Below are positions 1 through 42,120 of a DNA stretch of 42,120 bases, in pieces (within the stretch, counting starts at the first letter, position 1; every line of letters begins with the position of its first letter). The notes under the pieces were generated by a model. The model was not told the DNA's origin. It was given only the letters and a program-made list of their open reading frames with translations, and ran no database searches. The DNA is taken from positions 1 through 42,120 of the forward strand of contig JAILLI010000047.1 of the NCBI GenBank assembly GCA_024693225.1. The letters run 5' to 3'. The DNA comes from Lachnospiraceae bacterium. Its GTDB lineage: Bacteria > Bacillota > Clostridia > Lachnospirales > Lachnospiraceae. A program made the position numbers and the translations under genes.

Positions 1-124
1 TCGCTCAAACAGTCCTCGACGCTTCAGGATAGCCTTCGCGTCTGCGGAACTCGCTTTGTGGCATCCCTGCAGACACCCGCTTCTCTCTGAACATTAACAG
101 TCAAGATAATTAAATGACGCTATA

Positions 125-1285
125 CTATATCTGGGACAACATATAGTCGACCAGGCGGGTCAAACCACAGGATCTTGCTTTTTTTATGTCAAAAGTCTGA
201 GACAGGGGATATATGATCTGCATGTCAAGGGTCTCTTTCGGGACCCGTCCGCTCCGCAGGGGCTCATAGAAATTGCGGACAAAATCTTCCTCGGTCGCAT
301 TTTCAAAATCCTTGGGGCGTAGATAGCGGAGCTGGCGTTTGGTGTTTTCGATAAGAACCTTTGCCGCAAGGGCTTCAAGGAGGTCGTAATCATCCTTTTG
401 CACATCGCAGAAGACGGGCGGGGCATCGCAGGAAACTATACGCCCGCATGTACGGTCAACCTTTATCCCCATTGGTTCAAATGAAAATGTCTCCCTGTCA
501 AGACGAAGCTTTAAGAGCATGCCGTACTCGGTGTACATCTGGCTTCTCTGATAGTCGGTATCAAAGATAAAATTCCCAAGAGAATAGAATATGGCCTTGG
601 AGCCGAAAAGCTCGTAATTGTTGACCACGTGAGGGTGGTGGGCTATCACTATGTCTGCCCCCATGTCCAGATAGGCCAGATAACGGTCCCTGGTATAGGG
701 GGAGGGAAGGGCTGTGAACTCCTCGCCCGCATGGGCAACTACTATGGCCCACCGGCAGGTGCTTTTGATCTGTTCTATGCGCTTTCTTATAAGGTCAAGG
801 TCACTCCAGGAAAAACAGCCGGGAGTGGTATCGCCCGCCTTTCTGCAGGCCCGCTGGTAACCCACCCCTATCATGCCTATGCCGCCGGCAGCATCGATAA
901 AAAGAGGGGCTGATGCCGCCTCAAGGTCCATACCGGCCCCTAAAGTCTTTGCCCCGCTTGCGGCTGCAATGTCAAGGGTGCTCTTTATGCCTTCCGGTCC
1001 CGCATCCATTATGTGGTTATTGCATATGTTCCAGATATCGGCCCCCATCTTTTGAAGAAAGGAGGCGACACCGGGATCCATGCTGTGATAGAGATTGTCA
1101 GAAGGCTCATTGACATCGTAGGTCTTTTTATAAAGGGGGCCCTCGACATTGACGATAAGGCTGTCAGTGTCTTTTAAAAAGGCTGCCACTTCAGGGGACA
1201 GAAGGTCATCATCTTCCCATCTGCCCTCCATGTATTTGTCAAATCCTATATCACCGGTAAAGGTGAGGGTTATGGTATCACTCAT
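125..1285 (-). CDS. CapA-family (PgsA-like) metallophosphatase, poly-gamma-glutamate biosynthesis type
   Basis: ORF 125..1372; likely start is the internal Met (MSDTITLTFTGDIGFDKY). Motifs GDIGFD, NVEGPL, NNHIMDAG, AHHPHVV, YSLGNFIFD. Start overlaps the murD stop. Confidence 0.85.
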   Translation of the reverse strand: MSDTITLTFTGDIGFDKYMEGRWEDDDLLSPEVAAFLKDTDSLIVNVEGPLYKKTYDVNEPSDNLYHSMDPGVASFLQKMGADIWNICNNHIMDAGPEGIKSTLDIAAASGAKTLGAGMDLEAASAPLFIDAAGGIGMIGVGYQRACRKAGDTTPGCFSWSDLDLIRKRIEQIKSTCRWAIVVAHAGEEFTALPSPYTRDRYLAYLDMGADIVIAHHPHVVNNYELFGSKAIFYSLGNFIFDTDYQRSQMYTEYGMLLKLRLDRETFSFEPMGIKVDRTCGRIVSCDAPPVFCDVQKDDYDLLEALAAKVLIENTKRQLRYLRPKDFENATEEDFVRNFYEPLRSGRVPKETLDMQIIYPLSQTFDIKKARSCGLTRLVDYMLSQI

Positions 1286-2471
1286 TGCAAAGCTCCCTGA
1301 AGACGTCCCCGCGCTCCTCGAAGTTCTTAAAGTACCCGTAGCTTGCCGAAGCCGGCGACAGTATAACGGCAAAGCCGGGCGCCGTGATTGCCTTTGCCAG
1401 CTTTACGGCCTCTGCCAGATCACCGGCATATCTGCAGTTGTCGCTCTTTTCAACGCTGTCGTATATGCGCTTTCCAGAAGCGTATGAGAAGATATAGTTG
1501 TATTCCCTGTGGGAATTGATGTAGTCGATCAGAAGATCATAGTTGATGCCCCTGTCCATGCCACCTATGAGAACGGTGGCGGCATTGGGAACGGAAGTCA
1601 GGGCCTGTATGGTGGCCGAGGGTATGGTGGATATGGAGTCGTCATAATAATCCACCCCTTCTATGGTACCTATGTACTCCAGACGGTGAGGGAGACCTTT
1701 AAAGTCTGAAAGAGCCCCCCTTATGGAATCCTCATCGATCCCGAAGACCGAGGAGCAGATCTTATATACAAAATGGGCGTTGTAATCGTTATGGTGGCCG
1801 AGGACCTTAAGATCGTAGGATGGTATATCTGACCGGTCTATGACCGTGGTATGTGCCCTGGTTTCAAGATGCGGCACGTTGTCCCCGACGAAGAAGAAGT
1901 CGTCCTCCCCCTGGTGGGCCGTTATATTGGCCTTGGCCGCAAAGTAGCGGTCAACAGTCTTATAATAATCCAGATGCTCCTCAAAGAGGTTTAAAAAGAC
2001 GGCTATATGGGGGGAAATGTCAAGGTGGGCCAGCTGGTGGCATGACATCTCAAAGACAACGACGGTATCGTCATCAATGTCCCCAAAGCTGTTAAGACAG
2101 GGCTCTCCTATGTTGCCGACAAGCAGGGTTTTATGCCCCGTTGCCGAAAGGGTGTGGTAGAGCATTGATGATGTCGTGCTTTTGCCCTTTGTGCCGGTGA
2201 CACCTATGGTATTTTTCCTGTAGCACTCAAGGAATATCCGGGTCTGGGAGGTAAAGCGGGGGTCATAGGTGTCAAGGACTATCCCCGGACTCTTGATGAT
2301 ATAGTCGTAGTCCTCCTCCTTCATATCTTCTCTTTTTCCTTCGAAGACATCCACAAGGAGGGGGCGGCAGTACCTGTCCAGGAATTCCTTTGTTGAGCGC
2401 CCCTCGCGCCCGAAGCCCCATATCAGTATCTTTTTGTTGTCAAATCTGTCATAGGTAAGCATATTTTTCAA
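1278..2471 (-). CDS. murD: UDP-N-acetylmuramoylalanine--D-glutamate ligase (MurD-like Mur ligase)
   Basis: GVTGTKGKSTTSSML P-loop, IWGFGREGRST N-terminus, LIGGMDRGINYDLL, ILSPASASYGYFKNFEERGDVF C-terminal motif. Confidence 0.88.
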   Translation of the reverse strand: MKNMLTYDRFDNKKILIWGFGREGRSTKEFLDRYCRPLLVDVFEGKREDMKEEDYDYIIKSPGIVLDTYDPRFTSQTRIFLECYRKNTIGVTGTKGKSTTSSMLYHTLSATGHKTLLVGNIGEPCLNSFGDIDDDTVVVFEMSCHQLAHLDISPHIAVFLNLFEEHLDYYKTVDRYFAAKANITAHQGEDDFFFVGDNVPHLETRAHTTVIDRSDIPSYDLKVLGHHNDYNAHFVYKICSSVFGIDEDSIRGALSDFKGLPHRLEYIGTIEGVDYYDDSISTIPSATIQALTSVPNAATVLIGGMDRGINYDLLIDYINSHREYNYIFSYASGKRIYDSVEKSDNCRYAGDLAEAVKLAKAITAPGFAVILSPASASYGYFKNFEERGDVFRELCNE

Positions 2472-2475
2472 CCGG

Positions 2476-2509
2476 TTTTTAAAATCGCCTGCAGCAAAGC
2501 GCAGGCGAT
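2476..2509 (-). terminator. Rho-independent terminator downstream of the zinc-ribbon gene
   Basis: Perfect 9-bp stem ATCGCCTGC(2484-2492)/GCAGGCGAT(2501-2509), followed on the minus strand by TTTTAAAAA. Confidence 0.7.
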
Positions 2510-2545
2510 CTTGTGTCTTATTCTGTTGCAGATGCTGTCACTAAT

Positions 2546-3001
2546 TCAGTGAAGGGCCCCGATGGATCTGATGAGCCAGGGCTCCTTGGCCTGACCCTTG
2601 CATACCTGTACAAAGCAGATGATCCTGACAACGGAAAAGATCAGGACAAAGATGACACCTGCGATGGGAACTATGCATGTCCAGCACAGAACACAGGATA
2701 ACAGGTAAATGACGATGACAGTAACATCAAGCTTGAGGGCCTCGCGTGCGTGGAAGCTGGCATAAGGTGAATCCTTTGAAAGGACATTGCACAGAAGTAC
2801 CCCAAGTATTCCGAAAAGATAAGCTGTAAGAGCATATACCTTGTTATCCGAGATATCCTGTGCGTCATACTCTGCAGTATGGTCCCAGGCCTCGATGACA
2901 GGAGCCGCACTTTCGGGTGCGCTGCCAAGGACGGCACCGCAGGCGGGACAGACGGCAGCGCCGTCAGGAAGCTCTTTACCGCAATTTGAACAAAAAGCCA
3001 T
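2546..3001 (-). CDS. Zinc-ribbon membrane protein (DUF4870-like)
   Basis: N-terminal CSNCGKELPDGAAVCPACG zinc ribbon, then hydrophobic helices; AAGGAGGTAGTTTATC upstream of ATG on the minus strand. Confidence 0.7.
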   Translation of the reverse strand: MAFCSNCGKELPDGAAVCPACGAVLGSAPESAAPVIEAWDHTAEYDAQDISDNKVYALTAYLFGILGVLLCNVLSKDSPYASFHAREALKLDVTVIVIYLLSCVLCWTCIVPIAGVIFVLIFSVVRIICFVQVCKGQAKEPWLIRSIGALH

Positions 3002-3092
3002 GATAAACTACCTCCTTATTAAATATCCAAAATGCCTTGTCATTTTACCATTATTATAAAAAAAATACAATCATTGTGATATACTATAGGAC

Positions 3093-5030
3093 ATGCAGTA
3101 CAATATATCCTATGACATCGCCGCGATACTTGTGCTCATAGTTTTAGCCGGCGGCATGAATACGGTGCTATACACGGATACACGCGGAGCCGGGCTCGTC
3201 CGCTTGTATGTTTACTGTGTGTTCATAAGTGCATTGATAGATGTTCTGACCGCCTACACCATAAGCTACGGTCATCTTATACCCGATCCGGTGAATGTGC
3301 TCCTGAACACCCTCTACCAGGTATCCTCCATAGCCTGCGTAGCAGTGGGGGTACGCACGGTCTTCAGTTATTATCCCCGTATCAGGAACAGGGATCTGGT
3401 GGCAAACCATATCCTCGTTGCACTTCTGGCACTTCTGATCACGGTCAATCTTTTTACCGGAGTGGTCTTTTATTTTGATGCGGGACGGTATATACACGGG
3501 CCCCTGTATTTTATGGCCTATATCATGTCCTTCCTGGTGATCATTCATGCTTTTTTCGTGGTGCTTGCAAACCGGGCCTACAGACCGGCAGTCACATCGA
3601 CCATAGTCATGTTCTTCCTGGCCATACCGATAATATTCTCCATAGTCCAGATGTTCCACCCTGATACCCTGCTCAATGCGTTCGGAGAGGCGTTCGCGGC
3701 CATCATCATGCTCTTTGCCCTTGAGACACCCGATTACAGAAAGCTGATGAAGACCATGAACGAGCTTGAAATTGCAAAGGAGGAAGCGAACATAGCCAAC
3801 AGGGCCAAGAGTGATTTTCTTGCCAGCATGTCCCATGAGATAAGGACACCGATAAACGGCATACTGGGAATGGATACCATGATACTCAGAGACTGCAGGG
3901 ACGACCAGATAGCCGAGTATGCGGAAAATATCAGGATATCGGGGAATGCCCTTCTGTCGATAATCAATGATATACTTGACTTAAGTAAGATCGAATCGGG
4001 AAAGATGGAGCTTGCAAGTGAGAGCTACGAGCTCTTTTCGATCCTCAGCGACTGTTATCAGATGAACCGGATGAGGGCTCTGGAAAAGGGGCTGGACTTT
4101 GTCATCGAAAACGATCCCGACATGCCCTCAATGTATCTGGGAGATGAGGTAAGGATCCGGCAGATAGTCAATAATCTCATATCAAATGGTATCAAGTATA
4201 CCAGGGAAGGCTTCGTAAAGGCCGGGGTCATCTGCAGCACGATCGAAGATCCTGAAGAGACCTTAGGGGATGCCGGGTACAGCATGCTCGAGATAAGGGT
4301 TTCGGATTCCGGCATAGGGATAAAGGAAGAAGACCTTGGCAGACTCTTTATGACCTTCTCAAGGCTTGAGGAGGAGAGGAACAGGAACATAGAGGGGACG
4401 GGGCTGGGCCTGCATATCACCAGGCAGATAGTAACGGCCATGAAGGGTACCATAGATGTTAAGAGTGAGTATGGAAAAGGCTCTGTATTTACGGTAAGGA
4501 TACCCCAGAAGATCATGGATAAAAGTCCCATGGGTGACTTTTCACAAAGGCTTAAGGACCGTATACACGTAGTAAAAAGCAGTACAGATATCATAAGCGC
4601 ACCCGGCAAAAAGGTCCTCGTGGTCGATGATGTTAAGATGAACATCCTTGTCTTTGCAGGCCTCCTAAAGGGGAGCGGGATGGAGATAGATACGGCTCTT
4701 TCAGGCCCTGAAGCGATAGAAAAGACAAAAGAGAAAAAATACGATATCATATTCATGGATCATCTGATGCCGGACATGGATGGTGTGGAAACACTTCACA
4801 GGATAAAAGAGGATGCATCGGGACCTAATGCCGATACTCCCGTTATAGTCCTTACGGCTAATGCCATCGTGGGAGTCCGCCCAATGTATATGGAAGAGGG
4901 CTTTGATAATTACCTGACAAAGCCTGTTGAACAGAATATACTTCTCAAGGTGATAAATGAAACCCTCTATCCTTCGGTGACGGATACCTCACAAAAGGAT
5001 CAGGGGACAAAGACAGAGAGTGGCTCATAA
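3093..5030 (+). CDS. Hybrid sensor histidine kinase with multi-TM N-terminal sensor and C-terminal receiver domain
   Basis: N-terminal TM helices; H-box [21 protein letters not shown]-box [11 protein letters not shown]-boxes [17 protein letters not shown] domain [10 protein letters not shown]...[13 protein letters not shown]...LTANAIVG...YLTKPV. Confidence 0.92.
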
Positions 5031-5062
5031 GATGCAAAAGGCAGGGACAGGGAGGTGACGGT

Positions 5063-5425
5063 ATGGCAGAGGATATGAAAAAACTGAGAAAAAAGATAGA
5101 TGAGATCGATGATAAGATACTAAAGCTCTATGAAGAGCGGATGGATGTGGTAAGGTCCATAGGAAGATACAAGATGGAAAACTCTCTTCCGGTATATGAT
5201 GCCGCAAGGGAGGATGCCAAGCTGGAGGAGGTCTTTGCAAAAGTTAAGAACAAGGAATATGCCGACGGGGCAGCCCAGCTTTTTATCACCCTTATGCAGG
5301 CCAGCCGGGAGATGCAGGAGGAGATGATGGGGGTTTCCTATGACGGTTATGATGATTTTAACTGGGACGGGGAACCTGTAGGCATAGAGCTTGATCTTGG
5401 GGGAGATGACAATGTACGGAAGTGA
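5063..5425 (+). CDS. Chorismate mutase (AroQ-type, stand-alone)
   Basis: LRKKIDEIDDKILKLYEERMDVVRSIGRYKMENSLPVYDAAREDAKL is the typical AroQ helix 1 motif; SD-like GGGAGGTGAC upstream. Confidence 0.85.
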   Translation: MAEDMKKLRKKIDEIDDKILKLYEERMDVVRSIGRYKMENSLPVYDAAREDAKLEEVFAKVKNKEYADGAAQLFITLMQASREMQEEMMGVSYDGYDDFNWDGEPVGIELDLGGDDNVRK

Positions 5426-6701
5426 GATGATACTATACAGGGACTTTGTATACGGGGAGATCCTCGATGACCTTGACTATATCCTTACGGACAGGACAGA
5501 GGATGATGAGGACACCGTTGACAGGATGGATCTGTTTACGGGACGTCTCATAGAGCTTGCGGCCCGGTACGGATACAGCGGAAACTTATGGCAGGCTTAT
5601 CTTACCCTCATCATGGCCAACAATGAAAATGCCTATTCAAGAGCCTGTGAGATGAGAGGCGGTGTCGGGGGGAGCCTGCGTCAGGCCGCCCTTCACGATT
5701 TTGCCCTTTTCCGCAAGATGTTTGACCTTGACATAGGCAGGCTTGACAGGATATGCGGGACCGAAAACGCTAATCTTATAAGCAACTTCATCCCGGAAGA
5801 TGACAGGCCCTCTTCATACAACAGGAGGATCCGGGACCGTATCATGACCCTTCGTGACCAGCTTGCAGCCTCTTCGGATGATGAGGGATTTGCCGACTGC
5901 GTTGCCCAGTTTTACAAGGAGTTTGGTGTCGGAAGGTTCGGCCTTAACAAGGCATTCCGGATAGATGACAGTGAGGGGAGGGTAGAGATAAAGCCCATCA
6001 CCAACATAATGCATGTAAGCCTTGACGATCTGGTCGGATACGAGAGTGCCAAGGCAAAGCTCATAGCCAATACCGAAGCTTTTCTTGAAGGAAGGCCCTG
6101 CAACAACTGCCTCCTCTTCGGTGATGCCGGGACCGGCAAATCATCCTGTATCAAGGGGATCATGAACAGGTATTACGAGAGGGGGCTCCGTATCATAGAG
6201 ATATACAGGCACCAGTTCCGGTATCTGAACGAGATCATATCGCAGATCAAGAGCAGGAACTACCGCTTCATCATCTACATGGATGACCTGTCCTTTGAGG
6301 ATTACGAAACCGAATACAAGTATCTCAAGGCCGTCATCGAGGGAGGCCTTGAAAAGAAGCCCGCCAACATACTCATATATGCTACCTCCAACAGGCGGCA
6401 TATAGTAAGGGAGAAGTATTCGGACAAGCAGGACAGGGATGATGATCTTCATACCAACGATACGGTCCAGGAGAAGCTGTCCCTGGCTTACAGGTTCGGG
6501 GAGACCATTTTCTTTGCAAGACCCGACAAGAAACAGTTCGAACAGATCGTAAAAACCCTGGCCGACAGATACGGGGTCAGGATGGATGAAGAGGAGCTGC
6601 TCCTTGAGGCCAACAGATGGGAGCTGTCCCACGGCGGCCTGTCCGGAAGAACAGCCCAGCAGTTCATAGACCACCTGCTCGGCTGTGCAGCAGATAAATG
6701 A
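5406..6701 (+). CDS. AAA-type ATPase, DUF815 family
   Basis: Walker A LLFGDAGTGKSSCIKG, FIIYMDDLSFE Walker B-like, NILIYATSNRRHIVREKY, ARPDKKQFEQIV. ORF opens at TTG 5391; ATG 5406 or 5412 is more likely. Confidence 0.85.
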   Translation: MTMYGSEMILYRDFVYGEILDDLDYILTDRTEDDEDTVDRMDLFTGRLIELAARYGYSGNLWQAYLTLIMANNENAYSRACEMRGGVGGSLRQAALHDFALFRKMFDLDIGRLDRICGTENANLISNFIPEDDRPSSYNRRIRDRIMTLRDQLAASSDDEGFADCVAQFYKEFGVGRFGLNKAFRIDDSEGRVEIKPITNIMHVSLDDLVGYESAKAKLIANTEAFLEGRPCNNCLLFGDAGTGKSSCIKGIMNRYYERGLRIIEIYRHQFRYLNEIISQIKSRNYRFIIYMDDLSFEDYETEYKYLKAVIEGGLEKKPANILIYATSNRRHIVREKYSDKQDRDDDLHTNDTVQEKLSLAYRFGETIFFARPDKKQFEQIVKTLADRYGVRMDEEELLLEANRWELSHGGLSGRTAQQFIDHLLGCAADK

Positions 6702-6739
6702 TCTTTTTGAGCGAATCATAGAATAATCGGGAGGAAGAT

Positions 6740-8272
6740 ATGTCAGTAAGAACATTTGCCGCTATAGATGTCGGTTCATATGAGCTGGGTATGAAGATAT
6801 TCGAGTTTTCCGGCAAGGGCGGCATGAAAGAGATAGACAACATCCGACATTCGATAGAACTGGGAACGGATACATATCAGGACGGTATCATCAGCATGAG
6901 CCACATGGATGAGCTGTGCGAAGTCCTGTCCGATTTTTCATCCATAATGAAGTCATACAAGGTGGACGACTACAAGGCATACGGAACAAGCGCCATCAGG
7001 GAGACCAAGAACACAGCCATCGTTACCGAGCAGATAAAGCTCAGGACCGGGATCAGGCTGGATGTCCTGTCAAACTCCGAGCAGAGGTTCCTTCATTACA
7101 AGGCCGCGGCCCTCAAGGGATCCCGTTTTGACGAGTTCATCCGGGAAGGATGTGCTATTGCTGACATAGGCGGCGGATCCATCCAGATATCCCTCTTTGA
7201 CAATGACGCACTGGTCACGACCCAGAACATAAGGCTGGGGGTCCTTCGGGCAATGGATATGCTGGCGGCTCTGGCTCCCAGGACCAGGGATATGGAAGGC
7301 ATATTGAGGGAGCTCATAGACAACCAGCTACAGGTCTTCAGGAAGCTCTACCTGAAGGGAAGGAACATAAGGAACCTGATCCTGATAGATGATTATATCT
7401 CGGTCATGCTCTACCATATAGGAAGCCGTGACAGGACCTTTACGGCAGAGGATTTCCGGAAGCTGGCCACAAAGCTTAAGACCATGACAAAGAGTGAGAT
7501 AGCATCCGCTTACGGTCTCAATGAGGAGACGGTCCCCCTCCTTCTGCCCGCCATTTCCATAGTGTCAAGGGTACTCAAGATCACAAAAGCAGAGAACGTG
7601 TGGTCACCGGGCGTGTCCCTGTGCGACGGCATGGCATATGAGTATGCCGAGAAGGAGAAGCTGGTCAATTACAGGCATGATTTTGAGAACGATATCATAG
7701 CCTGTGCCAAGGTCATGTCCAAAAGGTACCAGGGCAACGAAGAGCGCAATGAGCTCATAGAAAAGGTTGCCGTAGACCTCTTTGAGGCGACGAAAAAGAT
7801 CCACGGGATGGGTAAGCGTGACAGGCTGATGCTCCGTATTGCTTCCCTCCTCAATGACTGCGGAAGGTATATCAGCATTGAGGCCGGCGCTGAGTGCGGA
7901 TATGATATCATAATGGCAACGGAGATGATAGGACTGTCCCATACCGAACGGGAGATAGTCGCCAACATAGTCCGATTCAACAAGATGCAGTTCATGTATT
8001 ACAACGAGCTGGCAGTACAGAGCGTACTTGATAAGAATTCCTACACCAGGATAGCAAAGCTTTCGGCCCTTTTCCGGCTTGCGGACGGCATATGCAGGAG
8101 CTACCGGACCAAGGTGAATGATGTCAGGTTCTCGGTAAAGGGGAATGAATTGGTGATAAATGTATACACACTCGATGACATAAACCTCGAACAGGGCTTC
8201 TTCTTCAGGAAGGCGTCACTGTTTGAGGAAGTTTTTTCCATAAAACCGGTGATGAGGTATAAGAGACTATGA
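6740..8272 (+). CDS. ppx: Ppx/GppA exopolyphosphatase-family protein with C-terminal HD-like domain
   Basis: FAAIDVGSYELGMKIFE, AYGTSAIRETKN, ADIGGGSIQISLF; C-terminal HD-like helical region. Confidence 0.88.
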   Translation: MSVRTFAAIDVGSYELGMKIFEFSGKGGMKEIDNIRHSIELGTDTYQDGIISMSHMDELCEVLSDFSSIMKSYKVDDYKAYGTSAIRETKNTAIVTEQIKLRTGIRLDVLSNSEQRFLHYKAAALKGSRFDEFIREGCAIADIGGGSIQISLFDNDALVTTQNIRLGVLRAMDMLAALAPRTRDMEGILRELIDNQLQVFRKLYLKGRNIRNLILIDDYISVMLYHIGSRDRTFTAEDFRKLATKLKTMTKSEIASAYGLNEETVPLLLPAISIVSRVLKITKAENVWSPGVSLCDGMAYEYAEKEKLVNYRHDFENDIIACAKVMSKRYQGNEERNELIEKVAVDLFEATKKIHGMGKRDRLMLRIASLLNDCGRYISIEAGAECGYDIIMATEMIGLSHTEREIVANIVRFNKMQFMYYNELAVQSVLDKNSYTRIAKLSALFRLADGICRSYRTKVNDVRFSVKGNELVINVYTLDDINLEQGFFFRKASLFEEVFSIKPVMRYKRL

Positions 8273-10380
8273 AAGATTTTGACAGGAAAGACTACTATGT
8301 GAACAGGGAGCTGTCATGGCTGATGTTTGACGAGAGGGTGCTCGGCGAGGCGACGGATACCTCAAACCCTCTTATGGAGAGACTGAAGTTCCTTTCCATA
8401 ACCGCATCCAACCTGGACGAATTCTTCATGGTAAGGGTGGCATCCCTTATAGACATGAAGCATGCGGGTTATGCCAAGCGTGATATAGCGGGGATGACGG
8501 TGGATGAGCAGCTCGAGGTCGTATCGGCCAAGACCCATGAGCTGGTCGATACCCAGTATTTTGTCCTTCTACATACCCTCCTGCCCCTCATGGAAGTAGA
8601 GGGTATAAGCTTTGTCACAAGACACGAGCACCTGACAAGTGAGCAGGCCGAATACGTCGACAGGTATTTTGAGGAGGAAGTCTATCCGGTCTTAACGCCC
8701 ATGGCGGTTGACAGTTCCAGACCCTTCCCGCTTGTTCGGAACAGGACCTTAAACATAGGGGCCCTGATCAGTAAAAAGGGTGAGGATACGCGTGATTTTG
8801 CAACGGTCCAGGTCCCCGGTGTCCTGGGGAGGATAGTCGAGATACCTTCCGATGAGGGCAGGACCTTTATCCTGCTCGAGGAGGTCATAGAGCGTAACAT
8901 GGCAAAGCTCTTTCTCAATTATGACGTGGTATGCGCCTACCCTTACAGGATAATGAGAAACGCCGATCTTACCATAGACGAGGAAGAGGCGGCCGACCTT
9001 CTAAAGGAGATAGAAAGACAGATAAAACGCCGGCAGTGGGGCGAGGTCATAAGGCTGGAGGTTGCCGATGACATAGATGGCGAGCTCATGAAGATATTAA
9101 AGGAAGAGCTTTCGGTAAGGGAGGACGGCATCTACAGGATCGCCGGCCCCATCGATCTTACCTTTTTCATGAAGCTGTACGGGTATGAAGGCTTTGACCA
9201 CTTGAAAAGGCCGGCATATACCCCCAGGCCGGTTCCGGAGATCAGGGACGGGGAGGACATATTTGCAGCCATAAGGGGGCATGACATACTCATGCACCAC
9301 CCCTACCAGACCTTTGATCCGGTCATAAACTTTGTAAGGAGTGCGGCCAAGGACCCGGATGTCCTTGCCATCAAGCAGACCCTCTACCGTGTCAGCGGCA
9401 ATTCGCCCATCATAGCAGCCCTTGCGGAGGCGGCCGAGAACGGCAAGCAGGTCACTGTGCTGGTCGAACTCAAGGCCCGGTTTGATGAGGAGAACAACAT
9501 AGTATGGGCAAGAAAGCTTGAAAAAGCCGGATGCCACGTCATATACGGTCTTGTGGGTCTTAAGACCCACTGCAAGATAACCCTGGTGGTAAGGCGCGAA
9601 GAGGACGGCATCAGGCGCTACGTCCATCTGGGGACCGGAAACTACAACGACAGCACGGCCAAGCTCTATACCGATCTGGGACTTCTGACCTGTGCCGAAC
9701 AGATGGGAGAGGACGCAACGGCCGTCTTCAACATGCTGAGCGGATATTCGGAGCCCCTCTACTGGAACAGGCTGACCCTGGCTCCCCTGTGGCTTAAGGA
9801 CAGGTTTTTGCATCTCATAGGAAGAGAGGCGGAAAATGCCCGTGCCGGCAAGCGGGCCTATATAGTGGCCAAGGTCAATTCCATCTGTGACAAGGAGGTC
9901 ATAAAAGCCCTTTACGAAGCTTCCTGCGCCGGGGTAAAGATCGAACTCATAGTAAGAGGGATCTGCTGCCTCAAGCCTGGCATAAAGGATGTTTCTGAAA
10001 ACATAAGCGTCAGGTCCATAGTCGGGGACTTCCTCGAGCACAGCAGGATATTCTATTTCGAGAATGCCGGGAACAGGGAAGTTTACTGCGGATCCTCGGA
10101 CTGGATGCCCAGGAATCTGCTCCGGCGTGTTGAGATAATGTTCCCCATACTTGACGAATCACTTAAGGAGAGAGTAATTTATATACTCGAGACACTGCTT
10201 TCGGATACGGAGAAGGCAAGGATCGAGCTTGACGACGGAACCTATGAGCGCCTTGAGCGCCGACACAGGGAGCCCGTCAACGCCCAGATGGCTTTCTGCG
10301 AGTGGGCGGCCGCTCTTTGCGGAAAAGAAGATACGGTTGAGAACAGCAGGGTATTCATTCCTATAGAGGGAGGTGTTTGA
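8269..10380 (+). CDS. ppk1: Polyphosphate kinase 1
   Basis: YVNRELSWLMFDERVL, SNLDEFFMVRV, DVLAIKQTLYRVSGNSPI, VTVLVELKARFDEENN, YVHLGTGNYND, CGSSDWMPRNL. 4-bp overlap with ppx. Confidence 0.97.
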   Translation: MKDFDRKDYYVNRELSWLMFDERVLGEATDTSNPLMERLKFLSITASNLDEFFMVRVASLIDMKHAGYAKRDIAGMTVDEQLEVVSAKTHELVDTQYFVLLHTLLPLMEVEGISFVTRHEHLTSEQAEYVDRYFEEEVYPVLTPMAVDSSRPFPLVRNRTLNIGALISKKGEDTRDFATVQVPGVLGRIVEIPSDEGRTFILLEEVIERNMAKLFLNYDVVCAYPYRIMRNADLTIDEEEAADLLKEIERQIKRRQWGEVIRLEVADDIDGELMKILKEELSVREDGIYRIAGPIDLTFFMKLYGYEGFDHLKRPAYTPRPVPEIRDGEDIFAAIRGHDILMHHPYQTFDPVINFVRSAAKDPDVLAIKQTLYRVSGNSPIIAALAEAAENGKQVTVLVELKARFDEENNIVWARKLEKAGCHVIYGLVGLKTHCKITLVVRREEDGIRRYVHLGTGNYNDSTAKLYTDLGLLTCAEQMGEDATAVFNMLSGYSEPLYWNRLTLAPLWLKDRFLHLIGREAENARAGKRAYIVAKVNSICDKEVIKALYEASCAGVKIELIVRGICCLKPGIKDVSENISVRSIVGDFLEHSRIFYFENAGNREVYCGSSDWMPRNLLRRVEIMFPILDESLKERVIYILETLLSDTEKARIELDDGTYERLERRHREPVNAQMAFCEWAAALCGKEDTVENSRVFIPIEGGV

Positions 10381-10381
10381 A

Positions 10382-10639
10382 ATGTTTGACAAGGACGTCA
10401 TCAACTGTTTTCTTGAAAACCAGAACCAGCTCTTTGATGAGGATGTAGCCACGACACCCGATGAGGCACAGGATTTTCTCGAAGATTCCATGGCCGTGGT
10501 CGCTGAGGACATCGAAGAGGTCATAGAGTATTTTGACGAGATGGGTGTCGATACCGAGGGTATGTCCGAAGAGGAGATCGAGCAGCAGGCGGAAGTCTTC
10601 ACACTGCCCGACGGGCGCTACCTGGTAGTGAATGCCTGA
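10382..10639 (+). CDS. Small acidic conserved hypothetical protein
   Basis: 85-aa acidic ORF starting MFDKDVINCFLENQNQLFDED immediately after the ppk stop; SD-like AGGGAGGTG upstream. Confidence 0.7.
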   Translation: MFDKDVINCFLENQNQLFDEDVATTPDEAQDFLEDSMAVVAEDIEEVIEYFDEMGVDTEGMSEEEIEQQAEVFTLPDGRYLVVNA

Positions 10640-10746
10640 TCTGCGCCTTGGTATGTGCCGGGTTTTATGATAATCTGATATGCACCCGGGGCCTACTGTC
10701 TATGGCGGTTTAAAGGGCCTTAGGTTCAGATAAGAGGAGAAATATT

Positions 10747-12384
10747 ATGATAAGTGCAAACAATGTTACATACCGTGTGGGGAAAAAGGCCCTTTTTGAG
10801 GACGTTAACATCAAGTTCACGGAGGGCAACTGCTACGGTCTCATCGGTGCCAACGGTGCCGGCAAATCAACCTTTCTTAAGATATTGTCCGGCCAGCTGG
10901 ATACGACAGCCGGGGACATAGCCATAACTCCGGGACAGAGACTGTCGGTCCTTGAGCAGGACCATTTCAAATATGATGCCTATACGGTCATGGACACGGT
11001 CATCATGGGCAATCAGCATCTCTATGACGTGATGAAGGAAAAGGACGCCATCTATGCCAAGGAGGATTTCTCCGATGAGGACGGCATAAGGGCGAGCGAG
11101 CTTGAGGCGGAGTTTGCCGAGATGGACGGATGGGAGGCGGAAAGCAATGCCGCTACCTTACTCAACGGCCTGGGGATAGATACCGAGTACCATTACAGCC
11201 TTGTAGGTGACCTTGCAGGTCCCTTAAAAGTCAAGGTCCTTCTGGCCAGGGCTCTTTTCGGTTCGCCCGATATACTCCTTCTTGACGAGCCCACCAACCA
11301 CCTGGATCTGGATGCCATAGAGTGGCTGGAAGAGTTTCTGATCAATTTTGAGAACACGGTCATCGTTGTCAGTCACGACAGGTATTTCCTCAATAAGGTA
11401 TGTACCTATACGGCGGACATAGATTATGGAAAGATACAGCTTTATGCCGGCAACTATGACTTCTGGTATGAGAGCAGCCAGCTCCTCATCCAGCAGATGA
11501 AGGAAGCCAACAAGAAGAAGGAAGAGAAGATCAAAGAACTTCAGGAATTCATCTCAAGGTTCTCGGCCAACGCATCAAAATCCAAGCAGGCAACAAGCCG
11601 TAAGAGGGCCCTTGAAAAGATCCAGCTCGACGAGATCAAGCCTTCAAGCAGGAAGTATCCCTACATAGATTTTCGGCCCGACAGGGAGATAGGAAACGAG
11701 GTCCTGACCGTTGAAGGTATAAGCAAGACCATCGACGGGGTCAAGGTGCTTGATAACATATCCTTCATACTCGGACATGATGACAAGGTCGCCTTTGTCG
11801 GGACCAACGAGCTTGCCAAGACAACCCTCTTTAAGATACTCATGGGTGAGCTTGAACCCGATGAGGGATCCTACAAGTGGGGAGTGACGACCTCCCAGGC
11901 TTATTTCCCCAGGGATTATACGGAAGAATTCGATCATGACTATACGATAACCGAATGGCTTACGGGTTATTCGGCCATAAAGGACGTCACATATGTCAGG
12001 GGCTTCCTGGGTCGCATGCTCTTCCCGGGAGAGGACGGGGTCAAAAAGATAAACATCCTGTCGGGAGGTGAGAAGGTCCGCTGCCTCCTTTCCAAGATGA
12101 TGATATCCGGAGCCAATATACTGATACTGGACGAGCCGACCAACCATCTGGACATGGAGAGCATAACCGCGCTCAACAACGGGCTCATCAAGTTCCCGGG
12201 CGTCATACTCTTTGCTTCCCATGACCACCAGTTTGTGGAAACGACTGCAAACCGTATCATGGAATTTCTGCCCGACGGAAGCCTGATAGACAAGATCACC
12301 ACCTATGACGAATATCTTGCAAGCGACGAGATGGCAAGAAAGAGATTTGTATATACAGCCAATGTGGAGGAAGATGACAATTAA
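10747..12384 (+). CDS. ABC-F family ATP-binding protein
   Basis: Two ABC cassettes: GANGAGKST; LLLDEPTNHLDLDAIEWLEEFL; second cassette LSGGEKVRCLLSKMM...LILDEPTNHLDMESI; no TM region. The second Walker A is atypical (GTNELAKTTLFK). Confidence 0.92.
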   Translation: MISANNVTYRVGKKALFEDVNIKFTEGNCYGLIGANGAGKSTFLKILSGQLDTTAGDIAITPGQRLSVLEQDHFKYDAYTVMDTVIMGNQHLYDVMKEKDAIYAKEDFSDEDGIRASELEAEFAEMDGWEAESNAATLLNGLGIDTEYHYSLVGDLAGPLKVKVLLARALFGSPDILLLDEPTNHLDLDAIEWLEEFLINFENTVIVVSHDRYFLNKVCTYTADIDYGKIQLYAGNYDFWYESSQLLIQQMKEANKKKEEKIKELQEFISRFSANASKSKQATSRKRALEKIQLDEIKPSSRKYPYIDFRPDREIGNEVLTVEGISKTIDGVKVLDNISFILGHDDKVAFVGTNELAKTTLFKILMGELEPDEGSYKWGVTTSQAYFPRDYTEEFDHDYTITEWLTGYSAIKDVTYVRGFLGRMLFPGEDGVKKINILSGGEKVRCLLSKMMISGANILILDEPTNHLDMESITALNNGLIKFPGVILFASHDHQFVETTANRIMEFLPDGSLIDKITTYDEYLASDEMARKRFVYTANVEEDDN

Positions 12385-12389
12385 AGGTC

Positions 12390-13211
12390 ATGACTGATAC
12401 CAGGATACTTTTTGCGGATCTTGACGGCACCCTTCTTGATGATAACAAGAACGTCAGTGCCGAGGATCTGAGATCCATAAATGAGATGATAAGCGCCGGA
12501 CACAGGTTCGTCATCGCCACCGGAAGGCCCCTTTACAGTGCCAAAGTGGTGGCCCGCGAGCTTGACCTTTTCAGGGAAGGCATATTCCTTGCCGCCTCAA
12601 ACGGAGGCCTTATCTATGACTGCGGCACAGACACGGTAATAAGCAAGACCCATCTTGATGAGGATACGGTAAGGGCTTTTTTTGAGGCCGCATCAGCCGA
12701 AGGCCTTCATATACATACATACACGGATGATGACATAGTATCCCTTCGCGAAACCGAGGAACTTAAGGTCTACAGCAGGGCCATCAAGATGCCGTACAGG
12801 ATCCTGTCAAGGATACCGGAGGATCTGCCCGGCCCTCCCCCCAAGCTCATAGTCATGTCCATAAAGGAGAACAGCAGGAGAGTGCTTGAAGACTTTGAGG
12901 CAAGGCATAAGGACCTTGCGGCGGGGAAAGTACAGAGCGTCTTTTCAAATGACTATCTGCTCGAGTATCTGCCGGTCGGAGTCTCAAAGGGAAAGGCCCT
13001 TATACGCCTGTGCGATATCATGGGGATAGGGGTGGAAAACTCGGTCGCCTGCGGGGATGAGGCCAATGACATTCCCATGCTCGACGCGGCGGGAACTGCC
13101 GTCGTCATGAAGAACGGCACCGATGAGGCAAAGTCCCATGCGGACTATGTGACTGACCACACCAACAATGAGAACGGCATGACAGAGATCATCCACAGAT
13201 TCATACTGTAA
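12390..13211 (+). CDS. Cof-type HAD-IIB hydrolase
   Basis: LFADLDGTLLDDNK, VIATGRP, GVSKGKAL, ACGDEANDIPML motifs. Confidence 0.93.
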   Translation: MTDTRILFADLDGTLLDDNKNVSAEDLRSINEMISAGHRFVIATGRPLYSAKVVARELDLFREGIFLAASNGGLIYDCGTDTVISKTHLDEDTVRAFFEAASAEGLHIHTYTDDDIVSLRETEELKVYSRAIKMPYRILSRIPEDLPGPPPKLIVMSIKENSRRVLEDFEARHKDLAAGKVQSVFSNDYLLEYLPVGVSKGKALIRLCDIMGIGVENSVACGDEANDIPMLDAAGTAVVMKNGTDEAKSHADYVTDHTNNENGMTEIIHRFIL

Positions 13212-13220
13212 AATAACAGT

Positions 13221-13250
13221 TGTGGTTTTTGCCGTATCTGGTGTATAATA
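13221..13250 (+). promoter_or_regulatory. Candidate sigma-A promoter upstream of the SH3-domain protein
   Basis: TTGTGG - 18 bp - TATAAT. Confidence 0.55.
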
Positions 13251-13339
13251 TACAGTTGAGATATAATGTACCATTGTGTTTATCGCACGGACGGAATATA
13301 TTTTCGTCCAATATCAGTATCAGATAAAGGAGAATCATC

Positions 13340-14458
13340 GTGAGAAAGCAGAACAACAGCATTATCAGAATCCTGATCCTTGTGTTTGCGGTGCTCATAG
13401 TATTGACGGCCATAGGAGAGGTTACTTACTTCCTCATAGCTAAGAACAAGCTCAAAGCCATAGCCCTCAATCCCGAGTTTTCGGAGACATCGCTTGAGGT
13501 CGGAACCCAGTATACGTTCGACATCAAGACGACACCGTCCGAGGCCAGCATCAAGAAGGCAAAGTGTTACGTGGACGACCCGACCTCTTCCTTCGAGATC
13601 GGCGAGAATGGCAAGGCCATCCTCACAACTGGAATGAACGAAGGCAATGTTACCGTTTATGTGGAATGCAAGGATATCAAGAGCCAGGTGCTGACATTTT
13701 CCATAGTCGATTCGGTAGCCCGTGCCCAGGCTGAAGCGGCAGCGCAGGCGGAAGCCCAGCAGGCGGCAGAGGAAGAAGCCGCAGCAGAAGAAGCGGCAGC
13801 CGAGCCCGCAGAGGTCAAGCTCTATGTCAAGAGCACGGGAGATGACGTAAACATCAGATCCCAGAACAGCAAAGAGGGCGAGGTCCTTGGCAAGGCCAAG
13901 AAGGGTGATGTGTTCGAGAAGGTTGAGGATGTGGACGACTGGACACATATCAAGTATAAAGACCAGGACGCTTACATGAAGACCGAGTTCCTTACAGAGA
14001 TATCCGAGGAGGAATACCAGGAGGGCGGTTCATCCGAGGAGAACAAGGAAGAGGAGAAGAAGGAAGAAGAAAAGAAAGAAGAAGAAAAGAAGGAAGAGAA
14101 GACCGAAGGCAACGCCGGAGACAATACGGAAGCGGCAGGACAGACCAAGGAAGAGGCTGAGGCAAAGCTGAAGGCAGACCAGGAGAAGGCAGCCCAGGAA
14201 GCGGCCCAGCAGCCGGCTGAGGCACCTGCAGCCGAGACACCCGCAGCCGAAGCGCCTGCACCCGCACCCGCGGCACCGGCAGTCGGAGGACATGAATACG
14301 GCGGACACGTATTTACGGACAGTGAGTGGAATTACCTGCTCCAGCTCTGGGATTACACAGGTGATGCAGCAGAGATGATAACCCACCATTCCGCGGCAGA
14401 GCTCAAGGCAGTTCTTGATGATAAGAACCCCGGAGGAGTTATCAGAAGCCCCTGGTAA
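13340..14458 (+). CDS. Membrane-anchored surface protein with Ig-like region, bacterial SH3 domain and low-complexity linkers
   Basis: N-terminal TM helix; KLYVKSTGDDVNIRSQNSKEGEVLGKAKKGDVFE (SH3b-type); A/E-rich, (KEEE)n and PA-rich segments; conserved-looking C-terminal HVFTDSEWNYLLQLWDYTGDAAEMITHHSAAEL. GTG or later start possible. Confidence 0.75.
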   Translation: MRKQNNSIIRILILVFAVLIVLTAIGEVTYFLIAKNKLKAIALNPEFSETSLEVGTQYTFDIKTTPSEASIKKAKCYVDDPTSSFEIGENGKAILTTGMNEGNVTVYVECKDIKSQVLTFSIVDSVARAQAEAAAQAEAQQAAEEEAAAEEAAAEPAEVKLYVKSTGDDVNIRSQNSKEGEVLGKAKKGDVFEKVEDVDDWTHIKYKDQDAYMKTEFLTEISEEEYQEGGSSEENKEEEKKEEEKKEEEKKEEKTEGNAGDNTEAAGQTKEEAEAKLKADQEKAAQEAAQQPAEAPAAETPAAEAPAPAPAAPAVGGHEYGGHVFTDSEWNYLLQLWDYTGDAAEMITHHSAAELKAVLDDKNPGGVIRSPW

Positions 14459-14473
14459 GATATAGAGGATGAT

Positions 14474-14955
14474 ATGGCAAAGACGCTTAAGGAAATACAG
14501 AAGATCATAGAAGAAAACGGCATAGAGATGGTGGACTTCAAGCTGACCGATATAGACGGCAGGTGGAGACACCTGTCAATACCGGCCAAGAGGCTTACGT
14601 AGAGCACCATGGAGCACGGTATCGGATTTGACGGCAGCAACTACGGCTATGCACCCGTCGAGAACAGTGACATGGTCTTCATCCCCGTGCTTGAATCGGT
14701 TGTCATATGTGTTGGGGACCTTTTGACTGCAACCTTTACAGCCTGCCCGAAGAGGAGAAGGCAAAGCTTACCGGGCTTCAGGCAAGCCTTGAGGAAGCGA
14801 TCGCGGCCCTTCGTGCTGATCATGATTATCTGACGGCGGGAGGTGTCTTCCCCGAAAGGCTGATAGAACAGCTGATAGAGCGTGAGCAGAAGGCATCATC
14901 GGCCATATCGCGCATCCCTCATCCCATGGAATTTGCTATGTATTACGATATCTGA
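14474..14955 (+). pseudogene. glnA: Decayed glutamine synthetase: N- and C-terminal fragments with amber stop, frameshift and internal deletion
   Basis: MAKTLKEIQKIIEENGIEMVDFKLTDIDGRWRHLSIPAKRLT, TAG (14600-14602), STMEHGIGFDGSNYGYAPVENSDMVFIP, then in another frame GPFDCNLYSLPEEEKAKL...LTAGGVFPERLIEQLIE...IPHPMEFAMYYDI. The catalytic core is missing. Confidence 0.85.
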
Positions 14956-14966
14956 TGATTTTCCTG

Positions 14967-14995
14967 TTGCAATCGCCGGGATAAGGTGGTACTAT
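14967..14995 (+). promoter_or_regulatory. Candidate promoter for the rimP-nusA-infB operon
   Basis: TTGCAA - 17 bp - TACTAT; 12-bp palindrome TACCATATGGTA (14995-15006) at the presumed start site. Confidence 0.5.
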
Positions 14996-15021
14996 ACCAT
15001 ATGGTAATATTGTTAAGGTAT

Positions 15022-15050
15022 GAAGTGAGCTGTTTGCAGCTCACTTCTTT
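15022..15050 (+). terminator. Terminator/attenuator-like hairpin in the rimP leader
   Basis: Perfect 11-bp stem GAAGTGAGCTG-TTTG-CAGCTCACTTC followed by TTT, just upstream of rimP. Confidence 0.6.
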
Positions 15051-15067
15051 ATATATCAGGTGCTTAT

Positions 15068-15544
15068 ATGTCAAAAAGAGATGAGATCGAAAGGCGTACC
15101 GAAGAAGCCCTGCTTCCCATACTGGACGGGTTCGGCTTTGAACTCTGGGACGTCGAGTATGTAAAAGAACGGGATGAATATTATCTTCGCGTCTATATCG
15201 ACAAGGAAGGCGGTATCACGATAGATGACTGTGTGGATGTATCAAGGAAGCTTTCCGATACGATCGACGCGGATGATTATATCGAGGATGCATACACGCT
15301 CGAAGTCAGTTCACCGGGGCTTGGCAGGAAGCTCATAAAGGACAGGGAATTTGACAGGTCCATAGGAAGAGACGTGGATATAAAGTTCTACAGGAGTGTG
15401 GACGGAGTAAAGGAGACTACCGGAAAGCTCGTTTCATACGACTCGGATACGGTCACCATAGGATCCGAAGAGAATGCACCGCCGGGTACGCGGTCATATA
15501 AAAGGGAAGATATAGCAACAGTCAGATTATCGGTGGATTTTTAA
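15068..15544 (+). CDS. rimP: Ribosome maturation factor RimP
   Basis: GFELWDVEYVKERDEYYLRVYIDKEGGITIDDCVDVSRKLSDTID, YTLEVSSPGLGRKL; position before nusA. Confidence 0.95.
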   Translation: MSKRDEIERRTEEALLPILDGFGFELWDVEYVKERDEYYLRVYIDKEGGITIDDCVDVSRKLSDTIDADDYIEDAYTLEVSSPGLGRKLIKDREFDRSIGRDVDIKFYRSVDGVKETTGKLVSYDSDTVTIGSEENAPPGTRSYKREDIATVRLSVDF

Positions 15545-15580
15545 CCCAATCATCAAGCGATAAATAAAAGGAGAACAACA

Positions 15581-16870
15581 ATGGCAAAGAAGGAAGTGCA
15601 GAAGGAAGACAGCGGCAGGGAGCTTTTGATGGCCCTCGACATACTTGAGAAAGAGAAGGACATAAGCAAGGAGACCATGTTCGAGGCTATCGAGACATCG
15701 CTCCTTACTGCCTGCAAGCAGCATTACGGAAAATCCGACAACATGAGGGTCGAGATAGACAGAGAGACCGGACATTTCAGGGTTTTCGCCAAGAAGACTG
15801 TTGTCATGAAGCCTGAAGACAATGTGACGGAGATCGCAAAGGAAGAGGCCAAGAAGATAGATAAGGGAGTAAGGGTCGGTGATGTCCTTGATGTTGAAGT
15901 GGAAAGCAAGGATTTCGGCCGTATAGCAACGACCAACGCCAAGAACGTCATCCTTCAGAAGATCCGCGAAGAGGAGCGTTCCGTTGTGGTCAAGACCTTT
16001 AAGGACAAGGAACGTTCGGTCGTTACCGGTGTCGTACAGCGTTATGTAGGCAAGAACGTCTGCATAGACTTAGGCAAGGCGGATGCATTTCTTCCCGAAT
16101 CAGAGCAGATACCAAGGGAGAACCTGCGGATAAATGACCGTGTAAAGGTTTATGTGGTAGAGGTCAAGGAAAATAACCGCGGGCCCCGTATCTCTGTCTC
16201 GCGTACACATCCCTTTCTGGTCAAGTGCCTGTTCGAGGCTGAAGTATCAGAGATCAGGGACGGCAGCGTGGAGATAAAGTCCATTGCCCGTGAAGCGGGA
16301 AGCCGTACCAAGATGGCCGTGTGGTCCAACAATCCGGATGTGGATCCCGTCGGTGCATGCGTCGGTATGAACGGTACAAGGGTCAATGCGGTTGTAGATG
16401 AGCTGCGCGGCGAGAAGATAGATATCATATGCTGGGACGACAACCCCGGTATCCTTATAGAAAACGCACTTTCACCTGCAAAGGTTGTATTTGTCATAGC
16501 GGACAGCGATGAAAAGTCAGCCAAGGTCGTGGTTCCCGACGACCAGCTGTCACTTGCCATAGGTAAGGAAGGACAGAACGCCAGACTTGCGGCCAAGCTT
16601 ACCGGATTTAAGATCGACATCAAGTCCGAAACGCAGGCCAAGGATACTCCGGGCTTCAGGCTTGAGGATTATTATGATGAAGACGAGTATGAGGAAGGCG
16701 AATATATAGAAGGTGAATACGCCGAGGGCGAATATGCCGAAGGTGAGTATGCCGAGGGCGAATACGCTGAGGGAGAGTATGCCGAAGGAGAGTACGCCGA
16801 AGGTGAGTATGAAGAAGAGCCTGCAGAGGATGCAGCAGGTGACGAAGAGGCGGCCACAGGAGAGGAATGA
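15581..16870 (+). CDS. nusA: Transcription termination/antitermination protein NusA with acidic repeat tail
   Basis: ELLMALDILEKEKDISKETMFEAIE N-terminus, S1 and KH motifs (DPVGACVGMNGTRVNAVVDELRGEKIDII, LAIGKEGQNARLAAKLTGFKIDI), C-terminal (EGEYA)n tail. Confidence 0.97.
   Translation: MAKKEVQKEDSGRELLMALDILEKEKDISKETMFEAIETSLLTACKQHYGKSDNMRVEIDRETGHFRVFAKKTVVMKPEDNVTEIAKEEAKKIDKGVRVGDVLDVEVESKDFGRIATTNAKNVILQKIREEERSVVVKTFKDKERSVVTGVVQRYVGKNVCIDLGKADAFLPESEQIPRENLRINDRVKVYVVEVKENNRGPRISVSRTHPFLVKCLFEAEVSEIRDGSVEIKSIAREAGSRTKMAVWSNNPDVDPVGACVGMNGTRVNAVVDELRGEKIDIICWDDNPGILIENALSPAKVVFVIADSDEKSAKVVVPDDQLSLAIGKEGQNARLAAKLTGFKIDIKSETQAKDTPGFRLEDYYDEDEYEEGEYIEGEYAEGEYAEGEYAEGEYAEGEYAEGEYAEGEYEEEPAEDAAGDEEAATGEE
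16690..16815 (+). repeat. Tandem 15-bp coding repeat (EGEYA pentapeptide) in the nusA 3' end
   Basis: Roughly 7-8 consecutive GAR-GGN-GAR-TAY-GCN units, mostly synonymous variants. Confidence 0.9.
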
Positions 16871-17205
16871 TCCGTATGAAGCAGGATCCGGTATTATCGC
16901 TTCTGGGCCTGGCCCAGAAGGCGGGAAACGTAAAGAGTGGTGAGTTCATGACTGAGAGCACCATAAAGGAAGGCAAGTCCTTTCTGTGCATAGTGGCAAT
17001 GGATGCATCCGATAATACGAAAAAGAAATTCACGGATATGTGCAGATTTTACGGTGTCAGCATGGCCATGTATTCCGACATGGGTTCACTCGGACATGCG
17101 ATAGGAAAAGAGTACCGGGCTTCATTGTGTGTGACCAACGAGAAGCTGGCAGAGCAGATCAGGAATAAGATACTCAATGCATCGGTCGATCCGGAAAGGA
17201 AGTAG
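16867..17205 (+). CDS. L7Ae-like ribosomal protein (YlxQ family)
   Basis: PVLSLLGLAQKAGNVKSGEFMTESTIKEGKSFLCIVAMDASDNTKKKF; 4-bp overlap with nusA. Confidence 0.88.
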   Translation: MIRMKQDPVLSLLGLAQKAGNVKSGEFMTESTIKEGKSFLCIVAMDASDNTKKKFTDMCRFYGVSMAMYSDMGSLGHAIGKEYRASLCVTNEKLAEQIRNKILNASVDPERK

Positions 17206-17211
17206 TGATTA

Positions 17212-20016
17212 ATGGCAAAGATCAAAGTACATGAAATAGCAAAGGAATTTGACATAAAGAGCAGCGATGTCATAACGCTCCTTACCCAGATGGGTATAGA
17301 GGGCAAGACCGCATCATCGGGTCTTGAGGAAGACCAGGCGGAGGCGGTCCGTAAAAAGCTCTCAGGTGGCAGCAAGGCGGCGCCGGCCCCGGAAAAGAGC
17401 AAAGAGACCGGGGGAGAAAAGAAGGCGGCACCGGCACCGGCACCGGCAAAGAGCCCGGCAGAGGACGGGGCAAAGCCCATGCCAAGACCTGCGGGCGATA
17501 AGCCTCCGGTAAAGGCTGTACAGAAGACGGGACCGGCAACAGCACCCGGCGGCGGTCCTGCGGTCATAAAGAAGAAAAAGCCCATAATAGTAGTGTCATC
17601 AGCCAGGAATAATGCAGGCGGCCAGAGAGGACAGCAGAATATGGGCCGTCCGGGGGGACAGGTAAGGAACGGCCCCAGACAGGGCGGCATAATCCGGCCC
17701 ACGGTACCCACAACGGCCGAGAGAGCGGCAAGACTGGCAGAGAGTGAACAGGGAGGCGACAGAGATAGGTTACGTAGAACAGGCACTACGCCTAAAAAAG
17801 AAAATGCACAGGTTAATAAAACTGATGTCAATACTGTCGGGAATACTGGCAGTGCTGTTAGCAGTACTCCTGGAAGTCCTGAACCGCAGAGAGTACAGCC
17901 GGCACCGGCAGCAAAAGTTGCCACAGGAGACAGGGGGAGCGCAGGGACAAGACCTGCGGGAGCAGACCGTCCCGCAAGACCTGCAGGAGACCGGCCTGTA
18001 AAAGGTAACGCCAAGGGATCGCGCGGCGGCATAGTCATCAACCAGGGAAGAAGCTTCAATACGACAAGCGAGCCCCAGAAGGACAACAGACGCGGCGCCA
18101 GCGAGAGAAAGGGCAATACCTCCAAGGACAAGAACAAGAAGGACAAGATCTTCGAGAACGAGGACGGTTTCAAGGGCGGCAAGCAGGTAAAGGGCAAAGG
18201 CCCCAAGATGCCTGTAAAGCCTGTTGAGAAGAAGGCTGAACCCGAGGAAGAGAAGATCAAGGTCATCACCATCCCCGAGACCATCACCATCAAGGATCTT
18301 GCGGACAAGATGAAGATCCAGTCTTCACAGATAATCAAGAAGCTCTTCCTTCAGGGCAAGGTGGTTACCGTTAATGAGGAGATATCATATGAGGAGGCGG
18401 AAGAGATCGCCGTCGAATATGACATACTCTGCGAGAAGGAAGTCGTTGTCGATGTCATAGAGGAGCTCCTTCGTGAAGAGGAGGACGATCCCGCGACCAT
18501 GACACCGCGTCCACCCGTAATCTGCGTTATGGGTCACGTCGATCATGGTAAGACATCCCTTCTTGATGCCATACGTAATACCAAGGTCATAGAGGGAGAA
18601 GCCGGAGGTATCACCCAGGCCATAGGTGCCTATGTGGTCAATATCAACGGCAGGAAGATCACCTTCCTTGATACACCCGGACATGAAGCCTTTACGGCCA
18701 TGCGTATGAGGGGTGCCAATGCAACGGATATAGCCATCCTTGTGGTGGCGGCCGATGACGGCGTTATGCCCCAGACCATAGAAGCCATAAACCATGCCAA
18801 GGCAGCCGGCATAGAGATCATCGTTGCCGTGAACAAGATAGACAAGCCTTCGGCCAACATAGACAGGGTCAAGCAGGAACTGTCCGAATACGAACTGGTT
18901 CCCGAGGACTGGGGCGGAAGCACGGTCTTTGCACCTGTTTCGGCAAAGACCGGAGAAGGTATCAAGGAACTGCTTGAGATGATACTTCTCACAAGCGATA
19001 TCTTAGAGCTCCGTGCCAATGCCAACCGCAGGGCCAGAGGTATGGTCATAGAGGCCCAGCTTGATAAAGGACGGGGCCCTGTTGCCACAGTACTTGTCCA
19101 GAAGGGTACTCTTAAGGTCGGCGATTTCATAGCGGCAGGAAGCTCACACGGTAAGGTCAGGGCCATGATAGATGACAGCGGAAGACGTGTAAAGGAGGCA
19201 GGACCTTCGACACCCGTCGAGATACTGGGTCTTAATGACGTGCCCGGAGCCGGTGAGGTCTTCGTTTCCCTTGATTCGGACAAGGAAGCCAAGAACTTTG
19301 CCCAGACCTTCATAGCCCAGAACAAGGTCAAGCTGCTTGACGATACCAAGATGAAGTCCAAGATGTCCCTTGAAGGTCTCTTCTCCAAGATACAGGAAGG
19401 CAACCTCAAGGAACTTAACCTCATACTCAAGGCTGACGTACAGGGCTCCGTGGAAGCTGTCAAGGAATCGCTCCTCAAGCTTTCCAATGACGAGGTCGTT
19501 GTCAAGGTCATCCACAGCGGTGTCGGTGCCATCAACGAATCCGATGTCATCCTTGCAAGCGCAAGTGATGCGATAATCATAGGCTTTAACGTACGTCCCG
19601 ATACGACCGCCAAGGCGACGGCCGAGACCGAAGGTGTTGATATCAGGCTGTACGATGTCATCTACAAGGCCATAGAGGATGTTGAGGATGCCATGAAGGG
19701 CATGCTGGATCCCGTATTCGAGGAGAAGGTGCTCGGACATGCGGAGATCCGCCAGATATTCAAAGCCAGCGGTATAGGAAACATAGCCGGTGCCTACATG
19801 CTCGACGGTGTCATGCAGCGTGGCTGCCTGGTACGTATCACAAGAGAAGGAGAGCAGATCTACGAAGGCAAGCTGGCCTCCCTCAAGAGGTTCAAGGATG
19901 ATGTCAAGGAAGTCAAGGCAGGCTTCGAATGCGGTCTTGTATTTGAAGATTTCGGAGATTTTGCCGAGCTTGATATCGTTGAGGGCTACATTATGGTAGA
20001 GGTACCCAGAAAATGA
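17212..20016 (+). CDS. infB: Translation initiation factor IF-2
   Basis: [34 protein letters not shown]; long basic/proline-rich N-terminal linker. Confidence 0.98.
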
Positions 20017-20396
20017 AAAAAAACAGCATTAAAAACACCAGGGTGAACGCGGAGGTACAGAGGTGTCTGGCAAACCTCATCCGCGGCGAGATCAAGGACC
20101 CCAGGATAGCACCGATGACATGCGTTACCGATGTCGAGGTGGCCCCTGATCTGAAGACCTGCAAGGTATATATAAGCGTTCTCGGTGATGAGACGGTAAG
20201 GAAGGAGACCATGGAAGGATTAAGGAATGCCGAGGGCTTTATGAGGCATCATCTGGCAGAGACCTTAAACCTGCGCAACACGCCTACCCTTACCTTTATC
20301 TCCGATACATCGACGGAATACGGCATGGCCATGTCAGCCAAGATAGATGAGGTCATGGCACCCATCCACGAGAGAAATGCAGAGGAAGATACATGA
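20013..20396 (+). CDS. rbfA: Ribosome-binding factor A
   Basis: [49 protein letters not shown]. Confidence 0.96.
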
Positions 20397-21340
20397 ATCT
20401 TATCGAAGAGATCGGCGATGCCAGAAGCGTTGCCATAGCAGGCCATATAAGACCGGACGGGGACTGTATCAGCTCTACTCTGGCGGTATACAACTATCTA
20501 AAATTCGCCAAGGGAGACCTTAAGCTTACCGTTTTTACCCAGGACAATCCCCCGACCATCTTTTCTTACCTTAAAGGGTATGACGAGATGAACCTGACAT
20601 ACTCTCCCAAGGAAAAGTATGACGTCTTCATAGCGCTTGACGTAAGCTCGACCGACCGGCTGGGAGATGCCCTGTGGTTCTTTGAAGAAGCGGACAGGAC
20701 CATATGTATAGACCATCATGAGACAAACAGCGGTCTTGCCGATGTCAATCTCATCGAACCGGAAGCGTCCAGCACCTGCGAAGTATTGTATACGGTCTTT
20801 GACGAGAAATATATAACGGATGCCGTGGCAGAGTGCCTCTATACAGGGATAGTCCATGATTCCGGTGTCTTCCAGTACTCAAACATGAGCAGGAGGAGCT
20901 TTGAGATCGTAGGCCGGCTGGTGGAATATGATTTTGACGGTCCTGCCATAATCCTCGACACATTTTACGTAAAGTCATACGTTCAGAACCAGATATTGGG
21001 ACGTGCCCTGCTTGAGAGCATGCTCTTTATGGACGGCAAGTGCATAGTGAGCATGGTGGACAGGAAGATGATGGACTTCTATGATGTCCTGCCCAAGCAT
21101 CTTGACGGTATAGTCAACCACCTCAAGAATACAAGGGGTGTCGAGGTGGCCATATTCATGTATGAGATATCCACCCAGCGCTACAAGGTGAGCATGAGGT
21201 CAAACGGTGCCGTTAATGTTGCAAAGGTGGCAGCGGTCTTCGGCGGCGGCGGTCATGACAGGGCGTCCGGGGCCGAGATGAACGGAACCTATCATGATGT
21301 CATAAATGCCCTTTCCGGCGAGATCAAAAAGCAGCTGTGA
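20393..21340 (+). CDS. DHH/DHHA1 phosphoesterase (NrnA-like)
   Basis: IAGHIRPDGDCISS, CIDHHETN, GIVHDSGVFQYSN, GGGGHDRASGAEM. Confidence 0.92.
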   Translation: MNLIEEIGDARSVAIAGHIRPDGDCISSTLAVYNYLKFAKGDLKLTVFTQDNPPTIFSYLKGYDEMNLTYSPKEKYDVFIALDVSSTDRLGDALWFFEEADRTICIDHHETNSGLADVNLIEPEASSTCEVLYTVFDEKYITDAVAECLYTGIVHDSGVFQYSNMSRRSFEIVGRLVEYDFDGPAIILDTFYVKSYVQNQILGRALLESMLFMDGKCIVSMVDRKMMDFYDVLPKHLDGIVNHLKNTRGVEVAIFMYEISTQRYKVSMRSNGAVNVAKVAAVFGGGGHDRASGAEMNGTYHDVINALSGEIKKQL

Positions 21341-21357
21341 CGGGGAGATCCGGATAT

Positions 21358-22272
21358 ATGGACGGGATCATAAACGTTTATAAGGAAAGCGGATATACCA
21401 GCCATGATGTCGTGGCATCCCTTCGGGGGATACTCCATACGGGAAAAGCGGGCCATACGGGGACACTTGATCCCATGGCGGAAGGCGTCCTTTTGGTATG
21501 TGTGGGAAATGCCACAAAGCTGTGCGACACCTTTGGCGACCATGATAAAGAGTATGAAGCAGTGATGCTTCTGGGAAAGATCTATGATACGCTTGACGTA
21601 ACGGGCGTTATCCAAGAAACAAAGGAAGTAAATGTATCCGAAGATGAGATAAGGGATGCGGTCAGATCCTTTATCGGAGGCTATGAACAGACCCCTCCCA
21701 TGTACTCGGCAAAGAAGATCAAAGGGCAAAAACTCTATGAGCTTGCCAGGGAAGGGATAGAGGTCGAAAGGAAGCCGGTATTCGTCAGGATATATGATAT
21801 AGACATAAGGGACATTTCAATACCACGTGTTACTATACGCGTAAAATGCGGAAAAGGGACATATATCAGGTCACTTATCGATGATATCGGCAGGAAGCTG
21901 GGCTGCGGTGCCGCCATGGAAAAACTGACCAGGACCGGGGTTGGGGATTTTAGCCTTGAGGGTTCATACAGGCTTTCGGATATAAGGAAAATGGCGGAAG
22001 AGAATAGAATATCTGATGTTATTATAACTCCGGAGAATGTCTTTGCCTCTCTTGAGAGCATCCGCTTGAACCCGGGATCATCAAAGCTTCTAAGAAACGG
22101 CAACACCTTTTCGGGTGACGGGCTGGGAAGGGCCGGCGGAACGCAGGGCGATAAGCCCGCGGGAGGGACCAGGTTCAGGATGTATGACGATCAGGGGGTA
22201 TTCTGCGGGGTTTATGAGTATAAGGCATCAGAAGATGTATATAAGCCCTATAAGATGTTTTTACCTGGATAA
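21358..22272 (+). CDS. truB: tRNA pseudouridine(55) synthase TruB
   Basis: GIINVYKESGYTSHDVV, GKAGHTGTLDPMAEGVLLVCVGNATKL, CGKGTYIRSLIDDIG. ORF 21337; ATG 21358 preferred. Confidence 0.95.
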   Translation: MDGIINVYKESGYTSHDVVASLRGILHTGKAGHTGTLDPMAEGVLLVCVGNATKLCDTFGDHDKEYEAVMLLGKIYDTLDVTGVIQETKEVNVSEDEIRDAVRSFIGGYEQTPPMYSAKKIKGQKLYELAREGIEVERKPVFVRIYDIDIRDISIPRVTIRVKCGKGTYIRSLIDDIGRKLGCGAAMEKLTRTGVGDFSLEGSYRLSDIRKMAEENRISDVIITPENVFASLESIRLNPGSSKLLRNGNTFSGDGLGRAGGTQGDKPAGGTRFRMYDDQGVFCGVYEYKASEDVYKPYKMFLPG

Positions 22273-22286
22273 GTATTGGACAGCTG

Positions 22287-23204
22287 ATGAAGATAATAGC
22301 AGGAACAACAGAATTTGCAATTCCCGAGGATACCGTAGTCTCTATAGGAAAGTTTGACGGTATACATAAGGGACACAAATATATAGTGGAAATGATGAAG
22401 AAGTATATCACAAGGGGATACAAGCTCTGTATACTCACCTTTGACATACCTCCTTCAAGCCTGGGTTTCGGAACGGACCGGGGTGTTCTCTTATCCAACG
22501 AGGAGAAGAGATATCTCTTTTCGGAGCTTGGCATAGACTATTACGTGGAATTTCCCTTCTATGAAAAGACTGCGGCCATACCTGCCAGACAGTTCATAGA
22601 GGATTACATAGTTGACAGGATGAATGCAAAAGCCGTTGTAGTCGGGACCGACTGCACCTTCGGCCAGGGAGCCGCGGGGACAGCCCAGATGCTCCTCGAT
22701 TACGGGCCCATATATGATTATGAGGTCGAGATAATAAGCAAGATAAAGGACGGCAAGCATGAGATAAGTTCCACCTACTTAAAGGAGCTGGCCAGGGCTG
22801 GCAAGGTAAAGAAGATCATGGACCTATCCTATTATCCCTACTTTGTCCACGGAAAATTCCGCCGCGATCCCATAAAGGTCGGTGCCAGCATGTATTATTA
22901 TGTCATGGACGTACCCGAGGAGAAGATACTGCCCCTTGACGGTGTGTACTACTCGAAAGCCATTTATAACGATGAGCTATTTGATGCCATGACCAATGTC
23001 CGTCTTGACAACCACACTCTCGAGACCTACATCTACGGAGGCGTCCGGGGGATACAAAGAGGCGACGTGAGCATAGCCCTTCTTGATTACAAGCGGGAGG
23101 AGCTCAAATACTACAAGGTGTCCGATCTGAATAAGAAGATCAAGGAGGATATCTTTGACGGACAGAAATGGCACAAGGAGCATCCCCTGAAGTCCAAAAG
23201 ATGA
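22287..23204 (+). CDS. ribF: RibF-family protein (FAD synthetase-like N-terminus, degenerate riboflavin-kinase C-terminus)
   Basis: IGKFDGIHKGHKYIV, VGTDCTFGQG, ISSTYLKELARAGKV; the RFK PTAN motif is not recognisable. Confidence 0.8.
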   Translation: MKIIAGTTEFAIPEDTVVSIGKFDGIHKGHKYIVEMMKKYITRGYKLCILTFDIPPSSLGFGTDRGVLLSNEEKRYLFSELGIDYYVEFPFYEKTAAIPARQFIEDYIVDRMNAKAVVVGTDCTFGQGAAGTAQMLLDYGPIYDYEVEIISKIKDGKHEISSTYLKELARAGKVKKIMDLSYYPYFVHGKFRRDPIKVGASMYYYVMDVPEEKILPLDGVYYSKAIYNDELFDAMTNVRLDNHTLETYIYGGVRGIQRGDVSIALLDYKREELKYYKVSDLNKKIKEDIFDGQKWHKEHPLKSKR

Positions 23205-23228
23205 GCAAATGGGGGTGCAAATTATGTA

Positions 23229-23257
23229 TTTACAACTTAATGGCGCTATGGTAGAAT
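23229..23257 (+). promoter_or_regulatory. Promoter upstream of rpsO
   Basis: TTTACA - 17 bp - TAGAAT with extended -10 TGG. Confidence 0.65.
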
Positions 23258-23356
23258 AGCAGATGTTGCGAAAACCTGTGCTTCGACAGCGGATAAGGCC
23301 CTGCCGCAGTACATGGGGTTGATCTTTATAAGGGGCGTGACCCCGAGGAGGATTTT

Positions 23357-23623
23357 ATGATCACAAAAGAAAAGAAAGCTGCGATAATGCAGGAGTATGC
23401 TACTGTTCCCAATGATACGGGCTCACCTGAGGTTCAGGTCGCCGTGCTCACCGCAAGGATAGCGGAGCTTACGGAACATCTTAAGGCAAATCCGAAGGAT
23501 CATCATTCCGCAAGAGGAATGTACAAGATGATCGGCCAGAGAAGAGGGCTTCTTGACTATCTGAAGAAGAAAGACATCAACAGATATCGTACTCTTATAG
23601 AGAAGCTCGGTATCAGAAGATAA
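23357..23623 (+). CDS. rpsO: 30S ribosomal protein S15
   Basis: [54 protein letters not shown]. Confidence 0.98.
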
Positions 23624-23633
23624 TCATCATATA

Positions 23634-23661
23634 AAAGGGACGGTGAACAATCCGTCCCTTT
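23634..23661 (+). terminator. Hairpin/terminator after rpsO
   Basis: AAAGGGACGG/CCGTCCCTTT 10-bp stem with 8-nt loop; weak U tract. Confidence 0.6.
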
Positions 23662-23752
23662 ATGTGATTATTATAGCCGCGTTTTTTGCGGCCGGTAGGA
23701 TATGGGACCGGTCCGGTCCCGGAAGAAGAAGACGAAGGATAAGGAGAGAAAA

Positions 23753-25840
23753 ATGTACAAAAGTTATTCAATGGAACTTGGTGGACGTACACTCACCGTT
23801 GATGTAGGAAGAGTCGCAAAGCAGGCTAACGGCGCTGCGCTCATGCATTACGGTGACACAACGGTACTTTCCACTGCAACAGCATCGGAAAAGCCCAGAG
23901 AGGGAATCGATTTCTTCCCTTTAAGTGTGGAATTTGAAGAAAAAATGTATGCGGTCGGCAAGATCCCGGGCGGCTTTAACAAGCGTGAGGGAAAGGCCAG
24001 CGAGAATGCGGTACTTACGGCACGTGTTATCGACCGTCCCATGAGACCGCTCTTCCCCAAGGATTACAGAAACGACTGCACGCTCAATAACCTCGTGCTC
24101 TCTGTTGATCCCCAGTGCCGTCCCGAGCTCGTGGCTATGCTCGGATCTGCCATTGCAACAAGTATTTCGGATATTCCTTTCGACGGTCCGTGCGCAACAA
24201 CACAGATCGGTATGATCGACGGTCAGTTCATCGTCAATCCTTCACAGGAACAGTGGAAGACAGGCGACCTTAACCTCACCGTTGCTTCAACAAAGGAAAA
24301 GGTCATCATGATCGAGGCCGGTGCCAATGAGATCCCTGAAGCAAAGATGATCGAGGCTATCTACATGGCTCACGGCATCAACCAGGAGATCATCGCTTTC
24401 ATCGACAAGATCGTTGCCGAGGTTGGTAAGCCCAAGCATGAGTACACAAGCTGTGCTATCCCCGAGGAGCTCTTTGCGGCTATCCGCGAGATCTGTCCTC
24501 CGGATCAGATGGAGACGGCTGTATTTACCGATGACAAGCAGACAAGAGAAGGCAATATCAGAGACATCACCGCAAAGTGCGAGGAGAAGTTCGCGGATAA
24601 CGAAGAGTGGCTCGCAATACTCGGTGAGGCTATTTACCAGTACGAGAAGAAGACCATCCGTAAGATGATCCTTAAGGACCACAAGCGTCCCGACGGAAGA
24701 GAGATCACACAGATCCGTCCTCTTGCGGCAGAGGTTGACATAATTCCGAGAGTACACGGAAGCGCAATGTTCACAAGAGGCCAGACACAGATCTGCGATA
24801 TCACAACGCTTGCACCTCTTTCGGAAATGCAGAAGGTTGACGGACTTGACTCATTTGAGACTTCAAAGAGATACATCCATCATTATAACTTCCCTTCATA
24901 CTCTGTAGGCGAGACAAAGCCTTCAAGAGGTCCCGGAAGACGTGAGATCGGACACGGAGCACTTGCAGAGCGCGCCCTTATCCCCGTACTTCCATCGGAG
25001 GAGGAGTTCCCTTACTCTATCCGCTGCGTATCGGAGACATTCGAGAGTAACGGATCAACATCAATGGCAAGTACATGCGCAAGCTGTATGTCACTCATGG
25101 CAGCCGGTGTTCCCATAAAGAAGATGGTAGCCGGTATCTCCTGCGGACTTGTTACAGGCGATACAGACGATGATTTCGTTCTTCTTACGGATATCCAGGG
25201 CCTTGAGGACTTCTTCGGCGATATGGACTTTAAGGTAACAGGTACGACAGACGGTATCACTGCCATCCAGATGGATATCAAGATCCACGGTCTTACAAGA
25301 CCCATCGTTGAGGGCGCTATCGCAAGATGTCGTGAGGCAAGACTGTTCATCATGGACAACTGCATGAAGCCCGCGATCGCTGAGCCCAGAAAGAGTGTTA
25401 ACGAATACGCTCCCAAGATCGTTCAGATCAAGATCGATCCCGAGAAGATCGGTGATGTTGTCGGACAGCGCGGTAAGACGATCAATGCGATCATCGAACA
25501 GTGCAATGTTAAGATCGATATCACGGATGACGGTGCGGTAAGCATCTGCGGAACCGATAAGGACGGAATGGATAAGGCTATCGACCTTATAAAGATCATC
25601 ACGACCGATTTTGAGGCCGGACAGATCTTCACAGGTAAGGTCGTATCGATCAAAGAGTTCGGTGCGTTCGTTGAGTTCGCTCCCGGCAAGGAAGGAATGG
25701 TACACATTTCCAAGATCGCCAAGGAAAGGATCAATCATGTCGAAGATGTGCTTACACTCGGCGATGTGGTTACCGTTAAGTGCCTCGGCAAGGATAAGAT
25801 GGGCAGGATGTCATTTAGCATCAAGGATGCAATGGAATAA
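23753..25840 (+). CDS. pnp: Polyribonucleotide nucleotidyltransferase (PNPase)
   Basis: RPH domains, KH (KIGDVVGQRGKTINAIIEQC) and S1 (GAFVEFAPGKEGMVHISKI). ORF opens at 23702; ATG 23753 has an AAGGAGAG SD. Confidence 0.97.
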   Translation: MYKSYSMELGGRTLTVDVGRVAKQANGAALMHYGDTTVLSTATASEKPREGIDFFPLSVEFEEKMYAVGKIPGGFNKREGKASENAVLTARVIDRPMRPLFPKDYRNDCTLNNLVLSVDPQCRPELVAMLGSAIATSISDIPFDGPCATTQIGMIDGQFIVNPSQEQWKTGDLNLTVASTKEKVIMIEAGANEIPEAKMIEAIYMAHGINQEIIAFIDKIVAEVGKPKHEYTSCAIPEELFAAIREICPPDQMETAVFTDDKQTREGNIRDITAKCEEKFADNEEWLAILGEAIYQYEKKTIRKMILKDHKRPDGREITQIRPLAAEVDIIPRVHGSAMFTRGQTQICDITTLAPLSEMQKVDGLDSFETSKRYIHHYNFPSYSVGETKPSRGPGRREIGHGALAERALIPVLPSEEEFPYSIRCVSETFESNGSTSMASTCASCMSLMAAGVPIKKMVAGISCGLVTGDTDDDFVLLTDIQGLEDFFGDMDFKVTGTTDGITAIQMDIKIHGLTRPIVEGAIARCREARLFIMDNCMKPAIAEPRKSVNEYAPKIVQIKIDPEKIGDVVGQRGKTINAIIEQCNVKIDITDDGAVSICGTDKDGMDKAIDLIKIITTDFEAGQIFTGKVVSIKEFGAFVEFAPGKEGMVHISKIAKERINHVEDVLTLGDVVTVKCLGKDKMGRMSFSIKDAME

Positions 25841-25865
25841 GCCATCAGACAGTAAAAAGATCAAC

Positions 25866-25903
25866 GCTCCCCGGTCATCAAATTTTGCCGGGGAGCTTTT
25901 TTT
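25866..25903 (+). terminator. Rho-independent terminator after pnp
   Basis: GCTCCCCGG(25866-25874)/CCGGGGAGC(25888-25896) followed by TTTTTTT. Confidence 0.9.
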
Positions 25904-26011
25904 ATACCAACTGTAATTGTCTGACAATTGCATAAAAAAACGTATGTATATTGTGAAGGGCATGATAACATTTCCTACGTTATAAATGCGAAAATGACAA
26001 TAATCGACAAG

Positions 26012-26020
26012 TTATCCACA
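26012..26020 (+). promoter_or_regulatory. Perfect DnaA-box match TTATCCACA
   Basis: Exact match to the consensus TTATNCACA in an AT-rich intergenic gap. Confidence 0.6.
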
Positions 26021-26166
26021 AGATTGCAAAATATTATAACAAGACATAATAAATGATCACAGAAGAATAACATGCGTCATAAAATCAGTAACTATGCGTT
26101 ATTTATGATCTTGGCATTTTACATAATGCTTTTTTTCGAACGAACTTTTGGAGTCGAGTCCTAAAA

Positions 26167-26175
26167 TGTGGATAA
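26167..26175 (-). promoter_or_regulatory. Perfect DnaA-box match (TGTGGATAA on +)
   Basis: Exact reverse complement of TTATCCACA, in the same gap. Confidence 0.6.
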
Positions 26176-26253
26176 AACGATCAAATTATGTGAAATTCCG
26201 ATAATTGTGTGCAGTGAAACAATTATTCGCACAATTATATTTGCCCTCTTTTC

Positions 26254-26282
26254 TTAACAATACACGCCTTATATGGTAGAAT
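26254..26282 (+). promoter_or_regulatory. Candidate promoter of deoB
   Basis: TTAACA - 17 bp - TAGAAT, extended -10 TGG. Confidence 0.6.
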
Positions 26283-26320
26283 TAATCGGTTATGTGGTTG
26301 GTTTGCGAAAGGAGGCGTTC

Positions 26321-27517
26321 ATGTCAAAAAGGGTCATTCTTATCGTAATGGACAGTTTCGGGATAGGAGAAGAGCCCGATGCAAAGGATTTTGGCGATGA
26401 AGGGACCAATACACTTCGTTCCTGCACAAGAAGCGAGGCATTTTCGGCCCAAAACCTTGCGAAGATGGGACTTCTTAGGATCGACGGGATAGAGACGGCA
26501 AGAAAGCTTCCTGAATCCGATATCATTCCAACGGGAACTTACGCAAGACTTCGCGAAAGATCAATGGGCAAGGATACGACGATAGGGCACTGGGAGATCG
26601 CGGGCCTCATATCACCCAAGCCGCTCCCTACATATCCGAACGGATTCCCGGATGAGGTAATTAAGGAATTTGAAGAAAAGACCGGCAGGAACTTTCTGTG
26701 TAACCTCCCTTATTCCGGCACCAAGGTCATAAACGACTACGGTGACGAGCATGTAAAGACAGGCGCTCTTATCGTATATACATCAGCCGATTCCGTGTTC
26801 CAGATAGCCGCACATGAAGATATAGTGCCGCCGGAACAGCTGTACGACTACTGCCGTACGGCGAGGGAAATTCTCGTTGGGAAGCACGGCGTCGGAAGGG
26901 TAATAGCGCGTCCTTTTATCGGCACGAGCGGAAACTATACAAGAACATCGAGAAGACACGATTTTTCACTGCTCCCGCCCAAAGATACGATGCTTGACGT
27001 ACTTAAGGATAACGGGAAGGACGTAATCGGAATAGGAAAGATACACGACATATTTGCAGGCAAGGGCTTGACGGAATATACATATACCACGGGTAACGAA
27101 GACGGTATCAATAAAACGATGGAGTACCTCGATAAGGAATTTGACGGGCTTTTGTTCGTAAATCTCGTTGATTACGACATGCTCTACGGCCACAGACGCG
27201 ATATCGAAGGATACGCTAAGGCCGTGGCGTTCTTTGATGAAAGACTCCCGAAGATCGTTGAAAAGCTTCGCGAGGACGATATCCTCATGATCACGGCCGA
27301 TCACGGATGCGATCCCGCGTATACGAAAACGACGGATCATACGAGGGAGTATGTGCCGTTCATATGCTGCGGAAGAGATTTTATGCCCGCGAAGGGCACA
27401 AAGGGAGGTAATCTCGGGACGAGGCCGACGTTTGCGGATATTGCGGCATCGACGCTTACGTACCTGGGGATGCCCGAAGATCAGATCGCGCGCGTTTCCG
27501 GCGAGAATATATTGTAG
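26321..27517 (+). CDS. deoB: Phosphopentomutase
   Basis: VILIVMDSFGIGEEPDAKDFGDEGTNTL, GKDTTIGHWEIAG, MITADHGCDPAYTKTTDHTREYVP. ORF opens at 26273; ATG 26321 has an AAAGGAGG SD. Confidence 0.96.
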   Translation: MSKRVILIVMDSFGIGEEPDAKDFGDEGTNTLRSCTRSEAFSAQNLAKMGLLRIDGIETARKLPESDIIPTGTYARLRERSMGKDTTIGHWEIAGLISPKPLPTYPNGFPDEVIKEFEEKTGRNFLCNLPYSGTKVINDYGDEHVKTGALIVYTSADSVFQIAAHEDIVPPEQLYDYCRTAREILVGKHGVGRVIARPFIGTSGNYTRTSRRHDFSLLPPKDTMLDVLKDNGKDVIGIGKIHDIFAGKGLTEYTYTTGNEDGINKTMEYLDKEFDGLLFVNLVDYDMLYGHRRDIEGYAKAVAFFDERLPKIVEKLREDDILMITADHGCDPAYTKTTDHTREYVPFICCGRDFMPAKGTKGGNLGTRPTFADIAASTLTYLGMPEDQIARVSGENIL

Positions 27518-27521
27518 TTAA

Positions 27522-27664
27522 TGCGGCTTGGGCCGGGACAATTCCCGCTCGGACCCGCTCCCGCTCGTGCTCGCAACGCAGCGGTGCATAGGTCGTCAAA
27601 GAACGACGACCAAGTGCCGGCTGCTCGCATGGTCCTCTCGGGAATTTCTCGTCCCACAGCCGCA
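27522..27664. repeat. GC-rich multi-stem imperfect palindromic intergenic element
   Basis: Nested complementary segments: TGCGGCT/AGCCGCA, TGGG/CCCA, AATTCCCG/CGGGAATT, GGACC/GGTCC, GCAGC/GCTGC, GGTCGTC-AAAGAAC-GACGACC. Confidence 0.75.
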
Positions 27665-27808
27665 AAAGCTGAATAATCACAAAATACGGAAATGTAACGA
27701 ATGTTACCCGATGCTAACAGTGAAAATCAAGATATAGTGGAGCGCGCTCGTTACGTAACGGGATATGGCACAATAAATAACGGTTATGAACGTACGGCAA
27801 TGTAGTTA

Positions 27809-27840
27809 ATTTTTGCGACCGGTACGGTCAACGCAAAAAT
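27809..27840. promoter_or_regulatory. Inverted repeat upstream of prfC
   Basis: ATTTTTGCG-ACCG-GTA-CGGT-CAA-CGCAAAAAT. Confidence 0.6.
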
Positions 27841-27891
27841 ACGCATGTTATCAAATGAAGAAAGCGTGCGATCAAGAAGGAAATATATAAC

Positions 27892-29490
27892 ATGGCAGAC
27901 AAAAAGTTAAAAAGTGAGATCGAAAAGCGCAGAACTTTTGCGATCATTTCTCATCCCGATGCAGGTAAGACGACACTGACGGAGAAGTTCCTCTTATACG
28001 GGGGTGCGATAAACCTTGCAGGATCGGTAAAAGGAAAGGCTACGGCAAGACATGCGGTATCCGACTGGATGGAGATAGAAAAAGAGAGAGGTATCTCGGT
28101 AACGTCATCCGTGCTCCAGTTCAATTATGACAATTTCTGCATAAATATACTGGATACTCCGGGCCATCAGGACTTTTCGGAGGATACTTACAGAACGCTT
28201 ATGGCTGCGGATACGGCCGTCATGGTAATAGATGCGGCAAAGGGTGTCGAGCCGCAGACGAGAAAACTCTTTAAGGTCTGCGCGATGCGAAAGATACCTA
28301 TCTTTACGTTTATGAACAAGCTCGACAGGGATGCAAGGGATCCGTTCGAACTGCTCGATGATATTGAGAATGAACTTGGTATACCGACATGCCCGATGAA
28401 CTGGCCGATAGGTTCGGGTAAGGATTTTAAGGGCGTGTATGACAGAGAAAACGAGTCGGTCGTGCTGTATTCCGATACACAGAAGGGTACGAAGGAAGGC
28501 ACCGCCGAGATCATAAAACTTGAAGACAAAGATACGCTCCTTGAAAAGCTCGGAAAGGATGCGTTCGATAAGCTCATGGAGGATGTTGAGCTTCTTGACG
28601 GAGCGGGCAGCACTTTTGATCGTAAAGAGGTCGATGCCGGAATGCTCTCTCCGGTATTTTTCGGATCGGCTCTTACAAACTTCGGTGTCGAGATATTCTT
28701 AAAGAACTTCCTTGCGCTTACGCTTTCACCGCTTCCGAGAACGGCAAATACCGGAGTCATAGATCCGATGAGCGATGATTTTTCCGCTTTTGTGTTCAAG
28801 ATACAGGCAAACATGAACAAGGCCCATCGCGACAGGATCGCGTTCATGAGGATATGCTCAGGTAAGTTCGATGCCGGCATGGAAGTACTTCATGTACAGG
28901 GCGGAAAAGTGATGAGACTGTCACAGCCGCAGCAGATGATGGCGAGTGAGAGGCATATCGTTGATGAGGCTTATGCAGGAGATATAATCGGTGTGTTCGA
29001 TCCGGGCATCTTCTCCATAGGAGATACGGTGTGCGCACCGAATGTAAAGTTTGAGTATGAAGGTATCCCGACATTTGCGCCGGAGCATTTTGCAAGGGTA
29101 CGTCAGGTCGATACGATGAAGCGTAAGCAGTTCGTAAAGGGCATCACGCAGATCGCACAGGAAGGAGCGATACAGATATTCCACGAGCTGGGGACCGGAC
29201 TTGAAGAGATAATAGTCGGCGTTGTCGGCGTTCTTCAGTTTGAGGTTTTAAAGTACAGGCTCGAAAACGAATATAACGTAGAGATCCGCATGGATACGCT
29301 GCCGTACGAGCACATCAGATGGATCGCGGGCGATAATGTGGATGTCGAAAAGATCACGGGAACTTCCGACATGAAGAAGGTTACGGATCTTAAGGACAGA
29401 CCGCTCCTTCTGTTCGTAAACAGCTGGAGCATAGGAATGACGCTTGAGAGGAACGAGGGACTTGAACTTGAAGAGTTCTCGAGAAACTAG
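27892..29490 (+). CDS. prfC: Peptide chain release factor 3
   Basis: RRTFAIISHPDAGKTTLTEKFLLYGGAI, GISVTSSVLQF, DTPGHQDFSEDTYRTLMA, MNKLDRDARDPFELLDDIE. Confidence 0.97.
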   Translation: MADKKLKSEIEKRRTFAIISHPDAGKTTLTEKFLLYGGAINLAGSVKGKATARHAVSDWMEIEKERGISVTSSVLQFNYDNFCINILDTPGHQDFSEDTYRTLMAADTAVMVIDAAKGVEPQTRKLFKVCAMRKIPIFTFMNKLDRDARDPFELLDDIENELGIPTCPMNWPIGSGKDFKGVYDRENESVVLYSDTQKGTKEGTAEIIKLEDKDTLLEKLGKDAFDKLMEDVELLDGAGSTFDRKEVDAGMLSPVFFGSALTNFGVEIFLKNFLALTLSPLPRTANTGVIDPMSDDFSAFVFKIQANMNKAHRDRIAFMRICSGKFDAGMEVLHVQGGKVMRLSQPQQMMASERHIVDEAYAGDIIGVFDPGIFSIGDTVCAPNVKFEYEGIPTFAPEHFARVRQVDTMKRKQFVKGITQIAQEGAIQIFHELGTGLEEIIVGVVGVLQFEVLKYRLENEYNVEIRMDTLPYEHIRWIAGDNVDVEKITGTSDMKKVTDLKDRPLLLFVNSWSIGMTLERNEGLELEEFSRN

Positions 29491-30883
29491 GTATATAAGA
29501 ATACAGACAATAGTCTTAGCACTCATGCTGTGTGCATTATCACTTTCGGGCTGCAACATAAGCGGTGCGATAAAGGCTGCAAAAGATAAAACGGAGCATG
29601 TGCAGATCGAACTTCCGGGTGATGCGCCTTCCGATCCGGTGACGACGCAGCAGGAAGAGGAAGATGCACAGGGCAGCGTACAGACAAATGCCGGCCAGAT
29701 CGAAGTCATAGACATCAACGGTGAGAGGATAGAGACATCGGTCGATGTTGTCGAGGAAGCCGAGGCGGAAGATAATGCATCGGCTCTTCCTGATGTGAGC
29801 CTTGCGCAGGTCGCGCAGAACATGTCGGTCGAGGATGTGTCAAACTTTGCCTACAGTGAACTTAATGAATCGGCGAAGAAGTGCTACAGGGAGATACTTG
29901 CCGTATTAACAGACATGCTCTCAAAGGTCGAACTTACAAGTCTTAATCCCGATGAAGTCGATCTTGCATTTCGCGCATGCATGCTCGATCATCCCGAGAT
30001 ATTCTACGTAAAGGGATATTCCATAGTAAAATACATGAACGGAAAGAGGCTTGATAAGATCGCTTTTTCCGGAACATATACGATGACCCCGGAAGAGGTA
30101 AAGAAGGGACGCGCGGATGTCGAAGAATACGTAAACCGCGTGATCGCAGCCTGTCCTGCGGATGCAGGCGACTATGAGAAGATCAAGTATGTATATGACT
30201 ATCTGATAACGAGCAATGAATATGTCAAGGATTCACCCGACAATCAGAATATACTCAGCGTTGTAAGAAACGGTCAGACCGTGTGCCAGGGGTACACAAA
30301 GGTAATGCAGCTGCTCCTTAACAGGATGGGAGTGTTCTGTACTCTCGTAAACGGTACGGCGTGCGGAAGGACCGGTGTCCCGAGCGCCGATGAATTAAAG
30401 AACGCCAAGGATGCCGAGTGGGGCGGACATGTCTGGAACATAGTAAAGTGCAACGGCAGTTACTACAATGTTGATGTTACGTGGGGAGACTCGGGGATAA
30501 CGCTCCTTAACAACGACGGATCTTTATCGAGGGATGTCGAGGTCAACTACGAGTTCTTCCTCGTAAAGGACGATTATCTCGTCGGAACGCACGATCCCAA
30601 GCCTGTCGTTCCGATGCCGGTATGCAATTCCATGACCGATTCGTACTACATGCACGAAGGCCTTTATTTTACGGATGTCGATCCGGGCCAGTTCTACAGG
30701 GTGTTTGAAAAAGCGCTCTCGTCGGGCAGCAGCATCGTGTTCATCAAGGCATCCGATACCAATGTTTACGACAGGATCATGAACCACCTTTTCGAGGAAC
30801 AGAACGTATTTGATTACATGGGCAGGACGAACGTGCGATACGTTGAGTTCGAAGAGAGAAATTTGATAATGATCTCTCTATGA
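29444..30883 (+). CDS. Transglutaminase-like lipoprotein
   Basis: Lipobox LSLSGC; transglutaminase-type core GQTVCQGYTKVMQLLL...GGHVWNIVKCNGSYYNVDVTWGD. TTG start (29444, 29462 or 29468) inferred; overlaps the prfC 3' end. Confidence 0.85.
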   Translation: MRGTRDLNLKSSRETRYIRIQTIVLALMLCALSLSGCNISGAIKAAKDKTEHVQIELPGDAPSDPVTTQQEEEDAQGSVQTNAGQIEVIDINGERIETSVDVVEEAEAEDNASALPDVSLAQVAQNMSVEDVSNFAYSELNESAKKCYREILAVLTDMLSKVELTSLNPDEVDLAFRACMLDHPEIFYVKGYSIVKYMNGKRLDKIAFSGTYTMTPEEVKKGRADVEEYVNRVIAACPADAGDYEKIKYVYDYLITSNEYVKDSPDNQNILSVVRNGQTVCQGYTKVMQLLLNRMGVFCTLVNGTACGRTGVPSADELKNAKDAEWGGHVWNIVKCNGSYYNVDVTWGDSGITLLNNDGSLSRDVEVNYEFFLVKDDYLVGTHDPKPVVPMPVCNSMTDSYYMHEGLYFTDVDPGQFYRVFEKALSSGSSIVFIKASDTNVYDRIMNHLFEEQNVFDYMGRTNVRYVEFEERNLIMISL

Positions 30884-30957
30884 AATTACAGTCCTTTGTG
30901 GTAAAATCATTTTTAATGTGTAACCGTTTGAATGCAAAGTTAACGGAGGGATAACGG

Positions 30958-31320
30958 ATGGAAGAGAATTATGCAGTAAGTGATGGAGTATTGGGCGATA
31001 TCCGTGTATCGGACGAAGTCGTTGCCAATATCGCGGTTATCGCTGCAGGTGAGATAGAAGGCGTGTCTTATGTTGTGGGCGGCAGCAAGCCGAACGAGCT
31101 TAAGAACATCGTCGGGATCAAGAATTATTCCAAGGATCTGAGAGTTGAAGTTTGCGACAGGATCGTATCGGTTGATATGGCCATCGCGGTTAAGTACGGC
31201 TTCTCACTTCCCGGAGTGGGTAAGGCTGTTCAGGAACGTGTCAGGACTTCGATCGAGAACATGACGGGACTTGAAGTATCGGATGTAAATGTCCGTATCG
31301 CATGTGTCGATCTTAAATGA
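30958..31320 (+). CDS. Asp23/Gls24 family envelope stress protein
   Basis: GDIRVSDEVVANIAVIAAGEIEGVSYV...DMAIAVKYGFSLPGVGKAVQERVRTSIENMTGLEVSDVNVRI. Confidence 0.95.
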   Translation: MEENYAVSDGVLGDIRVSDEVVANIAVIAAGEIEGVSYVVGGSKPNELKNIVGIKNYSKDLRVEVCDRIVSVDMAIAVKYGFSLPGVGKAVQERVRTSIENMTGLEVSDVNVRIACVDLK

Positions 31321-31339
31321 TTTTTGTACGGTGTAACAT

Positions 31340-31777
31340 ATGACCAGGATGTCGAGATCGCTCGTAAGAGAGCATCTGTTCAAACTGCTGTTTCGTGTTG
31401 AGTTCAACAGTCCGGAAGATATGCCGGATCAGGTGCGTCTGTTCTTCGAGGACGGATTTGCAGATGAGGACCATGAAAGCACGGGATCGGATATACCCGA
31501 AGGCGACAGGCAGTATATAAGCGACAAGTATGCAAAGATAATGGAAAACCTGCCGCAGATCGATGAGAAGATCGACGGTGCGGCAAAGGGATGGAGCATA
31601 TCAAGGATCGGAAAGGTCGAGCTGTCCATCTTAAGACTTGCCGTATATGAGATGCTCTATGACGAAGACATTCCTGTCGGAGTGGCCATTGACGAAGCGG
31701 TTGAACTTGCCAAGAGGTTCGGGCAGGATTCTTCGGCGGCATTCATTAACGGTATACTTGCTTCCCTGGCCAAATAG
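31340..31777 (+). CDS. nusB: Transcription antitermination factor NusB
   Basis: REHLFKLLFRVEF...GWSISRIGKVELSILRLAVYEMLYDEDIPVGVAIDEAVELAKRFG...FINGILASL. Confidence 0.95.
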   Translation: MTRMSRSLVREHLFKLLFRVEFNSPEDMPDQVRLFFEDGFADEDHESTGSDIPEGDRQYISDKYAKIMENLPQIDEKIDGAAKGWSISRIGKVELSILRLAVYEMLYDEDIPVGVAIDEAVELAKRFGQDSSAAFINGILASLAK

Positions 31778-31783
31778 ATCTTT

Positions 31784-32983
31784 ATGGGAATATTTACTGT
31801 CGGGCAGATCAATGCCTACATCAAGAATATGTTCGAGCAGGACTATCTCCTGCATTCAGTCATCGTGTCCGGTGAAGTATCCAATCTTAAATATCACGCA
31901 TCAGGTCATGTTTATTTCACAATGAAGGATGAGACGGGAGTACTGTCTGCCGTCATGTTCAAGGGCAATGCGTCGAAGATGACGTGGCGCTTGTCGGACG
32001 GTGATAAGATCGAAGCATCGGGGTCAGTGCGGACATATGAAAGATCCGGAAGCTACCAGCTCTACGTTAATACGGTAAAAAAGGCAGGAGCCGGAGCGGC
32101 ACACGAGGAACTTGAAAAGCTCAAGAAAAAGCTTAAAGAGATGGGCATGTTCGACAGCTCATACAAGCAGAGCGTGCCAAAGTATTCGTTCAACATAGGA
32201 GTAGTGACGAGCCCAACGGGTTCGGTCATCCATGATATCAGACAGGTTGCCGCAAGGCGTAATCCCGGAGTAAATATATTGCTGGTTCCGGCCAAGGTTC
32301 AGGGAGACGGCGCGGCGGCTTCCATCATATCCGGAATACATACACTTGAGGCAGAGAATGTTGATGTTATAATAGTAGGACGCGGCGGTGGTTCGGATGA
32401 GGACCTGTCGGCTTTTAACGATGAAGAGTTGGCACGCACGATCTTTGACTGTGCGATCCCGGTGATATCCGCGGTAGGTCACGGGGACGACGAATCGATA
32501 ACCGATATGGTCGCGGACGTACATGCACCGACGCCGTCAGCTGCGGCGGAGATAGCGGTATTTTCGTTTGATGATTTTGTCCGTGATGTCAATATGCTCC
32601 AGATGGCCATGGAAGAAAGGATCCGTCGGAGGATAGACAGAGCGAGAAAAGAGCTTGGCGAGAGGCAGCTGCGTCTTGATGCGGCAAGTCCCGCGGCCGT
32701 CATCAAACTTCATAAAATGGCGCTTTCGGGAAGGGTATCAAAGGTGGAGAGCCTCATGCGCAAGAGGCTTGACGCTTCAAAGTCAAAGATGCTTATATAT
32801 ATTGAAAAGTACAAGGCGCTGTCGCCTGTTGAGAAGATAGGACACGGTTTTGCGGCTGTAACCGGTGCAGACGGCAAAAAGGTTTATGAAGCCTTGTCGG
32901 TAAAGAAGGGTGATCTCCTTACCCTTACCATGAGGGACGGAAAGATCGAAGCCGTGGCCGAAAGGATCGAAAAGAGGGATTAG
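31784..32983 (+). CDS. xseA: Exodeoxyribonuclease VII large subunit
   Basis: TVGQINAYIKNMFEQDYLLHSVIVSGEVSNLKYHASGHVYFTMKDE, VTSPTGSVIHDIRQVAARRNP, IIVGRGGGSDEDLSAFNDEELARTIF. Confidence 0.97.
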   Translation: MGIFTVGQINAYIKNMFEQDYLLHSVIVSGEVSNLKYHASGHVYFTMKDETGVLSAVMFKGNASKMTWRLSDGDKIEASGSVRTYERSGSYQLYVNTVKKAGAGAAHEELEKLKKKLKEMGMFDSSYKQSVPKYSFNIGVVTSPTGSVIHDIRQVAARRNPGVNILLVPAKVQGDGAAASIISGIHTLEAENVDVIIVGRGGGSDEDLSAFNDEELARTIFDCAIPVISAVGHGDDESITDMVADVHAPTPSAAAEIAVFSFDDFVRDVNMLQMAMEERIRRRIDRARKELGERQLRLDAASPAAVIKLHKMALSGRVSKVESLMRKRLDASKSKMLIYIEKYKALSPVEKIGHGFAAVTGADGKKVYEALSVKKGDLLTLTMRDGKIEAVAERIEKRD

Positions 32984-33163
32984 ATGACACTTGAAGAGAA
33001 CTTTGCAAAGATAGATGAGGTTATAGAAAAGCTTTCCGATGACGAACTGCCTCTTGAGGAGTCTTTTTCCGTCTACAAGGAAGGCATGCATCTTCTTGAC
33101 GACTGCAGGAAGATAATCGACGATGTCGAGAAGAAGGTTGAAGAGCTGTCGCAGGGCAGCTAG
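32984..33163 (+). CDS. xseB: Exodeoxyribonuclease VII small subunit (absent from the supplied ORF track)
   Basis: 59-aa MTLEENFAKIDEVIEKLSDDELPLEESFSVYKEGMHLLDDCRKIIDDVEKKVEELSQGS; starts directly after the xseA stop. Confidence 0.93.
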   Translation: MTLEENFAKIDEVIEKLSDDELPLEESFSVYKEGMHLLDDCRKIIDDVEKKVEELSQGS

Positions 33164-33175
33164 GAGTGATCATCC

Positions 33176-35038
33176 GTGATACTTGACAGTATTAACAGGA
33201 CAAATGACATAAAGGAAGTCGGTGCGGGTGACCTTGATGAACTCGCACAGGAGATAAGGGATTTCCTTATCGAGAAGATTAGCGTTAACGGCGGACATCT
33301 CGGATCGAACCTTGGCGCGGTGGAACTTACCATGGCACTTCATCTTGCCGCGGATCTTCCGACCGACAGGATAGTGTGGGATGTCGGACACCAGAGCTAT
33401 ACGCACAAGATACTCACCGGACGTAAGGATGAGTTCGATACGCTCAGAAAGTACGGCGGACTTTCGGGATTTCCCAAAAGGCGCGAGAGTAACTGCGATG
33501 CGTTTGATACGGGTCACTCGTCAACATCCATCTCGGCCGGGCTGGGACTTGCCAAGGCAAGGGATCTTGCGGGTGAGGATTACGGCATATACGCAGTCAT
33601 TGGTGACGGTGCCCTTACCGGCGGAATGGCATACGAGGCGCTCAATAATGCGGCGGAGCTTAAGACGAACTATGTTATCGTGCTTAATGACAACAACATG
33701 TCTATCGCCGAAAACGTCGGAGGTATGTCGAGCTATCTTCAGGATATTCGTACTGCAGATGCGTACAGGAACTTCAAGATGGGACTCGAGGATGCCCTTA
33801 ACAGGATCCCGGGCGGTGTTGCTGTAGTAGACCGTCTGAAGAAATATAAGAGCAGTTTCAAACAGCTCGTTGTTCCCGGAATGTTCTTTGAGGACATGGG
33901 GATAACCTACCTCGGACCTGTCGACGGCCATGATATCAAGGCGATGGTCAAGGTATTTAAAGAGGCAAGAAGGTATCCGAAGTGCGTCATAGTGCACGTA
34001 CTCACACATAAAGGAAAAGGTTATGCACCGGCGGAGCGCCATCCGGCAAGATTCCACGGCGCGGAGCCTTTTGATATTGAAACGGGACTGCCCGCGGTCA
34101 ACAGGACCAAGGCAAATTATACAGACGTGTTCTCAACGGTAATGTGCAAGCTCGGCGAGCGTAATGAGAAAGTGTGCGCAATAACCGCCGCCATGCCCGA
34201 CGGAACCGGACTCAAACGATTTTCACGTAAGTTTCCCGAAAGGTTCTTCGATGTCGGTATAGCGGAAGAGCATGCGGTAACGTTTGCGGCGGGACTTGCA
34301 GCAGGCGGATACATCCCGATAGTCGCGATATATTCGTCGTTCCTGCAAAGGGCATACGATCAGATAATACATGATGTCTGCATTCAGGGGCTGCCCGTCA
34401 TCTTTGCGATAGACCGCGCAGGGATAGTCGGAGCGGACGGGGAGACGCATCAGGGAATATTCGATCTGTCATTCCTGTCGAGCATCCCCAACATGACGAT
34501 AATGGCGCCGAAGAACAAATGGGAGCTTTCCGATATGTTAAAATTTGCGGTAAAGCTCGGCTCGCCCGTTGCCATAAGATATCCCAGAGGCCTTGCTTAT
34601 GACGGCCTTGAGGAATACAGAAAGCCGATAATCTACGGTCAGAGTGAGATAATCTACGAGGAATCCGAGATCGCGCTTTATGCGGTGGGAAGCATGGTCA
34701 AGACCGCGGAACGCGTCAGGATGACATTAAAGAACGAGTACGGTAAGCACGTGTCGCTTATAAATGCGCGTTTTGTAAAGCCCGTGGATAAGGAGATGCT
34801 CGCGTATCTGTCCAAGCAGCACAAGCTCATAGTCACAATGGAGGAAAACGTTGCGAGCGGCGGCTTCGGCGAGCATGTAAGGGCCGTTGTGGATGAGGAA
34901 AGGCTGTGCATGGATGTGATAGTATGCGCGCTTCCCGATGACTATGTGGAGCACGGAAACGTTGCGATACTCGCGCGCGAGGTCAAGATAGACTGCGAAT
35001 CGATCGTGGAGAAGATCATCAATGAAACAACGCCTTGA
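33176..35038 (+). CDS. dxs: 1-deoxy-D-xylulose-5-phosphate synthase
   Basis: GGHLGSNLGAVELTMALH, GDGALTGGMAYEALNNA, LNDNNMSIAENVG, DRAGIVGADGETHQGIFDLSFL. GTG start. Confidence 0.97.
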   Translation: MILDSINRTNDIKEVGAGDLDELAQEIRDFLIEKISVNGGHLGSNLGAVELTMALHLAADLPTDRIVWDVGHQSYTHKILTGRKDEFDTLRKYGGLSGFPKRRESNCDAFDTGHSSTSISAGLGLAKARDLAGEDYGIYAVIGDGALTGGMAYEALNNAAELKTNYVIVLNDNNMSIAENVGGMSSYLQDIRTADAYRNFKMGLEDALNRIPGGVAVVDRLKKYKSSFKQLVVPGMFFEDMGITYLGPVDGHDIKAMVKVFKEARRYPKCVIVHVLTHKGKGYAPAERHPARFHGAEPFDIETGLPAVNRTKANYTDVFSTVMCKLGERNEKVCAITAAMPDGTGLKRFSRKFPERFFDVGIAEEHAVTFAAGLAAGGYIPIVAIYSSFLQRAYDQIIHDVCIQGLPVIFAIDRAGIVGADGETHQGIFDLSFLSSIPNMTIMAPKNKWELSDMLKFAVKLGSPVAIRYPRGLAYDGLEEYRKPIIYGQSEIIYEESEIALYAVGSMVKTAERVRMTLKNEYGKHVSLINARFVKPVDKEMLAYLSKQHKLIVTMEENVASGGFGEHVRAVVDEERLCMDVIVCALPDDYVEHGNVAILAREVKIDCESIVEKIINETTP

Positions 35039-35825
35039 TGTAATCCTTACACAAAGAGGTCTTGCCGAGTCCCGCGAGAAGGCAAAAGCCATAATAATGA
35101 GCGGGAACGTGTTCGTGAAAGGTGTGCGCGAGGACAAGGCCGGAGCGACATTTGATGAAGACGAAGAGGATATCACGGTAAAAGAAAATCCTCTCAAATA
35201 CGTAAGCCGCGGCGGCTTGAAGCTTGAAAAGGCAATAGATACGTTCGGAGTGGACCCCGCAGGAAAGATATGCATGGATATAGGGGCATCCACGGGAGGA
35301 TTTACGGACTGCATGCTGCAAAACGGTGCAGTAAAAGTGTATTCCATCGACGTGGGTCACGGACAGCTCGCATGGAAGCTCAGATGCGACGATCGTGTCG
35401 TCTGCATGGAAAAGACGAACTTCCGGTATGTTACGCGCGAACAGGTAGAAGATGAGATAGGACTTGCATCCGCGGATGTATCGTTCATATCGCTTGATAA
35501 GATACTTCCGGCCGCATATCTGCTGCTGGCTTCCGGCGCCCAAATGGTCTGCCTGATCAAACCGCAGTTTGAAGCGGGAAGAGAGCAGGTCGGCAAGAAG
35601 GGCGTTGTAAGAGAACCTTCGGTCCATGAAGATGTGATAGCAAGAATAACGGATGTTGCTGAAGAAAATCATATGGCACCGGTTGACATAACTTATTCAC
35701 CGATAAGAGGCCCCGAGGGAAACATTGAATATCTGATCCTGCTTGAAAAAGACGGGGTATCTAAAGCACAGGAAGTAAAAGATAAGATAAGATCGACGGT
35801 AAAAGCCGCTTTTGAGGAATTATAA
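35022..35825 (+). CDS. tlyA: TlyA family RNA methyltransferase / FtsJ-like protein
   Basis: S4-like RLDVILTQRGLAESREKAKAIIMSGNV; YVSRGGLKLEKAID; MDIGASTGGFTDCML; LIKPQFEAGREQVGKKGVVR. Confidence 0.95.
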   Translation: MKQRLDVILTQRGLAESREKAKAIIMSGNVFVKGVREDKAGATFDEDEEDITVKENPLKYVSRGGLKLEKAIDTFGVDPAGKICMDIGASTGGFTDCMLQNGAVKVYSIDVGHGQLAWKLRCDDRVVCMEKTNFRYVTREQVEDEIGLASADVSFISLDKILPAAYLLLASGAQMVCLIKPQFEAGREQVGKKGVVREPSVHEDVIARITDVAEENHMAPVDITYSPIRGPEGNIEYLILLEKDGVSKAQEVKDKIRSTVKAAFEEL

Positions 35826-36679
35826 TGGACAAATTCTTTGTTATTACAAACGGAACAAGGGATAAGGGCTGCGAAAAGGCGATCCAGATAACCGAGTATC
35901 TGCGCTCGAAGGGCAGGTCATGCGACTATGTTGCCATAGAACGCGACAGTACGGAGGATTGCGAAGAGATCGGCAGGATCAAAGAGATAAGCAATGATAC
36001 CCAAGGCATCATTGTTCTCGGCGGAGACGGAACGTTCATTCAGTCGGCGGGCTTTATCGCACCTAAGAAGATACCGATGATAGGCGTAAATCTCGGCCAT
36101 CTCGGGTATCTTGCGGAAGTTGACAAGGATGGAATAACACCTGCTCTCGATAGACTTATAGCGGATGATTTTGAAATAACAGAGCGTATGATGCTCTCGG
36201 GAACACCTGTTATTGATGGTAATGACCGTACGAACAGGTACGCTGTAAACGATATTGTAGTAAGGACATCGGGTTCGAGCGTCGGAACGTTCTGCATAGA
36301 AGTAAACGGCACATACCTTACAACGATATCGGGTGACGGAATAGTTGTCGCTACCCCTACCGGATCCACGGCCTACAATATGTCCGCGGGCGGTCCGATA
36401 ATCGAGCCGGGAAGCTCGATGATAGTCATCACGCCGATCTGTCCGCTCGAAGTGGTAAGCCGTTCGGTGGTGCTCTCGGCAAACGATACAGTTGTTATTA
36501 AAATGGACAGATCACGTACGATGCGCGAACGTCAGGCAGAAGTCTACTTTGACGGCATAGAAGATGAGAAACTGTCAAACGGGGACAGCATCGTTATTAA
36601 GAAGGCAAAGGTCAGCGTAGAACTCATAAAGCTGAGTAAAGAGAGCTTCCTTGAAGTGCTTTCGCGCAAAATGGGATAG
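35825..36679 (+). CDS. nadK: NAD(+) kinase
   Basis: IIVLGGDGTFIQSA, GVNLGHLGYLAEVD, GDGIVVATPTGSTAYNMSAGGPIIEP. Confidence 0.96.
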   Translation: MDKFFVITNGTRDKGCEKAIQITEYLRSKGRSCDYVAIERDSTEDCEEIGRIKEISNDTQGIIVLGGDGTFIQSAGFIAPKKIPMIGVNLGHLGYLAEVDKDGITPALDRLIADDFEITERMMLSGTPVIDGNDRTNRYAVNDIVVRTSGSSVGTFCIEVNGTYLTTISGDGIVVATPTGSTAYNMSAGGPIIEPGSSMIVITPICPLEVVSRSVVLSANDTVVIKMDRSRTMRERQAEVYFDGIEDEKLSNGDSIVIKKAKVSVELIKLSKESFLEVLSRKMG

Positions 36680-36682
36680 TAT

Positions 36683-37135
36683 ATGAAGAACTACAGACAC
36701 CAGAAGATAATGAAGATCATACAGCAGACGGAGGTCGAAACGCAGGAAGAGCTTGCAAGACTCCTCTGTGAAGCGGGATTCAACGTTACGCAGGCTACCG
36801 TCTCAAGGGATATCAAGCAGTTAAACCTTCGTAAGGTTCCTTCGGCATCGGGCAGGCAGTGTTATGCACCTTCGTCCTCAAAGGAGCCATTCGGAGCCGA
36901 CAGACTCGTCGGGATACTGCGTTCGGGGTTCGTTTCGATGGAACCGGCTTCAAACATACTCGTTATCAAGACGGTGTCGGGAATGGCGATGGCTGTTGCG
37001 GCAGCGATCGACGGGCTTAGCATTCCGAAAATGGTCGGCTGCATCGCCGGAGATGACACGATAATGTGCGCGATACGCTCCGTTGATGATGTCCCGTTCG
37101 TGTCCGAGACGATCGAAAAACTGTTGGGAGAATAA
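36683..37135 (+). CDS. argR: Arginine repressor ArgR
   Basis: EVETQEELARLLCEAGFNVTQATVSRDIKQLNLRKV; C-terminal GCIAGDDTIMCAIRSVDD. Confidence 0.95.
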   Translation: MKNYRHQKIMKIIQQTEVETQEELARLLCEAGFNVTQATVSRDIKQLNLRKVPSASGRQCYAPSSSKEPFGADRLVGILRSGFVSMEPASNILVIKTVSGMAMAVAAAIDGLSIPKMVGCIAGDDTIMCAIRSVDDVPFVSETIEKLLGE

Positions 37136-38803
37136 ATGTTACAAAGCATTCACGTCAAAAACATCGCACTCATCGATGAAGTTGAGATCGACCTTACGGA
37201 CGGTCTTAACATCCTGACCGGCGAGACAGGTGCCGGCAAATCCATAATAATCGATTCGGTAAACTTCGCCCTCGGCTCAAGAATGCCAAAGGATGTGGTA
37301 AGAGACGACAGTGACTATGCGCTCTGCGAGCTTGTTTTCAGTGTTGAAGACGAAAAAACATTGTCAGAACTCAGATCACATGATATTATGTTAACTGATG
37401 ACCAGGTTATCCTGCAGCGCAAGATAGTAAACGGAAAGTCAAGCTGCAAGGTAAACGGCGAGACCGTACCCGCTTCGGTCATAAGACAGATCGCGGAACA
37501 TCTCATCGACATACACGGACAGCACGAACATCAGTCGCTTCTGTATCGTAAAAATCATAAAATAATACTTGACAGTTTCTGCCGGGACGGGTTTAATAAT
37601 GAATTATGTAAACTCTCTTCGGCATATGATTCGTATAAAAAAATACTAAGAGAGTATGAACAGGCACTGTCTTCAAAGGATTCGGCAGCTGCTGACCTTG
37701 ATTTTTCAAGGTTTGTCGTAAACGAGATCGAAAGTGCCGGTATCAGAGAGGGTGAAGACGAAGAGCTGGAGGATGATTTTAAGAGGATGAACAACTCCAT
37801 GAAGATCATGGAGCTTGTTTCCGGGGCACAACTTGCGCTTTCATCCGACGGAGAATCCGCATCATCCATGATAGGTCATGCGCTCTCGCTCCTTCGTCAG
37901 GTAAACGATATTGACGAAGGTGCAGGCAGTGTTTACGAGCAGCTCGTATCGGCAGAAGATGTGCTCGGTGATGCGGTCCGCGAACTTGGTGCATATGCCG
38001 AAAAGCTTGAGTATTCGCCTGAGGATTACGAGCGCGTAAAGGAAAGGCTTGATGTCATCAACAGCCTGAAGATGAAGTACGGACATAGCATTTCGCAGAT
38101 CAACGAAAGGCTTGCCGAGGAATTCGCAAAGGTCGAAAAACTTTCCGATTACGAGACATACCTTGCGGATCTTGAAGATAAGAAAACGAAAGAGTACGAA
38201 GAACTCTTAAAGCTTTGCAAAAAGGTTTCCGATATGAGAAAAAGTGAGGCTGCGACTCTGGAAGGTGAGATCGCGGGCGCACTTTCGGCGCTCAATTTCC
38301 TTGATGCAAGGTTTGAGATAGCGATAACATCCGATCCGGAAAAGATCGGTGCGGACGGATATGATGAGGTCGAGTTCCTTGTATCGACGAACCCCGGTGA
38401 AGAGCTTAAGCCTCTTACGAATGTTGCATCGGGCGGTGAACTCTCAAGGATCATGCTCGCGATCAAGTCGGTCGTTGCAAAGAGAGACAACATCGGAACT
38501 CTTATCTTTGATGAGATAGATACGGGAATAAGCGGCAAGACCGCACAGCTCGTTGCGGACCGTATGGCTGATATCGCCAAGGCACATCAGGTGATAGCGG
38601 TAACGCACCTGCCTCAGATAGCCAGCCATGCCACGACACATTTCCTTATAGAAAAGAAGGCCGAGGGAACACATACTTCCACCGGTGTTCATAAACTTTC
38701 ATATGATGATTCGATCGAGGAGCTTGCGAGGATGCTCGCGGGCGAATCGATAAACGATACTGCAAGAGAAAACGCCAGAGCGCTGAAAGCGGGGAGCGGT
38801 TGA
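37136..38803 (+). CDS. recN: DNA repair protein RecN
   Basis: HVKNIALIDEVEIDLTDGLNILTGETGAGKSIIIDSVNFALG, IDIHGQHEHQSLL, ASGGELSRIMLAIKSV, LIFDEIDTGISGKTAQLV. Confidence 0.97.
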   Translation: MLQSIHVKNIALIDEVEIDLTDGLNILTGETGAGKSIIIDSVNFALGSRMPKDVVRDDSDYALCELVFSVEDEKTLSELRSHDIMLTDDQVILQRKIVNGKSSCKVNGETVPASVIRQIAEHLIDIHGQHEHQSLLYRKNHKIILDSFCRDGFNNELCKLSSAYDSYKKILREYEQALSSKDSAAADLDFSRFVVNEIESAGIREGEDEELEDDFKRMNNSMKIMELVSGAQLALSSDGESASSMIGHALSLLRQVNDIDEGAGSVYEQLVSAEDVLGDAVRELGAYAEKLEYSPEDYERVKERLDVINSLKMKYGHSISQINERLAEEFAKVEKLSDYETYLADLEDKKTKEYEELLKLCKKVSDMRKSEAATLEGEIAGALSALNFLDARFEIAITSDPEKIGADGYDEVEFLVSTNPGEELKPLTNVASGGELSRIMLAIKSVVAKRDNIGTLIFDEIDTGISGKTAQLVADRMADIAKAHQVIAVTHLPQIASHATTHFLIEKKAEGTHTSTGVHKLSYDDSIEELARMLAGESINDTARENARALKAGSG

Positions 38804-38804
38804 T

Positions 38805-40022
38805 TTGACACCGATACAGCGAAGACAACTTAGGTCAAGCGTAAGACGGCGACGCAGGACGAGAGGTATTGTTCTCATTTTTGCGTTGCTGTTTATTTTG
38901 TGTGCCTTCATTGTCGCAAAGGCGGTGTTGTCACTTCCTTATGAGACGATCGAGCTGGCGGAACTTGCAAAGGTCGAGTACGAAGGATTCAACAATGACG
39001 GTGTTGCAAGTGTTGCCGTCAATGAAGAAGCGGTTGATGCACTGCTTGCGAGCGTAAAGGCTGCACATGATGATGCATGGTTTCATACCGAAGATGTACA
39101 GGACGGCGATTACGTAATGTTCCGCCAGAGCCTCTCATTCTCGCTTCCGCAGAACATCGCTCTGTCAAACGGCATGCAGATACCGGTACTCGGATCATGC
39201 AATGAAGCGATCGCTAAAAAGCTCAAGATAAAGGTTGCCGAAAATAACGGAACAGTCACGGTTGACGGACTTCAGAACGTTACAAAGATATCCGTTGATG
39301 AAGTATTTGCAGATCTTAATGTCACGTTTTCGGGAATATCTCCCGCACTTACGATATCGATAGAAAACAACAGCAGCCAGCCGCTCGTAAAGAAGATGAT
39401 CTTCGGTATCGAGAATCCGAAAGAGTTCTATTCTCAGGGAGATGTCGTAACGATAAAGGCGGATTATACTGAGGACATGTGCCGCGAGACCGGATTTATC
39501 GTTGATAAGAGCACGGGAGAATGTACAAGAGAGTATACCGCGACAGGCGATGCGTCTTATCTTACGAGTGCGTCGCAGCTTCCTTCCGATCTTATCCAGA
39601 AAGCGATAACCGAAGGAAAGAAGGCATTTACGGATGCGAATGAATACGGTGTCAGGATCTTCTGCGAGGCCAATCTCGTTCCCGTGTATATCAACAAAAA
39701 AGCCACTTTCCAGTACGGAACGCCCAATTACGTAAGCTCATATTTTAAGACCGTTCTTCCCGAGAAGGCGGGAGCACTCGGTAATTCATACAACGATCTT
39801 GATATCATATATGATCTGACCATCTCGCAGGCGGATGGAAAATCATGTACGGCCTACGCTGCCGTAAGATTTTCAAATATTATACAGAATGCCGACGGAA
39901 GCCTGTCATATGATTTTTCCGAACCTTCACTGCTGTCCGAGTCGTACTTCTCGGCACGCGTCAAGAAGGTTGTTGTCGATTCCAATTACGATTCCCACAA
40001 TGTTGAACGCGTAAGCCCCTAA
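38805..40022 (+). CDS. Uncharacterised membrane-anchored extracytoplasmic protein
   Basis: Basic N-terminus plus one TM helix, then beta-rich region (VEYEGFNNDGVASVAVNEEAVDAL). TTG start. No enzymatic motif recognised. Confidence 0.75.
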   Translation: MTPIQRRQLRSSVRRRRRTRGIVLIFALLFILCAFIVAKAVLSLPYETIELAELAKVEYEGFNNDGVASVAVNEEAVDALLASVKAAHDDAWFHTEDVQDGDYVMFRQSLSFSLPQNIALSNGMQIPVLGSCNEAIAKKLKIKVAENNGTVTVDGLQNVTKISVDEVFADLNVTFSGISPALTISIENNSSQPLVKKMIFGIENPKEFYSQGDVVTIKADYTEDMCRETGFIVDKSTGECTREYTATGDASYLTSASQLPSDLIQKAITEGKKAFTDANEYGVRIFCEANLVPVYINKKATFQYGTPNYVSSYFKTVLPEKAGALGNSYNDLDIIYDLTISQADGKSCTAYAAVRFSNIIQNADGSLSYDFSEPSLLSESYFSARVKKVVVDSNYDSHNVERVSP

Positions 40023-40072
40023 GTGTGATATAATAACAGGGTAGCGCATACCCCTTTATAAGGAGGCAGTTC

Positions 40073-41515
40073 ATGAAGAAAATATTGTTTGCGGCATCCG
40101 AATGTGTTCCTTTTATCAAGACCGGCGGACTGGCTGATGTTGTCGGATCACTTCCCAAGTGTTTTGATAAGAGATACTTTGATGTGCGTGTCATCATTCC
40201 GAAGTACCTTTGCATGTCGAAGGAGTACACGGACAAGATGGAGTACATCGACAGTTTCCACATGGATATCGGAAACGATAACAAGTACGTCGGAGTGTTC
40301 AGGATGGAATACGAAGGCGTTACATTCTACTTCATAGATAACGAATTCTATTTCTCCGGTGCCAAGCCTTACGGCGATCTTCTGTGGGATCTGGAGAAGT
40401 TCATATTCTTCTCAAAGGCAGTGCTCTCGGTGCTTCCGGTTGTCGGATTCCAGCCCGATGTAGTGCATTGTCATGACTGGCAGACAGGCCTTATTCCTGT
40501 GTTCTTAAAGGAGCGTTTCCATGACGGCGAGTTCTTCCGCAACATGAAGTCCGTTATGACGATCCATAATCTTAAGTTCCAGGGTGTGTGGGATGTTGAG
40601 ACGGTAAGGACACTGTCGGGACTTCCCGGATATTTCTTTACACCTGACAAGCTTGAGGCATACAAAGACGGTAACCTTTTAAAGGGCGGTCTTGTATTTG
40701 CCGATGCGATCACGACGGTTTCGTATACGTATGCGGAAGAGATCAAGATGCCGTTCTACGGTGAAGGCCTTGACGGACTGCTGCGTGCACGCGCGAACGA
40801 TCTTCGCGGTATAGTAAACGGTATCGATTATGATGAGTACAATCCTACGACGGATAAGTTCATCGTAAATCCGTATAACGCAAAGGACTTCCGTAAGGAG
40901 AAGGTTAAGAACAAGCTCGCGCTCCAGGAAGAACTCGGACTTGATAAGGATGAGAAGAAGATGATGATCGGTATCGTAAGCCGACTGACCGATCAGAAGG
41001 GCTTTGATCTTATCGCATATGTTATGGATGAACTGTGTCAGGATAACGTTCAGATAGTCATCCTCGGTACGGGAGAGGAACGCTACGAGAACATGTTCAG
41101 ACACTTTGACTGGAAGTACGCCAATAAGGTTTCGGCGAACATCTATTATTCGGAGGCGTTGTCGCACAAGATCTATGCCGCGGCTGATGCGTTCCTGATG
41201 CCTTCGCTGTTTGAACCCTGCGGACTGTCACAGCTGATGGCGCTTCACTACGGAACGCTTCCCATCGTGCGTGAGACCGGCGGACTTAAGGATACTGTCG
41301 AGCCTTACAACGAGTATGAGAGCACCGGAACAGGATTCTCGTTCATGAACTACAATGCGCATGAGATGCTCGGATGTATCAGAAATGCCGAGAGGATCTA
41401 CTATGACAAGAAGCGCGAATGGAACAAGATGGTCGACCGTGCAATGGCCGCCGACTTCAGTTGGCAGGTTTCCGCACTGAAGTATCAGGAACTGTATGAT
41501 TGGTTGATAGGTTGA
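40073..41515 (+). CDS. glgA: Glycogen synthase (ADP-glucose type, GT5)
   Basis: KILFAASECVPFIKTGGLADVVGSLPK, HCHDWQTGLIP, GIVNGIDYDEYNP, MPSLFEPCGLSQLMALHYGTLPIVRETGGLKDTV. Confidence 0.97.
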   Translation: MKKILFAASECVPFIKTGGLADVVGSLPKCFDKRYFDVRVIIPKYLCMSKEYTDKMEYIDSFHMDIGNDNKYVGVFRMEYEGVTFYFIDNEFYFSGAKPYGDLLWDLEKFIFFSKAVLSVLPVVGFQPDVVHCHDWQTGLIPVFLKERFHDGEFFRNMKSVMTIHNLKFQGVWDVETVRTLSGLPGYFFTPDKLEAYKDGNLLKGGLVFADAITTVSYTYAEEIKMPFYGEGLDGLLRARANDLRGIVNGIDYDEYNPTTDKFIVNPYNAKDFRKEKVKNKLALQEELGLDKDEKKMMIGIVSRLTDQKGFDLIAYVMDELCQDNVQIVILGTGEERYENMFRHFDWKYANKVSANIYYSEALSHKIYAAADAFLMPSLFEPCGLSQLMALHYGTLPIVRETGGLKDTVEPYNEYESTGTGFSFMNYNAHEMLGCIRNAERIYYDKKREWNKMVDRAMAADFSWQVSALKYQELYDWLIG

Positions 41516-41561
41516 ACGCAAACGCAGTAACCACACGGGTTTGAAGGGTATCAAAAGGTCG

Positions 41562-41583
41562 AGTACCAAAAAAGTACCAAAAA
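41562..41583. repeat. Perfect tandem duplication of AGTACCAAAAA
   Basis: AGTACCAAAAA AGTACCAAAAA, 47 bp after the glgA stop. Confidence 0.9.
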
Positions 41584-41641
41584 TTTTGGCAAAAATACGG
41601 TAAGGTTAACATAACTTCTCTTTGGTTCTATAAAATCAACT

Positions 41642-41682
41642 AGACACTTTCCTAAAATTTTCCCGGGAGAGTGTCTTTTCTT
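41642..41682 (+). terminator. Rho-independent terminator
   Basis: AGACACTTTCC / GGAGAGTGTCT stem (one G-U) followed by TTTCTTTTAT. Confidence 0.75.
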
Positions 41683-41702
41683 TTATATAAAATTCAGGAG
41701 CA

Positions 41703-41912
41703 ATGTATAAGATAGGCAAGGTTGTATTGATCAAGGGTAATGAAGAGTTCTGCACTATGCTTAGATGTAAGGACGGCAGTGAACCCGGAGAAATAAATGA
41801 ATTAAAAGAGTTAACAAGAGCGGTTTCGGACTTATACAGTGAGGTGGAAAAGAAACTGTCTAAGAGTAAAAGGGCATTAAAAAAATATGACACGAGGGGT
41901 GGGGGTATGTAA
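41703..41912 (+). CDS. Small hypothetical protein (possible accessory-element gene)
   Basis: 69-aa ORF MYKIGKVVLIKGNEEFCTML... between a terminator and a phage-like motif block; no family recognised. Confidence 0.4.
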   Translation: MYKIGKVVLIKGNEEFCTMLRCKDGSEPGEINELKELTRAVSDLYSEVEKKLSKSKRALKKYDTRGGGM

Positions 41913-42092
41913 ATCTCTACAACGTAACTTCTCCAGGACCGGCCCCCCTCGAACAGACAAAAACCGCATATTCAGAGCAGGTATATGGGGAGATGCCCAT
42001 TTCAAAGGTTTATGATATAATCCGTGGTGAGATTATATCGAAAGATAATTCGAGGTATTCGGATTGTGCGAACCAGAAAGGGGCCATAAGAC

Positions 42093-42120
42093 ATGAAAGA
42101 AAAAGAACATAAAATCCTTA
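42093..42120 (+). CDS. 5' end of a further ORF, truncated by the window
   Basis: ATGAAAGAAAAAGAACATAAAATCCTT..., preceded by a purine-rich stretch; too short to identify. Confidence 0.35.

Follow-up and report, generated by a model that had tools for sequence, protein, structure and literature searches.

A candidate extra-oriC DnaA-binding site with fixed box geometry is conserved upstream of deoB in one genus of Lachnospiraceae

The pnp-deoB intergenic region

The window (the whole stretch of 42,120 nucleotides that was analysed) belongs to a host genome (G000) that is a draft MAG of 224 contigs, 85% complete and 6.8% contaminated. pnp ends in a strong intrinsic terminator on the forward strand (25867–25903; CTCCCCGG / CCGGGGAG stem and T run) and is followed, as the first-pass annotation had described, by non-coding AT-rich DNA up to the ATG of deoB (phosphopentomutase; 26321–27517, forward strand). 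The terminator forms the upstream border of the element described here and lies outside it, as does the probable sigma-A promoter of deoB (TTAACA and TAGAAT separated by 17 bp, with TG; 26254–26282, forward strand). The AT content was 67.6% from the pnp terminator to deoB and 70.5% between the two DnaA boxes of the region, in comparison to 50.6% for the window.

The two candidate DnaA boxes, TTATCCACA at 26012–26020 on the forward strand and its reverse complement TGTGGATAA at 26167–26175 (thus TTATCCACA on the minus strand), were confirmed as the only perfect matches to the TTATNCACA consensus within 42 kb. They lie 155 bp apart from start to start, with 146 bp between them. A scan for one-mismatch boxes, which the first-pass annotation had also proposed, gave 32 elsewhere in the window against 29.9 expected; this is chance level and indicates that the window overall is not box-rich. 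Across the host MAG, perfect TTATCCACA sites numbered 30 in comparison to 11 for the reversed control.

Distribution of the element

A DNA search of 99 relatives recovered the gap in most members of the window's genus, and pnp-deoB gaps were taken from these relatives together with the deoB loci of GTDB genomes. An element of approximately 310 bp upstream of deoB was found in 33 of the 37 genomes of the genus, a sample consisting mostly of rumen Lachnospiraceae MAGs. The box-pair pattern itself matched 29 of the 37 genomes, with 0 matches for the reversed control, and variants were recognized in four further genomes (G002, G003, G009 and G011) by profile search or direct reading. Among the genomes outside the 33, G007 is cut off by a contig edge, the DNA query found nothing in G030 and G032, and G012 retains the gap without the element. 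Box conservation in related genomes, on which the first-pass annotation had made its proposal depend, was therefore borne out at a fixed spacing. TGTGGATAA is nearly invariant among genus members and is preceded by TTATCCACA or a one-mismatch form of it, with a degenerate box 1 in roughly half of the species.

The element was not found in the neighbouring genera examined, and no such boxes were present in the pnp-deoB gaps of Butyrivibrio and other genera with pnp beside deoB. A family-wide search with the pattern returned oriC, murC-dnaD and coding matches, none of those identified being at pnp-deoB. One profile match outside the genus (L178) was judged to be chance, as it lies in coding sequence of a spoIIIA-like operon, at a locus chosen for its boxes. 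On the pnp tree the element is confined to one clade, with one gain and one loss (G012); the tips L050 and L061 are scored as negative where the loci are too short, and their genomes (G008 and G011) carry the element further on. In G004, G008 and G011, 2.5–5 kb of other DNA separates pnp from the element, which still adjoins deoB, so that deoB is its constant neighbour even where genes have been inserted after pnp.

The host MAG also contains a second copy of the locus on contig C111, where the rpsO-pnp-deoB-prfC region is duplicated at 78% nucleotide identity over pnp-deoB and the boxes are again exactly 155 bp apart. An assembly duplicate was rejected as the source of this copy; it is most simply explained as a second congeneric species contaminating a bin with the level of contamination given above, and it was used as such in the comparisons.

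Geometry and sequence conservation

The outer boxes were 153–159 bp apart in 31 of 33 distinct gap sequences and exactly 155 bp apart in 23, giving a standard deviation of 1.0 bp, whereas the stretch separating box 2 from the start of deoB ranges from 107 to 446 bp (standard deviation 60.6 bp). Shuffled gaps produced 0 such pairs in 6600 trials against 29 of 33 observed, and the box pair is not a chance occurrence. In the 23 gaps with exact 155-bp spacing, conservation among 9-mers is highest at the two boxes, with 1.76 bits per base for box 1 and 1.94, the maximum of the element, for box 2, in comparison to 0.73 for the rest. In clades 2 and 3 of the genus a third (middle) box precedes the last one by 48 bp, bringing the count from two in the window to three or four in these clades. 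Between clades the non-box sequence is largely rewritten while the boxes and their spacing are kept, which argues that selection has acted to preserve the sequence of the DnaA boxes and the distance between them.

Several other blocks are conserved. The palindrome TTGTCWGAYAA lies 94–97 bp before box 1 in most relatives (in the window TTGTCTGACAA, 25917–25927) and recurs, in places degenerate, 211–214 bp after box 1; TTATTCGCACAATT at 26223–26236 is the degenerate counterpart in the window of this right-hand palindrome of clades 2 and 3. In the three genomes scanned, the 13-mer palindrome TTGTCWGAYAATT occurs at this element only. Clade 1 keeps ACGTTATAAA, TTTTACATAAT, TTTCGAACGNAYWTTTG and AAATTATGTGAAATTCCGATAATTG. 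In the window, ACGTTATAAA (25977–25986) includes CGTTATAAA, which is invariant among 14 close relatives, and an AT-rich spacer with weakly conserved ATTAAAACA..A.ATAATAAA (26021–26116; 73% AT over 26021–26120) leads from box 1 to TTTTACATAAT (26117–26127), which is invariant over TTTTACATAA in 14 relatives and occupies the position of the middle box of clades 2 and 3. These are followed by TTTCGAACGAACTTTTG (26134–26150), with TTCGAACGnA..TTTG invariant in 14 relatives, and, beyond box 2, by AAATTATGTGAAATTCCGATAATTG (26183–26207), recognized in the alignment of close relatives. The clade 1 block TTTCGAACGNAYWTTTG / TTTCGAACGAACTTTTG resembles the Firmicutes LexA (SOS) box with one mismatch; it is not conserved as such in clade 2. 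Fixed geometry combined with these additional blocks suggests that the element is organized as one nucleoprotein complex, in which the palindrome TTGTCWGAYAA may mark a partner other than IHF or Fis. IHF is not present in B. subtilis (PMC13220808).

The strong conservation of blocks that are not DnaA boxes (TTGTCWGACAA, TTTTACATAAT and TTTCGAACG) raises the alternative that TTATCCACA is bound here by a protein other than DnaA and that the whole block serves segregation, recombination or nucleoid organization. TTTTACATAAT read backwards resembles the XerD arm of dif sites, which would fit a recombination role; a Firmicutes dif-site pattern gave no match in five genomes, at the locus or elsewhere. 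We consider this alternative very unlikely, as the 9-mers match the DnaA consensus exactly, the third DnaA-box match added in clades 2 and 3 is not predicted by another protein, and the locus shows no terminus-like GC-skew switch.

Inverted boxes are complementary and could pair as an RNA stem, and the region could accordingly represent a structured non-coding RNA or conceal a small gene. This is extremely improbable. The consensus fold consisted of eight box-box pairs only, none of which covaried (0/8), and changes in box 1 (ATATCCACA, TTTTCCACA and TTATCAACA) were never compensated in box 2. Folding energy was ordinary (z of -1.6 and +0.2) and there was no Rfam match, and an RNA element was rejected on these results. 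A hidden gene was likewise rejected, since the longest frame open in all 21 species does not exceed 11 codons.

Comparison with the chromosomal origin

The first-pass annotation had interpreted the region as an origin-like or DnaA-regulated locus, noting that dnaA and dnaN, which usually adjoin oriC in Firmicutes, are absent beside it. In the host MAG these genes are located on contig C205 in the standard order gyrA-gyrB-recF-dnaN-dnaA-(rpmH)-rnpA-yidC-jag-mnmE-gidA-gidB-parA-parB, with an oriC of their own. The dnaA-rpmH gap of C205 is the point at which GC skew reverses sign; this gap contains a single perfect TTATNCACA box along with several imperfect ones. The boxes read in this oriC (locus L034, 8860–9220 and 7311–7493) are the imperfect TTATCCACT, TTATCCACC, TTTTCCACA and TTATCAACA (twice) and a single perfect TTATACACA, such that the canonical oriC has fewer perfect boxes than the pnp-deoB element.

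No change in GC-skew sign was observed at the pnp-deoB locus. Skew was positive over the 42-kb window and over 231 kb and 120 kb in two relatives (G009 and G025, respectively), with the locus well inside, and no switch occurred within 108 kb on either side of the element in the draft genome of G009. Positive skew on both sides indicates that one replichore runs through the site. The element shares with its own oriC the presence of DnaA boxes in AT-rich DNA. It differs in that its boxes are perfect, that it lacks a skew switch and that its sequence is not significantly similar to that oriC, where the boxes are mostly imperfect and lie at dnaA and at a skew switch.

Taken alone, AT-rich DNA flanked by DnaA boxes, and a composite multi-motif design with fixed spacing, would be origin-like and would favour an active ectopic or second replication origin. 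Against this stand the dnaA-linked oriC with its skew switch, the uniform skew around the locus, the lack of significant common sequence, and the highly expressed nusA-infB-rpsO-pnp genes, which would meet one fork head-on. A plasmid or phage origin was also rejected, as plasmid and phage records held no sequence similar to the element. An active second origin is thus scarcely credible, and the element is not an origin. The origin part of the first-pass proposal consequently fails on skew, and its DnaA-titration or DnaA-regulated part is strongly supported by the conserved, fixed-spacing boxes.

Possible relationship to deoB expression

The main alternative to a role in the control of DnaA is that the element is a deoB promoter switch, with DnaA as a transcription factor and the boxes and partner sites forming a looped region that would couple deoB and the genes downstream of it to the state of replication. 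deoB acts in nucleoside and deoxyribose metabolism. The deoB promoter follows directly on the element, which stays with deoB where pnp has been separated from it, and a constant place just upstream of deoB is also what would be expected of a deoB regulator. A further conserved DnaA-box cluster occurs upstream of dnaD-dnaI, a position at which autoregulation would be plausible, and DnaA has a known transcription factor role in Firmicutes (PMC4447404; PMC8203912).

This explanation is possible but, in our estimation, somewhat unlikely. Box 2 lies at widely varying distances from the deoB start (standard deviation 61 bp) in comparison to the fixed box spacing, indicating that the complex is not phased with the promoter, and neither overlap nor phasing of the boxes with the promoter was found, box 2 lying approximately 80 bp before the -35 in the window; any regulation of deoB would then have to act from a distance. 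Furthermore, no connection between deoB and DnaA is apparent, and the pnp-deoB arrangement exists in other genera that lack the element. Since the complex keeps its internal spacing but shifts freely with respect to the deoB promoter, we favour a function centred on DnaA over one in the regulation of deoB.

A putative DnaA nucleoprotein site outside oriC

The reading that we prefer, with moderate confidence, is that the element is a lineage-specific extra-oriC DnaA nucleoprotein site that holds or remodels DnaA and so would help to set the timing of initiation, in the manner of datA/DARS or the B. subtilis clusters. Conservation strongly supports its identification as a DnaA site at the level of sequence. 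The genus has a canonical dnaA, and the mostly imperfect boxes of oriC make perfect boxes elsewhere candidate high-affinity sites. In the mechanism that we propose, a putative DnaA-binding site of the chromosome was gained once at the base of the genus and has been kept since; DnaA would occupy the two outer inverted boxes 155 bp apart, together with the middle box in many species, and would form one nucleoprotein complex that includes at least one further protein at the unique palindrome. Such a complex could hold or remodel DnaA away from oriC and thereby influence when replication initiates. Among the points against DnaA control, the two to three boxes here are fewer than in datA (five) or DARS2 (six), roughly half of the species have a degenerate box 1, no Firmicutes site is known to change the nucleotide state of DnaA (PMC13220808), and a deoB regulator would also be expected just upstream of deoB.

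The element has features in common with several known systems. Like the DnaA-box clusters (DBCs) of B. subtilis, a Firmicute without datA/DARS, it is an intergenic group of several DnaA boxes outside oriC (PMC5295017; PMC13220808). For the DBCs, capture of free DnaA and a delay in initiation have been proposed (PMC5295017; PMC13220808), and initiation occurs earlier when six such clusters outside oriC are deleted in B. subtilis (PMC5295017). Clusters of the DBC type are also oriC-proximal and occupied by DnaA in vivo. Unlike the DBCs, the element has two to four boxes with a strict 155-bp outer spacing and extra motifs, and is found at one locus (pnp-deoB) in one genus; no B. subtilis cluster at pnp-deoB is described in PMC4447404.

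The DnaA boxes of E. coli datA and DARS are conserved together with their spacings (PMC4585315), and conserved boxes at conserved spacing in a non-coding locus are likewise what the element presents. datA resembles it in being non-coding and away from oriC, its box number and spacing being conserved and needed together with a DNA-bending protein (PMC4585315). datA differs, in a comparison by description, in having five boxes, an IHF site and other neighbours. DARS1 and DARS2 resemble it in their intergenic core of three DnaA boxes with conserved spacers and sites for other proteins (PMC4585315). Clades 2 and 3 of the genus have three boxes, as in the DARS core. The DnaA-box core of DARS is compact, whereas the outer boxes of the element lie 155 bp apart. 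As a class, datA and DARS carry binding sites for IHF (and Fis) and stimulate DnaA-ATP hydrolysis or the release of ADP.

A stronger version of this proposal concerns a lineage that apparently lacks YabA, a DnaA regulator in B. subtilis. YabA (PF06156) was found in none of the 37 genus genomes, with B. subtilis and L. lactis controls giving matches, and PF00308 in the host MAG matched DnaA and DnaI only, with no Hda-like third match. DnaA and a palindrome-binding partner held in fixed geometry might then change the nucleotide or oligomer state of DnaA, making the element a DnaA-remodelling locus and an independently evolved counterpart of datA/DARS; we regard this version as unlikely.

The analysis suggests a candidate site of chromosome-replication control of a kind that is little known in this bacterial group. 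It is compact, strictly conserved and genus-wide, combining perfect boxes, fixed geometry and a palindrome unique in the three genomes scanned. Its importance lies in that B. subtilis is described as having neither datA nor DARS, the balancing of DnaA-ATP and DnaA-ADP there being described as unknown (PMC13220808), and that the candidate site is present here in bacteria where YabA was not found.

Additional observations

The murC-dnaD gap upstream of dnaD-dnaI contains two tandem DnaA-box pairs of the TTATCCACATTATCCACA type approximately 150 bp apart in both genomes compared, namely the host MAG (L035, contig C220; 4644–4661 and 4790–4807) and G025 (L248, contig C7). DnaA boxes in this gap also occur in other genera of the family (L187 and L286), and DnaA control of the helicase-loading genes through these boxes is possible. 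Separately, the predicted NusA of the window carries a terminal tandem acidic repeat (EGEYAEGEYAEGEY...) at the end of its frame (16690–16850).
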